Virus record (IMG/VR): IMGVR_UViG_3300048041_000073
Span: 1 to 50,714 of that record
DNA: 50,714 nucleotides
Reading direction: 5' to 3' (one strand)
From: a virus
The position numbers and the translations under genes were made by a program. Numbering within the stretch: position 1 is the first letter of the stretch; each line of letters opens with the position of its first letter. The notes below the pieces were generated by a model, which did no database searches, was not told the origin of the DNA, and saw only the letters and a list, made by a program, of their open reading frames with translations. Of the stretch, positions 1 to 50,714 are shown piece after piece.

Positions 1-138
1 TTGAGGTCGTTGGAGTTGCCGTAGACGTTGGAAGATGCGCGTTAAATGCATTAGTTCCTGTCCATGTATTACTGGAAGCCAAAAGTCCAGCAGCTGCTCC
101 AGACGCATCATAACTTGCATCGCCATAAGCCTTAGTGA
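1..138. repeat. Terminal overlap, left copy (matches 50577-50714)
   Basis: Bases 1-138 match 50577-50714 in direct orientation with only two differences (positions 11 and 128). Both fall at third codon positions of the tail fibre frame and are silent (Pro CCA/CCG, Ala GCT/GCG). This is either the overlap of a circular genome or a break inside the fibre repeats. Confidence 0.9.
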
Positions 139-2572
139 TGAGCTGAGTTGAGGTCGTAGGCGTTACCGTACTGGTTGGCAAATTAACGTTATAACTGTTT
201 GTCCCTGTCCAAGCGTTGGTACCAGATAGGCTGACACCTGAACCCGCAACAGCATAAGTTGCATCACCATAAGCCTTAGTGATGAGCTGAGTGCTTGTTG
301 TCGGAGTCTGGGTTGATGTCGGTAAGCTTGAGTTAAAGCTGTTCGTTCCTGTAAACGCGTTTGTCCCTGCAACTGTTGCAAAAGTAGCTTGTGAAACAGA
401 TGAAACAGTTGAAATACCACCCGAAACAGTGCTTAACAAAAGACCTGTAGACAAAGCACCTAGGTTAACTTCATTGGTTAGTGCGCCATTTGCTGTCGCA
501 ACTAAATACTGAGCGTTATTAGGTGCACCAGCAGAACCACTATTTGGACTCCAGAAAGCATTACCTGATGCATCCGATGTCCAAATATATCCAGCAACTG
601 CCCCTGTTGGAGCTTTGAAGCCTGAATCAATAATCATATTCCCAACAAAGGTATTGACTCCACCCCAACTTTGAGTTGCTGCTAAAGAGCCATAAGTTGC
701 ATCGCCATAAGCCTTAGTGATTAACTGTGTTGATGTAGTCGGAGTCACTGTTGATGTTGGTAAGCTTGAGTTAAAGCTGTTCGTTCCACTCCAAGCATTT
801 GTTCCCGCAATCTGCCCGAAAGTAGATTCTGAAACAGATGAAACAGTTGAAATACCGCCCGAAACAGTGCTTAACAAAAGACCTGTAGACAAAGCACCTA
901 GGTTAACTTCATTAGGAAGAGAGCCGTTCGCTGTTGCAACAAGATAAGAAGCGATTGTCGGTGCGCCACCACCACCACCACCTGCTGCCCAAGTTGCATT
1001 ACCCGAACTATCGGATGTCCACACATACCCAGCGACTGCGCCTGTTGGAGCTTGGAAACCTGAGTTAAAGACAACATTGCCTGTAAACGTATTGGTTAAA
1101 GAGCCAAAAGTATTAGAGCCATTTATTGTCGCAGCCATATTATTTACAGCATACGCAGGGATTGAGCCAGCTGTAATGTTCTCTCCAGACATATACACAC
1201 CACCGCTAAATGTGTTTATGCCAGCCCAAGTGTTATTTGCTGAAGTTGTTGCAAAAGTAGATTCGGGGATCGTTGTGAGTGTTGAAGCTCCCCCTGAGAC
1301 TGTGCTCAAAACAAGACCTGTAGACAGACCGCCTAAGTTTGTAGAGTTAGGAAGATCGGAAGCATTTTGTGTAACAACGAAATGATCATTTACAGATGGT
1401 CCACCGCCTCCGCTTCCATTTGAAGCAGCTGTTATACGTCCGAACGCATCCACTGTTAAGTTAGTATTGGTGTAACTTCCAGATGTGACAGCAGTATTAG
1501 GAAGAGCCACAGTTAAAGTACCTGATGATGTAATCGGACTTCCTGTAACCGTTAAGTTTGAAGAAGTTAAGCCTACAGAGGTTACTGTGCCCGTTCCTGG
1601 AGCTGTTCCACTTGAGGCTGCCGTGATACGGCCAAATTGGTCTACGGTTATATCGGCTAAGGTATAGCTACCTGGGGTTACAGCTGTACTTGGTAATTCA
1701 ACATCGATAGACCCTGACGAGGTAATCGGACTTCCTGTAACATTGAGTGTTGAAGAATTTAAGCCTACAGATGTTACGCCACCACCTCCACCTGATGCAG
1801 GTTGCCATGTCCACGCACCACTTGTTGCGTTTGTACAAGTCGGTATATATCCTACAGTTGCTCCTGCGGGGAACTGAGGATTTGCTTGGAAGATATTAAC
1901 ACCGCTAAAGGTTTGATTCCCTGCTAGGTAAGCAAAAGTTGATGGATTCACCGTAGAAACTGTAGAAATTCCACCACTAACCGTACTTAAAAGGAGACCT
2001 GTTGAGAATGCTCCCAAGTTAACAGAATTAGGAAGATCTGAAGCGAACTGACTTACAAGGAAATAATCATTAGGATTAGCGCCACCGCCTCCACCACCAC
2101 CTGTTGAACTGATGGTTAAATTAGTCTGTGACCCCGTATCTACAGCAGTAAGAACAACATCAGACCCTGTAATAAAGTTGATTGTATCTCTTGCTGAACC
2201 TACAAGAGAACCATCGAGGGAAACACGTACTTTTTGTACAGAAGTGTTATCTCCAACTTGTAATCCAATATCACCAGCACCATCACCATTTGTAACAAGA
2301 ATAGATGAATTAGAACCGCGAATCATTCTTGTTGCAATTGTATTACCCGCACCAGCCGCTAAAATACCATTTCCGCTAGCAGCAGCAGCAACAAGGGATA
2401 GTAATGCGCCAGTTGGTCTAACTTCAATGCTTCCGCCTGGTCCTGATGGCACTAATAGCAAACCTAAGCTAGAATTTGTAATTAAGTTAGAACTCGCTGC
2501 CAGACCATACGATGGATCTGTGGCCACTGGTATTGTTGTGATAAGTGGCGAAGTATTGGAATCAAAAGACAT
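1..2572 (-). CDS. Repeat-built tail fibre protein, N-terminal part (runs off left edge)
   Basis: Open reading frame from ATG at 2572, with an AGGAG ribosome site just upstream, reading leftward without a stop to base 1. About 857 codons are in the window. The protein is rich in Gly, Ser, Thr and Asn. It repeats phrases such as LPTSTxTPTTSTQ, LITKAYGDA, NLGALSTGLLLSTVSGG and APTGAVAGYxWTSDASGN, the pattern of trimeric beta-structured phage fibre shafts. It follows directly after the FN3 virion gene in the late operon. The frame continues exactly into the gene at the right edge (49336-50714) through the shared 138-base end. The joined protein would be 1270 residues. Receptor binding is inferred from type and position; no enzyme domain is visible. 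Confidence 0.85.
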   Translation of the reverse strand, partial: MSFDSNTSPLITTIPVATDPSYGLAASSNLITNSSLGLLLVPSGPGGSIEVRPTGALLSLVAAAASGNGILAAGAGNTIATRMIRGSNSSILVTNGDGAGDIGLQVGDNTSVQKVRVSLDGSLVGSARDTINFITGSDVVLTAVDTGSQTNLTISSTGGGGGGGANPNDYFLVSQFASDLPNSVNLGAFSTGLLLSTVSGGISTVSTVNPSTFAYLAGNQTFSGVNIFQANPQFPAGATVGYIPTCTNATSGAWTWQPASGGGGGVTSVGLNSSTLNVTGSPITSSGSIDVELPSTAVTPGSYTLADITVDQFGRITAASSGTAPGTGTVTSVGLTSSNLTVTGSPITSSGTLTVALPNTAVTSGSYTNTNLTVDAFGRITAASNGSGGGGPSVNDHFVVTQNASDLPNSTNLGGLSTGLVLSTVSGGASTLTTIPESTFATTSANNTWAGINTFSGGVYMSGENITAGSIPAYAVNNMAATINGSNTFGSLTNTFTGNVVFNSGFQAPTGAVAGYVWTSDSSGNATWAAGGGGGGAPTIASYLVATANGSLPNEVNLGALSTGLLLSTVSGGISTVSSVSESTFGQIAGTNAWSGTNSFNSSLPTSTVTPTTSTQLITKAYGDATYGSLAATQSWGGVNTFVGNMIIDSGFKAPTGAVAGYIWTSDASGNAFWSPNSGSAGAPNNAQYLVATANGALTNEVNLGALSTGLLLSTVSGGISTVSSVSQATFATVAGTNAFTGTNSFNSSLPTSTQTPTTSTQLITKAYGDATYAVAGSGVSLSGTNAWTGTNSYNVNLPTSTVTPTTSTQLITKAYGDASYDASGAAAGLLASSNTWTGTNAFNAHLPTSTATPTTS

Positions 2573-2581
2573 AATTATCTC

Positions 2582-3130
2582 CTACGATAAGGTTGTGACA
2601 GCAATTGGTGTTGATAACGCGCTTGTTCCCGTAACGTTGTTAGTGGATGCAACTTGAACAAGATAAGGAATGCCTCCAGCAAGACCCATAATTGTATACG
2701 GAGGTCCATCAAGGGGGACTGATGTGAATGCCGCGAATTGACTCGTGCATTGGACAATGTAGCTATTGACTGGGACAGGTGTATCAATAACCAAATCCCA
2801 TGAAACAGTGATTGAATTTTCAGTAGTTGGAGCAGAAACGACTAGCCCCGTTGGAATTGTTGGCAATTCTTGGCGTGAGAAAATCCTTGGATTACGAACA
2901 GGTACGGGGTCAGGCCTTAAGCGAGGGGGTACCAATTGAGGGTTTGGCTCGTCATAATCATCTTTATGAACCATCCAACCCGTCCAATATAAGCCCTGAG
3001 GTCCATACTGCATTTGCTTAACAAGTTGATCATGCATAACAGGCAAGCCCGTTACATCATCACGCGCCCAGGCTCTGATATTATCCCAATCTGCTTCAGG
3101 TATTTGACTTCTGTATCTTCCAAGTGACAT
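2582..3130 (-). CDS. Virion-associated protein with C-terminal fibronectin type III domain
   Basis: 182 residues. The first 85 residues resemble a module widespread next to phage tail genes (GLPVMHDQLVKQMQYGPQGL, then a WTGWMVHKDDYDEPNP stretch and a Pro/Arg-rich linker). Residues about 90-182 look like one FN3 fold: PTGLVV, SITVSWD, VNSYIVQC, GGIPYLVQVAST. FN3 domains on phage virions are thought to help weak surface or carbohydrate contacts. The gene starts 2 bases after the stop of the gp4-like gene and ends 9 bases before the tail fibre start, so it is co-transcribed with both. The exact role is unknown; tail or head-tail junction protein is my inference. Confidence 0.75.
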   Translation of the reverse strand: MSLGRYRSQIPEADWDNIRAWARDDVTGLPVMHDQLVKQMQYGPQGLYWTGWMVHKDDYDEPNPQLVPPRLRPDPVPVRNPRIFSRQELPTIPTGLVVSAPTTENSITVSWDLVIDTPVPVNSYIVQCTSQFAAFTSVPLDGPPYTIMGLAGGIPYLVQVASTNNVTGTSALSTPIAVTTLS

Positions 3131-3132
3131 GA

Positions 3133-4203
3133 TTAATACCTATTCCTAGAAATAGTCATTTGAGATGTCACGCGCTCCGTATCTTCACCTAAGGCTTGAG
3201 TAGATGCCGTTATAGATGCTTGTAAGAGTTGAGCGTAAAGATTAGGATCAGTAACGAATTTTTCGGCTAATCTAACGGCTAATGCTGCACAAACCGCATT
3301 TAAAAAACGACTTGTTACAGGAAGCGAGTTAAAGAAAGAATCCATATCCTGAATAATTTGCGTATAGTTATAAATCAAAAACTGATATGAATTATTCGCA
3401 AAAGTATAAACATTTAAAGAAGGCGTTGCCGTTCTATCAAACCAATATTGCGTAGGGATTCCCGTTTGATTATTCGTATTAAATTGAAAGAATAAATCTC
3501 GACCACAAGGCTCCATAGGCTGGATTTGATAAGGAATTTGTAGCGATATCTGAGCAAGATCAAGAATCGCTCCGTTTGTTTCCCGAATCTGCCAATTTAA
3601 AGCCGTTATTGTATAAGGTAAAACATACCAAATAGGTATCTCGGGGTAGTAAGTTGTGGGCGGTGTTAGTAAGATTGTTTGCCATTGAGGATCGTTTTCA
3701 CCCTCTGTAATTGTTCCCGCAGCTGCCTGAATTTCTATTGTGTAGGTTTGAACGCTATTCGATAAAATTCCCACATATAAAATAGGTTGCCCTTGAGGGT
3801 AGATGTACCAAAAACTACCGTTTGCCGTTGCTAAAGTGCATTGTCCCGGTGTGCTTTGGAACAAAGATGCCGGTGTACCCGCTGCAACAACTGTTGAATA
3901 AGCTGTACCGCCAAATATTGTATTAGATTTAGCAGCGTTAACCTCCAAAATATCGGATAATAAAGGGGCTGGAAGCGAATACTTTGATTGCCCTGAAATA
4001 AGGGGGACTAATCCAGTTTGCACGGTAAAAAGATTTAGACCGTAATTTATCCATTCGGATAAGACGAAATTAAGGGATCTTAAGCCTGACTGGAAATCAA
4101 TAGGGTTAATTTTTGAGTTGGCAATCCCGCAACGCTCGAAAGCATCCCTAACCACATAATCGGCATCGATATTAGCAAAATTGTACTGGTTAGATGTAGC
4201 CAT
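3133..4203 (-). CDS. Head-completion / tail accessory protein, P22 gp4-like
   Basis: 356 residues. The N-terminal part (VRDAFERCGI, a DFQSGLRSLNFVLSEW stretch, then GLNLFTVQTG) and the C-terminal part (VCAALAVRLAEKFVTDPNLY) look like the helical core of the P22 gp4 family, which binds below the portal ring and closes the filled head. The middle about 200 residues are an added beta-rich insert, so this protein is about twice the length of P22 gp4. It lies in the late operon between head and tail fibre genes, which fits. Start ATG at 4203 is preceded by a weak AG-rich site. The gp4 relationship is from pattern recognition, not a search. Confidence 0.65.
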   Translation of the reverse strand: MATSNQYNFANIDADYVVRDAFERCGIANSKINPIDFQSGLRSLNFVLSEWINYGLNLFTVQTGLVPLISGQSKYSLPAPLLSDILEVNAAKSNTIFGGTAYSTVVAAGTPASLFQSTPGQCTLATANGSFWYIYPQGQPILYVGILSNSVQTYTIEIQAAAGTITEGENDPQWQTILLTPPTTYYPEIPIWYVLPYTITALNWQIRETNGAILDLAQISLQIPYQIQPMEPCGRDLFFQFNTNNQTGIPTQYWFDRTATPSLNVYTFANNSYQFLIYNYTQIIQDMDSFFNSLPVTSRFLNAVCAALAVRLAEKFVTDPNLYAQLLQASITASTQALGEDTERVTSQMTISRNRY

Positions 4204-4213
4204 TTAAACCTCA

Positions 4214-4480
4214 CTAACGTCTAACGTTTTCCGCAAAATTAGCCATTTTTCTCATATGCGAATTTTTTGAATGCTCCGCTTTTTCTAAACGTGATTCAGG
4301 AATCTTTTTCCCTTGTGGAACTCCTAAGGCACGATGAAGTTCGCCACGGTGAATGTGTGCATCTTCAATCCAGTGATCATTTGAAACATTTTCCCCACCT
4401 TTATGTTGGTGACGATACTTGTTCTTATCAACGCAACCATCGTCATCCATTTGGTCTTTAGATGCTCTTGAGTGCCCCAT
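4214..4480 (-). CDS. Small charged His/Lys-rich virion-operon protein
   Basis: 88 residues, very hydrophilic, with seven or more His. The C-terminal half (HRALGVPQGKKIPESRLEKA and the following HSKNSHMRKMANFAENVRR) matches a motif commonly seen in small phage proteins, where a G-V-P-x-G-x-x-I-P core is followed by an S-K-N-x-x-x-R-K-x-A-x-F-A tail. Function unknown; possibly a DNA-associated or internal head protein. The start overlaps the stop of the preceding gene (ATG at 4480), suggesting coupled translation. Confidence 0.65.
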   Translation of the reverse strand: MGHSRASKDQMDDDGCVDKNKYRHQHKGGENVSNDHWIEDAHIHRGELHRALGVPQGKKIPESRLEKAEHSKNSHMRKMANFAENVRR

Positions 4481-5232
4481 TAGACCCTAGCCCCTTGTTG
4501 TGTGAATGTTACAGTCATGCCACCAGTCCCGCCAAGAATCTGCGCACTTAAGACAGATAAAGGCATCTGGATAACGCTAAAAGAAGCCCAAGAATCAGGT
4601 CCTATAGGCAATGTTACGGGATAATTTGGGATATCTACCGAACTACTAACGAGTATGTTTTGATTATCAAGCGGAAAAGGAAACAAATTTTGTTCAAAGA
4701 CAAAAGTAGTTCTAACTAACTGATAATTAACAAAATTATTTACATTAAAGTTTGAATAAGTCGGAGTAAATTCAATTTCATTATCAATTACATTCGTAAA
4801 ACTAACAGTATATGCGGATGTTTTATTCCACATATCCATCATGACGGGATTTATATACCCCAGATTGCCAAGACCTATAGAAACTTCAACGTTATTTGCA
4901 GTGGTCATTATTGCAGAGTTTATAACGGCGTAATAATTTACAGATGCAGTCATTTCCCCTGCTGGGATATCTATAGTTTCATCAAGTATGTTACCGAAGG
5001 AATCTGCGCCTACGATATCAAAAGTTGCAGCATCTACTAGACCATTATTAGTGATCGTAATCTGACGTGTGGTACCTACGGGCATATTCATTGAATATGT
5101 AACACCACCCGTAAAGATATTTTGAAAAGGAATAGGGTTAGAAAAAGTTAAGGGAATACCTTCTACTGCAATCTGTTCAGCTGCAATATATGTTGTATTA
5201 ACAGGTTGCCAAATTACAGTAAAAGATTTCAT
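4480..5232 (-). CDS. Beta-rich virion protein of unknown role
   Basis: 250 residues, almost without Lys/Arg clusters, rich in Val, Thr, Asn and Ile in alternating patterns typical of beta-sandwich virion proteins. No signal peptide, membrane segment or recognised motif. It sits 8 bases after the preceding gene and overlaps the next by one base, within the head-tail block downstream of the major capsid gene. Minor capsid, fibre or head-decoration role is possible; I cannot choose. Confidence 0.6.
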   Translation of the reverse strand: MKSFTVIWQPVNTTYIAAEQIAVEGIPLTFSNPIPFQNIFTGGVTYSMNMPVGTTRQITITNNGLVDAATFDIVGADSFGNILDETIDIPAGEMTASVNYYAVINSAIMTTANNVEVSIGLGNLGYINPVMMDMWNKTSAYTVSFTNVIDNEIEFTPTYSNFNVNNFVNYQLVRTTFVFEQNLFPFPLDNQNILVSSSVDIPNYPVTLPIGPDSWASFSVIQMPLSVLSAQILGGTGGMTVTFTQQGARV

Positions 5233-5240
5233 GCTAACCC

Positions 5241-6257
5241 CTATTGAGCTAAGAGTTTGACGTAATTATTCCAAAAAATAACATCTGGAGAATTAACGTT
5301 TGTTGAATATTGCACGCCAAATGAATCTTGTGGGACTTGATAAGGATACACATAGTTAGGTGTATTGTTCGCAATTCCCGTAGCGTTTTTCGAAACACCA
5401 TAAAAAGCTAATTCACTAGGATTTAGATTTTTTAAAAGTTGATTCGAATTGGCATCACTGGTTGGCACTCTATATGTAATCTCTAAAGAAGAAGGAAAAA
5501 CACCGTTAGGCACCTCAAATGTTCCTCTGGCATCCTGTCCAGAACCTTGAGGACTGTGAGTAGGTACAGGAGGATTTGCACCATTTGTTTCACGCCATGC
5601 ATTTCCTGTACTTATCCACTGTTCAATCTGAGCAGGCGTTAAAAGAAGTCCACTACTGTATGCAGATAGTATACAACCTGGATCTTGTAAGAAAAAAGGC
5701 AGCCCGATAAAAAGACTACTTTGTAATGTAACGGTTAAAATGTTGGATGCAGCGGGAACGCTCCATTGTGCATTTGTAATGATTGAAAAACAAATAGAGT
5801 TTCCAACTGGCGTATTCTGAGCAGTTCCTGCTACCGCTACATAAACCATTGTTAATGGCATAAAGTATTGGTCGTATCCGTTTACAGTTAGTGTAACGGG
5901 TTGGTTAGTGACTGCACCTCCGTTAGTTGTAAAAGTAAGCGCGAGAGATCGAGGGCAATCTAGTGCAAATACTGTCGCACCACCTGCTGGATATTGAACA
6001 ATTGGATTTTGTGCAGCGAGTGTAAAGTTCCCTAATAACTGTGCACCTACGTTCATAACTCCAGAAACATTATAATTTGCGAGTGGATTTACTCTGTAAG
6101 CACACATAACAGGCTGAGGAACACCAAAACCTCTATCTGTAACCAGCTTTGTTGTATCCCAAGAAAATCCGTTTGTTAGATAACTTGTATCTGTTCTAAC
6201 AAATGGAATATTTGGATTTTGTGGGTTAAGAGGATTGAATTGTGGATTTAAAGTCAT
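5241..6257 (-). CDS. Virion structural protein downstream of capsid
   Basis: 338 residues, Asn/Pro/Gln-rich N-terminus (LNPQFNPLNPQNPN) then a long beta-rich body. Contains a helix-like spacer (TPAQIEQWISTGNAWRET) before a C-terminal beta part. A clear purine-rich ribosome site (AGGGGG) precedes ATG 6257. Lies 13 bases after the major capsid gene. It is not recognised as a named family; position suggests a minor head protein or vertex/fibre protein. Confidence 0.6.
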   Translation of the reverse strand: MTLNPQFNPLNPQNPNIPFVRTDTSYLTNGFSWDTTKLVTDRGFGVPQPVMCAYRVNPLANYNVSGVMNVGAQLLGNFTLAAQNPIVQYPAGGATVFALDCPRSLALTFTTNGGAVTNQPVTLTVNGYDQYFMPLTMVYVAVAGTAQNTPVGNSICFSIITNAQWSVPAASNILTVTLQSSLFIGLPFFLQDPGCILSAYSSGLLLTPAQIEQWISTGNAWRETNGANPPVPTHSPQGSGQDARGTFEVPNGVFPSSLEITYRVPTSDANSNQLLKNLNPSELAFYGVSKNATGIANNTPNYVYPYQVPQDSFGVQYSTNVNSPDVIFWNNYVKLLAQ

Positions 6258-6270
6258 ATTGACCCCCTAC

Positions 6271-7188
6271 TTAACCTTGTGAACCTAGAACAGAACGGAA
6301 GTTAATGCATCGGAATGCATAACGCTCAGAACCATATACACCGATGTTCTGGTTAGCTTGATCAACGCTGAGAGTAATTTGGAGTGTTTTGCGTTGATAG
6401 TTAACAAGACCGTCTTCAAAGTCAGTAAGAATAAACCAGTTACCTTGGTTAGCCATATAATGGCTTAGAACCCAACCATCAGATAAATATTGACCATACG
6501 TAATTGGGTTAACGGCGTTAGTTGTATTTTCTGGACGATATGTAGAACCAAATAGAGCTGTAGCAATAAACTGATTCTGTATACCAACCAAACAACGTTT
6601 TGCTTCAATCTTACGAGGTAAACCAGAATAATCATAAAACTGCTGTGAAAGAGCAACTAAATCTTCTAATGAAGTTTCGTTCAACTCAGCAGGATTAATC
6701 ATATTAGAAACAGTACCATTTGAAATCGGATGACTAAACGAACACATTGGTTGTCCGTCACCGAGTACGTACTGTGGATTTGTGCTACTAAACGCATTGT
6801 CAAATAAAGCAATACCGTTATACTCGGAAAGAATATTCAAATTCTCACGAATACCTACGACACCTTTAGGGAATTCATCTTGGTACAAGTTATCGTCAAT
6901 CGCTATACTTGTTACAGTAAATCCAACGCCCCAATTTTGGATACGAGTATTTGTAACATAGGCCTGATCTCCAACTGAAGCCATTGGCATCTGTGAGCCT
7001 TCATTGAAATAACCAGCACCATTTACTGTACCCATTTCAATGTCAACTTCGGCTGCCTTTATAGATGGCATAATCTTAAATATACTTTTCCACTCATTTT
7101 GATAATAAGGATAGTATGAAGTGATACTACTAGCACCTGGGAGTAAAAGTTGTGCCCACTGTGCGGATGTTGTTACTGAGGAAGCCAT
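6271..7188 (-). CDS. Major capsid protein (HK97-type fold expected)
   Basis: 305 residues. The layout matches the short major capsid family of many podoviruses and Mu-like heads. It has an N-terminal aromatic stretch (SYYPYYQNEWKSIF), a helical segment, then DGQPMCSFSHPISNG, where the S-x-H-P element is typical. A helix (LEDLVALSQQFYDYSGLPRK) and a C-terminal strand set (NWFILTDFEDGL, YGSERYAFRCINFRSVLGSQG) follow. Forms the icosahedral shell with the putative scaffold encoded upstream. A strong AAAGGA site precedes ATG 7188. The next upstream gene is the decoration-like protein, a usual pairing. Confidence 0.88.
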   Translation of the reverse strand: MASSVTTSAQWAQLLLPGASSITSYYPYYQNEWKSIFKIMPSIKAAEVDIEMGTVNGAGYFNEGSQMPMASVGDQAYVTNTRIQNWGVGFTVTSIAIDDNLYQDEFPKGVVGIRENLNILSEYNGIALFDNAFSSTNPQYVLGDGQPMCSFSHPISNGTVSNMINPAELNETSLEDLVALSQQFYDYSGLPRKIEAKRCLVGIQNQFIATALFGSTYRPENTTNAVNPITYGQYLSDGWVLSHYMANQGNWFILTDFEDGLVNYQRKTLQITLSVDQANQNIGVYGSERYAFRCINFRSVLGSQG

Positions 7189-7202
7189 TTATTTAATCCT
7201 TT

Positions 7203-7889
7203 CTAATAGACGCTTGGAGTTGGTGCACCAAAGAAGTGCGTATTTATTCGAACCACAACGACAGGATAAGGATCGGCCCAGCTTTGATTTGGAAAAGCAC
7301 TACTTTGTGATGCTAGACTTAAAACTTTACAATGACCTGCAAGAGTACCAGCCCCTAAAAAGGCACCTGATATTAGATACTGTTGAGATTGACCACTCGA
7401 ACTATTGGCACCAAAAAGGCTAGCTGGTGTTTGAACACCTGAAGCTCCGCCATTCTGAACAAGGTTCAGGTTAGCTCCGACAGCAGAAAGACCATTGGGA
7501 AACGGTGAGTTTGCTTGAACCAAAAATGTAGAGTTTGGAAGAGCGTTAAGAATAACGTTAACAGGTCCGTTATTAAAAACAGGCGTACCACCAGCCCAAT
7601 ATTTTGTTGTTGTGTAAGTGCCCTGTTGATTGAGGTACCAAAACCCTTCAATCTTACCGACAATGTAATTGGCAACGTTCGGGTTAACATATGCAGCTGC
7701 TGCAACAGCAGCTGGAAGCGCGCTTAATCCAGCATCGCCTGCTACTTCTGAAAACGTGACAACGTCCTGAAGACCTAAGCTTTGTGCTTTTCCATTATTA
7801 CTTAATTGATATGTTCTAAGAGTGAGTGCTTCTTTTCCACCTTCATAGGTGTTATAAGAAAGCCCGAAGGGCGTGAATGTTTGAGACAT
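7203..7889 (-). CDS. Capsid decoration-like protein
   Basis: About 228 residues, rich in Ala, Gly, Asn and Ser. The start SQTFTPFGLSYN and the end WADPYPVVVVRINTHFFG recall a phage family always found next to this capsid type. That family opens with a PFGL-R motif and closes with a strand ending in the pattern V-x-I-N-x-H. These are thought to be capsid-stabilising or decoration proteins. I chose ATG 7889 rather than 7901 because only the former has an upstream purine-rich AGG element at good spacing. Separated from the major capsid gene by 14 bases. Confidence 0.65.
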   Translation of the reverse strand: MSQTFTPFGLSYNTYEGGKEALTLRTYQLSNNGKAQSLGLQDVVTFSEVAGDAGLSALPAAVAAAAYVNPNVANYIVGKIEGFWYLNQQGTYTTTKYWAGGTPVFNNGPVNVILNALPNSTFLVQANSPFPNGLSAVGANLNLVQNGGASGVQTPASLFGANSSSGQSQQYLISGAFLGAGTLAGHCKVLSLASQSSAFPNQSWADPYPVVVVRINTHFFGAPTPSVY

Positions 7890-7901
7890 ATTACCTACCA
7901 T

Positions 7902-8010
7902 GATACAAAAATTATAAATTTAATTTTTGGACATACGCTCAAAGCGCACTCGCCATGGAAGGCGGTCATTATCTACCGTCCTAGGTAGGTAAGCCTCTTT
8001 TTTATTTAAA
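7902..8010 (-). promoter_or_regulatory. Hairpin-rich leader / promoter region of capsid operon
   Basis: Read on the minus strand, this gap holds three small stem-loops in a row: CTACC/GGTAG (near 7972-7987), CGCC/GGCG (near 7951-7964) and CGCT/AGCG (near 7936-7946). A TATAAT hexamer lies at 7911-7916 close to the gene start. No good -35 element lies at normal spacing. It follows a terminator, so a new promoter is expected here. Structure and TATAAT are seen; function is inferred. Confidence 0.4.
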
Positions 8011-8042
8011 TAAAAAAGGTATATATCGATATATATACCCTT
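8011..8042 (-). terminator. Intrinsic terminator after the HTH-virion gene
   Basis: A 9-bp perfect stem (GGTATATAT / ATATATACC, 8018-8039) with a 4-base loop is followed on the minus strand by six T. It would end transcripts coming from the terminase-to-272-residue block before the capsid genes. Confidence 0.7.
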
Positions 8043-8066
8043 TCTAAAAAAAAATAAATACTTAAT

Positions 8067-8885
8067 TTACACCATGTGTTTATAACCTGGATTACCGATA
8101 TAATTTCTATCTTGACCAGTCGTACTATTAAATCCAAAATTTTCTTTACCAGGCATTCTTGTAAGAACTTCTTTAAAACGATTCTGAATATTACGTGTTT
8201 TAGATTTGATTGCTTCTTCTTCGGCATGAAGTTCATTATCTAATTTACCTAGACCTAAACCACCACCTTCAACAATTCCAACTGAATCTCTAATTTCACC
8301 ATTATAATCTAAGAATGCTAATTCAGGTGCTTCCTCAGCACGAACCCATTCCCAACCATGGCACTCATGTCTTTTCATATTTTGTGTATCTGGCTTATCT
8401 CGAAGAGCCATACGAATCCATTTATAATAATAACCATCTTGCTTTACGCTTTCAGGAATATAAGTTTTACCAATAGAAACCGTATGCATTGCTCTTTTAT
8501 AATACTCAATACGTTCGGCATGTGACCTAAATTGTAATTCACGTGAGTTATTAATTCGTGTTCTTGGTTGGAAATCCTTAGTCTTATTTACTAATTCTTC
8601 ATTACCATATGGCATTGATGATTCGTGAATAGGATTAAAAGAATCACTTGTTGGAATATCCATATGATTAATTAATGGCACATTCATATCTTTACGAATT
8701 GTTCTTTGTAATTTAAAGGTTTCAGGTGCTTCCTCTGCTTCTTCTGAAAAATTATCTCCAAATTTATCTTTTAGTATTCTATTAACACTAGATTTACTAA
8801 TTCCAATAATTTCGGAAATTCTTCTACAACTTAAACCATCTTTACGTAATTCAAGTGCCATACGTTCTTTATCTAAATCGGCCAT
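8067..8885 (-). CDS. HTH-domain protein fused to a phage virion-operon module
   Basis: 272 residues. Residues about 5-40 form a helix-turn-helix of the resolvase/homeodomain-like type (ALELRKDGLSCRRISEIIG, then SKSSVNRILK). After a linker, residues about 120-185 resemble a module seen in head-operon proteins of podoviruses. It is aromatic, with YYKWIRMALRDKPDTQN followed by HECHGWEWVRAEEAPEL. The protein therefore may bind DNA and also belong to the virion or its assembly. It lies directly before a terminator and the capsid genes, so it could regulate them or take part in packaging. No ribosome-site anomaly. Function is not established. Confidence 0.6.
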   Translation of the reverse strand: MADLDKERMALELRKDGLSCRRISEIIGISKSSVNRILKDKFGDNFSEEAEEAPETFKLQRTIRKDMNVPLINHMDIPTSDSFNPIHESSMPYGNEELVNKTKDFQPRTRINNSRELQFRSHAERIEYYKRAMHTVSIGKTYIPESVKQDGYYYKWIRMALRDKPDTQNMKRHECHGWEWVRAEEAPELAFLDYNGEIRDSVGIVEGGGLGLGKLDNELHAEEEAIKSKTRNIQNRFKEVLTRMPGKENFGFNSTTGQDRNYIGNPGYKHMV

Positions 8886-8893
8886 AATGACAC

Positions 8894-10330
8894 CTACTTT
8901 CTGTAATAATCTCTGAAAAAGTTATATCTTTCTTCAGCTGTTTTAAGTTCTTTGCCTGTTTTTGGGTCAACCATTCCATGCATTGTCGCATATAACTTGC
9001 GAGCTGCTTCATCAACAACAGGATCAATTGAATGTGTTTGTTGATATCCTTGACGACTTACATATGTTGCCCCGTTACTTGGATATGGTTGAGGTGGATA
9101 TTGAGGGTGTGGTGGGTTTTGTGGTCCACGATTATATTGTGGCGGAGCATATTGCGGTGGTGGTGGTGCTTGATATTGTCCATGTTCATTAACAAGACGA
9201 CCATCATTATTTCTATAGTCAGTTGTTTTTATATAATTAGGATTATAATTTGGCGCATATTCTGGGCCATAATGATCAGGTGCCTCTGTTCTAAAAATAG
9301 CATTTCCATTGGCATTAGGATTGTATGACATTTCAGTCTCCTGTAACGCATATTGCGTATTTTCTGGATAATAATTTTGTTGAGGTGTTGATTTTCGTTT
9401 TCTTTTGGAAAAACGTTCACGCATTGTTGCTTCAACTTCTTCGTAATAATCAGGTGTCCCGATATACGAACTTTCTCCATTTATTTTGAGATCATTATTA
9501 ATTTCTGAACGAATTTCCCAAATTTTTTGTGCTAAATTTTCATCATAATCAGGATGATGTGGGTTACATACAGGTTGACGCTCAAGAAATGTTGAATAAT
9601 GTTCACTATTTAAATCGCGACTATCGGAATATTGTTGAAGTTTTTGAGATAATATTTCTTGATATTCATCTCTAGGATCGGGCATAGGATTCGCATACAT
9701 CTGCTCTTTCAAAGCAATGTTTTGGATATCTCGCTCTATTTCTTTTTTCTCACTAATAAACTCTTGAGAAAGATTTAATGCTTTAATTTCGTTGTCATAA
9801 TCATTGTTATGCTTGGCATTAATAAAAACATCAGTTGCTTTTTGGATATTATCTTCAATAGATCGTTTCTCAAGTTCTAATCTATATTTTTCCGCAATAA
9901 GATTGTTTTCGATTTCTTTTTGTTCGAGAGCCTCTCGCATCATCGCTTCTTTAGCAGCAAAGACTTTTTCTTGCCTTTCTTTTTCGGCTGATTGTCTTAT
10001 TGCATAAGCATTAGAATGTTGCTTTGCTTTTCGTTTGCGGCGTTGATGATCATTTGATGAACGTTGATCATCATTATGAATTTCACTTTCTATTTCATAA
10101 TTTTGTTGATTGTTATCATTAATATTATATTGTGGATTTTCAAAATTATCCTGAATCTGCGCACGTTCGTCTTGACTTTGCGCATTTACTTCATTGATTA
10201 CATCAACCAAACCTGTTTTTTGTGATAATTCCATTAAAGGATCAACATACGCGGATGTATGATTATCAGTTTTGGTATCGATAACAAAAGTAGATATATT
10301 ATCGGTCATCGGATTTACAAAATTATCCAT
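8894..10330 (-). CDS. Putative scaffolding protein (Gln/Asn-rich coiled coil)
   Basis: 478 residues. An acidic Asn/Gln-rich N-terminus leads into a basic patch (about residues 95-110, RRKRKAKQ), then a long predicted coiled coil (about 110-240) dominated by Glu, Lys, Gln and Ile. The C-terminal third is Pro/Tyr/Gln-rich and ends in a short helix (DEAARKLYATMHGMVDPKTG). Long helical, low-complexity proteins encoded just upstream of the major capsid gene are usually scaffolds, and I infer that here. No protease is visible nearby. An alternative is an internal head protein. Confidence 0.55.
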   Translation of the reverse strand: MDNFVNPMTDNISTFVIDTKTDNHTSAYVDPLMELSQKTGLVDVINEVNAQSQDERAQIQDNFENPQYNINDNNQQNYEIESEIHNDDQRSSNDHQRRKRKAKQHSNAYAIRQSAEKERQEKVFAAKEAMMREALEQKEIENNLIAEKYRLELEKRSIEDNIQKATDVFINAKHNNDYDNEIKALNLSQEFISEKKEIERDIQNIALKEQMYANPMPDPRDEYQEILSQKLQQYSDSRDLNSEHYSTFLERQPVCNPHHPDYDENLAQKIWEIRSEINNDLKINGESSYIGTPDYYEEVEATMRERFSKRKRKSTPQQNYYPENTQYALQETEMSYNPNANGNAIFRTEAPDHYGPEYAPNYNPNYIKTTDYRNNDGRLVNEHGQYQAPPPPQYAPPQYNRGPQNPPHPQYPPQPYPSNGATYVSRQGYQQTHSIDPVVDEAARKLYATMHGMVDPKTGKELKTAEERYNFFRDYYRK

Positions 10331-10341
10331 ATGGCCCTCCT

Positions 10342-10953
10342 TTATGCATCACGTAAGTCTCTTTCGAGTTCCAGTGTAGTTACAAGTGTATCGGGATTAT
10401 CATCTGCCATGATGAAACGGTCATCATGAACAGAAGCGAGCATAATACCTGTTTTTTCAGCTTTCTGACGTTCAACACCTCTAAATACTGCCCATTCACC
10501 ATAAGTAAAACGTGGACCAGCAGGGAATCTCGCTTTATCAGTAAAACATTCTTTACCCATTCGCAAAATCTTGCCAATCATGCAACGTTGCATAATATCA
10601 CGTACTTTCTGAGGTGTATTATAGAAACCGTTCGACATCTTTTCACCTGGATGCCATAACTTAATCAAAATCTGATAACCTCTTACAAAGGTTTCATCGA
10701 TTCCAACATTTTCCATAACAAGATCATGTACTTCGTTTGGTGTCCATAACCATGGATTTACCCATTCACGTCCCGAATCATCTGGCGCATATCTAACTTT
10801 TTCCATTAGATAATCAAATACCTCGTCATCGGTCATAACCCCCTTTTTCTGAGCTTCAAATAATTGAAGATACTCAGAAATCGGGAGAATTTTCCGACAA
10901 TAAGAATGCAAATTATCTCTAATAAGACGTTCTTTTTGTGGTGTTATTTTCAT
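10342..10953 (-). CDS. GroES-like co-chaperonin (phage gp31/Cpn10 type)
   Basis: 203 residues. The last about 110 residues match the 10-kDa co-chaperonin layout of tailed phages. A first strand GYQILIKLW is followed by a flexible Gly/Asn loop (GEKMSNGFYNTPQK) at the mobile-loop position. Next come IGKILRMGKECF, the phage-typical RFPAGPRFTYGEWAVF core, and a final strand pair ending DDNPDTLVTTLE. About 90 extra N-terminal residues (Trp-rich, WVNPWLWTPNEVHDLV) have no counterpart in GroES. Co-chaperonins cap the GroEL ring and aid capsid folding. The place among head genes, and a GroEL-like gene at 34481-36100, support this. Assignment is by pattern only. Confidence 0.72.
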   Translation of the reverse strand: MKITPQKERLIRDNLHSYCRKILPISEYLQLFEAQKKGVMTDDEVFDYLMEKVRYAPDDSGREWVNPWLWTPNEVHDLVMENVGIDETFVRGYQILIKLWHPGEKMSNGFYNTPQKVRDIMQRCMIGKILRMGKECFTDKARFPAGPRFTYGEWAVFRGVERQKAEKTGIMLASVHDDRFIMADDNPDTLVTTLELERDLRDA

Positions 10954-10965
10954 ACAGATACACCT

Positions 10966-11304
10966 TTATACAGGGTCTGTAGTGAATACTGATTGTGCAG
11001 GTTCTTCTACGGGTGCAGCATTATCAATTGTAGAATATTGAGAATTTTCTTCCATCATTGTGCGGATAAAAGAAGCTGGGAATGCATCAGCATCTTCATT
11101 CTTTTCAATCCACTTAATAGCAAATTCAATAATATCTAATGAAATATTTATACCATTATTATAAGCTACGTAATTAGAAGTAAGAACTGGATTAGGAGAA
11201 GAATTGTTTATTGCGCAAGATTGAGAAATTACTCTTTTTACAGCATTACATTCAGCAGTTAGATCATTTTTAAGAACTGAAAGAAGATTGACAAGAGATG
11301 ACAT
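10966..11304 (-). CDS. Hypothetical protein, first gene of the scaffold/GroES block
   Basis: 112 residues, mostly helical by eye, with an acidic Pro-rich C-terminus (APVEEPAQSVFTTDPV). No recognised family or motif. It is the first gene after the terminator at 11429-11460 and lies just downstream of a likely promoter (11354-11382). It begins the transcription unit that carries the GroES-like, putative scaffold and HTH-virion genes. Confidence 0.6.
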   Translation of the reverse strand: MSSLVNLLSVLKNDLTAECNAVKRVISQSCAINNSSPNPVLTSNYVAYNNGINISLDIIEFAIKWIEKNEDADAFPASFIRTMMEENSQYSTIDNAAPVEEPAQSVFTTDPV

Positions 11305-11353
11305 ATTAACTCCATTTATTTAAATGGTGTTTTATTCTAGTCATCTGTTTTTA

Positions 11354-11396
11354 ACTATATATAGACTTTTGGGACAAAGCAATAGTCGTTGGGACA
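11354..11396 (-). promoter_or_regulatory. Predicted promoter of the GroES/scaffold block with paired repeats
   Basis: On the minus strand, TTGCTT (11377-11382), a 17-base spacer and TATAGT (11354-11359) form a promoter-like pair. Two direct copies of the octamer TGTCCCAA lie at 11369-11376 and 11389-11396, exactly 20 bases apart and flanking the -35 hexamer. That is the spacing of a dimeric activator or repressor bound to one helix face. The start codon of the first gene is about 50 bases downstream. Confidence 0.5.
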
Positions 11397-11428
11397 CATA
11401 AAAAATAACATATTTTATATAAAAAAAA

Positions 11429-11460
11429 GACCAATTAGATTGGTTAAAGTCTAATTGGTC
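11429..11460 (-). terminator. Strong intrinsic terminator inside the late arm
   Basis: An 11-bp perfect stem (GACCAATTAGA at 11429-11439, TCTAATTGGTC at 11450-11460, 10-base loop) is followed by eight T on the minus strand. It ends the terminase-portal block. Confidence 0.85.
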
Positions 11461-11506
11461 AATAATGAAAAGTTACTTTTAGATAACACTCTATATATAA
11501 CAAACT

Positions 11507-11812
11507 TTATGGTGCTGAGCCAGGATATTCTTTACGCCACTTAGCTGCACCACCACATGCTTTATGTAGTCTTTTTTCGGCGTTATCATCTGTTTTGTTT
11601 TTAGACATACGACCTGTGTAACCGACTTCATACGGGCTTAATTCTTTACCCTCATCAACTTCCTTCATTTTACGTTTTGCAAATTCAGGATTATTTGAAT
11701 ACCAATTATGGTCTACTGCTACATGATAAGGTGCACGTGTCATTGTTTCGCGCAACATTCTTGCCTCAGCTTCATCATGGCCATAAATAGTATTTGATTT
11801 ATATTCACGCAT
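11507..11812 (-). CDS. Small hydrophilic protein after the portal
   Basis: About 101 residues. The frame is open further up, but ATG 11812 is preceded by GGAG at six bases, making it the best start. Charged and helical, with HDEAEARMLRETMTRAPYHV early on and a Lys-rich C-terminal half ending KACGGAAKWRKEYPGSAP. No family recognised. Last gene before the terminator at 11429-11460. Confidence 0.6.
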   Translation of the reverse strand: MREYKSNTIYGHDEAEARMLRETMTRAPYHVAVDHNWYSNNPEFAKRKMKEVDEGKELSPYEVGYTGRMSKNKTDDNAEKRLHKACGGAAKWRKEYPGSAP

Positions 11813-11870
11813 AATATGCTCCATCAAAAACTGAGTTGTACATAAAATACATACAACTCAATTATATTAG

Positions 11871-12989
11871 TTAATCTTCATCATGATAACGGTCATGCTT
11901 ACGACTACGTTTTTCCATATGTTCACGTCTCATAGCACGGCCACCTTCTTTAAGACCCATTGCAGCCATTCCGATTGGTACACCATACTTTACAGCACCA
12001 GCACCAACTTTAGCAGCAATACCAGGAGCTTGACGCCCTACTTCACGAGCAGCACCCTGAATACCTGAGCCTACAGTACGCGCCGCACCTTCAACGCCAC
12101 GTCCTACGGTACGAGCAGCACCTTTAAGCCAGTTTCCCACAGAATTACCACCACGATGACATTCACGTTCATTGTCCATCATACGACCACCTCTTTTCAT
12201 TGGCTGTAGACGAGACTGTGCCATATTTTCACCAGTATTAATTGCACGACCTGCATTATTATGAGCATAATCAGCAGCTGCATTACCTGCTTTACTGAGT
12301 TGTCCTCTTATATAATTATGTGCCTGTCCCTGAATACCAGTATTCTTAGTTTCTGCACCAAGAGCACTTTGGAAGCCCTGATTTGCACGATTAATCATGC
12401 CAGGAGCTTGAGTTCGTGCATAATTAGCTGCATTTCTAACGCCTCTGGATGCTTCACCTTTAGCATAATTTACAGCTGAAGGAGTTGCCTGTCTAATGGC
12501 ACCGCGCGCCATATTATAACCCTGTCCAGCTAAATTACGTGCACCACGATAAGCTGAACCGACCATATCACCAAAGCCATGCTCTTCTCTATCCATACCA
12601 ACAGAGTCACCATTCTTATGTGATTCACGATTACGCTTAACTTTAGGGGCGCTATCATCTCCTGACATTGGCATCATATGATGACCGCCTTGGGATGGCA
12701 TATTTGAACTACCACGTGATTTAGCGGGCATAATATGGCCGCCCTGAGATGGCATACAACCGCTGTTTACTCTTCCACCGCGTGCATATGCTTGAGGCTG
12801 GCTATCCTCCATATCTTCGGCGTCACCGCCGACCATATCACCGTATGCATGATGTTCACGATGTCCCACATAACCACGGCTATTTGTTCCTGATGGGTAA
12901 GATGCTTTTGCTTCTGTAGGTGAACTGTCTCTTGTCCAACTTCTTACACGACTTAGTGCTTCGTTACTGCCTTCTAATGAATTATCCAT
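11871..12989 (-). CDS. Gly/Arg/Ala-rich internal or DNA-binding virion protein
   Basis: 372 residues, strongly basic and low in complexity. It contains the phage ARGGRV and MKRGGRM elements (about residues 69-74 and 265-272) that recur in podovirus head and internal proteins. A repeated MPSQGGHxM segment, HGFGDMV and HAYGDMV repeats, and a C-terminal set of amphipathic repeats (GAARTVGRGVEGAARTVGSG, then IQGAAREVGRQAPG) follow. The C-terminus is a helix ending in a His/Arg/Asp cluster. It lies between portal and a small gene. Role unknown; membrane-active ejection protein or DNA-binding head protein are both compatible. Confidence 0.6.
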   Translation of the reverse strand: MDNSLEGSNEALSRVRSWTRDSSPTEAKASYPSGTNSRGYVGHREHHAYGDMVGGDAEDMEDSQPQAYARGGRVNSGCMPSQGGHIMPAKSRGSSNMPSQGGHHMMPMSGDDSAPKVKRNRESHKNGDSVGMDREEHGFGDMVGSAYRGARNLAGQGYNMARGAIRQATPSAVNYAKGEASRGVRNAANYARTQAPGMINRANQGFQSALGAETKNTGIQGQAHNYIRGQLSKAGNAAADYAHNNAGRAINTGENMAQSRLQPMKRGGRMMDNERECHRGGNSVGNWLKGAARTVGRGVEGAARTVGSGIQGAAREVGRQAPGIAAKVGAGAVKYGVPIGMAAMGLKEGGRAMRREHMEKRSRKHDRYHDED

Positions 12990-13024
12990 TTTTTTCTCTT
13001 TTTTAAATTAATAGGTTAAAATAT

Positions 13025-15661
13025 TTATTGCTCGTCAAAATTTGTATCTTGTACATCTTCCTCCTTGCTTTTTTGTTCATAATCAAGCGTGCTATCATAC
13101 GCTTTGGTTTGAGCATCTAGATCGGCTACATATTTATCGTGCTCTAATCTAGTGTCCTCATCCTGTTTGTTAGACTCATACTTAAGGGTAGAATCGTATG
13201 TTTTTGTTTGCGTATCTAATTGGTTTTTTTGTTCTTGTAATCTCAATTGTTCCATTCGCTCTGCTGATTTTAAGCGTATTTCTTCTTGTTGGAGTTGTAG
13301 CTTTAATTTCTCAAGTTCTAATTGTTCTTGTTTATATGATACTTCCTGAATCCTAATTTGATTCTCTATCTGCAATTGTTCTTTCTCATTTTGCATCTTT
13401 ATTTGCTCAATCTGCATGTCTTGTTGCATCTTTTGCATTTTTAATTCGAGTTCTTGTTTTTTAACTCGCAACTCTTCCATCATAACTTCATTTGGATCAA
13501 TAGGCTTCGGATTCTCCTCTGCTTCTTGCTGTTGTTGTTGTTGAACGGCCTCAGCGGCCAATACAGAAATTTGATTTTGAATATCAGGTGGCAAATCAGA
13601 TGTATCTTCAGGTAGAGTTTTGCCCATAGATGCTTGGATATCTGCCATGTATTGATTGGCTTTATGATCATTTACATGCGATTGAAGAACATTTATAGCT
13701 TCAGAGTTATCAGCTGTTTCATCATCCGTTAACTTTTGAATAAAATCATTATGACCAACAATATGAGATGCATTATCTTGCGTTGCATATACTTGTATCG
13801 CTTCACCACGTAATACACGGGCATTTTCACTTACAAAATCTAATTGTGGTGGTGGAGGTGGATCTTTAGGCTCATCTACGAGCATCTTCTCAAAATCTTT
13901 AATATTTAATGTCTTGAGAATGAATTTATTAACTTCACGCATATTATATTGATCAGGAGCTTGGGTTGCTAATGATAATAATGCCTCACCAATTGCCATT
14001 TGCTTCATAGAAGATGAACAATTTGGGTCAATTGTAGGTTTTATCTGCAAATTAGGCGCGAAATCTTCACGTGTAATATGCTGTTTTGAGCCTGCTACAT
14101 TGAAAGGATAAGGTGAAAATGGTAGCCATTCTGCAAATACATTAAACAATAATTTTAATTCGTTAGAGAATGAATCATATAATCCACGCATAATTGAATC
14201 TTCAAGAATATGCGCACTACTCACAATTGCAGATACAAGTGTTGCCGTTGCATTAACTGGCATAGAATCTGGGGAAAAGTTTACCGCACCAGAAGCATCA
14301 CTCATAGCAGGGCTGATTATATCAGTTAATACTTGGAGTAAAACTTGAGAAGGAGGATTAAAGGGGACAGGCATAAATGAATCGGTAATCTTCTTATCAA
14401 ATGTAGCCACTTGACTAACGGAACCTGGATCAAGCCTAATCTGAGACTTTTCATTCTTTGCTGTCGTACTTTGAAGTAATGCAGGAGCATTAGAAAATTC
14501 ACCTGCACGAATCAATTGTTGCAACAAACCTGTTTCAGTACGCGCTAATCCTAAAATTAAATGTGCAAGTCCAAACCCTGTAGGTCCTGGGCCTGTAAAA
14601 TACTTATATTGGACTAATTTTTGAATTGGGAGATATAAAGGGTCATTTTCATTATAATTTCGCCATATTCCGACAATATTACTCGATTCTTTATCTTTAA
14701 TAACCATATAGGGTAAAAGTGTCCCTGTAGGTGTCCCATTGGCTCGCATATGTTCGAAACCTTGGACATTTAAATAACAATAACATTCATCAAAACAATG
14801 CGTTTTGTTTTTTTCATCAGCTTGCGCCGATACTCCAACGGTATTATCTATCTTCTTTTGTACAGAATTTTGATTAATATCATATTCTTGCAAAAAGACA
14901 TCTTTCCATTCACGTGTTTTAAACTTATTTCGTACATTACGTTCGGATAATGTATAACGATGTGTTACACGTTCTGCATCTAATACACTTGATGCGCCAG
15001 GATTAATAATAATTTCATCTGATCTGATATAAGCTGCTGTAGGACGATTTTTTGATACATCTAAACAAACCTTACTAAAAACTTGTCCGCATAAAACCAT
15101 CCAAAAAAGTGCTTGTTTCTTATCCTCAATATAACCAGACATAACGGAGGAAAGCATATAATTAGCAAAATCTTTCATACGAAAGGCTTGATCTTGTACT
15201 TTTTGCGTAACCTGACCAAATGTTTCACAATCGACAACACCACCAGCAGGAAATAAATTCCCATGAAGTTTTGATGTGTTAGAAATTACTAATTTTAAAA
15301 AGGTAGGACCAAAAACATCAGCTGCTGTAGTATTCGTACCACCTGAGCCTTTATTTAATCCTATTCCCATATATTCTATGGCTGTTTTTTCGATTGAAAG
15401 TGATTTTTGCCTTGCGTCATCATCAGATGCGATAGCATCAGTAAGATAACTTCCAATACGCTTTAATTCGCCTTCACTTAAACTATGTGCCAAGTTTTCA
15501 TAAAAACGTGGGTCTCTATTAGGGTTCATATAAGGATTATTTGTAATCACTGGATCACCATACATACTAGCATAGCCAGCCTGTTCATTCCCTGGAAAGG
15601 GTGTATTCTGTGAGGCATTCATTGCTTCATTATTATATGGAGATGTTTTGACCCGAAACAT
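13025..15661 (-). CDS. Portal protein with long C-terminal coiled coil
   Basis: 878 residues. The core (about 40-560) follows the large portal type of podoviruses. Typical stretches are FSKVCLDVSKNRPTAAYIR, an LILGLARTETGLLQQLIRAG stretch and the diagnostic MPVNATATLVSAI followed by a long stem helix. From about residue 690 the protein becomes a Gln/Glu-rich coiled coil (QQQQQ, KQELELKMQKMQQDMQIEQI) that resembles the portal barrel but is longer than usual. The portal forms the dodecameric vertex through which DNA enters. Its neighbour upstream is the terminase large subunit, the classic order. A small hairpin overlaps its ribosome-site region. Confidence 0.88.
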   Translation of the reverse strand: MFRVKTSPYNNEAMNASQNTPFPGNEQAGYASMYGDPVITNNPYMNPNRDPRFYENLAHSLSEGELKRIGSYLTDAIASDDDARQKSLSIEKTAIEYMGIGLNKGSGGTNTTAADVFGPTFLKLVISNTSKLHGNLFPAGGVVDCETFGQVTQKVQDQAFRMKDFANYMLSSVMSGYIEDKKQALFWMVLCGQVFSKVCLDVSKNRPTAAYIRSDEIIINPGASSVLDAERVTHRYTLSERNVRNKFKTREWKDVFLQEYDINQNSVQKKIDNTVGVSAQADEKNKTHCFDECYCYLNVQGFEHMRANGTPTGTLLPYMVIKDKESSNIVGIWRNYNENDPLYLPIQKLVQYKYFTGPGPTGFGLAHLILGLARTETGLLQQLIRAGEFSNAPALLQSTTAKNEKSQIRLDPGSVSQVATFDKKITDSFMPVPFNPPSQVLLQVLTDIISPAMSDASGAVNFSPDSMPVNATATLVSAIVSSAHILEDSIMRGLYDSFSNELKLLFNVFAEWLPFSPYPFNVAGSKQHITREDFAPNLQIKPTIDPNCSSSMKQMAIGEALLSLATQAPDQYNMREVNKFILKTLNIKDFEKMLVDEPKDPPPPPQLDFVSENARVLRGEAIQVYATQDNASHIVGHNDFIQKLTDDETADNSEAINVLQSHVNDHKANQYMADIQASMGKTLPEDTSDLPPDIQNQISVLAAEAVQQQQQQEAEENPKPIDPNEVMMEELRVKKQELELKMQKMQQDMQIEQIKMQNEKEQLQIENQIRIQEVSYKQEQLELEKLKLQLQQEEIRLKSAERMEQLRLQEQKNQLDTQTKTYDSTLKYESNKQDEDTRLEHDKYVADLDAQTKAYDSTLDYEQKSKEEDVQDTNFDEQ

Positions 15662-15747
15662 AGTCTACCTAAGGTAGTGTTCCATTCTTAGTCATTTACT
15701 ATATATAAAGTATTTAGAAAGAATTTGCTATTTTATTTTATCTAATC
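15662..15747 (-). promoter_or_regulatory. Portal leader: TATATATAG box and start-site hairpin
   Basis: On the minus strand the gap holds TATATATAG (15699-15707), also found at 11355-11363 and 11491-11499. A palindrome CTACC-TTA-GGTAG (15665-15677) ends a few bases before the portal ATG. The only ribosome-site-like AGG lies inside the stem. A promoter or a translation switch for portal is inferred. Confidence 0.4.
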
Positions 15748-17439
15748 TTATATACTACGTGGCTCTTCATAAAGAATTTCTCTATTAGAAAAATCAATAG
15801 GGATAGCATCGGGGTTTTCACCTGGATAATGAATAATACCACGCATACTTAACCAAATAAACGCTTGTGCCATAGAATCGACTAAATCTTGTCCTTTACC
15901 TCGTGGGCATCTTAAACATGCTTCTACAAATTCATCACCATAACTATATCTACGCGTAAATTCACTTTCAGGAGCCAGAGGAATCCATACAATACCTGAT
16001 TCAATAATCATACTCGCAAACTTTGTGCGTGCTAATTTCCGTGTAGGACTGTCACCAGCACCATCTTTAAAACCATGGGTTCTTGGATTAAAGCCAATAA
16101 CATTAGTTATTCCACCTAACTTTAAATCTTGAATTAAAGGCACACCATTCATTGCTTCCTCAATTAAGATAAGCGTAGGTTTAGGACCTTGCCTTAACGG
16201 CCTATCTGGATCATCCGTATAATAATTATGAGCACAATTAACCATCATACGTCGTAAACCTGGGTTTTCTAATTTACCTGACCAAGAATTTAATAAAATA
16301 AGATTAGGATTATTATTTTCATCTGTGAATACGCCCCAATTTGTAACGGCTGAATCGCACGCTTCTTCCTTTATACTTAATGCAGTATCCCAACTTTGGA
16401 TAACATATTCACACTTTGGCATACCCCTTTGTTTCCACCATCTAAACCAATCTTCTTTAATTAAGTTACCACCAGAAGGTGTTGGGTCTTGTTGCATTTG
16501 AGCCGAGATATTAATGGCAGTTCCATAGATAGATTTTCTACGTCTAGTTTCATTTTCTCCATACATATTAGGCCAGATTAACTCGCCTTTTTCTTTTCTT
16601 GGATCACTCCAAACTTTCTTTGTTCCAGGCAATACAATTGTACGACAATGTCGTTTAGGGTCGTACTCCCAAGGAAGCATTAAATGAATAATAGAAGGGT
16701 CGTTTTTAGCCAAGAAATGGCCTGTAGCATCGAATTGATGCAGTCTTTGTTGAATAATAATTAAAGCACCACGACGAGATTCTGAGATTCTATCAATACG
16801 AATACCAACCGTAGCATCTAATACTAGATTTACATATTCACGTTGGGTAGCGTACATCACGTCATTTTGTGCATTAACATCATCCGCCATGATAAAGTTT
16901 GCGCCTTCACCCATAGAAGAACTATGGATAGATTTAATAAACTTTTCACCGCCAGCCGTATTACCGTATCGTTCCTTACGACTTAACTCACGTAGTAATT
17001 GTACCTTATGACCCCATAGTCTTTGATACCATTCCGATTGAATTAATTGTTTACACTTTAAAGCGTCACGTTCAGAAAGATCACCGCTACTCGAAATGTT
17101 TAAAAACTTAAGATGTGGCTCACGTGCCCATACCCAAGCAGGAAAGAATATATTGCATATGGTTGATTTCATGCAACGAGATGGAATGTTAATAAGAAGA
17201 GTCTCTATATATCCATGATAAGCAGCTTCAAGATGTTCTGAAATAACCTTAATGTGCCAGCCATCGACATATTGAAAACCTGGATGCACATATCTCCATG
17301 CAGCTTTGCAAAAATCATATAGACTGTTTTCAAGACTTTCTCGTAATTCTATTTCTTGAGGAGTTAAAGCATTAATATTGGCTGCAAACATCAATTGCAA
17401 CCCTTGCGTTTGTTTTAATCTTAACTTAGATACTGCCAT
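15748..17439 (-). CDS. terL: Terminase large subunit (ATPase-nuclease)
   Basis: 563 residues. It pumps DNA into the prohead and cuts it. The ATPase part shows the variant Walker A INIPSRCMKST (residues 84-94), a Walker B-like GEGANFIMADDVN and the coupling motif IIIQQRLHQFDATGHF. The nuclease part shows VIQSWDTALS, LILIEEAMNG and DLVDSMAQAF with the expected acidic residues. Length is normal for the family. ATG 17439 follows AGGAC. It opens the late arm, directly after tRNA-Gln, and is followed by the portal. A separate small terminase subunit is not clearly seen; the gene at 22030-22539 is a weak candidate. Confidence 0.95.
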   Translation of the reverse strand: MAVSKLRLKQTQGLQLMFAANINALTPQEIELRESLENSLYDFCKAAWRYVHPGFQYVDGWHIKVISEHLEAAYHGYIETLLINIPSRCMKSTICNIFFPAWVWAREPHLKFLNISSSGDLSERDALKCKQLIQSEWYQRLWGHKVQLLRELSRKERYGNTAGGEKFIKSIHSSSMGEGANFIMADDVNAQNDVMYATQREYVNLVLDATVGIRIDRISESRRGALIIIQQRLHQFDATGHFLAKNDPSIIHLMLPWEYDPKRHCRTIVLPGTKKVWSDPRKEKGELIWPNMYGENETRRRKSIYGTAINISAQMQQDPTPSGGNLIKEDWFRWWKQRGMPKCEYVIQSWDTALSIKEEACDSAVTNWGVFTDENNNPNLILLNSWSGKLENPGLRRMMVNCAHNYYTDDPDRPLRQGPKPTLILIEEAMNGVPLIQDLKLGGITNVIGFNPRTHGFKDGAGDSPTRKLARTKFASMIIESGIVWIPLAPESEFTRRYSYGDEFVEACLRCPRGKGQDLVDSMAQAFIWLSMRGIIHYPGENPDAIPIDFSNREILYEEPRSI

Positions 17440-17458
17440 GATATGTCCTGTTGAATAA

Positions 17459-17532
17459 TGGATCGGAAAACTGGAGTCGAACCAATATTCACGCCTTCAA
17501 AGGGCGATGTCCTGCCTTTAGACGATTTCCGA
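17459..17532 (-). tRNA. tRNA-Gln (anticodon TTG)
   Basis: 74 bases folding as a full cloverleaf with a 7-bp acceptor stem (TCGGAAA / TTTCCGA). The D stem is GTCT/GGAC, the anticodon loop is CTTTGAA, the T loop is TTCGACT, and the 3' CCA is encoded. T1-A72 matches glutamine tRNAs. Oddities are a T-T mismatch at 27-43 and T at position 73. It sits between the early leftward genes and terminase. Confidence 0.85.
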
Positions 17533-17539
17533 AAATTAT

Positions 17540-18010
17540 TTATTTTCCATATGGATTCCATAGTTTATGTTTTTCACATAAAATTTGGATCGCAGATTTT
17601 GCGTCACAATGATTTTCATCCATGATTAATTGAATAAAATTCTTTAATGCTTTTTCGCTTTTATCATCAAAAATGAAACTATTTTTAATATAAGCATTTC
17701 TAGAAGTAGGACAATGAAATAATTTTACTACTTTTTTATTTTCAACATATGCCACATATTCATGCCATCTACCTTGATCATCGTGGGCATAAAACTTGAA
17801 TTTTATAGGAAATTTATAATTTTCTTCTAAATCACAATATTCACCATCATTAAATTTTACTTCTAGACTACCATCTTTATGAATAAAGAAATCACTTGCA
17901 GTCCCATCATCATATGTACATGTATGCATATCTTTTGTTTGGAATTTATCTGTATAAATAAAACCATCAGGTAAATCCATCTCACAATACACAAAATCAA
18001 AACTTGCCAT
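17540..18010 (-). CDS. Phage conserved hypothetical protein, copy B of a tandem pair
   Basis: 156 residues. Starts SFDFVYCEMDLPDGFIYTD and is plainly a duplicate of the gene just upstream (18010-18489). Shared phrases are YCEMDLPDGF, FFIHKD, CDLEENYK and a C-terminal helical region with AIQI. The N-terminal pattern (start, then Y/C-E-x-x-L-P-D, F-Q-T-K-D) belongs to a common phage family of unknown function. Its ATG overlaps the previous stop (TAATG) and is preceded by GAGGAAA. Last protein gene before tRNA-Gln. Confidence 0.75.
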   Translation of the reverse strand: MASFDFVYCEMDLPDGFIYTDKFQTKDMHTCTYDDGTASDFFIHKDGSLEVKFNDGEYCDLEENYKFPIKFKFYAHDDQGRWHEYVAYVENKKVVKLFHCPTSRNAYIKNSFIFDDKSEKALKNFIQLIMDENHCDAKSAIQILCEKHKLWNPYGK

Positions 18011-18489
18011 TAGATTTCCTCATCCCAAAACGTAAAAACTCTAGCATTCTCTGCCATAATTTGGATAGCTTCTTTGCAACTTAGACGATGATCATCCATT
18101 TTAGCCTGGATAATACGTCTTATAAAAAACATTTCATCTTTTGAAAATTTATAGGAAGTTTCATAAGAACAATCAGATGTTATACATGATACAAGTTTTA
18201 CAACTTTTTCTCCATCCGTATACGCTGAGTATTCATGAAATTCACCCGCACGATCATCTGCGTGAGCATAAAAATTAAATTTAGATGGTAATTTATAATT
18301 TTCTTCTAAATCACAATTTTCATTATGATTAAATTTTATTTCTACACTACAATCTTTATGGATAAAGAAATCACTAAGGGTACCACCATTATATGTACAT
18401 GTTTCCATATCCTTTGATTGGAATGCATGTGCGTAAACAAACCCATCAGGTAAATCCATCTCACAATATATATTGTCATACATTCCCAT
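18010..18489 (-). CDS. Phage conserved hypothetical protein, copy A of a tandem pair
   Basis: 159 residues beginning MGMYDNIYCEMDLPDGF, the hallmark start of a widespread phage family with no known function. It is paralogous to 17540-18010 along its whole length; the copies differ most in the last 50 residues. Compact beta-rich N-terminal domain, helical C-terminus. The start overlaps the end of the upstream gene by 14 bases and has GGAAA upstream, so translation is probably coupled. Confidence 0.75.
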   Translation of the reverse strand: MGMYDNIYCEMDLPDGFVYAHAFQSKDMETCTYNGGTLSDFFIHKDCSVEIKFNHNENCDLEENYKLPSKFNFYAHADDRAGEFHEYSAYTDGEKVVKLVSCITSDCSYETSYKFSKDEMFFIRRIIQAKMDDHRLSCKEAIQIMAENARVFTFWDEEI

Positions 18490-19000
18490 TAGATTCTATT
18501 TCCTTAATTCTACGTTCACATAAATCACGATTTCCAACAATCCATATCCCTTTTGGAGATATCCAGCAATGTTGTAAATAAGTTCCATAACTTACTAAAC
18601 CTTTTTCATCAAATAGACATAAAATAGTATTAATGTATTTTTCATAAAGTAAATATGCTCTGTGTTTTATAGTATCCGATACATAATTCTCTCGAAAAAA
18701 AAGCAAGTCAACCATCGCATTTGTTAGTTTATCTAAAGTATTCTTACCTATATAAGATGAGGACATTTCGAATAACTCTCGAAGAATCATATAGCAATCT
18801 TCGTCATTAAAGTTATTGGTGCCTGTAAACCCTAAAACATGAGACAAAAGCGTATCTGTATTATCGAGGTAAATAGCTCCTTTATCAGGCCTATTTGCCC
18901 TGATTTCATCATCTATATAAGCTAAGTTAAAAGGACAGTTTCTTTCATTATATATATTAGCCCATTTGTTTGTTTCACTTTTTATAATTGTTTTATTCAT
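18476..19000 (-). CDS. Hypothetical early protein
   Basis: About 174 residues using ATG 19000, which overlaps the stop of the upstream gene (GATGAATAA), the usual coupling in this operon. A longer start at 19045 would overlap more and has no better ribosome site. Mixed helical protein with several Cys and Trp near the end (LQHCWISPKGIWIVGNRDLC). No family recognised. Confidence 0.6.
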   Translation of the reverse strand: MNKTIIKSETNKWANIYNERNCPFNLAYIDDEIRANRPDKGAIYLDNTDTLLSHVLGFTGTNNFNDEDCYMILRELFEMSSSYIGKNTLDKLTNAMVDLLFFRENYVSDTIKHRAYLLYEKYINTILCLFDEKGLVSYGTYLQHCWISPKGIWIVGNRDLCERRIKEIESNGNV

Positions 19001-19265
19001 CACCACAATAGTCTTTCCATTTTTTATAAACTTCCTCTGTAACATCTATCGAATCTTCGGAATAATCATCTGGTAACATAATATCAGACTCCAATGTCCA
19101 ATTTTGGTCAAGATAATTTTCCCTATCTGTCATTTGCATAAAAACAAGCATATGAGGGAAAGGATTATCTTTTTTACATAGATGATAACTCCTATCTCCA
19201 AAATCATTTGGAGGTTCAAAAAACTTATCTTCTATTCTATTGTATGCAAAATAATGTATTCCCAT
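18993..19265 (-). CDS. Hypothetical early protein
   Basis: 90 residues, acidic. Starts MGIHYFAYNRIEDKF and contains DNPFPHMLVFMQMTDRE. It may be distantly like small regulatory phage proteins but I recognise no family. AGAAGG precedes ATG 19265, which lies two bases after the stop of the small membrane gene upstream. It overlaps the next gene by eight bases. Confidence 0.6.
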   Translation of the reverse strand: MGIHYFAYNRIEDKFFEPPNDFGDRSYHLCKKDNPFPHMLVFMQMTDRENYLDQNWTLESDIMLPDDYSEDSIDVTEEVYKKWKDYCGDE

Positions 19266-19267
19266 TA

Positions 19268-19384
19268 TTAATCAAACCTTCTTATATGTTTATTAATTTT
19301 TTCTAATTCTATCGATATAAATACTAATGATAATGTTGACATTACGGCACATGTAGCTAGTACAAATTGTGTAAACATATGCAT
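19268..19384 (-). CDS. Small single-pass membrane protein, 38 residues
   Basis: MHMFTQFVLATCAVMSTLSL opens a hydrophobic segment of about 20 residues, followed by a charged tail with IRRFD. AAGGAAA lies upstream of ATG 19384, and its stop runs into the next ATG within two bases. Operon-like packing supports it as a real gene. Function unknown. Confidence 0.55.
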   Translation of the reverse strand: MHMFTQFVLATCAVMSTLSLVFISIELEKINKHIRRFD

Positions 19385-19405
19385 TATTCAATTTCCTTAA
19401 TCGGT

Positions 19406-19951
19406 CTAAAATTTATTTTCATCCACACTTAACTCTTTTTTATTTTTTGCGTCATCATTTAATAGTTTAATTGTATGTATAGCTTCATCTATATCTATAA
19501 AATCGTAATCTTCACCTATCGTGAATCTATATTTAATTTCATTACCTTCTAAATTAAAACCAGGGTTAAAGCCTATTGATGTAGCGTATCTATATAGAGG
19601 GTCTAATAACATTGGATCAGTGATTTGCGGTTGTGATGGTCCACGATCTTCAATTGCCTTGGCTAAAGCTTTTTGTCTCTCAGGTGAATTTTTGAAATCT
19701 TCTAATGCTCGCTTAATATTAGGTTTTGTGGCATTTTTAATTTCTTCAGCAATACGTATATATCTTAAAAGAAAAGACATGCGATTTAAATAATATCCAG
19801 TTTCTTTAGGGGTCTCAAATGTTTTGCCAACAAACATCTCTAAATTTTTAGTTTCAGGATAAGACTCTATCTTTTTAAAAAAAGAATGGTCTTCACCTGA
19901 TACATCATATTTTAAAAAATATTGCTCTAGATCAAATGTATCTGTTGTCAT
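19406..19951 (-). CDS. Hypothetical early protein
   Basis: 181 residues, charged, mostly helical in the first 110 residues. A beta-containing C-terminal part includes GEDYDFIDIDEAIHTIKLL. No motif recognised. Lies between tRNA-Asn and the small membrane gene. Start ATG 19951 has an AAAGGAA-like site upstream. Confidence 0.6.
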   Translation of the reverse strand: MTTDTFDLEQYFLKYDVSGEDHSFFKKIESYPETKNLEMFVGKTFETPKETGYYLNRMSFLLRYIRIAEEIKNATKPNIKRALEDFKNSPERQKALAKAIEDRGPSQPQITDPMLLDPLYRYATSIGFNPGFNLEGNEIKYRFTIGEDYDFIDIDEAIHTIKLLNDDAKNKKELSVDENKF

Positions 19952-19970
19952 GTAGTATTTCCTTTATAAG

Positions 19971-20046
19971 TGGCTCCCCAAGACGGACTCGAACCGCCGA
20001 CCTAGTGATTAACAGTCACGCGCTCTACCAACTGAGCTATTGGGGA
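19971..20046 (-). tRNA. tRNA-Asn (anticodon GTT)
   Basis: 76-base cloverleaf with perfect 7-bp acceptor stem (TCCCCAA / TTGGGGA). The D stem is GCTC/GAGC, the anticodon loop is CTGTTAA, the T loop is TTCGAGT, the discriminator is G, and CCA is encoded. A C-T mismatch sits at 27-43, the same place as the mismatch in the other tRNA here. Both match amino acids abundant in this phage's virion proteins. Confidence 0.93.
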
Positions 20047-20106
20047 ATATTTATTAATCTTTACTCAGCTTTAAAAATATTTTAACAAAGCATATATATT
20101 ATTTTC

Positions 20107-20562
20107 TCAAAGCTCCACTATCTTAATAGGATAAAGTGCCTCTACCATTTTCTTTTTCATAATATATGTCTGGGTTTTCTTGCCTTTAACATCTTCTATC
20201 CCAATACTCCCATTTTTCCAAACCACATAAAAGTCACATAAATATTTAACATTACCAGGAAGGTGAAAGGGGACTTGTCGTAAGAAATACTGAACTTCTC
20301 CACATTGTTTTAATACCTTAAGTTCACAATATCGCTTAGATTCTTTCTTAGAGGCAAATGATATGCCATCAGTCATGGTACGTATATTACGATATTTAAG
20401 CATTGTTTTATATTGATCCTTAGCTACTCGACTACCTATATATTTACCAACAATTGCATGTTCTTTATTATATGCTTCTTGCGAGTGTGAATGTTGATAA
20501 CCTGAGTTAAATGCACAAAGATGTTCATCATGTTGCGACATTATTATACTATCGTAGTTCAT
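20107..20562 (-). CDS. DUF1064-family nuclease-like protein
   Basis: 151 residues. Residues about 60-151 carry the DUF1064 pattern. DGISFASKKESKRYCELKVL is followed by GEVQYFLRQVPFHL, then YLCDFYVVWKNG, IEDVKGKKTQTY and a closing MKKKMVEALYPIKI. The E, D, E-x-K arrangement (KKESKRYCEL, CDF, EDVKG) is that of a PD-(D/E)XK-type or resolvase-like nuclease. This family is common beside phage recombination genes. The first 55 residues are an extra His/Ser-rich piece. GAGG precedes ATG 20562. Activity is inferred. Confidence 0.8.
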   Translation of the reverse strand: MNYDSIIMSQHDEHLCAFNSGYQHSHSQEAYNKEHAIVGKYIGSRVAKDQYKTMLKYRNIRTMTDGISFASKKESKRYCELKVLKQCGEVQYFLRQVPFHLPGNVKYLCDFYVVWKNGSIGIEDVKGKKTQTYIMKKKMVEALYPIKIVEL

Positions 20563-20566
20563 TTAA

Positions 20567-20650
20567 TTAATCCTCTAAAATCCAGTTCATACAATACAAA
20601 AATATACCACAACCCATTATAATCAATATTGTATCTATAAATTTATCCAT
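20567..20650 (-). CDS. Tiny membrane peptide, 27 residues
   Basis: MDKFIDTILIIMGCGIFLYC followed by MNWILED: one hydrophobic segment. The ATG lies within the last codons of the upstream tiny gene (8-base overlap), and its last codons supply the GAGG ribosome site of the nuclease gene. Packing suggests a real gene. Confidence 0.45.
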   Translation of the reverse strand: MDKFIDTILIIMGCGIFLYCMNWILED

Positions 20651-20726
20651 GGATGTTGCCTGTTAAATCTAGACAATCTTTTAATATGTATTGTAAGTCT
20701 GGTGATAGTTTATCAATGGTTGTCAT
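20643..20726 (-). CDS. Tiny hydrophilic peptide, 27 residues
   Basis: MTTIDKLSPDLQYILKDCLD plus seven more residues. It has the best ribosome site in this stretch (AAGGA, seven bases before ATG 20726) and overlaps the next tiny gene by eight bases. No function known. Confidence 0.45.
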   Translation of the reverse strand: MTTIDKLSPDLQYILKDCLDLTGNIHG

Positions 20727-20766
20727 ACTGTTAGGTCCTTCTCATATTTATCGAGTAAGAAATGTA

Positions 20767-20994
20767 TCAAAATAATTCTTCAATCAATTTATTAATTCTC
20801 TCAAACCTTAATTGCTTAACTTCTCGATTCGTATGAAATCTTCTAATATCATTTAAAAGGTTTAAGGAATTTTTAAGCATATCTTCATAATTAGTAACGG
20901 TTAAAGTATTATTATTTCTAACAATTTCATTATAATTATTTTCTAATTCTTCCAATGTAGAGACTACATACTGGATGATTTCTTCATCAGTCAT
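20767..20994 (-). CDS. Small helical early protein
   Basis: 75 residues, almost entirely helix-forming, Glu/Asn/Leu-rich (TDEEIIQYVVSTLEELENNY). No motif recognised. Ribosome site is weak (AAAGAAA). It lies in the leftward early operon but just beyond a short gene of opposite strand, so it may have its own promoter. Confidence 0.5.
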   Translation of the reverse strand: MTDEEIIQYVVSTLEELENNYNEIVRNNNTLTVTNYEDMLKNSLNLLNDIRRFHTNREVKQLRFERINKLIEELF

Positions 20995-21052
20995 TCTATT
21001 TCTTTCTATATTATGTTAATATTAGATACTTTTATAAAAGGATTAATCAAAT

Positions 21053-21196
21053 GGCATTTGATAAGCTTGCATTAATTTTGTCACTCATATTTATCTGTAC
21101 TTTAATTGTTAACTGTTCATTGGTTAAAGTTAAAGTTCATGTTAATAGAAAGTCACAGGGTATCGAAATGTCTACCGATCTTTGTTTTCCTTAATA
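21053..21196 (+). CDS. Small membrane protein on the opposite strand inside the leftward operon
   Basis: 47 residues, MAFDKLALILSLIFICTLIV then a basic tail. One transmembrane segment. AAAAGGA at eight bases before ATG 21053 is an excellent ribosome site. Its 3' end overlaps the end of the convergent gene at 21191 by six bases. If expressed it opposes the early leftward transcript. Confidence 0.45.
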
Positions 21197-21604
21197 AAAT
21201 TTTCTATGTGCAGATTTTTTTGTTCTTCTGTGGATTTCATTAAGCTCTTTCTCTATATGAAAAGTATTGTTGTTAACAATCTCCCCCATTGTATTAAGGC
21301 TAGAAATCACATCATCAATGTCAACACTCAAGTCATTTAATTGATCTTGTTTTGAGGTGTCCAGCTCATTCAGAGCATTAATTGCCTCTAAAATATCGTT
21401 TACCTCAAGAGTTAACGCCTCAGTTTCAGAAAAAATACAATTTTTAGGTTCACAACGTTTAATCAAAGTATCGATCGTTCTTTGTTGCACGTTCACCTGC
21501 TTTTGAAGCTCAGTAACAGCATCAGAGTTTTTCTTTAGAGAGCTTTTAATCAAAGTCACTAAATCGATTATTCCGTCCAGATCATTACTACCTTCGTTAT
21601 ACAT
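21191..21604 (-). CDS. Coiled-coil early protein
   Basis: About 137 residues from ATG 21604, which has AAAGGAAA at good spacing. A longer start at 21634 overlaps the upstream stop but lacks a ribosome site. Long heptad-like stretches (SLKKNSDAVTELQKQVNVQQ; LDTSKQDQLNDLSVDIDDVI) point to a coiled coil. The C-terminus is basic (RRTKKSAHRKFY). Function unknown. Confidence 0.6.
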   Translation of the reverse strand: MYNEGSNDLDGIIDLVTLIKSSLKKNSDAVTELQKQVNVQQRTIDTLIKRCEPKNCIFSETEALTLEVNDILEAINALNELDTSKQDQLNDLSVDIDDVISSLNTMGEIVNNNTFHIEKELNEIHRRTKKSAHRKFY

Positions 21605-21627
21605 TTTATTTTCCTTTAACTTATTAA

Positions 21628-21828
21628 TTAACATGTAACATTCATTGTTGAGGGAGATACTTGTGGCTTATCACGCTCAATTTTAGTCTCAATTGTCTTA
21701 ACCAATTCATCTATACGTTTATTCACATTCCGTATGGTTTCCTCAAAAGAACGACTATCAGAGACTGGCGTTACCGCTGCCGTTACTTCCTCTAGGTTTG
21801 TTGTTTCTTTTTCTTTAGTTTTCTTCAT
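21628..21828 (-). CDS. Small helical early protein
   Basis: 66 residues with a basic start and a helix (FEETIRNVNKRIDELVKTIE) that could pair with the coiled coil encoded next. Its stop overlaps the possible early ATG of that gene. No family recognised. Confidence 0.5.
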   Translation of the reverse strand: MKKTKEKETTNLEEVTAAVTPVSDSRSFEETIRNVNKRIDELVKTIETKIERDKPQVSPSTMNVTC

Positions 21829-21854
21829 TTTATTATTACTCCAAATGAATATAA

Positions 21855-22037
21855 TTAATGTCGTATCTTTGCATAAACTGCATCCTCAAACTTCTTTGCA
21901 AACGATGGATTAATCCCAAAATACTCAACGACTTGCGGATTGCCTTTAAGTGCCTCTAAAAGGTCTATACGCTTTACAACATCTAGCAAAGGGAGCGTTT
22001 CTAAATACGTTTGTAATGTTTTGCCTATATCATCCAT
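21855..22037 (-). CDS. Small early protein
   Basis: 60 residues, helical, acidic N-terminus (MDDIGKTLQTYLETLPLLDV) and basic C-terminus (YAKIRH). The ATG overlaps the end of the upstream gene by eight bases, suggesting coupling. No motif recognised. Confidence 0.5.
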   Translation of the reverse strand: MDDIGKTLQTYLETLPLLDVVKRIDLLEALKGNPQVVEYFGINPSFAKKFEDAVYAKIRH

Positions 22038-22539
22038 TGTTTGGCTCCCGCCTTAAAACTACTTCCATATGCTCTTTATATTTCATCATCAAATCTTCAT
22101 CTGAAACAATTATACCATTAGCAATGTTGTCAATCATTGTCATCAAATCTTTTGCGTGCTCTGTTCCTATGTCGCCATCACATACTGCCTTGAATGTATC
22201 TCTACGCGCTATTTCACAATCAGCTAATGTTACAATTTGACGTGTTAAAAGTATCGCATTCGCGGTGAGTTTTTCCTTAGGATAAAATCTATCCATAAAA
22301 AACATGATAGCTTGCATATTACCCTCTTTAGCCTTCTGAACTAACACAGAGAATATAATGCTATTATTTTCAGCCCCTAATCTATTAGCCAATGCCGCTA
22401 CAGGAGTGATTTTGCTCCCCTTTCTAAGCATAGGCATAATCTCGCCTTCGATTACACTGTCTGTGTTAATCTTCTCCTCTATATAGTCGAATTTTTCTTT
22501 ACAAACCTTTTTCTTTGCCACGCTAGATTCTACATTCAT
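22030..22539 (-). CDS. First leftward early gene; DUF5681-like, possible packaging or DNA-binding protein
   Basis: 169 residues, helical. The middle (AKEGNMQAIMFFMDRFYPKE) and the following strand-helix (LLTRQIVTLADCEIARRDTF, AVCDGDIGTEHAKDLMTMID) resemble the C-terminal part of DUF5681-type phage proteins, sometimes linked with small terminase subunits. That link is weak and untested. It is the first gene from the leftward promoter. The ATG has only a poor ribosome site. Confidence 0.5.
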   Translation of the reverse strand: MNVESSVAKKKVCKEKFDYIEEKINTDSVIEGEIMPMLRKGSKITPVAALANRLGAENNSIIFSVLVQKAKEGNMQAIMFFMDRFYPKEKLTANAILLTRQIVTLADCEIARRDTFKAVCDGDIGTEHAKDLMTMIDNIANGIIVSDEDLMMKYKEHMEVVLRREPNNG

Positions 22540-22563
22540 CCCGAATATATTGCATATGTTCGC

Positions 22564-22593
22564 ATTTTAAGCGCAAAAACTATAAATTTTCAA
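22564..22593 (-). promoter_or_regulatory. Predicted leftward early promoter
   Basis: TTGAAA (22588-22593), 18-base spacer, TAAAAT (22564-22569), about 25 bases before the first leftward start codon. A 7-bp dyad TATAAAA-gt-TTTTATA (22604-22619) lies just upstream. The surrounding DNA is very AT-rich, so weak matches are easy to find. Confidence 0.5.
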
Positions 22594-22694
22594 CTTTATT
22601 TTTTATAAAAGTTTTTATATATCTCATCACATAGAGATTGATAAAAACATTTAACTTACCAAATAAAAAGTTATAAATTTATTGCCAATTTTTA

Positions 22695-22723
22695 TAGACA
22701 AAAATAATTTACAATTTTATATT
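22695..22723 (+). promoter_or_regulatory. Predicted rightward early promoter
   Basis: TAGACA (22695-22700), 17-base spacer, TATATT (22718-22723): five of six bases match in both hexamers at ideal spacing. The first rightward gene starts 35 bases downstream with AAGGAA before its ATG. Together with the leftward promoter it makes 22540-22757 a divergent control region. Confidence 0.65.
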
Positions 22724-22757
22724 AAAGACGACAAAACAATTTTAAGGAAATAATAAA

Positions 22758-23042
22758 ATGAAACTTACATCCCAAACACCAGATGAAAAAATAATGGAAC
22801 CTATTTTGGATCTCTTAGCAGAAGCCGCTTTGTTATTCTCTGATGTCCTGCTTAATAATACTGAAATTTACACAGGTATTAAACAAAACGAAAGTATTAT
22901 TAAATTCATAGATAAAAAAGCTAAAGAATTAGCGTACTGTTTCAAATATCTTTTAAATAAAGAAGTAGACATAACAAAAGATTGCATAAAAAAAGCTTTT
23001 TCATCGCCTGAATTTACATACAAAACCCGCATAAACTTATAA
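22758..23042 (+). CDS. Small early protein, first rightward gene
   Basis: 94 residues, helical and charged (KIMEPILDLLAEAALLFSDV), with Lys-rich C-terminus. No family recognised. AAGGAAATAATAAAATG start, the same ribosome-site style as its neighbours. First-position early genes often modify host functions; nothing in this one shows how. Confidence 0.6.
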   Translation: MKLTSQTPDEKIMEPILDLLAEAALLFSDVLLNNTEIYTGIKQNESIIKFIDKKAKELAYCFKYLLNKEVDITKDCIKKAFSSPEFTYKTRINL

Positions 23043-23072
23043 TTACAAATAACAAACTAAGGAAACAATAAA

Positions 23073-23279
23073 ATGACAAACGAAATACAACCGCACCCCT
23101 TAAACCTTAACGTAAATATTACGACAGATTTAGAGCGTATTCTTATTAGCGCTCTCATAGAGATACATAATCGTTTGAAAGAAGAATGTTCTCAAACATC
23201 TTCTACTTGGAACTCAAACCAAATATTTAAAATGTGTGCCAACACTCTTAAAATCCTTAACATTCAGCCAGGGGAATAA
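23073..23279 (+). CDS. Small early protein
   Basis: 68 residues. Helical middle (LERILISALIEIHNRLKEEC) and a C-terminal KMCANTLKILNI stretch. AAGGAAA upstream of ATG 23073. Unknown. Confidence 0.5.
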   Translation: MTNEIQPHPLNLNVNITTDLERILISALIEIHNRLKEECSQTSSTWNSNQIFKMCANTLKILNIQPGE

Positions 23280-23284
23280 TTATT

Positions 23285-23596
23285 ATGATGGAAATGATAA
23301 TGAAAACAGAACGTTATTCACGCCCTCTTACACCCAGACATTTTTTAGCCTGTAAAGATATGAGTGAATTAGCGGAATTAATACATTTTATCGCTTATAC
23401 GCCCCATTTTCTCGCTCAGGAGAGGCAAAAGGAGATTGACTGGCTTATATTAAGATCAAATCAAATAACACCACCTGAGCCTTGCCCAATAAGCCATGAG
23501 CTACAATTTGAGTTGTTTGAGCACATGACTGAATTAGCTACAATTATGCATACTAGAATGGCTGAGATGAATCCAATTAACGGGAAGGAAAAATAA
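23285..23596 (+). CDS. Small early protein
   Basis: 103 residues, rich in Met, His and Glu, helical (HFLACKDMSELAELIHFIAY; LQFELFEHMTELATIMHTRM). Several ATG codons near the start. AGGGG upstream fits the first one or two. No recognised domain; five-base gap to the upstream gene. Confidence 0.5.
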   Translation: MMEMIMKTERYSRPLTPRHFLACKDMSELAELIHFIAYTPHFLAQERQKEIDWLILRSNQITPPEPCPISHELQFELFEHMTELATIMHTRMAEMNPINGKEK

Positions 23597-23598
23597 AA

Positions 23599-23835
23599 AT
23601 GACTAATAAAAAAATTATGAGCATGTTAGATATGTTGTCCCCCTCAGAAACAACAAAATACTTAAAATGTTTATGCTCAGTTAAAAATATTATTGATTCC
23701 TATCTTAGTGATAATCAAAACATAATTTCGCTTGCGAATTCTTATGAAGTCAAGAGAAGAATCCTAAGGCTTGTGAGTAATGATTTATCTTTAGTGGTAT
23801 TTTCCAAAAACGATACAACCACAGAGGGACAATAA
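23599..23835 (+). CDS. Small early protein
   Basis: 78 residues, helical, with SMLDMLSPSETTKYLKCLCS near the start. GGGAAGGAAAAA precedes the ATG and the gap to the upstream stop is two bases. Unknown. Confidence 0.5.
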   Translation: MTNKKIMSMLDMLSPSETTKYLKCLCSVKNIIDSYLSDNQNIISLANSYEVKRRILRLVSNDLSLVVFSKNDTTTEGQ

Positions 23836-23836
23836 A

Positions 23837-24082
23837 ATGGCCACTCAAAATACAGCTAGATTAAATCTAGCTTTAGGCTCTCTTTCCAGAGAATTTGAAG
23901 ATGAAATAGATAGATCTTATTTCTCAGAAAAAGGGGAAGATTGTGAGGGTAGATTATATGATTTTAAATCATTCTTTCAAACCTACCTAATAGAACAATT
24001 AGACTATTTGTTTATTCCTATTATTGAAGATCATTTAAGACGTTTAGAAAACAGTCATCGTGAATATGAAAAGGAAGATTAA
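23837..24082 (+). CDS. Small early protein
   Basis: 81 residues. Acidic and aromatic (LSREFEDEIDRSYFSEKGED), ending in a charged helix. GAGGGAC precedes ATG 23837, the last codons of the previous gene forming the site. Unknown. Confidence 0.5.
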   Translation: MATQNTARLNLALGSLSREFEDEIDRSYFSEKGEDCEGRLYDFKSFFQTYLIEQLDYLFIPIIEDHLRRLENSHREYEKED

Positions 24083-24084
24083 TC

Positions 24085-24336
24085 ATGTCGAATATTGAGA
24101 ATACTTTAGACAAAGAAAATGAAAAAATCAAAGAAGCAGCTTTAAATATTTTAATTAATGAGCAGTTCAAAGAAATTGCCATTATGAATAATGAGCGTAT
24201 TGTTCGCCTTGAATTATACAAGGCCCTTGCTTTTAGCCCATTAGCACAGCAAATTAATGCAAAAAAATTTGATTTTGAGAGTTTTTTATGTGACTTGGCT
24301 AGTAAAATTATTAAAAGATTGGATGAAAAATGTTAA
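24085..24336 (+). CDS. Small early protein
   Basis: 83 residues, helical (TLDKENEKIKEAALNILINE; FESFLCDLASKIIKRLDEKC). AAGGAAG before ATG 24085; overlaps the next gene by seven bases. Unknown. Confidence 0.5.
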   Translation: MSNIENTLDKENEKIKEAALNILINEQFKEIAIMNNERIVRLELYKALAFSPLAQQINAKKFDFESFLCDLASKIIKRLDEKC

Positions 24337-24530
24337 TACTCATTGCTTCTTTTTTTATATATGGTGTCTTGTTTGGCGTTCTCATTTCCTCTTGTTACTT
24401 TGCTAGGAAAATTGGCAATGCTCGAAAAGAAAAGATAATCTCTGGCCTTAAACGAATTGATGATTGCTTGGAACGATTGGAAGAAGACCCTGAAAACTTA
24501 GTGCCCTTAAACTTTATAAAAGTTAGGTGA
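24330..24530 (+). CDS. Single-pass membrane protein with cytoplasmic helix
   Basis: 66 residues. Residues 1-26 are hydrophobic (MLILIASFFIYGVLFGVLIS), followed by a basic helix (ARKIGNARKEKIISGLKRID) and an acidic stretch. This is the layout of small inner-membrane phage proteins such as superinfection or holin-like factors. No evidence selects one. ATG overlaps the upstream gene's end. Confidence 0.5.
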   Translation: MLILIASFFIYGVLFGVLISSCYFARKIGNARKEKIISGLKRIDDCLERLEEDPENLVPLNFIKVR

Positions 24531-24568
24531 TAAAATGATAACAGTTAAATCAATTAAAATGATTCGTG

Positions 24569-24841
24569 ATGTTGAAAAAAATCGGTGAAAGAGTTTTTCA
24601 TACGGCTCTAACCGTGAAACTAGAGAGATGTGATAAAACATTAATTTATTTAGGAATTGCTATAAATTATCATAGTGAAATTATACTAGATTCCGTAAGA
24701 ACAACGAGCGACACTTTATTGAATGATGAAGAAAAAGCAGGCGTCGAAAACTTATTAAAAAATAAGCTTCCGATGCTTATCAATGCATGGAGAGCTTTAC
24801 AACAAATAACCCCAGATGAATTAAAATTCATTTTAGCTTAA
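24569..24841 (+). CDS. Small early protein before the exonuclease
   Basis: 90 residues from ATG 24569 (a GTG three bases upstream is also possible). Helical; no motif. A 17-codon reading frame (24535-24588) with its own GGTGA-like site overlaps the start and might couple translation. Ends 11 bases before the exonuclease gene, supplying AAGGAAA. Confidence 0.5.
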   Translation: MLKKIGERVFHTALTVKLERCDKTLIYLGIAINYHSEIILDSVRTTSDTLLNDEEKAGVENLLKNKLPMLINAWRALQQITPDELKFILA

Positions 24842-24852
24842 GGAAACAATCA

Positions 24853-25794
24853 ATGATAACACCTCAACAAAAAGAAGAAAGACGTAAAGGCATAGGCGGT
24901 AGCGATGTAGCAGCAATCTTTGGCTTTACCAAAAAATACAAAACACCTCTCCAAGTTTATCTTGATAAATTAGGATTGTCTGAGGATGAAAACGAGACGA
25001 ACATCGCCGCCGAAGAGGGAACGTATTTAGAGCCTTTAGTGTTAGACCTCTTTGAAAAAGCTATGAATACAAAACTTGTTCTTAGAGATAATGTACCGAC
25101 ATTAATCGATTCAGAGTTTCCCTATATGCGAGCAAACATAGACGGTTTAATGTCTGACGGCTCTATTGTAGAGGCTAAAACTGTAACTTGTTATAATCGT
25201 AAGAAATGGGGCGAACCTATGACGGGTGAAATTCCTATTAAGGTAGCTTACCAATGCGCTTACTACACCTCTATTTATAAGGCTACGCAGGTTTATATAC
25301 CCGTTCTCTTTAGAGGTAGCTCAGAGTTTCAAATATACGTGTATACGCCTAATTATGCGTTTGAGAAAGCCATTAGAGAAAGAGTTACGGATTTTTGGGA
25401 AAATCATATTTTAAAACAGATCCCCCCGCAACCGCTTAACTACGATGATTTGCTTGTTTTAAACCCTTGCATCTCAGAAGATAGTAGCGTTGGATTAGGG
25501 GAAACTGTGCGCGATCATTTTGATAGATTCGTCTCATTAAAAGCTCAAATAAAAGAATTAGAAAATGAGATGGAAGACCATAAATTTGAAATTGAAAAAT
25601 TCATGAGTGATCGCGAGTTTTTACTTGATGAAAAGGGCGAAAGAATAGCTAGTTTTAAATATAATACAGATTCATTTAGACTTGATACCGCAGCGCTTAA
25701 AAAGAACGACCCAATTATTTATAACCTCTACAAAAAACCATCAAAACCCACTCGTGTTTTTAAACTATTAAACCAAGGAAAGAAAAATGACTGA
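24853..25794 (+). CDS. YqaJ-type viral exonuclease (lambda-exonuclease fold)
   Basis: 313 residues. Residues 11-24 are RKGIGGSDVAAIFG, the YqaJ signature. EGTYLEPLVLDLF gives the first acidic residue, RANIDGLM the Asp, and IVEAKTVTC the E-x-K pair. KVAYQCAYY adds the later Gln/Tyr element. It degrades one DNA strand from ends so the annealing protein can act. C-terminal part (about 230-313) holds a short coiled coil. Overlaps the ERF gene start by eight bases, the normal exonuclease-annealase pairing, with SSB downstream. Confidence 0.9.
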   Translation: MITPQQKEERRKGIGGSDVAAIFGFTKKYKTPLQVYLDKLGLSEDENETNIAAEEGTYLEPLVLDLFEKAMNTKLVLRDNVPTLIDSEFPYMRANIDGLMSDGSIVEAKTVTCYNRKKWGEPMTGEIPIKVAYQCAYYTSIYKATQVYIPVLFRGSSEFQIYVYTPNYAFEKAIRERVTDFWENHILKQIPPQPLNYDDLLVLNPCISEDSSVGLGETVRDHFDRFVSLKAQIKELENEMEDHKFEIEKFMSDREFLLDEKGERIASFKYNTDSFRLDTAALKKNDPIIYNLYKKPSKPTRVFKLLNQGKKND

Positions 25795-26449
25795 GGAAAT
25801 TAAAGAAAAGATGCCTGTCAAAAACATAAGTACGCAACTCCTTTCGTGTAACTTTGACAAAATTGAAAAGGATAGTCTAAACACTCATTTTAAGCAAACT
25901 TATGCAAGTATAGAAAGTATATTTGGTGTGGTTATGCCAGAGTTAAAGAGAAATGGAATCCTTTTTAGCTGCGCGATGGATCCTAGCGCTCTAGATGTGT
26001 TGATAATGACTCTTGAACACATAGAAAGCGGGACGTCCAAATCTACCCCTATAAAACTGTTAAATACGTCCGATATGCAAAAATGGGGTGCTTCCCTCAC
26101 TTACGCGACAAGGCGGGGTATCATGCTCATGCTAGGATTGACCGCAGGTATAGAGCCAGAAATGGACGGCAATGATACATTAGATGAAAAGAAAATTCAG
26201 AGTTCACAGAGTAAACTTCAGCCTCAATATCAGAGTCGCCCTGTCATTGATGTAAAGCAATTTAAAAAAGATCTTTTAGAATTATGGAATCTTAAGAAAG
26301 ATGTAGCACTAGCAATCGACAAAGATAGAGCCGTAAGAGTTAATGATTTTGCTATGCATAACTTTATGAAGCTTAATGAAGATGAAACTCTCATGGAATT
26401 GCCCGTAGATATGTTAGTTTCAATTCAAAAATGGTTAAAAGAACTATAA
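25787..26449 (+). CDS. ERF-family single-strand annealing protein
   Basis: 220 residues. Residues about 35-125 carry the ERF pattern: YASIESIFGVVMPELKRNGI, then LIMTLEHIESG, then the SDMQKWGASLTYATRRGIML core leading to GLTAG.EPEMDGND. ERF proteins form rings that anneal complementary strands. The C-terminal about 70 residues are variable and helical, as in the family. Translation probably coupled to the upstream exonuclease (overlapping ATGACTGA). With the nuclease and SSB this forms a recombination module that may also build concatemers for packaging. Confidence 0.87.
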   Translation: MTEEIKEKMPVKNISTQLLSCNFDKIEKDSLNTHFKQTYASIESIFGVVMPELKRNGILFSCAMDPSALDVLIMTLEHIESGTSKSTPIKLLNTSDMQKWGASLTYATRRGIMLMLGLTAGIEPEMDGNDTLDEKKIQSSQSKLQPQYQSRPVIDVKQFKKDLLELWNLKKDVALAIDKDRAVRVNDFAMHNFMKLNEDETLMELPVDMLVSIQKWLKEL

Positions 26450-26463
26450 GAAGAAATTAAAAA

Positions 26464-26613
26464 ATGAAAAATCAAGAAAACTCGACTTTAAGCATTCTTC
26501 ATTTTACCCTAGGTGTTTGTTTAGCGTGTTTAATAATGCTGAATTGTAATTTAAAAAACATAAGTGACCGTTTAGAAATTTTAGAAGCATGCTTAAAAAA
26601 AACACGATATTAA
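26464..26613 (+). CDS. Small membrane protein, 49 residues
   Basis: MKNQENSTLSILHFTLGVCL opens a hydrophobic segment to about residue 29, then a helical charged tail (ISDRLEILEACLKKTRY). AAGAAG precedes ATG 26464. Three Cys. Unknown. Confidence 0.5.
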   Translation: MKNQENSTLSILHFTLGVCLACLIMLNCNLKNISDRLEILEACLKKTRY

Positions 26614-26633
26614 TATAAAGGAGATTTTTTAAA

Positions 26634-26918
26634 TTGGATAAGACGTTGGAAATTTTTATTAAAGAAATGGTTGAAGCTTGCGAGAAAGATTACCTCGATA
26701 ACATAGACAAAGTTATGGATGTGGTGGATTTTTTAGGGACAACCCTTGCTAAACAAAACATAGAAAACCGTACGGTCATTATGGCATTGATGAACCTCTG
26801 TGTCGGCACAATACTACGGCATGACGTAAGTATAGAAAAATTAGAAATTTTGAGGGATATTCACCTTGATGTTATGAAAAATAGATTTAATTTAGCGATT
26901 GAACTCAAAACACAATGA
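26634..26918 (+). CDS. Small early protein with TTG start
   Basis: 94 residues read from TTG 26634, chosen because a perfect AAAGGAGA site stands about ten bases upstream and no ATG fits. Helical, acidic N-terminus (EIFIKEMVEACEKDYLDNID). No family recognised. Its stop overlaps the ATG of the next tiny gene. Confidence 0.6.
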   Translation: MDKTLEIFIKEMVEACEKDYLDNIDKVMDVVDFLGTTLAKQNIENRTVIMALMNLCVGTILRHDVSIEKLEILRDIHLDVMKNRFNLAIELKTQ

Positions 26919-27004
26919 TGAATGATGAATTATTTTCAACTTTATTGATATTTATTGGTTCAATATTTATAATACTGTTTATTAATGTTTTTATTAATCA
27001 TTAA
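26915..27004 (+). CDS. Tiny membrane peptide, 29 residues
   Basis: MMNDELFSTLLIFIGSIFII and nine more, ending FINH: almost wholly one transmembrane helix. Starts within the upstream stop (ATGATG). Operon context supports it. Function unknown. Confidence 0.4.
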   Translation: MMNDELFSTLLIFIGSIFIILFINVFINH

Positions 27005-27018
27005 ATAAGGGATGAATT

Positions 27019-27285
27019 TTGAATAAACTTGTATTTACAGACATGATAAAACAATCTCTCAAAGAGAAAAAAAAACATCCGCCTTATAAGATGAAAAATG
27101 AAGAAATTCGTAACTTAAATGTAAAAATAGGTGAATCCCTTTATGAGAAGATTAAAGCCTTTACCATAAGAAATGATATTAATATTGCACCATTTATACG
27201 CGCTATGGTGGTGGCGATTATAGAACAAGATGAAAAAGAAAGAAGAGAGAAAAAAGCTAAAGATGAAATCAACCCATTACAGTAG
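27019..27285 (+). CDS. Ribbon-helix-helix-like small protein with TTG start
   Basis: 88 residues from TTG 27019 with AAGG upstream. Residues about 36-75 (RNLNVKIGESLYEKIKAFTI then RNDINIAPFIRAMVVAII) have the strand-helix-helix outline of Arc/CopG-type DNA-binding proteins. Basic flanks support DNA or RNA binding. A regulator of the early genes or of the downstream recombination module is possible but not shown. Confidence 0.55.
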   Translation: MNKLVFTDMIKQSLKEKKKHPPYKMKNEEIRNLNVKIGESLYEKIKAFTIRNDINIAPFIRAMVVAIIEQDEKERREKKAKDEINPLQ

Positions 27286-27577
27286 ATTAAATCATATTGC
27301 AGATAATATTTTAAAACATTACCAAACTTTATGGTTAGAAAAGTTTAATTCATGTCAATGCAATGACAAGCCTGAAGCATGCCTTAAAATAATTATACGT
27401 GATACTAGAATTGGAAATGAAACTTATCAAAGTTATACAAAGAGCATTTTAAAACCGTTTATTTTAAACCATATTATTGATTATAGCATGGCTTCGAAAG
27501 AACTTTTAGATATCCTTATTAAAAAGCTAATGTATACCCTTAACATACAAGGAAAAATAAATGTCGATATCAATTAA
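27263..27577 (+). CDS. Hypothetical protein between RHH and SSB genes
   Basis: About 104 residues from ATG 27263; a start at 27230 would overlap the upstream gene by 56 bases. Has a C-x-C...C cluster (FNSCQCNDKPEACLK) that could bind metal. Helical C-terminus; overlaps SSB by 17 bases. Unknown. Confidence 0.5.
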   Translation: MKSTHYSRLNHIADNILKHYQTLWLEKFNSCQCNDKPEACLKIIIRDTRIGNETYQSYTKSILKPFILNHIIDYSMASKELLDILIKKLMYTLNIQGKINVDIN

Positions 27578-28016
27578 CGAAGTTGTTTTAATGGGGAATT
27601 TGGGCAGCGACCCAGAAATTAAAGTATTTAAAGACGGAAGTAAGGTTGCAAATTTCAACCTCGCAACCTCTGAAAGTTGGAAAGATAAACAAACAGGTGA
27701 AAAAAAGTCTAAAACCTTTTGGCATCGCATCGTTGTAAAGAATCAAAACCTTATAGATATTATCGAACGATTTGTAGCTAAAGGCTCTAAGATTTACATT
27801 AGAGGCTCATTAGAAACAAGAGAATACGAGGACAATAACAAAGCCAAGCAATATATCACAGAGGTAGTCATGGGCTATTCGGCTGTTTTAAAAATGTTAG
27901 GCTCTAAGAATGAAAATAAAAACGATTTAAATGACTCTGATTTTAATCAAGACAAATCTAACTATAAAAAACAATCCCAAGATTTATCATTTATTGATGA
28001 TGAAGTCCCATTTTAG
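27561..28016 (+). CDS. ssb: Single-stranded DNA-binding protein
   Basis: 151 residues. OB fold with canonical motifs VVLMGNLGSDPEIKVF, ANFNLATSESW, FWHRIVVKNQ, and a GSKIYIRGSLETREYED core. A hydrophilic linker leads to the acidic tail DDEVPF, the partner-binding tip known from bacterial SSBs. It protects single strands made by the exonuclease and during replication. AAGGAAAAATAAATG start. Length is slightly shorter than the E. coli protein, mostly in the linker. Confidence 0.95.
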   Translation: MSISINEVVLMGNLGSDPEIKVFKDGSKVANFNLATSESWKDKQTGEKKSKTFWHRIVVKNQNLIDIIERFVAKGSKIYIRGSLETREYEDNNKAKQYITEVVMGYSAVLKMLGSKNENKNDLNDSDFNQDKSNYKKQSQDLSFIDDEVPF

Positions 28017-28066
28017 AAGGGGGCGTTAACCCTCTCTAAAATACAAAACAATGAAAAGGAAAAAAA

Positions 28067-28393
28067 ATGTCTACACAAAATACACCTACACACCAAGATA
28101 TTTACTTAGGACAATATGTTATCGTTCGTTCTTACGATAGCGGTGTTCATTTTGGAATTGTAAAAACCTATGACCCTACAACACGTAATGTAACATTAAC
28201 AGACAGTCGTAGATTATGGTCATGGAGAGAATTCACGCTTTCAGAACTTTCACAAAATGGAATGTCTGACGATCGCGCAAAAGTATCTCAAAAGATTCCA
28301 GAGATGACAGTCATGAATGTAATAGAGCTTATCCCTACAAGTGAAAAAGCAGAGATAAATCTAAGAGAATATAAAACATTCATACCAAGCTAA
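28067..28393 (+). CDS. DUF6948-like small phage protein
   Basis: 108 residues. The pattern GQYVIVRSYDSGVHFGIV, then VTLTDSRRLWSWREFTLSEL, then a VIELIPTSEKAEINL ending is that of the DUF6948 family, common in phages of many hosts and without known function. Predicted small beta barrel. AAAGGAAAAAAA precedes the ATG. Directly followed by the Gly-X repeat genes. Confidence 0.75.
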   Translation: MSTQNTPTHQDIYLGQYVIVRSYDSGVHFGIVKTYDPTTRNVTLTDSRRLWSWREFTLSELSQNGMSDDRAKVSQKIPEMTVMNVIELIPTSEKAEINLREYKTFIPS

Positions 28394-28398
28394 CCATC

Positions 28399-28461
28399 GT
28401 TAATACGTTAATTATTAATAGACCTGGCTGGGGCTCTGGCGATGGCGATGGAAAGGATTAA
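28399..28461 (+). pseudogene. Decayed first copy of the Gly-X repeat gene family
   Basis: The frame reads VNTLIINRPGWGSGDGDGKD and stop, aligning with the MDELIIDSRG head and GKD end of the intact copies. The start codon position is GTT, so it probably cannot be translated. Its stop is five bases before the next ATG, the same gap seen between all copies, and its GGAAAGGA still serves as the ribosome site of the next gene. Confidence 0.55.
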
Positions 28462-28466
28462 ACATC

Positions 28467-28595
28467 ATGGATGAACTGATTATCGATAGCCGTGGCTTTG
28501 GCTCTGGTTATGGCGATGGCGATGGCGATGGCTGGGGTTCTGGCAATGGTTCTGGTTATGGCGATGGCGATGGCGATGGCGATGGAAAGGATTAA
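28467..28595 (+). CDS. Gly-X repeat small protein, copy 1 (42 residues)
   Basis: Starts MDELIIDSRGFGSGYGDGDG and continues with Gly at every second residue, X being mainly Asp, Ser, Asn, Tyr or Trp. Ends GKD. AAAGG in the end of the upstream copy is the ribosome site. I chose this frame over the alternative frames because all copies share the same head, ending and gap. Function unknown; such sequences are disordered and flexible. Confidence 0.65.
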   Translation: MDELIIDSRGFGSGYGDGDGDGWGSGNGSGYGDGDGDGDGKD

Positions 28596-28600
28596 ACATT

Positions 28601-28813
28601 ATGGATGAATTGATTAAAAATAGTTCTGGCGATGGCAATGGCTCTGGTTATGGTTCTGGCTGGGGCTCTGGTTATGGCGATGGCGATGGCCATGGCGATG
28701 GCGATGGCAATGGCTCTGGTTATGGTTCTGGCAATGGCTCTGGTTATGGCGATGGCGATGGCGATGGCGATGGCGATGGGTGGGGCTCTGGTTATGGCGA
28801 TGGAGAGGATTAA
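28601..28813 (+). CDS. Gly-X repeat small protein, copy 2 (70 residues)
   Basis: Head MDELIKNSSGDGNGSGYGSG, then Gly-X dipeptides with many Asp, ending GYGDGED. GGAAAGG of copy 1 is its ribosome site and its own GGAGAGG serves copy 3. A His-containing dipeptide (GHG) occurs once. Very acidic, no hydrophobic core. Confidence 0.65.
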   Translation: MDELIKNSSGDGNGSGYGSGWGSGYGDGDGHGDGDGNGSGYGSGNGSGYGDGDGDGDGDGWGSGYGDGED

Positions 28814-28818
28814 ACATT

Positions 28819-28959
28819 ATGGATGAATTAATTAGAGATAGCCGTGGCTATGGCGATGGTTATGGCGATGGCGATGGCGATGGCTCTGGCGATGGCGATG
28901 GCGATGGCTCTGGCACTGGCTATGGTGATGGCGATGGCTCTGGCTATGGAGAGGATTAA
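28819..28959 (+). CDS. Gly-X repeat small protein, copy 3 (46 residues)
   Basis: Head MDELIRDSRGYGDGYGDGDG; GD/GS dipeptides; ends GYGED. Five-base gaps on both sides. GGAGAGGA at the 3' end is the ribosome site of copy 4. Confidence 0.65.
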   Translation: MDELIRDSRGYGDGYGDGDGDGSGDGDGDGSGTGYGDGDGSGYGED

Positions 28960-28964
28960 ACATC

Positions 28965-29249
28965 ATGGATGAATTGATTAGAGATAGTTCTGGCTTTGGC
29001 TCTGGTTATGGCTCTGGCACTGGCAATGGCTATGGTGATGGCTTTGGTGATGGCTGGGGCGAAGGCGATGGCGATGGTTGTGGTGATGGCTCTGGCTCTG
29101 GTTATGGCTGGGGCGATGGCGATGGCTCTGGCTCTGGCTATGGCGAAGGCTCTGGCCATGGCGATGGATATGGCTTTGGAAATGGCTCTGTGATGGCTAT
29201 GGCTGTGGAAATGGAAATGGATATGATGGGGATTAAACGTTATGGATGA
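28965..29249 (+). CDS. Gly-X repeat small protein, copy 4, frame-shifted near its end
   Basis: Head MDELIRDSSGFGSGYGSGTG. The repeat is regular to about residue 75, then shifts to SVMAMAVEMEMDMMGIKRYG. Adding one base near 29190 (CTCTGTGATGG to CTCTGGTGATGG) would restore Gly-X to a GD-stop at 29236, again five bases before the next ATG. So a one-base loss, real or a sequencing error, is likely. Confidence 0.6.
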   Translation: MDELIRDSSGFGSGYGSGTGNGYGDGFGDGWGEGDGDGCGDGSGSGYGWGDGDGSGSGYGEGSGHGDGYGFGNGSVMAMAVEMEMDMMGIKRYG

Positions 29250-29340
29250 AGTTATTAAAGATACTTCTGGCAATGGTTCTGGATCTGGCCATGGTTATGG
29301 CAATGGCGATGGCGATGGCTCTGGCCATAACGAGAATTAA
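29242..29340 (+). CDS. Gly-X repeat small protein, copy 5 (32 residues)
   Basis: Head MDEVIKDTSGNGSGSGHGYG, ends GSGHNEN. The most diverged head and ending, and the shortest intact copy. Overlaps the shifted end of copy 4 by eight bases. Ribosome site is the GATGGGGA of copy 4. Confidence 0.6.
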   Translation: MDEVIKDTSGNGSGSGHGYGNGDGDGSGHNEN

Positions 29341-29345
29341 ATATC

Positions 29346-29762
29346 ATGGATGAATTGATTAGAGATAGCCGTGGCGATGGCGATGGCTCTGGCGATGGCA
29401 ATGGCAATGGCGATGGTTATGGTTATGGCTGGGGCTCTGGCTCTGGCTCTGGCTCTGTCTCTGGCGATGGCTATGGCTCTGGCTGGGGCGATGGCTCTGG
29501 CTCTGGCAATAGCTCTGGTTATAGCTCTGGTTATGGCTCTGGCTCTGGCTCTGGCAATGGCAATGGCAATGGCTCTGTCTCTGGCGATGGCTATGGCTCT
29601 GGCTGGGGTTCTGGTTATGGCGATGGCAATGGCGATGGCAATGGCGATGGTTATGGCGATGGCGATGGCTCTGGCAATAGCTCTGGTTATAGCTCTGGTT
29701 ATGGCTCTGGCTCTGGCTCTGGCAATGGCAATGGCAATGGCTCTGGCTATGGCGCTGGCTAA
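29346..29762 (+). CDS. Gly-X repeat small protein, copy 6 (138 residues)
   Basis: Head MDELIRDSRGDGDGSGDGNG. Longest copy. It contains an internal duplication: the phrase SVSGDGYGSGWG followed by NSSGYSSGYGSGSGSGNGNG occurs twice, about 60 residues apart. Less Asp and more Ser/Asn than the others; ends GYGAG without the GED/GKD ending, as no further copy follows. Ribosome site upstream is weaker (AACGAGAA). Confidence 0.65.
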   Translation: MDELIRDSRGDGDGSGDGNGNGDGYGYGWGSGSGSGSVSGDGYGSGWGDGSGSGNSSGYSSGYGSGSGSGNGNGNGSVSGDGYGSGWGSGYGDGNGDGNGDGYGDGDGSGNSSGYSSGYGSGSGSGNGNGNGSGYGAG

Positions 29763-29821
29763 TATCCATCTCTAAATACAACATTTAACAAAAATTAAAC
29801 ATTTAATGAAAGAGCATTGAA

Positions 29822-29950
29822 ATGCTAATAAAATTAATACTAAAGATAACATTAGGTTTTTTAATAACCTTTAATTCAGCGTTCTGTAGCGAACTAAATC
29901 TCGTTAAGGTCTTTCATAAATATTGCTCTTATCATGGGAATGGGCTATAG
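29822..29950 (+). CDS. Small exported peptide, 42 residues
   Basis: MLIKLILKITLGFLITFNSA then FCSELNLVKVF: a basic start and hydrophobic stretch ending in A-F-C-S, like a signal peptide or signal anchor. GAAAGAG lies before the ATG. Last frame before the terminator. Function unknown. Confidence 0.45.
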   Translation: MLIKLILKITLGFLITFNSAFCSELNLVKVFHKYCSYHGNGL

Positions 29951-30003
29951 ATGACGAGTCATGTAAAAAAATATGATTGTTGATAAACAAATAAAGCTTC
30001 CTT

Positions 30004-30036
30004 AAAAGAGATAACTTTTCAGTTATCTCTTTTTTT
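30004..30036. terminator. Bidirectional terminator between convergent operons
   Basis: Nine-bp stem AGAGATAAC / GTTATCTCT with a six-base loop, seven T on the plus side and four on the minus side. It ends the rightward early operon and the leftward lysis operon. Confidence 0.85.
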
Positions 30037-30076
30037 ATGCCTCTATCCGTAAATTGTAATTGAAACTTATTATTTA

Positions 30077-30634
30077 TTAAGGATGTGTTTTAGCAGTACC
30101 GTAGCGTATCCACCATGAAAAAGGGCTGCAATTCCCACTACAATGTTCTAACTCTACTGCTGTTAATTCCATCCTTGCACTCTCTTGAGCCAATACACGT
30201 GAAGCAGCGCCATCGAAAACACTTTCTGGATCAACAGAAGAATAAATTGAGTTTTCCTCAACATTAGGAGATGACCTCCGTGATCTTTCATTACGCGCTT
30301 TTCTACGGGGAGTCATCGGGCTAATCTCAGAGAGAGTGTCAACAGGGCTTGGTGTACGAGGCACTGAAATCTTTAATGATCTTTCAACAAGATCAGCGAG
30401 AATTAAAGCATTCCTAGAAGCGATTTCTAAAGTCTCTCTACGGCTCTCAGGAGTACTAACAGGACGGTCACCCATATCACCAGAGATAAATATCTCAGGC
30501 GATCTTACTGTACGTGGAATATTGATAGTCATTAATGTTGTATCTTGGTCAATACCATCACCTGACATGTGTTCATCTGCTGAAAAAACCATAGAGGTTG
30601 TTAAAGCAAGCATAAGTAATGTTTTATTTTTCAT
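30077..30634 (-). CDS. Exported protein of unknown function
   Basis: 185 residues. MKNKTLLMLALTTSMVFSAD is a clear signal peptide with likely cleavage after FSA. The mature part is polar, Ser/Pro/Arg-rich and probably disordered. It has a basic RRKARNERSRRSS patch near the middle and a Cys pair (EHCSGNCSPFSWW) near the end. Last gene of the leftward lysis operon. It may act in the periplasm during lysis or be a surface-modifying factor; no homology recognised. Confidence 0.6.
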   Translation of the reverse strand: MKNKTLLMLALTTSMVFSADEHMSGDGIDQDTTLMTINIPRTVRSPEIFISGDMGDRPVSTPESRRETLEIASRNALILADLVERSLKISVPRTPSPVDTLSEISPMTPRRKARNERSRRSSPNVEENSIYSSVDPESVFDGAASRVLAQESARMELTAVELEHCSGNCSPFSWWIRYGTAKTHP

Positions 30635-30654
30635 ATTTTACCTTTTTCTTAATG

Positions 30655-31077
30655 TTAATTAGATGTTGTATCATCTTTGTTATTTAAATGATCAATTTCT
30701 TTTTGATCACTATTCAAGTCTTCATAACCTGAATCTTTTTTATCTGATGGCGGATTAAGGTCATCATTAATATTATTTTGAAGTTGATTTAATGGCTGAT
30801 TATTGTCCTCTGGAGGATTTAACGGCTCATTGTTATCTTGTAGAGTATTTAAAGGCTTTTCATGTTTTTGGGGAAGAGTTAAAAACTTATTATTGTGTTC
30901 AGGGGGATTTTGTGGTTGGTCATCATCATCATTATTTTCTTCTTCTATCGTATCAATGTTAGATGGGGGGGTACTCAATGATGAAGAGGGATTATTATAA
31001 GTTGTTTCGTTATCTGAACCACATGCTACACACATAAGAGCCACTAAACATAAGAGAATAAATTTTCTTCTATCCAT
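30655..31077 (-). CDS. Candidate outer-membrane lipoprotein, possible spanin subunit
   Basis: 140 residues from ATG 31077. MDRRKFILLCLVALMCVACG gives a signal with a lipobox-like CVAC. The mature chain is acidic, Asn/Pro-rich, with repeats of the type PLNxLQDNNEPLNPPEDNNQ. Pro-rich lipoproteins beside endolysins are often Rz1-like outer-membrane spanins, but this one is longer and I see no matching inner-membrane partner. A GTG start at 31110 would lie inside the endolysin end and spoil the signal. Confidence 0.5.
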   Translation of the reverse strand: MDRRKFILLCLVALMCVACGSDNETTYNNPSSSLSTPPSNIDTIEEENNDDDDQPQNPPEHNNKFLTLPQKHEKPLNTLQDNNEPLNPPEDNNQPLNQLQNNINDDLNPPSDKKDSGYEDLNSDQKEIDHLNNKDDTTSN

Positions 31078-31087
31078 TAAAATTATT

Positions 31088-31633
31088 TCATTTTGAGAGT
31101 ATGAGTTCACGAGTGTTTATCTCCTTTAAGAGTTTATCCATTTCAGCGGGTTTATAAAGTTTATGTAACTCTAATTCACCAAGCCGTAAATGATATGGTT
31201 TTTCTTTTCTAAAATACCTACCTGAGGTCAATCCTATTAATGTAGCTTCTTTAGCAATAAAATCAAATAGATCAGGGTCATGATGGGAATTAAACATATG
31301 ACTGGTATTAGGATATTTAGTTACATTAAAATCACAAGCTAAACCTAAAAGATGATAATTATATAAATAGGTATCCGTTGCCTCAAAGCCAGTTTTTTGG
31401 ACACCAACATCCTCAAGGACCTTTGCCGCATAGAGAGCACCCTCTGCAATAAGAGAATCTCTTAAAAACTCATACTGATGAATAGAACGACTTCTACGCC
31501 ACAACTTAGCTTCAGTTTCTAAAGTCTTAAAGCCTTTAGTAGGCTCAAGCCGATAGCCATGTTTCATAAGTTTTTCTATTAATTGTTGGAGGAGTTCGTT
31601 AAATTTGGGGTCTAATTTAGTAAAATCTATCAT
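31088..31633 (-). CDS. Endolysin, M15-type L-alanyl-D-glutamate peptidase
   Basis: 181 residues. N-terminal ligand-like start LDPKFNELLQQLIEKLMKHG, then the M15_4 pattern FKTLETEAKLWRRS. The zinc site is H94-x-x-G-x-A-x-D101 (YNYHLLGLACD) and H148 in EKPYHLRLGEL. It cuts the peptide stem of peptidoglycan at the end of infection. No signal peptide, so a holin is needed; none is obvious among the neighbours, though several small membrane proteins exist elsewhere. Lies between the HigA-like gene and the lipoprotein gene. Confidence 0.85.
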   Translation of the reverse strand: MIDFTKLDPKFNELLQQLIEKLMKHGYRLEPTKGFKTLETEAKLWRRSRSIHQYEFLRDSLIAEGALYAAKVLEDVGVQKTGFEATDTYLYNYHLLGLACDFNVTKYPNTSHMFNSHHDPDLFDFIAKEATLIGLTSGRYFRKEKPYHLRLGELELHKLYKPAEMDKLLKEINTRELILSK

Positions 31634-31649
31634 TTTGGATAATCATTAA

Positions 31650-32018
31650 TTATTTCTCTTTTGTATGTTCAAGTGTCTTTCTGAATTCAGCGGCTAGATT
31701 TTCACAATCCACCGCTATCGATTCAATTAGACGGGCAACGTCTTTACTTCTAAACTTAATTTGATTCATTTCACTGCAATCTAATTTAGCCTCTTCCTTA
31801 TATTCTTCCATATTAGCACGCATTTGCATATAGTAAAATAAAGTGGTGGGCATACCAAAAAAGGTACCTAATCGTGCTGACATTCTTAACGTTACTTTTC
31901 TCTTTTCAGCAAATAAGCCATTAAGAGTTTGTTCATCAATATCAGTCAGAAGAGCTAAACGCTTGGTAGACACCCCCAATCCTTTAGCAAAATACTTTTT
32001 AATAATCTTACCTGTCAT
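31650..32018 (-). CDS. HigA/VapI-type XRE antitoxin-like regulator, orphan
   Basis: 122 residues. Residues about 12-70 follow the HigA layout. GLGVSTKRLALLTDIDEQTL leads into NGLFAEKRKVTLRMSARLGT, then FFGMPTTLFYYMQMRANMEE, the F-W-L-N-L-Q position being FYYMQM here. C-terminal 50 residues form an added helical tail. HigA proteins bind DNA palindromes and repress their own operons. No HigB-like toxin gene is beside it. It overlaps the ProQ-like gene by 11 bases, so both come from the promoter at 32550-32577. Confidence 0.75.
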   Translation of the reverse strand: MTGKIIKKYFAKGLGVSTKRLALLTDIDEQTLNGLFAEKRKVTLRMSARLGTFFGMPTTLFYYMQMRANMEEYKEEAKLDCSEMNQIKFRSKDVARLIESIAVDCENLAAEFRKTLEHTKEK

Positions 32019-32466
32019 ACTTAACCTTTGCCATTTTTTTCATAAATTGTTTTAAAACTTCTAGCTTTTTCTGAGAATATTCTTTCTCTTGCTCTAAAAT
32101 AAGCTCAGCTTTCTCACCTTCAAGGTTATATCTATGAGATTTGCAAATAATGCCATTAAGATAAAAATTATTTGTTACATAATACCTTAAAGTAGCGGTA
32201 ATTTGCCTTTTAGATATTTTCCCTTCAAAGAAAACACATAAATCATTTTTAACTGTTTTCGATAAAGGAATTCGTTTTTTTAAACTAAATAATTTTGGAA
32301 AATTCTTAATAAATAAATCTAATGTTTCTTTTCTTCTATCCGCCTTATTATTCACTACTTTTACAGGTTTGCTTATAGGACGAATGATCTTTTCAGGTAT
32401 GTAAACATTCTTAGGTGTCTTTTGTTTAATAATGAGAGGAGGATTCTTTAAATGCAAGATGGCCAT
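32008..32466 (-). CDS. ProQ/FinO-domain RNA chaperone
   Basis: 152 residues. A basic disordered N-terminus (1-45) precedes a FinO fold (about 45-140). Marks are LDLFIKNFPKLFSLKKRIPL, then TVKNDLCVFF, then ATLRYYVTNNFYLNG, then the SHRYNLEGEKAEL element with the conserved Arg. FinO/ProQ proteins bind terminator-like stem-loops of small RNAs and mRNA 3' ends and promote or block pairing. Short for ProQ because the C-terminal Tudor-like domain is missing; closer to minimal FinO-type proteins. Leading gene of the proQ-higA-endolysin unit. Confidence 0.82.
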   Translation of the reverse strand: MAILHLKNPPLIIKQKTPKNVYIPEKIIRPISKPVKVVNNKADRRKETLDLFIKNFPKLFSLKKRIPLSKTVKNDLCVFFEGKISKRQITATLRYYVTNNFYLNGIICKSHRYNLEGEKAELILEQEKEYSQKKLEVLKQFMKKMAKVKYDR

Positions 32467-32509
32467 TATTTTACCTTAAATTATGTTTTTACCCAAAATT
32501 AACACAAGC

Positions 32510-32577
32510 TGGAAATGCTATTTCCACGACTGTGCTGCAAATCAACTTTAATATATAAAATTAAATAGCATTTCCAA
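32510..32577 (-). promoter_or_regulatory. Promoter of proQ-higA-lysis operon with two operator-like boxes
   Basis: Minus strand: TTGGAA (32572-32577), 16-base spacer, TATATT (32550-32555). The box GGAAATGCTATTT overlaps the -35 (32563-32575). An inverted copy lies at 32511-32525 as the perfect dyad GGAAAT-GCT-ATTTCC. The boxes thus form a 14-bp inverted repeat across the promoter, as expected for a dimeric repressor such as the HigA-like protein. Confidence 0.6.
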
Positions 32578-32647
32578 TCACAAACATATAGAAAAAAAAT
32601 TAAAAATCAATACTTTTTTTAAATAATTTGTAATCACATAAAACACT

Positions 32648-33763
32648 CTATTGATCTACTATTTTTATCTTGAAATAGCTCAAAACATCACGATTTGCAC
32701 CTCTAAACGTATCGGCATCTGTCATTTCATTTGCTTGGCCATTAATGACAATACCTTTACAAACAAAATGATAAGGGAAAGCAATTTCATAAACAAATCT
32801 ACCTGTATCTATTCGTTTGATAGGAAGATACTCAGGCTCAATACAGCCTCTAAAGGTTACACTTTTAGCGATTTGATCTAATATTTTATATTCCTCAGCC
32901 AATATAGAAGAATCATATTGAAATCCTTTAAAGACAGTACGAGGTACAATACGGTTTAATTCATCATTAACCGTTGATAGGGTTGATAAAACAGGCGGAT
33001 GTCTATACGTAACACTCGGTTTTGACAAAGTCTTTTCTCCTTTATTCCAAGAAATCTTCTTTTTTATCCAATGCCCCCATGTATACGTCCATTCTTTCGT
33101 CGTACGCAAGACAGAACGGCTTTTTGCATAGTGATACTTAAACTTTTGATACATCTCTTCAATTTGAACATTTGATAATCCCGCATCTATGGCTGACTTA
33201 ACCCATTTATCACTAATAGGCTTATCAATATTCAAGGCAACTGGCTTCTTAACAGATTTGGCTTTTTCCATCGTCGCATTGGCTGTTTTTTTCTTGGAAT
33301 CTGTTTTTGAAAAATTTAACGCGCTCTTGGTGACGTTTATAGATAATACATAAGTATTATAAGCAACCGAAGGTAAGTGACAAAATGTCCCAACGGCTTT
33401 GTCAAGAAAACGCCAGACATTTCCCCAGTTTATCTCGTATTTTACAGAGCTAGATTTGATGCGCATACAGGCATCTCTTTTAAAAGTTTTGGTTCTTGTA
33501 ATAAATCCTAATGCTTCTAATTTTGCCATTGATCTTGAAAAAGTACGGGCACAAAACATATTACTCATGGCATTGAGAAAATGCTTTCGTGTTATTATGA
33601 GAAATGGCTGTTCGCCCGTGAGACTTTTTAACTTTCGGAAAAAAGCCCAGACTGTTTGTCCAATTTGGGTGTGTAATTTTTCATCTATTTTTTGTTGTTT
33701 ATAAGATAGTCTATAATAAATATTAAATATTTTATAATCAGACATGGATTCCATGTTTAGCAT
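32648..33763 (-). CDS. Replication-initiator-like protein with winged helix and DnaT-like domain
   Basis: 371 residues. The first about 120 residues look like a winged helix-turn-helix (FLIITRKHFLNAMSNMFCAR, then TFSRSMAKLEALGFITRT). Residues about 195-250 resemble the DnaT-type single-strand binding domain seen in phage primosome proteins: AIDAGLSNVQIEEMYQKFKY followed by W-x-x-x-W-x-x-W (EWTYTWGHWIKKK). The C-terminal third is unknown. A GAGGAAA site precedes the first of three near ATGs. It probably loads host replication enzymes at an origin; origin location not proven. Confidence 0.6.
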   Translation of the reverse strand: MLNMESMSDYKIFNIYYRLSYKQQKIDEKLHTQIGQTVWAFFRKLKSLTGEQPFLIITRKHFLNAMSNMFCARTFSRSMAKLEALGFITRTKTFKRDACMRIKSSSVKYEINWGNVWRFLDKAVGTFCHLPSVAYNTYVLSINVTKSALNFSKTDSKKKTANATMEKAKSVKKPVALNIDKPISDKWVKSAIDAGLSNVQIEEMYQKFKYHYAKSRSVLRTTKEWTYTWGHWIKKKISWNKGEKTLSKPSVTYRHPPVLSTLSTVNDELNRIVPRTVFKGFQYDSSILAEEYKILDQIAKSVTFRGCIEPEYLPIKRIDTGRFVYEIAFPYHFVCKGIVINGQANEMTDADTFRGANRDVLSYFKIKIVDQ

Positions 33764-34011
33764 TACGGAGTTTCCTCAAAAAATAATTATAATAACAGGT
33801 GATTTTTTTTATTTACATTTTTACATCTAGTAGATATCCTTCCCATAAGATTTCCGTAAATTCAAGGGTCCCCTCATAACCCTTGAATCTTTCTAATAAG
33901 TTACTACCAACTAGTATATGCCGCAATTTTTTTATTTGCTTTTAAACAATATTTTTATGTTTACAAATGTAGGCTATTCCTGATAAAAGACGCGTTTTTA
34001 TGTTTTGAAAT
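33764..34011. other. Non-coding stretch with a hairpin and a TATAAT hexamer
   Basis: No convincing gene. It holds a 9-bp inverted repeat TTCAAGGGT / ACCCTTGAA (33861-33887) without a T run. A minus-strand TATAAT (33786-33791) lies just before the initiator-like gene. It may contain that gene's promoter or a replication element. Confidence 0.45.
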
Positions 34012-34118
34012 AAAAAAAATGAGAGTCCACTTCTTTAAGGTGAACTCTCATCAAAAACAATTTTAAGAAAAACATAAAATGACTTATGTTGAGCATCAAA
34101 TAATAAGAATTTTGACAC
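34012..34118 (-). ncRNA. Predicted orphan small RNA, about 107 bases
   Basis: A minus-strand transcript predicted from the promoter at 34125-34153 ends at a strong intrinsic terminator. Stem arms TGAGAGT / ACTCTCA with inner pairs extend to about 12 bp (34020-34050), followed by eight T. No ribosome site or convincing reading frame lies between. A strong 3' stem with U tail is the usual ligand of FinO/ProQ proteins, one of which is encoded 1.5 kb away. Confidence 0.5.
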
Positions 34119-34124
34119 AAACTA

Positions 34125-34153
34125 TTTATATCAAAATGGTGTCTTAGAATCAA
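34125..34153 (-). promoter_or_regulatory. Predicted promoter of the small RNA
   Basis: TTGATT (34148-34153), exactly 17 bases, TATAAA (34125-34130) on the minus strand. Nothing translated lies downstream on this strand before the terminator. Confidence 0.55.
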
Positions 34154-34173
34154 TTGCTTAAAAGGTATCGCGT

Positions 34174-34458
34174 GTGGCAGAAAAAAGAATTGTGACAGAA
34201 AAAAAAATCAAGATGCGTAAGGAATTGATCACAACACCTTATATCGTTCGGAATAATGTTAATCGAATAAATTTCGAGAATCTTTTAAAGAAACATGATA
34301 TAGAATCGTATATAAATAATGATATACAAGATATAAGTAAAATGTTCATGAAATTTACACATGTTCCTTCTAAAAAAAACGTTAAATTCTCATGTAATCA
34401 AAGTACTTCATATGAGTATATCTTAAATAGACTCAAATTATTTATAGAAAACATATAA
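34174..34458 (+). CDS. Small basic protein before the chaperonin gene
   Basis: 94 residues from GTG 34174, with AAAGG nine bases upstream. Lys/Asn/Ile-rich (EKKIKMRKELITTPYIVRNN). No GroES features, so not the partner of the next gene. Gap of 22 bases to the GroEL-like gene suggests co-transcription. Unknown function. Confidence 0.5.
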   Translation: MAEKRIVTEKKIKMRKELITTPYIVRNNVNRINFENLLKKHDIESYINNDIQDISKMFMKFTHVPSKKNVKFSCNQSTSYEYILNRLKLFIENI

Positions 34459-34480
34459 TATTTTTTACAAAGGAAAATAA

Positions 34481-36100
<1,620 letters not shown>

Positions 36101-36407
36101 CCGCAGAATATTGACACAATGATACGTTGTACCGTACCATAAAATTGTAGTAAATCTTATTTGATTTCCTTATTTCTTTTTGGTCGAGACAACGTATCAT
36201 TGTGTTTTATTCTTAGTCGTCTAAATTCAACTTACGTTTGTCCCGATCTTTTTATTAAATCATATTCCTATCGATGTATATAAAATTTTTAATTTCCTAT
36301 TTTTCTTTTATTTTCATTGTATCTGTACTAATCATGTTTCTAACAATTTTGAACGATACATAAGGAAATATTATGGTACTCCCTTTCGCAAAATACCCTT
36401 CAAAAGA
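36101..36407. other. Non-coding gap between convergent genes, with long inverted repeat
   Basis: About 307 bases, very AT-rich, no supported gene. A perfect 17-bp inverted repeat (ACACAATGATACGTTGT at 36114-36130 and its complement at 36189-36205) encloses 58 bases. The outer arm is followed by TTTT on the plus side. It may end the chaperonin transcript or be a protein-binding or replication element. Confidence 0.6.
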
Positions 36408-38168
36408 TTAGCTATTATATAAATCTAATAATTCTTCTGTAGATAAACTTTCTAAATCGTGAGGTTTTTGAGAGTTTATATACTGACGTGCAGCCACACC
36501 CATATCCCCTTGATGTGTATAATCAAGTAATCGATTCTTTTGTTCAGGCTTTTTAATTGTTCTTTTTAAAGCCTGATATCCTTTTTCAATCTGACTTGGG
36601 CTTTTTTTCATTTCTGAAGTTACATCAGAATAAATTTTCTTAGGAATTTTAACAAATTTAGGAAGTATTTCATTCCATGCATGGGATTTATTTTCAAGAG
36701 TTTTTAAAGAACGAACAAGTTGATTACTTTCATTTAATAAACTTTGCTGATGATTGGATAGGCCTCCAATAACCAGTTTTTGTGTCGTTGCAGGAAGTTC
36801 TGAAATATTTTTTTCAAATTCAATAGGGTCCCAAATATTTCCTTTTTTTCCTAATTCAAAAGCAATTCCTTTATGATATTTTTCTCGATGCTTACCTTTT
36901 AAATTCTCAGAAACAAAACGAGTAGGATTTGCATCAAGATGAAGATCTTTTATTGATTCATGTGCAGCTGCCGCTGGGGCGTGCTTGTGTGCTGTAATAG
37001 CATTAACATGAGGTACATTTTTTTCTTGATGAAGTTTATATTGTTTTTTTGCTGCTTTATGTAAACGTAAAGCACGTGGGCTTATTTTTTCATGAAATTT
37101 TTCAATATCATTTGTTAATTTTCCATATAAAGAACTTAATTCTTTTTCATCTTCACTACCGATAGTTTCCTTTTTAGATAAAAGATTACCTGTAAGACGT
37201 TTAATACGGTCAGCATCTTTAATTGGCGTTACAGCTCCATTCATAATATCATTATTACTTAGAACTTCATCAAATTGCTTGATTCTATCTTTCCCTTTAA
37301 CTCCTAATAATAAGCCAACTTGTTTACCAATAGGGGATTGTAAATATTGTTGTTTTAATGCTGGTGATCCAAGTTCATTATATTTATCTATAAAATGTTT
37401 GATAGTATCACTTGTTGGGATAAATCTATTTTCATTCGTATGATTTTCAGTATATTTATTTACTAAACTTTTAGACCTTCCAAATAATTTCTGAAAATTT
37501 TCTTGTGATCTTTTATTATAACCATGAGAAGCTTTTTGAGCTAATCTGCCCATTTGCTCATTCGTTACTTTAGATAAATCATGACTTCCTGCATGTTCTC
37601 CAATTTTTTCAATTGTTTTTTGTTTTATATAAGGATTAGATTTTATACGAGAAAGCGCACCTTTATTTTGTGCTAAACGTTCTAATGATTTTTTAGTTAA
37701 TAAAGATGTTGCGATGCCAGCCCCAATAGATGTAGCTGTATCTTCTGGAATTTTATTTTCAATAGCTTGAGATGTAACACCGCCTATACCACCCGCTATT
37801 CGTGTACGCCATGGTAATTTTCTACCAAGACTTGCATCTAATGCTCTTTCGGCAATTAATTGATTGGGTGTATTAGGTTTAATCTTATTTTTAGTTAATG
37901 TATCTATTGTTTGTTTAATTTGCTCTCCATGTCCAGGATGTTCTTGATAGGGGATCCCTGCCGCCCAATGGAGACCTCTCCCCACTAAGTGTGTAGGAAG
38001 ATTAACAAAATCAGAAAGATAGCCTGGAGCTGCTGCAAGAGCACGTGGGATAAACCCTGCATATTTAGCAGCAGTCTTAGCGTGATTTTTTGTAGAAGAA
38101 GATTTATTTTCTGCATTGTAAAGTTTTAGTAATTCTTCGGTAGACATATTTTCATAATTTTTATTCAT
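36408..38168 (-). CDS. Putative internal virion / ejection protein (586 residues)
   Basis: 586 residues, basic, largely helical. It begins near MSTEELLKLYN and ends LSTEELLDLYNS, the same ten-residue element at both ends; such E-E-L-L-x-L-Y elements occur in phage internal proteins. A Gly/Ala-rich stretch (about 125-160, IAGGIGGVTSQAIENK) could insert in membranes. Last gene of the late arm, following the 1068-residue protein by two bases. Position and composition fit a protein ejected with the DNA. No lytic domain seen. Confidence 0.6.
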   Translation of the reverse strand: MNKNYENMSTEELLKLYNAENKSSSTKNHAKTAAKYAGFIPRALAAAPGYLSDFVNLPTHLVGRGLHWAAGIPYQEHPGHGEQIKQTIDTLTKNKIKPNTPNQLIAERALDASLGRKLPWRTRIAGGIGGVTSQAIENKIPEDTATSIGAGIATSLLTKKSLERLAQNKGALSRIKSNPYIKQKTIEKIGEHAGSHDLSKVTNEQMGRLAQKASHGYNKRSQENFQKLFGRSKSLVNKYTENHTNENRFIPTSDTIKHFIDKYNELGSPALKQQYLQSPIGKQVGLLLGVKGKDRIKQFDEVLSNNDIMNGAVTPIKDADRIKRLTGNLLSKKETIGSEDEKELSSLYGKLTNDIEKFHEKISPRALRLHKAAKKQYKLHQEKNVPHVNAITAHKHAPAAAAHESIKDLHLDANPTRFVSENLKGKHREKYHKGIAFELGKKGNIWDPIEFEKNISELPATTQKLVIGGLSNHQQSLLNESNQLVRSLKTLENKSHAWNEILPKFVKIPKKIYSDVTSEMKKSPSQIEKGYQALKRTIKKPEQKNRLLDYTHQGDMGVAARQYINSQKPHDLESLSTEELLDLYNS

Positions 38169-38170
38169 TC

Positions 38171-41100
38171 TTAAAGAACTCCACGTTTTTTAAGAATTTC
38201 AGCAATCATAGCTTTTTTCCCTGGATTAATTGTTTTACTCGTTTCATCATCCATTGCTATTTTTTTTGCATTATAATCAATACGTTTTTGTTCACATTTT
38301 TTAATAAAATCTTCTTTGTCAGCAATTGCTTGTTTTATCTGATTATTAGATGCACCATAAATTTTATTTGAATTAATAATAGAATCAAAATGTGAAATTG
38401 CACTTAATTCCTCATCTGATAAACGTCCAATATTATGTTTACGACTATATTTTAATTGTGCTTTTGCATCGGTCTCATTTTGAACTGCCATTCTTGTTCT
38501 TCCACTTGCACGCCCTTCGTTAAATCTTGAACGTAATGCATCTTTCGCTGTAATAACTTGAGTGAATTTTCCAGGCGCATCAGTTAAAGCTTCCGCACTT
38601 TCAGCTACAAATGGTGAAACAATATGATGTAATCCAAAATCTTTCCATTTTTCCGCTCTTGCAGCGGCAGGTCCTGAATCAATCGTATATGCAGGGTCCA
38701 TTGCACCTAATATTGCATTACCATATTCTTTTGTAACATTTAAATCTTTATTTAATTCTTCAAGTTTTTTAATATTTTTAGGATCATTTGTTTTAGGTAA
38801 ATCATCTGGGTCTTCTAATGTTTCGCCATACATACCAAAACCACCCTTAAGTTTATTGGCCTGAGCATTATATAACTCATTTTTAGCAGCCCAATGTGCA
38901 GCTTCATTCTGTGCTCGTGCGGAATGAATACCTAATTCAGAACGTTTTAATCCTAACTCTTCTTCTTTATGTTTTTCACCCGTCAACATACCTGTAAGAT
39001 CTGTTCTATTTTTATCTCTCTCAGCCTTTTCTTTCCGTTTTTCTTTTGCTGCTTCTTTTCTAAGTGCAGCTTGTGCTTCAAGGTCTTGCATAGCCGCTGT
39101 ATAGCTTTGCCCAGTTTTGCCAAGCCAACTGTTACCCCCAGCACCAGCAGCCCCAGCCATCGCTGCACGTACCCATCCTGAAAGTTCAGATGGTTGTTTC
39201 TCAACTTCTTCAACTGGTTCATCAAACATTTTTTCTCTAAATTCACGACTCTTTCGTGTTAATTCATCCTCAGCAACAACTTGCCTTGCTTGATTAATGC
39301 CTGATGTAATCGGACTTGCAGCAGGTTTGGGTGCTACACGTTTCGGAGTTAGTGTTGCGTTTGCATACATTGAGCTGGGAGCAGTTTGTGGTTGCGTCTC
39401 TAAATCAACCATTCCTCCACTTGCATAACGTTGTTTTTTATTCGCTTGAGCCTTTAGTAATCCGATTCGTGCATCATTTGTAATATAACGATTTAGCTCA
39501 TAAAGTGGCGATGTTCCTTGAATCACAGCATCATTAATCGCCATTTGTTCGGGGTCAATCGTACCACCCTCAGCTTTATTAACGCGTCCACCTGTCTTTT
39601 TTGTAACATTAGGAGGGGAAAAAGCATGTGCTGAGATTCCCCCAAAAGCACCTGCTAAATCTCGTTTCCAATTTCCTCTTTTATCTTCTACAGGTGCCTC
39701 AGATAAAACACCACCTGTTGTATTCCCTGTTGATAAGTTTCCTAAAAATTCAGCTGCTTTTAACGGATGTTTTTCTGCCTTTTCAAATTGAGAATATTTC
39801 CAATCTGCATCTTTTTGTTTTTGAGTTTGAAGCTCTTCACCAATAGAAGCAACATTTTGAGCATGCGTTGCACGTGCCGCTTGATGACGTTGCCGTGTAT
39901 CCTCTAAACCTTGTGTCGCTTCTAAATCTGAGGTTAGATCATCACGAGACAGTTTGCCTGCCAAACCAGCAGCAGCAATGTTAGCTTGCTGATTATAAGA
40001 TGTGGCACCAATACTCGCCGCTCTATTCTGTGCCCGTTGCCCTATAATAGATTCATTAACGCCACGAATAACCTTTTCGCCCGCTTCACCAATTTCTTTT
40101 GCGACTTGTCCATGCCCCTTAACTCCAGGAGTTAAATATTTTGACATAATTTTAGGAGCCATTTTTTCGTCCCAAGCACGCAATCCTTGATCATACAAAC
40201 TCTTCTCATGGGCAGTTTCAATATCACCAAATAAGTCTTTATGTTGCTTAGCAAAGTCAGCCGATGCCTTGGAAAGGTAAGGTTGAGCAGCTTTTGATGC
40301 TTTATCTCCTCCGCGCCATTTACCTAAATTACTTTCAATATCTGCAATCTGACGTTTACGTTCAAGTCTCTCAGGGTCTAACTCTTTTTTTAATCTATGA
40401 GATTCTAATTGTTCTGCTTGAAGAGGAACATTTTTTTCGCCTTGATACTGTTTTAAACCATGTGTTAAATGACGTGCCCCTACCTGTGCTGCAATTAATC
40501 CTGCATCTTCAGCCCATCTGGACTTATCTGCCGTCATCCCTGCCTCAAGAGGCTCAGTTGTTTTTAATCTAAACTGTTGTTCTTCTGCTTTTGTTGCTTT
40601 TCGAACAAATCCCGCTTCCAATTCTTTTAAATGTTGAGTTTTAATATTCGATTGAACATCAGTAGGAAGGATAAATTTTCCGCTAATATTAGCTTTTGTT
40701 TTTGCTAAAATAGTGTCTGCGTCTTCAGGAGAATAATGGTTTGCCTCAAGATACGCCTTGGCATCTGCAATATCATTAAAAGGATGATTTGGCTCCGATC
40801 TTCCTATATGTGCCATAACAATAGGTTTAATACTGTCAAAATTTTGAGCAACTTCACTAATAACGGAAGGATGTACATCTTCAGCTTTTAAATTAGCAAG
40901 AATCTCTTCTTTTGTTAAAAGTGGATTTTCTGTTAATTCTTTACGTAGATATGCATAAGCACGTGTTGGAGCATGACCACTACTAGGTATATATGGAGGA
41001 GGAGCGGGCCAATCTGTAAAAGCTGGGGCTGGAGCATGACCACGACTAAATATATATGAAGGAGGAGCGGGCGCTGGAGCAGCTGAGGGAGCGGGGCCAC

Positions 41101-41377
41101 CTCCTCCACTACTAGTCCGTAATTTTTCAAGTCTACTAACAGCTTCGGCGGGTTGAAATGACTTAGGCGCTGTTCCCATCCCAATCTTAGCTTCACGTTC
41201 TTTCGCATCATGATCGGCAATTATCGCTCTTGCTTCAGCTTGTAATCGTGCTAACAATTCTGGATTTGTATTGACTCTTCTGTGTGCAAAACTATTACCA
41301 ATATGAACCGCCCCGTTAGAAAAAACGGATAAATTTCCAGCTAGAACCTCCCGCGCTTGTTCTAATGTTAAAGCCAT
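38171..41377 (-). CDS. Large putative internal virion protein (1068 residues)
   Basis: Largest intact gene. Helical, charged, Ala-rich, with a Pro-rich segment near residues 95-140 holding two copies of a P-P-x-Y-I-x-x-x-G-H-A-P unit. Around residues 600-660 are the phage elements KKTGGRVNKAEGG and RYASGGMVD. The C-terminus has helices and ends KKAMIAEILKKRGVL. No lysozyme or transglycosylase motif found by eye. Large helical proteins at this place in podovirus late operons form the internal core or ejection tube. Follows the 404-residue gene without a gap. Confidence 0.65.
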   Translation of the reverse strand: MALTLEQAREVLAGNLSVFSNGAVHIGNSFAHRRVNTNPELLARLQAEARAIIADHDAKEREAKIGMGTAPKSFQPAEAVSRLEKLRTSSGGGGPAPSAAPAPAPPSYIFSRGHAPAPAFTDWPAPPPYIPSSGHAPTRAYAYLRKELTENPLLTKEEILANLKAEDVHPSVISEVAQNFDSIKPIVMAHIGRSEPNHPFNDIADAKAYLEANHYSPEDADTILAKTKANISGKFILPTDVQSNIKTQHLKELEAGFVRKATKAEEQQFRLKTTEPLEAGMTADKSRWAEDAGLIAAQVGARHLTHGLKQYQGEKNVPLQAEQLESHRLKKELDPERLERKRQIADIESNLGKWRGGDKASKAAQPYLSKASADFAKQHKDLFGDIETAHEKSLYDQGLRAWDEKMAPKIMSKYLTPGVKGHGQVAKEIGEAGEKVIRGVNESIIGQRAQNRAASIGATSYNQQANIAAAGLAGKLSRDDLTSDLEATQGLEDTRQRHQAARATHAQNVASIGEELQTQKQKDADWKYSQFEKAEKHPLKAAEFLGNLSTGNTTGGVLSEAPVEDKRGNWKRDLAGAFGGISAHAFSPPNVTKKTGGRVNKAEGGTIDPEQMAINDAVIQGTSPLYELNRYITNDARIGLLKAQANKKQRYASGGMVDLETQPQTAPSSMYANATLTPKRVAPKPAASPITSGINQARQVVAEDELTRKSREFREKMFDEPVEEVEKQPSELSGWVRAAMAGAAGAGGNSWLGKTGQSYTAAMQDLEAQAALRKEAAKEKRKEKAERDKNRTDLTGMLTGEKHKEEELGLKRSELGIHSARAQNEAAHWAAKNELYNAQANKLKGGFGMYGETLEDPDDLPKTNDPKNIKKLEELNKDLNVTKEYGNAILGAMDPAYTIDSGPAAARAEKWKDFGLHHIVSPFVAESAEALTDAPGKFTQVITAKDALRSRFNEGRASGRTRMAVQNETDAKAQLKYSRKHNIGRLSDEELSAISHFDSIINSNKIYGASNNQIKQAIADKEDFIKKCEQKRIDYNAKKIAMDDETSKTINPGKKAMIAEILKKRGVL

Positions 41378-42592
41378 TTAAACCTCCAAACCATGTTTAT
41401 GAGCAGCTCTTTTGTACAAATGAAGAATATCGGGAGCTGCGGGCGGTAAGGCTTTACCTTTTGATATTTTCAAAACTCTGAGGTCTTCTGTTAATTCTCG
41501 TAGTATTTTAGAACCTAAATTATTAGACCCGTGACCTAACGCTGCAACCGCTTGAGGTGCTAATGCATATTCATCATTAGCCACAGCGCAAGGGATTTTT
41601 CTTAGTTTTTTAGGATGTAATTCTACTGTGATTCTTTCTTTAATTTCGGGAACCTTTTTCATTTTATCAGCAGCTAATGCCTTAAGGCGTTCTATTTCTT
41701 TATGCCCAGCATCACTGGAACCGTTCCCGAAATTACTAACCGTATGTGCATCAAATATCCATGTTTTTTCTGGAATATCTTTGTTAATTAAATCTTCTTG
41801 ACCGTGGCCAGGACCTTTAAGAGGATTGCCTAGAACAATACCGCCCTTTTTAAATCTACCTGGTTTTTGAATACCATGTTGTACATGACGAGACATAGTT
41901 GGCATATTTATTGGTCCCATATGGTCTAAACCGCCTTGATTCCAACGCTTTCTATTTTGCGCATTTCTAAATTCTTGTTCTCGTTTTTTCTGCTCGTATC
42001 TATCCTGGTCCTCTTCATCAGCTTGCATACCGAAAAAAGCACTTAATCCAAGTGCCCCCAATCCAATTAAATCACCGGAAAAATGATGCTCTTTCTGGGG
42101 TAATGCTGCATTCATTGTTGTTGCTACACCCTCAAAGACATTATCGAAGAAAGCAAATTCCTGAAGTCCAAATTTTGTTTCTTTTTTCTTTGTCCCCTGA
42201 ATATCATCAAGAAACTTAACGACATCAAGAGGCATCATAACCAGATGTTTGTCATTGCCTTCACCAGCCTTAGCCATCCGCATAACACTTGCTTCATGAT
42301 CTGAGGGAATAGGGGGGACTTTTTGTTTTTCAATTTGAGATTTACTCATATTATAAACTTTATCAAGTTCAGGTGGCAAAGGCGTACCTGTTTTAACTGT
42401 ATGTAAAACGCCTTTAAAGATTTTCTTTACTTTTGGAGAATTAACAACGGCACTTAATCCACGATAATCACGAAGGTCTGTATCAGGGTCTACTAACTGA
42501 TCGCTTCCTGTAGATAGTTTCTGAAGAAAATCCATGTACTTTAATTCTTTTGCAGAAACATGAACGGGTATTAAGGTTTGCTTTGCTGACAT
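41378..42592 (-). CDS. Virion protein with two copies of a phage Asp-Glu-Tyr/Gly-Ser motif
   Basis: 404 residues. Residues about 255-310 contain KKGGIVLGNPLKGPGHGQED and then EKTWIFDAHTVSNFGNGSSD. Residues about 335-365 repeat the second element as NDEYALAPQAVAALGHGSNN. This is the widespread phage pattern of a GG-x-V lead followed by E-x-V-x-x-A-x-x-V-x-x-L-G-x-G-S. An acidic, Arg-rich coiled stretch lies before. Probably an internal or tail-core protein working with the next two genes. No enzyme motif. Confidence 0.65.
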   Translation of the reverse strand: MSAKQTLIPVHVSAKELKYMDFLQKLSTGSDQLVDPDTDLRDYRGLSAVVNSPKVKKIFKGVLHTVKTGTPLPPELDKVYNMSKSQIEKQKVPPIPSDHEASVMRMAKAGEGNDKHLVMMPLDVVKFLDDIQGTKKKETKFGLQEFAFFDNVFEGVATTMNAALPQKEHHFSGDLIGLGALGLSAFFGMQADEEDQDRYEQKKREQEFRNAQNRKRWNQGGLDHMGPINMPTMSRHVQHGIQKPGRFKKGGIVLGNPLKGPGHGQEDLINKDIPEKTWIFDAHTVSNFGNGSSDAGHKEIERLKALAADKMKKVPEIKERITVELHPKKLRKIPCAVANDEYALAPQAVAALGHGSNNLGSKILRELTEDLRVLKISKGKALPPAAPDILHLYKRAAHKHGLEV

Positions 42593-42646
42593 TTTATTAA
42601 CTCACGAAATGAAAAGTCTTATCTCTTCTATTATTATACCGTATGT

Positions 42647-42895
42647 TTATTTTAAATTATAATTTTTAATAAACAACCATGCCCATTTTTCCCAGTCCTC
42701 ATCTTTCGGAAACATACGTTTATTCGGAGTTGGCAAGTAGCTCAATCCATTTATCGAAAGAAGCAAATTAGCCCATTCTCTCCATTTTGATAAATCGTGG
42801 GGAGGTGTTGGAACACTCAAGTTGACCAAGCTTCTTTTGAGACTATTGCCCCAATGAAATAAACTAACTCTAACGGGGAGAACTAAGAAACTCAT
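42647..42895 (-). CDS. Small Trp-rich phage protein
   Basis: 82 residues, with paired W-x-x-W elements (DLSKWREWANLLL and DEDWEKWAWLFI). This P-x-x-x-D-W-x-x-W-A pattern is common in small proteins beside phage tail-stabilisation genes. The ATG overlaps the stop of the upstream gene by four bases. Function unknown. Confidence 0.65.
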   Translation of the reverse strand: MSFLVLPVRVSLFHWGNSLKRSLVNLSVPTPPHDLSKWREWANLLLSINGLSYLPTPNKRMFPKDEDWEKWAWLFIKNYNLK

Positions 42896-44457
42896 GATGC
42901 AGCTGGCGCAGGACGTTGATCGGTAGATGGGCGTACCATGAACTGAGTATTCCCCATCAAGAATGTACCGCCAACACTATTGTTAGAAAAAGTTGCCGTA
43001 AAGAGTGTCGCTTTTTCTGCAATCGTTAAAAACTCAGTCGTATCTGTTAAAATATAAGGTGCATTTGGCGGAATCGGTACGGTTACCCCTGGCGAATTCG
43101 GATATGCTTTCGTGTTTAAAGTCAATGTCATATTGCCTACTTTTTCAATATCGGGAACGACTGAATCAATAAACATAACTTGTGATTGAAACGGGTTATT
43201 TTGGCTCATAGAATTAAAATAATTGGTTGTAAAATAACTTTTAATAGCTAATGTTTTACCTAAAACAACTTGATCCCAACCATATTCGTGCACCCAGATA
43301 GGATACAGAACGGCTGAACCATCTGAAATAGGTTGAGATGAACACATAATAGGATAAGGAAAGTCTGTGGATGATGATATACCGCACGATCTGGAGAATT
43401 GGTCTGTATCATACCAATCATCGGCCTCAATCATGTAAACAATCGCATTTGTGTTTTCTGTTGCGCTTCCATAAGGGAAACACCACCATATTTCATCAAA
43501 AATACGATTAGCCATTCCAAATACTTTTTCTTTGTTATTTGGGTTTATATTTTTAAAAAACCATTGTTTATTTGTCGTATTCTTTAATGATAAAACAGAT
43601 CCATTATATTGATAAAAAGAATTGTTTCCAATCCAATAAAAGAAAGGGTCAAGTGAAACAACGCAACCATCAGATAATAAGGTGCTTTCTGTTGAGACGT
43701 AACTATTAATAAAGACTGGCGCGCCTGATGCATCTGTACCCGAAAGAGAAAGCTGTACTAAATAATTGGTAGACCAAAAGATACCCGATAAAACCTGACC
43801 CGATTTGACTGGGTTTGCCGTTACAAATTTAGTGGTGGGATATGTGGCAATATTCGCCGTTGGGAATGTATCTATACTTGTCCCGTTGCTCCACTGAATT
43901 GTCCCATTACTTCCATAAACAAAGATATAACTTCCAACAGCAATAACGCCGCCAGATGCCATGATAGGTTGAGAATCAACTGTATTAATGACGGGCTGTA
44001 ATGGCGCATTATCACCTAGAATCCCATAATATAATTGTCCCTCAACAGAATTTGATAAATCGTTTACATTAGGAGCTGCCAGCGCAATAACATAATCTAC
44101 ATTAGAAATACTAAGTGTACTTATTGTCCATTTGTAATTTGGATTTGTAGAATTAAATCCTGTGGGAGTAACATCAATAATCGCAGAGGTTATAAGATCG
44201 GGTGTTGTGACAATAAACTGAATAGAATAGGCTGTGCCCGTGTATACATAGACCGAATTTGAAGCATTTATTGAAATAATCGTTCTAATGATATTATTAT
44301 TTCCATTTATAATGGTTTCGCATCCACCTACTTTTTGTGGGCGTCCTTTATAAAATCTCGTGTATGAGCCATCGGTACAACGTGTTGTGTCAAACATCGT
44401 TCCGTCTCGTTGAATCCCAACACTAGGCTGAACACTGAGGGGATAGTTTTGCGCCAT
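42892..44457 (-). CDS. DNA-stabilisation / tail-needle-complex protein, P22 gp10-like
   Basis: 521 residues. The start (VQPSVGIQRDGTMFDTTRCT, then DGSYTRFYKGRPQKVGG) resembles the gp10 family, whose members open with a list of inputs and a P-x-K/R-x-x-G element. The body is repeated beta sheets with FVYGSNGTIQWSNG and IFDEIWWCFPYG, fitting a beta-propeller. gp10 proteins sit between gp4 and the tail needle and keep packaged DNA inside. Overlaps the 425-residue gene. Assignment from pattern and context. Confidence 0.6.
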   Translation of the reverse strand: MAQNYPLSVQPSVGIQRDGTMFDTTRCTDGSYTRFYKGRPQKVGGCETIINGNNNIIRTIISINASNSVYVYTGTAYSIQFIVTTPDLITSAIIDVTPTGFNSTNPNYKWTISTLSISNVDYVIALAAPNVNDLSNSVEGQLYYGILGDNAPLQPVINTVDSQPIMASGGVIAVGSYIFVYGSNGTIQWSNGTSIDTFPTANIATYPTTKFVTANPVKSGQVLSGIFWSTNYLVQLSLSGTDASGAPVFINSYVSTESTLLSDGCVVSLDPFFYWIGNNSFYQYNGSVLSLKNTTNKQWFFKNINPNNKEKVFGMANRIFDEIWWCFPYGSATENTNAIVYMIEADDWYDTDQFSRSCGISSSTDFPYPIMCSSQPISDGSAVLYPIWVHEYGWDQVVLGKTLAIKSYFTTNYFNSMSQNNPFQSQVMFIDSVVPDIEKVGNMTLTLNTKAYPNSPGVTVPIPPNAPYILTDTTEFLTIAEKATLFTATFSNNSVGGTFLMGNTQFMVRPSTDQRPAPAAS

Positions 44458-45734
44458 TAAGCATATGCCCTCATAAGAGAATAAATGCTTATTCCCTGCT
44501 GTTGAACGGAATTAGAGGCAAGATTAATACTACCATTTGATGACAGGGTAATCTCAGGACTACCCGAAATAAAGACATCACCAGATGCTACTATTGTAAC
44601 TGATTCAAGATTAGCCGCTAAATCTTGAGAACCATTTCCTAAACTAATCTCAGTTCCTGTAAATGTAGAGGCTTCTGCTAGTATAACAAGACCTGTGGGA
44701 TAAGTTGTATTTGCTTGGAAGGATGCAATTTCCACAGGTACGGAAGAAACAGTTTGAACGATATTTAAAATTGAATTAGGTGTAGTGCTTCGATAAATAC
44801 CCAATGATGTATCGTTGGCAAATGTTAAAGATGGATTTGATGAAGAACCGTCTTGTAATTGCACAATAACGTTAACGAAAGTGCTTGGAATTGTGTTTAG
44901 ACCATAACCTAAAGATGTCCACGCACCATTAGGAGATAGACCATTACTAATAAAGAATGAAGATGTGCCAGGTCCTAATGTGGTTATATCGATAATATCA
45001 CCCGAACCTAACGAGACGACCAATGTGATAACGGAATTTGTAGAGTTGTTTTTAATCGCAAAAATAAAACCGTCACCCGCTTCTACAGCAGGCATTAAAT
45101 TCAATAAACCTGTCCCAGCTTCTTCTTCCCAAACAATAATTGTTCCTCTATCGCCTTGCGATAGAGTATAACTCGCAGGGTCTATATATGTATTAAAAAG
45201 AATATTGCTTTTTAAATATTGTCCAGGCTCAGTACCTGCATCCGTAATAACTGCTAATCCACCATTCAGAACCTTACCCAAAGTATCGGTGCCATGGTCA
45301 ATTAACTCATTAATGGCAGGATAAATAGCACCCGCGCCAAATGCTGTTAATACCCAAATTCCACCTTGTGTTGTGTTATCGGTTAACGTTACAAAATATG
45401 AATTAATAATTGGGTTACCTGATGCTTCAATTATTCCAAGTGAATTACCTGCATTATCGGTTAACTCAAAAGCAGTCCCAGATGTATTGATAATGTAAGA
45501 AGATATGCCCTGACTTGCATATAAAGCATTTGGCAATGTTAGAATATTGGCGTTATTGTCGTTCGCTACACATTGCATAACAGTTGCAAAAGGCGTTGGC
45601 GATTCAGGTGATATAAATGGCCATTGCAAAATTGTTGGCGATGTATCTGCCGTTAAAGTTAATGACAAATAATTGGGGTACGAAACCGCTATAGGGGCTG
45701 ATGTAAATTGATCTGTAAAACCTGGAAATGGCAT
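44457..45734 (-). CDS. Beta-rich tail protein
   Basis: 425 residues, Asn/Ser/Thr-rich with shaft-like C-terminal part (EITLSSNGSINLASNSVQQQ) and a short helix at the very end (ISIYSLMRAYA). The first 140 residues look globular, with LTLPNALYASQGISSYIIN like fibre-head domains. Overlaps both neighbours by one base. Probably part of the tail fibre set. Confidence 0.6.
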   Translation of the reverse strand: MPFPGFTDQFTSAPIAVSYPNYLSLTLTADTSPTILQWPFISPESPTPFATVMQCVANDNNANILTLPNALYASQGISSYIINTSGTAFELTDNAGNSLGIIEASGNPIINSYFVTLTDNTTQGGIWVLTAFGAGAIYPAINELIDHGTDTLGKVLNGGLAVITDAGTEPGQYLKSNILFNTYIDPASYTLSQGDRGTIIVWEEEAGTGLLNLMPAVEAGDGFIFAIKNNSTNSVITLVVSLGSGDIIDITTLGPGTSSFFISNGLSPNGAWTSLGYGLNTIPSTFVNVIVQLQDGSSSNPSLTFANDTSLGIYRSTTPNSILNIVQTVSSVPVEIASFQANTTYPTGLVILAEASTFTGTEISLGNGSQDLAANLESVTIVASGDVFISGSPEITLSSNGSINLASNSVQQQGISIYSLMRAYA

Positions 45735-46372
45735 TATTCTTTGTCCGCCTTATCTGTTGCATCAAATAATCTATCTTTGTCATAAGATGTGTATGATTTT
45801 ATACCTTGCTCTACTAAAGCCGCAAATACTTGAGCGCGTGTATCATCCTCAATAAAAAGCATTGCTTTGTGCATGCACGACCATAATAACAGATCGTATG
45901 CATTAATCGTATTCCAGTTTGTTTGTTGCTCTAAACTTAAAGGAATTTGCTTCATAAAATAAGCAATACAATAGTTAAATGCACTCGTAGGTGTAGGCGA
46001 AACTATCCAGTAATCAAAACCATAATCAGAATAATATCGAGGGTCAGTACTCGCTATAGTGGGATTGGGATTAAACTGATAAATTCTTGAAACACCGATT
46101 CTTTCCAGATTAACAAGATTTCCAGCTTCATTAAAATATGTAAAACGGCAAGTATTTCCCCATATAGCGGGCTTAGCTATTATTCCGTTATTTGGCACAA
46201 ATGTACCCAGTACATATTGTTCATTGCCTATTGTTGATAGTTTTATAAATAGTTCTTGTTCAGCCAAGCTAATAAATAAAGGCACATTACTTACGAATAT
46301 ATTATCATTACGATTCGACCATTGGATAATGGCAGTGGATAGCCCATTAAATGTGTTTACATTTGTCGGCAT
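45734..46372 (-). CDS. Head-tail adaptor-like protein
   Basis: 212 residues. STAIIQWSNRNDNIFVSNVP followed by LFISLAEQELFIKL, then a beta region and a final Leu/Trp-rich helix (AYDLLLWSCMHKAMLFIEDD) match the common phage adaptor pattern, in which an I-x-x-W-x-x-R-x-D start is followed by F-I-x-L-A-E. These proteins join portal and tail. Overlaps neighbours by one base on both sides. Confidence 0.68.
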   Translation of the reverse strand: MPTNVNTFNGLSTAIIQWSNRNDNIFVSNVPLFISLAEQELFIKLSTIGNEQYVLGTFVPNNGIIAKPAIWGNTCRFTYFNEAGNLVNLERIGVSRIYQFNPNPTIASTDPRYYSDYGFDYWIVSPTPTSAFNYCIAYFMKQIPLSLEQQTNWNTINAYDLLLWSCMHKAMLFIEDDTRAQVFAALVEQGIKSYTSYDKDRLFDATDKADKE

Positions 46373-47085
46373 TAAACAGGATCCTCCATGAGAGAAACAA
46401 CTACCAAAGCAGCACCTCCACCAGCTGATTGAGATCTAAGACTTAATGTTTGAGAACTATTTAAATAAAGAGGAATCGGATAATTATAAGACTCGCAATA
46501 ATTTATGGTGGTTTCATTTGTAATTGCGACACCATTTATATAAAGAGTTGCCACAATACTTGCATTTGTGGCGCCTGCATTACAAATAGAGACTGCCGAA
46601 ATAATTGTGGCTTGATTGGCAAAAGAACCTGTAACTAAATCTGAAGTCGTATCAAATATAGAGCCTGTATAATTATAAAAATTAGCCGCTAAAGGATTTG
46701 TCGAAGGAATAAATAAATATGAAATAGCGATATAAAAATTTCCTGCTGAAGTCATGTTGACGTTAAACCCGATTCCAGGAACGCTCAGAATAACACCTTG
46801 GACTGGACTATAAAGAGTATCAATCGCATCTGGTGTTCCCGAACCCGTTATATCGGTATAAATAGCGTTTCCTGGAGTGGTGGAATTTATCGTTGAAAAA
46901 GCTTGCACGGAGTAAGGGGCACCCGCAGCAATTCCCGTGCTTGAATACACGTTCAATCCCTTAATGATATATGAACCCGATCCGTTAGGAAGAGTGATAA
47001 AGAGATTAGCATTGGTTAAAAAAGTATTTAATCCCGTTGCTAACCCCGTTACCGTGAATATCTGTGTAAACTCAACTTGAGCCAT
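46372..47085 (-). CDS. Beta-rich tail or fibre protein
   Basis: 237 residues, low in charge, rich in Ser, Thr, Asn, Ile. Starts AQVEFTQIFTVTGLATGLNT and ends in a Gly/Ala-rich strand set. Predicted beta-sandwich, no motif recognised. AAGGA before ATG 47085. Perhaps an accessory fibre subunit. Confidence 0.6.
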   Translation of the reverse strand: MAQVEFTQIFTVTGLATGLNTFLTNANLFITLPNGSGSYIIKGLNVYSSTGIAAGAPYSVQAFSTINSTTPGNAIYTDITGSGTPDAIDTLYSPVQGVILSVPGIGFNVNMTSAGNFYIAISYLFIPSTNPLAANFYNYTGSIFDTTSDLVTGSFANQATIISAVSICNAGATNASIVATLYINGVAITNETTINYCESYNYPIPLYLNSSQTLSLRSQSAGGGAALVVVSLMEDPV

Positions 47086-48063
47086 TTAAAATCCTTCTAA
47101 GATAATAAAGCCTGTCGTTGTCGCTCCCGTAATTGTCGCGCCTGTCGTGCTCAGCGATGTTACAACAGCAGCAGCGGGACCATCTGTTGTTATAATTTGA
47201 GGCGTATAGGTAAAAGGTGTCCCAAAAGTAATCGTTGCTGTTCCAACAAGTGCGTCACAATAAATCATGATCTTGTTGAGAGCTGTTCCATAATCAGTCT
47301 GTACCCATAAGATATTTCCTGATGTTGAACCTGAAACACTTACTGGTGTTTGATTATTGTATATGCCAGGCACAACAAGCGGGTCAGTTGATGTGAAGAC
47401 TTCAAATGTTGTCGTGTCATAAGATAAGGCTGTTGGTGTTGTGCCTGTGCCTGATCGAATTGGATTGATATAGGTAGAACTCGCCAAAGCACCATCAAGC
47501 TCGGAACCTGTCGCATTGATAACGATAGAGTTTGCAGGTTGGTTATTTTCTCCTGCATTAGATCCTATAGCTACAGAATAGTTACCCTGGGAATGGGCAC
47601 CCGCAAGAAAACCAACTGCGACAGCCCGATAACCCTGACTTGTTTGACCTGCTTGACAACCAACAGCTACAGAATATTCACCTTGACTATTTTCTCCCGC
47701 CTTATCGCCAACAGCAACAGCTTCATCGCTTTGAGTGTTTTGTCCTGCCTTATATCCTATAGCTACCGCGCTGGGTCCTTGAGAATTTTGACCCGCTGTA
47801 TAACCTACGGCTATTGCAAATTCACCCTGGCTACTACCACAATAACCACCTATAGCGACACTTGCACCACTCATTGAACCCGTTCCAGCGTTACTACCAA
47901 TAGCAACAACGTATTGCCCCGTAGATGTTGTGCCACTATTTGGACCAATAAAAATACAGCCTGAAATACCATTTGTAACAGGGACTTGATACCCGATACC
48001 TACTCCCTGATTACGGTCATATGATGGGTCTGCAAAAAATGTTGTAGCAATAATTTCTGCCAT
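47086..48063 (-). CDS. YadA-head-like repeat fibre protein (325 residues)
   Basis: Residues about 20-185 are repeats of roughly 18 residues following the outline V-A-I/V-G-x-x-A-G-x-x-S-Q-G-x-x-S, as in YadA-type left-handed beta-roll heads of trimeric adhesins. A joint NQPANSIVINATGSELDGA and INPIR follows, then SYDTTTFEV and a beta C-terminus ending GFIILEGF. No S74 chaperone domain is seen. Likely a trimeric host-binding fibre. AGGAG precedes the ATG; upstream is a run of three 10-bp repeats. Confidence 0.78.
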   Translation of the reverse strand: MAEIIATTFFADPSYDRNQGVGIGYQVPVTNGISGCIFIGPNSGTTSTGQYVVAIGSNAGTGSMSGASVAIGGYCGSSQGEFAIAVGYTAGQNSQGPSAVAIGYKAGQNTQSDEAVAVGDKAGENSQGEYSVAVGCQAGQTSQGYRAVAVGFLAGAHSQGNYSVAIGSNAGENNQPANSIVINATGSELDGALASSTYINPIRSGTGTTPTALSYDTTTFEVFTSTDPLVVPGIYNNQTPVSVSGSTSGNILWVQTDYGTALNKIMIYCDALVGTATITFGTPFTYTPQIITTDGPAAAVVTSLSTTGATITGATTTGFIILEGF

Positions 48064-48080
48064 AATTATAAACTCCTATT

Positions 48081-48110
48081 TTATTTAATTTTATTTAATT
48101 TTATTTAACT
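48081..48110. repeat. Three 10-bp direct repeats between fibre genes
   Basis: TTATTTAATT twice and TTATTTAACT once in a row, covering the stop of the 403-residue gene and the leader of the next. Confidence 0.7.
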
Positions 48111-49316
48111 TACGTATGAAGAATAAGTAGTTGACCAATTGATAGTAGATCCATTTTTACCGTATACAGTCGCAACAAGTTGTGTGCCTGTACCATCTAT
48201 TGAGAAATTCACGTAAGTAACATGTGAGGAAGACTTAATCATGACAAAAAACGGATCATCTAAAAGTGTGGCAACACCTCCCGCGGAGATAGCCGAAACG
48301 AAATATTTAACCGCAACACCTTGGGAATAATCAGAAGAAGGCCCACTTAAGACACCGTCTAAAATAAGCAATCCATCTGTTGGCATTGTGATGGCAAAGA
48401 TTTGGGTTGGTGTATTATCTATTGTTGTCACAGTCCAGGTAGTTTCTATTGGAACTGTGCCGTTAATTGCAGAAACGGGAATTGTAGCAGTTGTAATATT
48501 TGCTCCGCTAATCTCAGGGGCAAACGAAGGAGGAGGGACAATTACTTCACTAGTGGTTGTGTCGTATGCCATGATAACGGGTGTTGTTCCCGTTGTTGAA
48601 CGAATAGGATTTATATAACAAGCATTCGTTGTTGCGCCGTCTAATTCAGTTCCTGAAGCATTAATAACAATTGAGTTAGCAGGCTGACTTGTTTTACCAG
48701 CCGAAGCACCAATCGCAATCGAATATGTGCCTTGATTCTCATATCCCGCTTGATAACCCATAGCAATTGCATAAGCACTTTGACCACTTGTTGAGGCATC
48801 AAAAGCAGCTTCAAAGCCAATGGCAATAGCATTATCGCCTTGGTTGTTGTAACCAGTATTGCAACCGATAGCGATAGATTGTTGACCTTGTGAAGCTGCT
48901 CCACAACTATTTCCTATAGCAACCGATTTTGTACTTTGATTGCTTTGTCCCGCAGCAGAACCGATAGCAACAGATCTATCGGCTTGTCCACTTTCTCCAC
49001 AATAAGGTCCTACTGCTACGCTATAAGATCCTTGACTATTTCCTGAAAAATATCCCAACGCTACAGATTGCTGGCCTTGTCCACCATATCCCGCACGCAC
49101 GCCTATAGTGATAGATTGTTGCCCTCCAATTAGTGTTCCTCCACCCGCATCCTGACCAATAGAAATACAGTTACCTGCGTAAGCATTTGCTCGTTGTCCG
49201 ATAGCAATATTACCCGAATTATTTACCTGGTTAGTAGCTCCCTCTCCCAACACGACTGCTGTCAAATCGCTTGTTGTGGATGTAGATGCGCATGTATCAA
49301 TAACTATATCTGCCAT
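48105..49316 (-). CDS. YadA-head-like repeat fibre protein (403 residues)
   Basis: Same repeat type as its downstream neighbour (AIGxxxGxxxQGxxSIAIG, about 11 repeats), the same joint (NSIVINASGTELDGA, YINPIR) and AYDTTTSEV. The last about 120 residues differ from the neighbour. They match the C-terminus of the large tail fibre (DYSxxxxVKY, GGxxTLxxDPF, IDGTGT, GKxGxT). So this protein combines a YadA-like shaft with the fibre's end domain. AAAGGAC precedes ATG 49316. Confidence 0.8.
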   Translation of the reverse strand: MADIVIDTCASTSTTSDLTAVVLGEGATNQVNNSGNIAIGQRANAYAGNCISIGQDAGGGTLIGGQQSITIGVRAGYGGQGQQSVALGYFSGNSQGSYSVAVGPYCGESGQADRSVAIGSAAGQSNQSTKSVAIGNSCGAASQGQQSIAIGCNTGYNNQGDNAIAIGFEAAFDASTSGQSAYAIAMGYQAGYENQGTYSIAIGASAGKTSQPANSIVINASGTELDGATTNACYINPIRSTTGTTPVIMAYDTTTSEVIVPPPSFAPEISGANITTATIPVSAINGTVPIETTWTVTTIDNTPTQIFAITMPTDGLLILDGVLSGPSSDYSQGVAVKYFVSAISAGGVATLLDDPFFVMIKSSSHVTYVNFSIDGTGTQLVATVYGKNGSTINWSTTYSSYVS

Positions 49317-49335
49317 AATTTTAAGTCCTTTTTAT

Positions 49336-50714
49336 TTAGTTAGCGTATGTGAAAAATGAGGTATTCCATTTCAAGGTGACACCTGTTTTTCCTGTTACAA
49401 CAACCTGCATATATGTGCCTGTTCCATCGATTTGGCAGGTCACATAAGGTGTTGCTTGATTGGGTCGGTTATAGACAAGGAAAGGGTCGGAAACTAAAGT
49501 TAGTGTTCCTCCCGAATTCACAGCGGTAAACACATACTTGACGCTAAATGCAGTGGAATAATCTGGAGATGCACAGTTAATAATACCTTCAAGCGTTACG
49601 ATTGAATTTGTGGTTACTGTGAGAGATACCAATGGGGTCGGTGTTGCATCTGTTGTTTGAACATACTCAACACCCACATCATTGAGGGCCTCCAAAGGAA
49701 TTGATGCTGTGGCAATGTTTGCGCCTGACATTGTTGGCGCATCATTAAACGTATTGGGCGCAGTCCAAGTGTTTGTACTACTCAAGAGAGCTGTTGCTGA
49801 ACCAGACGCATCATAACTTGCATCACCGTATGCTTTAGTGATGAGCTGAGTACTTGTTGTTGGAGTTAGAGTACTGGTTGGCAAGTTAGTATTGTAACTG
49901 TTTGTCCCCGTCCAAGCGTTGGTACCAGATAGGCTGACACCTGAACCCGCAGCAGCATAACTCGCATCACCATAAGCTTTAGTGATGAGCTGAGTACTTG
50001 TTGTCGGAGTCTGGGTAGAGGTCGGTAAGCTTGAGTTAAAGCTGTTCGTTCCTGTAAATGCGTTTGTCCCTGCAACTGTTGCAAAAGTAGCTTGCGAAAC
50101 AGATGAAACAGTTGAAATACCACCCGAAACAGTGCTTAACAAAAGACCTGTAGACAAAGCACCTAGGTTAACTTCATTGGTTAATGCGCCATTTGCTGTC
50201 GCAACTAAATACTGAGCGTTATTAGGTGCACCACCAGAACCACTATTTGGACTCCAGAAAGCATTACCTGATGCATCCGATGTCCAAATATATCCAGCAA
50301 CCGCCCCTGTTGGAGCTTGGAAACCTGAATCGATGATCATATTCCCAACAAAAGTATTGACCCCACCCCAGCTTTGAGTTGCTGCTAAAGAGCCATAAGT
50401 TGCATCACCATAAGCCTTAGTGATTAACTGTGTTGAAGTCGTGGGAGTTAGAGTACTGGTCGGTAAGTTAGTATTATAGCTGTTTGTCCCTGTCCAAGCG
50501 TTTGTTCCTGACAAGCTCACACCTGAACCCGCAGCAGCGTAACTCGCGTCACCATAAGCTTTAGTGATGAGCTGAGTTGAGGTCGTCGGAGTTGCCGTAG
50601 ACGTTGGAAGATGCGCGTTAAATGCATTAGTTCCTGTCCATGTATTACTGGAAGCCAAAAGTCCAGCAGCTGCTCCAGACGCATCATAACTTGCATCGCC
50701 ATACGCCTTAGTGA
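49336..50714 (-). CDS. Repeat-built tail fibre protein, C-terminal part (runs off right edge)
   Basis: Open from the right edge to the stop at 49336, 459 codons in the window. Codon 50658 is an internal Leu, not a start. Repeats are the same as in 1-2572 (LPTSTxTPTTSTQ, QSWGGVNTFVGN, WTSDASGNAFWSPNSG). After about residue 330 of this part the shaft ends. A distinct end domain follows (IATASIPLEALNDV through IDGTGTYMQVVVTGKTG to FFTYAN), shared with the 403-residue fibre. Joined in frame to the left-edge gene it gives 1270 residues. Confidence 0.88.
   Translation of the reverse strand, partial: TKAYGDASYDASGAAAGLLASSNTWTGTNAFNAHLPTSTATPTTSTQLITKAYGDASYAAAGSGVSLSGTNAWTGTNSYNTNLPTSTLTPTTSTQLITKAYGDATYGSLAATQSWGGVNTFVGNMIIDSGFQAPTGAVAGYIWTSDASGNAFWSPNSGSGGAPNNAQYLVATANGALTNEVNLGALSTGLLLSTVSGGISTVSSVSQATFATVAGTNAFTGTNSFNSSLPTSTQTPTTSTQLITKAYGDASYAAAGSGVSLSGTNAWTGTNSYNTNLPTSTLTPTTSTQLITKAYGDASYDASGSATALLSSTNTWTAPNTFNDAPTMSGANIATASIPLEALNDVGVEYVQTTDATPTPLVSLTVTTNSIVTLEGIINCASPDYSTAFSVKYVFTAVNSGGTLTLVSDPFLVYNRPNQATPYVTCQIDGTGTYMQVVVTGKTGVTLKWNTSFFTYAN
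50577..50714. repeat. Terminal overlap, right copy (matches 1-138)
   Basis: Direct repeat of the left end with C at 50587 and C at 50704 instead of T and A. Joining here yields a 50576-bp circle. Confidence 0.9.

What the first reader, a model, noticed from the sequence alone, without database searches (positions are those of the whole stretch)
10342..10953. Phage-encoded GroES-like protein partnered with a distant GroEL-like chaperonin
The C-terminal half of this head-operon protein has the phage co-chaperonin layout, including a mobile-loop-like segment and the RFPAGP-x-x-x-x-G-E-W core. A full GroEL-like gene lies at 34481-36100. The pair is split: the cap is in the late arm beside the putative scaffold and capsid genes, the ring in its own unit. 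The GroEL apical domain is unusually diverged and the cap has 90 extra N-terminal residues, so they may be co-adapted to each other and to the capsid.
Basis: partly seen in the sequence, partly recalled or inferred. Interest (0 to 1): 0.75.

Follow-up and report, generated by a model that had tools for sequence, protein, structure and literature searches.

The report
Phage-owned chaperonin cap and ring
This virus of bacteria carries both halves of a protein-folding chamber, a lid gene among its capsid genes and a barrel gene elsewhere, and in it and its four sufficiently complete relatives the surfaces where lid and barrel should meet have changed far more than the rest, as if the pair had been refitted to each other and away from the host's.

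Summary
The gene at 10342-10953 (minus strand) encodes a Cpn10/GroES-type cap; 34481-36100 (+) encodes a group I chaperonin with intact ATPase residues. The cap's slot (portal, cap, scaffold-like gene, two genes, capsid) is shared by many published phages, so a late-arm cap is ordinary. None of 12 such complete genomes carries GroEL. The window belongs to a terminase/capsid clade in which all five records of 47 kb or more carry both genes; their GroELs form one clade (99/98). Only here have both contact surfaces diverged: cap loop-core identity is 0.18 with barrel 0.43, against 0.49 and 0.30 in the 12 phages without GroEL (0 of 787 control quintets as low); GroEL helices H/I are 16% identical with equatorial domains 47% (matched pairs: 44%). 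A close relative's cap is under purifying selection (dN/dS about 0.08). Best reading: a phage-owned, host-independent cap-ring pair with a rewired interface, probably serving head-protein folding. Binding, insulation from host GroE and the substrate are inferred. Phage caps, rings and adjacent pairs are known; new is the split pair with paired interface divergence.

The parts
10342..10953 (-). GroES/Cpn10-like co-chaperonin (cap), 203 aa
   Evidence: tblastn to phage GroES; non-clade family profile 9.4e-18, only hit in the window; AlphaFold2 model matches GroES in the PDB; conserved head-operon slot
10381..10680 (-). GroES-fold domain, residues 92-191
   Evidence: alignment with phage GroES and E. 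coli GroES
10606..10653 (-). mobile loop, residues 101-116 (HPGEKMSNGFYNTPQK); FYN (10618-10626) stands where E. coli GroES has IVL
   Evidence: alignment; coordinates
10714..10767 (-). clade-specific N-terminal helix motif EWVNPWLWTPNEVHDLVM, residues 63-80
   Evidence: shared by all five clade caps, absent from caps of phages without GroEL
10492..10530 (-). RFPAGP-x4-GEW core, residues 142-154
   Evidence: conserved in the phage GroES family
34481..36100 (+). GroEL/Cpn60-like chaperonin (ring), 539 aa
   Evidence: Pfam PF00118 1.1e-50, phrog_5725 4e-124; PDB GroEL matches to 1e-102
35048..35629 (+). GroEL apical domain, residues 190-383, strongly diverged; helix H about 35165-35203, helix I about 35240-35278
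   Evidence: 23% identity to E. coli against 47% equatorial; helices H/I 16% identical within the clade; coordinates
34733..34756 (+). ATPase motif GDGTTTAT of the ring
6271..7188 (-). major capsid protein; likely substrate of the pair (inferred)
   Evidence: tblastn to annotated major capsid proteins
8894..10330 (-). scaffold-like gene directly after the cap
   Evidence: position and homologues in the clade; function inferred from position
13025..15661 (-). portal protein, upstream end of the head module
   Evidence: phrog_1216 1.3e-17
15748..17439 (-). terminase large subunit, used to find the clade
   Evidence: phrog_38 1e-61

Best explanation
The two genes make a phage-owned group I chaperonin: a GroEL-like ring and a GroES-like cap whose mobile loop fits the phage ring rather than the host's. 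The cap gene is an ancestral part of this virus group's head operon and in relatives presumably works with host GroEL, as T4 gp31 does. An ancestor of the window's clade gained a GroEL at a second site. The cap loop and the ring's loop-binding groove (apical helices H and I) then both diverged, while cap barrel, ATPase and ring core stayed constrained. The likely role is folding the capsid protein, or another head protein, independently of host GroES/GroEL. Shown: gene identities, conserved slots, co-occurrence, and interface-specific divergence on both sides. Inferred: that the two proteins bind each other, that they ignore host partners, the head-protein substrate, and co-expression.
For: Cap fold and family. 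Ring with intact ATPase residues. Both genes in 5 of 5 clade records of 47 kb or more (window); no second cap found in the window or in the stretches scanned of the four relatives. No GroEL in 12 of 12 published complete genomes with the same cap in the head module, nor in 33 further, mostly partial, contigs. Clade GroELs form one group (99/98). GroES and GroEL trees agree on (window, G038) and (G035, G037). Loop core identity 0.180 with barrel 0.431 in the clade against 0.485 and 0.298 in the 12 controls, which were found through capsid similarity and not through a loop pattern; 0 of 787 control quintets as low. GroEL H/I helices 16% and apical 27% with equatorial 47% in the clade; other GroEL pairs of the same equatorial range have 44% and 49%. 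Published: the GroES IVL tripeptide contacts L234, L237 and V264 of helices H and I, and loop plus apical domain set partner specificity (PMC3514286).
Against: No binding, ATPase or folding data. Divergence on both sides could also arise if the two proteins no longer meet. Phage chaperonins EL, OBP and AR9 work without a co-chaperonin and EL does not bind E. coli GroES (PMC7185714, PMC9598537); the clade GroELs lack the R197-E386 ion pair, as EL and OBP do. The gain of GroEL is a single event, so the association counts once. The clade GroELs are long branches. The cap and ring genes lie on opposite strands in separate units.
Confidence: 0.6

Rival explanations
1. The two genes act separately: the ring is a co-chaperonin-free phage chaperonin of the EL/OBP/AR9 type, and the cap works with host GroEL like T4 gp31.
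For: Known phage chaperonins need no cap (PMC9598537); the R197-E386 pair is lost as in EL and OBP; genes unlinked; the same cap occurs alone in 12 complete phages.
Against: A cap serving host GroEL should keep the T-x-G-G-[IVL] type loop, as 11 of the 12 controls roughly do; the clade loops do not. The clade rings are not of the EL sequence type: equatorial identity to E. coli is 44-57%, against 25% for an EL-like ring.
Confidence: 0.2
2. The cap has left chaperonin work in this clade and is now a head-assembly or structural protein that kept the GroES fold; its loop drifted for that reason, and the ring diverged on its own account.
For: Position beside scaffold and capsid genes; clade-specific helical N-terminal extension; loop divergence.
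Against: The parallel loss of conservation in exactly the ring surface that would contact the loop, the shared inheritance of both genes and the loop being kept under some constraint between close relatives are not predicted.
Confidence: 0.12
3. Both genes are passively carried and relaxed: fast drift, no function as a pair.
For: Long GroEL branches and low apical identity.
Against: All catalytic ATPase residues kept in five rings; both genes intact in all five records of 47 kb or more; dN/dS about 0.08 in the cap.
Confidence: 0.05

Closest known systems
Head-operon phage co-chaperonin GroES of HTVC023P-type pelagiphages, DSL-LC04, Roseobacter phage CRP-901 and others (phrog_3188; a core gene of HTVC023P-type phages, PMC9599517)
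   Same: Homologous cap in the same slot: portal, cap, scaffold-like gene, further genes, capsid
   Different: None of the 12 examined has a GroEL; their mobile loop is conserved; they lack the clade's N-terminal helix motif
T4 gp31 and RB49 CocO
   Same: Phage caps with the GroES fold; gp31 serves capsid folding with host GroEL (established knowledge; PMC6318259, PMC9598537)
   Different: No phage ring in those systems; fold match of the window cap is weaker to gp31 than to bacterial GroES
Phage chaperonins EL gp146, OBP gp246 and AR9 gp228
   Same: Phage-encoded GroEL-like rings with altered apical domains; EL and OBP also lack the R197-E386 pair
   Different: Described as working without a co-chaperonin; an EL-like ring is far more diverged in its equatorial domain; the window clade has a cap
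Phages with an adjacent or near-adjacent GroES-GroEL pair: Flavobacterium immuto and elemo, Cellulophaga Calle
   Same: Both cap and ring encoded by the phage
   Different: Their cap is next to the ring; elemo also has a second cpn10 in its structural module. In the window the only cap is the head-operon one

Membership tests
GroES/Cpn10 co-chaperonin | Sequence membership in Cpn10 (PF00166) | tested here: inconclusive
   P0001 alone no hit; 36 of 39 alignment members hit; a profile of non-clade phage caps finds it at 9.4e-18
GroES/Cpn10 co-chaperonin | GroES beta-barrel fold | tested here: met
   AlphaFold2 model, pLDDT 81.9; Foldseek matches 1-33 are all GroES/Cpn10-type chains, probability 1.00 for the best
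GroES/Cpn10 co-chaperonin | Mobile loop with G-G-[IVL]-x-[L] hydrophobic tripeptide | tested here: inconclusive
   A loop of the right length and place is present, but with N-G-F-Y-N
GroES/Cpn10 co-chaperonin | Heptamer that caps a chaperonin ring | not testable with these tools
   needs biochemistry or complex modelling
Group I chaperonin GroEL/Cpn60 | Full-length Cpn60 with conserved ATPase residues D52, D87, D398 | tested here: met
Group I chaperonin GroEL/Cpn60 | Conserved apical cap/substrate contacts (Y199, Y203, F204, L234, L237, L259, V263, V264) | tested here: not met
   window has M, I, F, A, C, E, I, T at these places; the last few are alignment-dependent
Group I chaperonin GroEL/Cpn60 | Double ring | not testable with these tools
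   inter-ring residues differ from E. coli, which does not settle it
Head-operon phage GroES family (phrog_3188) | Slot between portal and capsid, before the scaffold-like gene | tested here: met
EL/OBP/AR9 co-chaperonin-free chaperonins | Ring acts without a phage cap | tested here: inconclusive
   a cap gene is present in all five clade phages, but whether the ring uses it was not tested

The most novel reading that the evidence does not exclude
A phage clade has evolved an orthogonal chaperonin pair: loop and groove rewritten on both sides and differing from phage to phage, insulated from host GroES/GroEL and dedicated to head proteins, with cap expression tied to the capsid operon.
Probability: 0.45. 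Interest if true: 0.75.

Novelty: new variant of a known kind. Interest (0 to 1): 0.58.

Why it matters
Known phage chaperonins (EL, OBP, AR9) appear to work without a cap, and the EL authors left open whether a distant cap exists (PMC7185714). Here the same cap gene sits at the same place in phages with and without their own ring, and its loop loses conservation only where a ring is present. That is a natural experiment on how chaperonin pairs set their specificity, and it offers several candidate cap-ring pairs that may be orthogonal to bacterial GroE.

Tried and rejected
Second cap near GroEL: the 94-aa ORF 34174-34458 just upstream is not GroES-like, and three cap profiles find no other cap in the window. 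Single-sequence searches with cap or ring found only a duplicate contig, or nothing; alignment queries worked. The first loop-conservation test used contigs partly selected by a loop pattern, so it was replaced by 12 complete phages found through capsid similarity. Direct PDB sequence search with P0001: no GroES hit. Host inference from GroEL: no cellular GroEL of the 249 Pseudomonadota-type genomes sampled exceeds 38% identity, so no host is proposed. The Acinetobacter 'phage' MD-2021a GroEL lies among bacterial housekeeping genes and was ignored. A residue-by-residue loop/groove covariation test was not made: five sequences are too few.

Full report
The cap. The ORF lies on the minus strand, 10342-10953, 12 nt after the preceding head-operon gene and with a ribosome-binding site. 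Alone it scores in neither Pfam nor PHROGs and a direct PDB sequence search gives no GroES. Phage GroES proteins are found by tblastn, and these hit phrog_3188, co-chaperonin GroES. A profile made only from caps outside the window's clade finds exactly one ORF in the window, this one, at 9.4e-18. An AlphaFold2 model from a 39-sequence alignment has mean pLDDT 81.9, and its top 33 Foldseek matches in the PDB are all GroES/Cpn10-type chains.

The slot. In DSL-LC04, HTVC027P, HTVC023P, 023Pt_psg01, CRP-901, QDWS535, Caulobacter GB2A and four Manatee Spring phages the cap lies between portal and capsid and is followed by a scaffold-sized gene; MinM2 shows terminase, a portal-family gene, cap and the next genes before its linear record ends. 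In most, the capsid gene is the fourth gene after the cap; ct7L0027 has extra small genes between. The GB2A gene is annotated only as hypothetical. HTVC023P-type phages have GroES among 13 core genes (PMC9599517). A cap in the late arm is thus ordinary.

The ring. P0002 is a full-length Cpn60 protein with D52, D87, D398 and the GGG turn conserved. It stands on the plus strand with its own ribosome-binding site.

Co-occurrence. Terminase searches found relatives with 40-55% identical terminases. Those of 47 kb or more, G035, G037, G038 and G040, all carry a GroEL and a head-operon cap. Gene order of the head operon is shared, and GroEL stands near homologues of the window's 32648-33763 or 36408-38168 genes in G037, G038 and G040, so its site looks conserved. 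G036 (19.5 kb), G039 (22 kb) and G041 (19 kb) are short contigs in which neither gene was found; the last two have only 31-34% identical terminases. The 12 published cap-bearing complete genomes have no GroEL, nor do 33 mostly fragmentary contigs. In the capsid tree the GroEL-bearing phages are one clade, 100/100; this is one gain, not several.

Divergence of the two faces. In a tree with cellular and other phage GroELs the clade's rings group at 99/98, on long branches. Apical identity to E. coli is 22-32% with 44-57% in the equatorial domain; the six other phage GroELs of that call have 48-62% apical and the cellular ones 57-69%. More diverged phage rings (elemo, Calle, EL-like, PBS1) also have low apical identity, but their equatorial domains are diverged almost as much. 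Within the clade helices H and I are 16% identical with equatorial domains 47%; other pairs of the same equatorial range have 44%. On the cap side the loop core is 18% identical with a 43% barrel in the clade, and 48.5% with a 30% barrel in the 12 controls; no control quintet is as low (0 of 787). The quintets overlap and share ancestry, so this is a descriptive comparison, not a p-value. The IVL position reads FYN, WVE, LIR, LLV and VYM in the window, G038, G037, G035 and G040. IVL is known to contact L234, L237 and V264 (PMC3514286). Alignment of so short a loop is uncertain by a residue or two.

Function retained. G037 and the fragment L170 are close enough for dN/dS: 0.117/1.47 overall, 0.066/1.74 in barrel and C terminus, 0.17/0.76 in 16 loop codons. 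Synonymous sites are near saturation, so these are rough, but the cap is under purifying selection.

Mechanism. I infer a phage cap-ring pair fitted to each other. The main rival is a cap-free ring of the EL kind plus a cap for host GroEL; it does not predict a rewired cap loop. A cap that has left chaperonin work altogether would predict it, but not the parallel change in the ring's groove. None of these is excluded without biochemistry.

Novelty. Phage caps, phage rings and phages with adjacent pairs (immuto, elemo, Calle) are known. I found no description of an unlinked pair in which an ancestral head-operon cap loses its conserved loop where a ring was gained, but the most relevant survey (Marine et al. 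2017, ISME J) is not held, so priority is uncertain.

Noticed in passing
L163 14315-14857 and 21563-21814 (Flavobacterium phage elemoA): A published phage carries two caps: a GroES next to its GroEL and a separate 180-aa cpn10 in the structural module.
   Followed up: partly
window 8067-8885 (-): Head-operon gene between the scaffold-like gene and the gene before the capsid has an N-terminal helix-turn-helix (HTH_23, 2.6e-6); matches to the clade relatives begin only at residue 80 or later.
   Followed up: no
window 17540-18010 and 18010-18489 (-): Tandem pair of similar genes, about 84% identical DNA over 209 bases.
   Followed up: no
window 253-1063 and 49956-50508: Similar sequences (about 80-93%) near both ends of the contig, probably repeated tail-fibre segments.
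   Followed up: no
L088 12398-15675: A terminase relative has a ParA-like protein, a HigBA-like pair and a resolvase beside terL, suggesting a plasmid-like or mobile stretch (by eye).
   Followed up: no
L157 3531-3872 (Alcaligenes phage QDWS535): One phage cap without a GroEL in its genome has an aberrant, long mobile loop.
   Followed up: no
L162 5640-7208 (ctf1B273): A 43-kb phage genome has a GroEL between terminase and portal; no cap was found in the 27 kb searched.
   Followed up: partly
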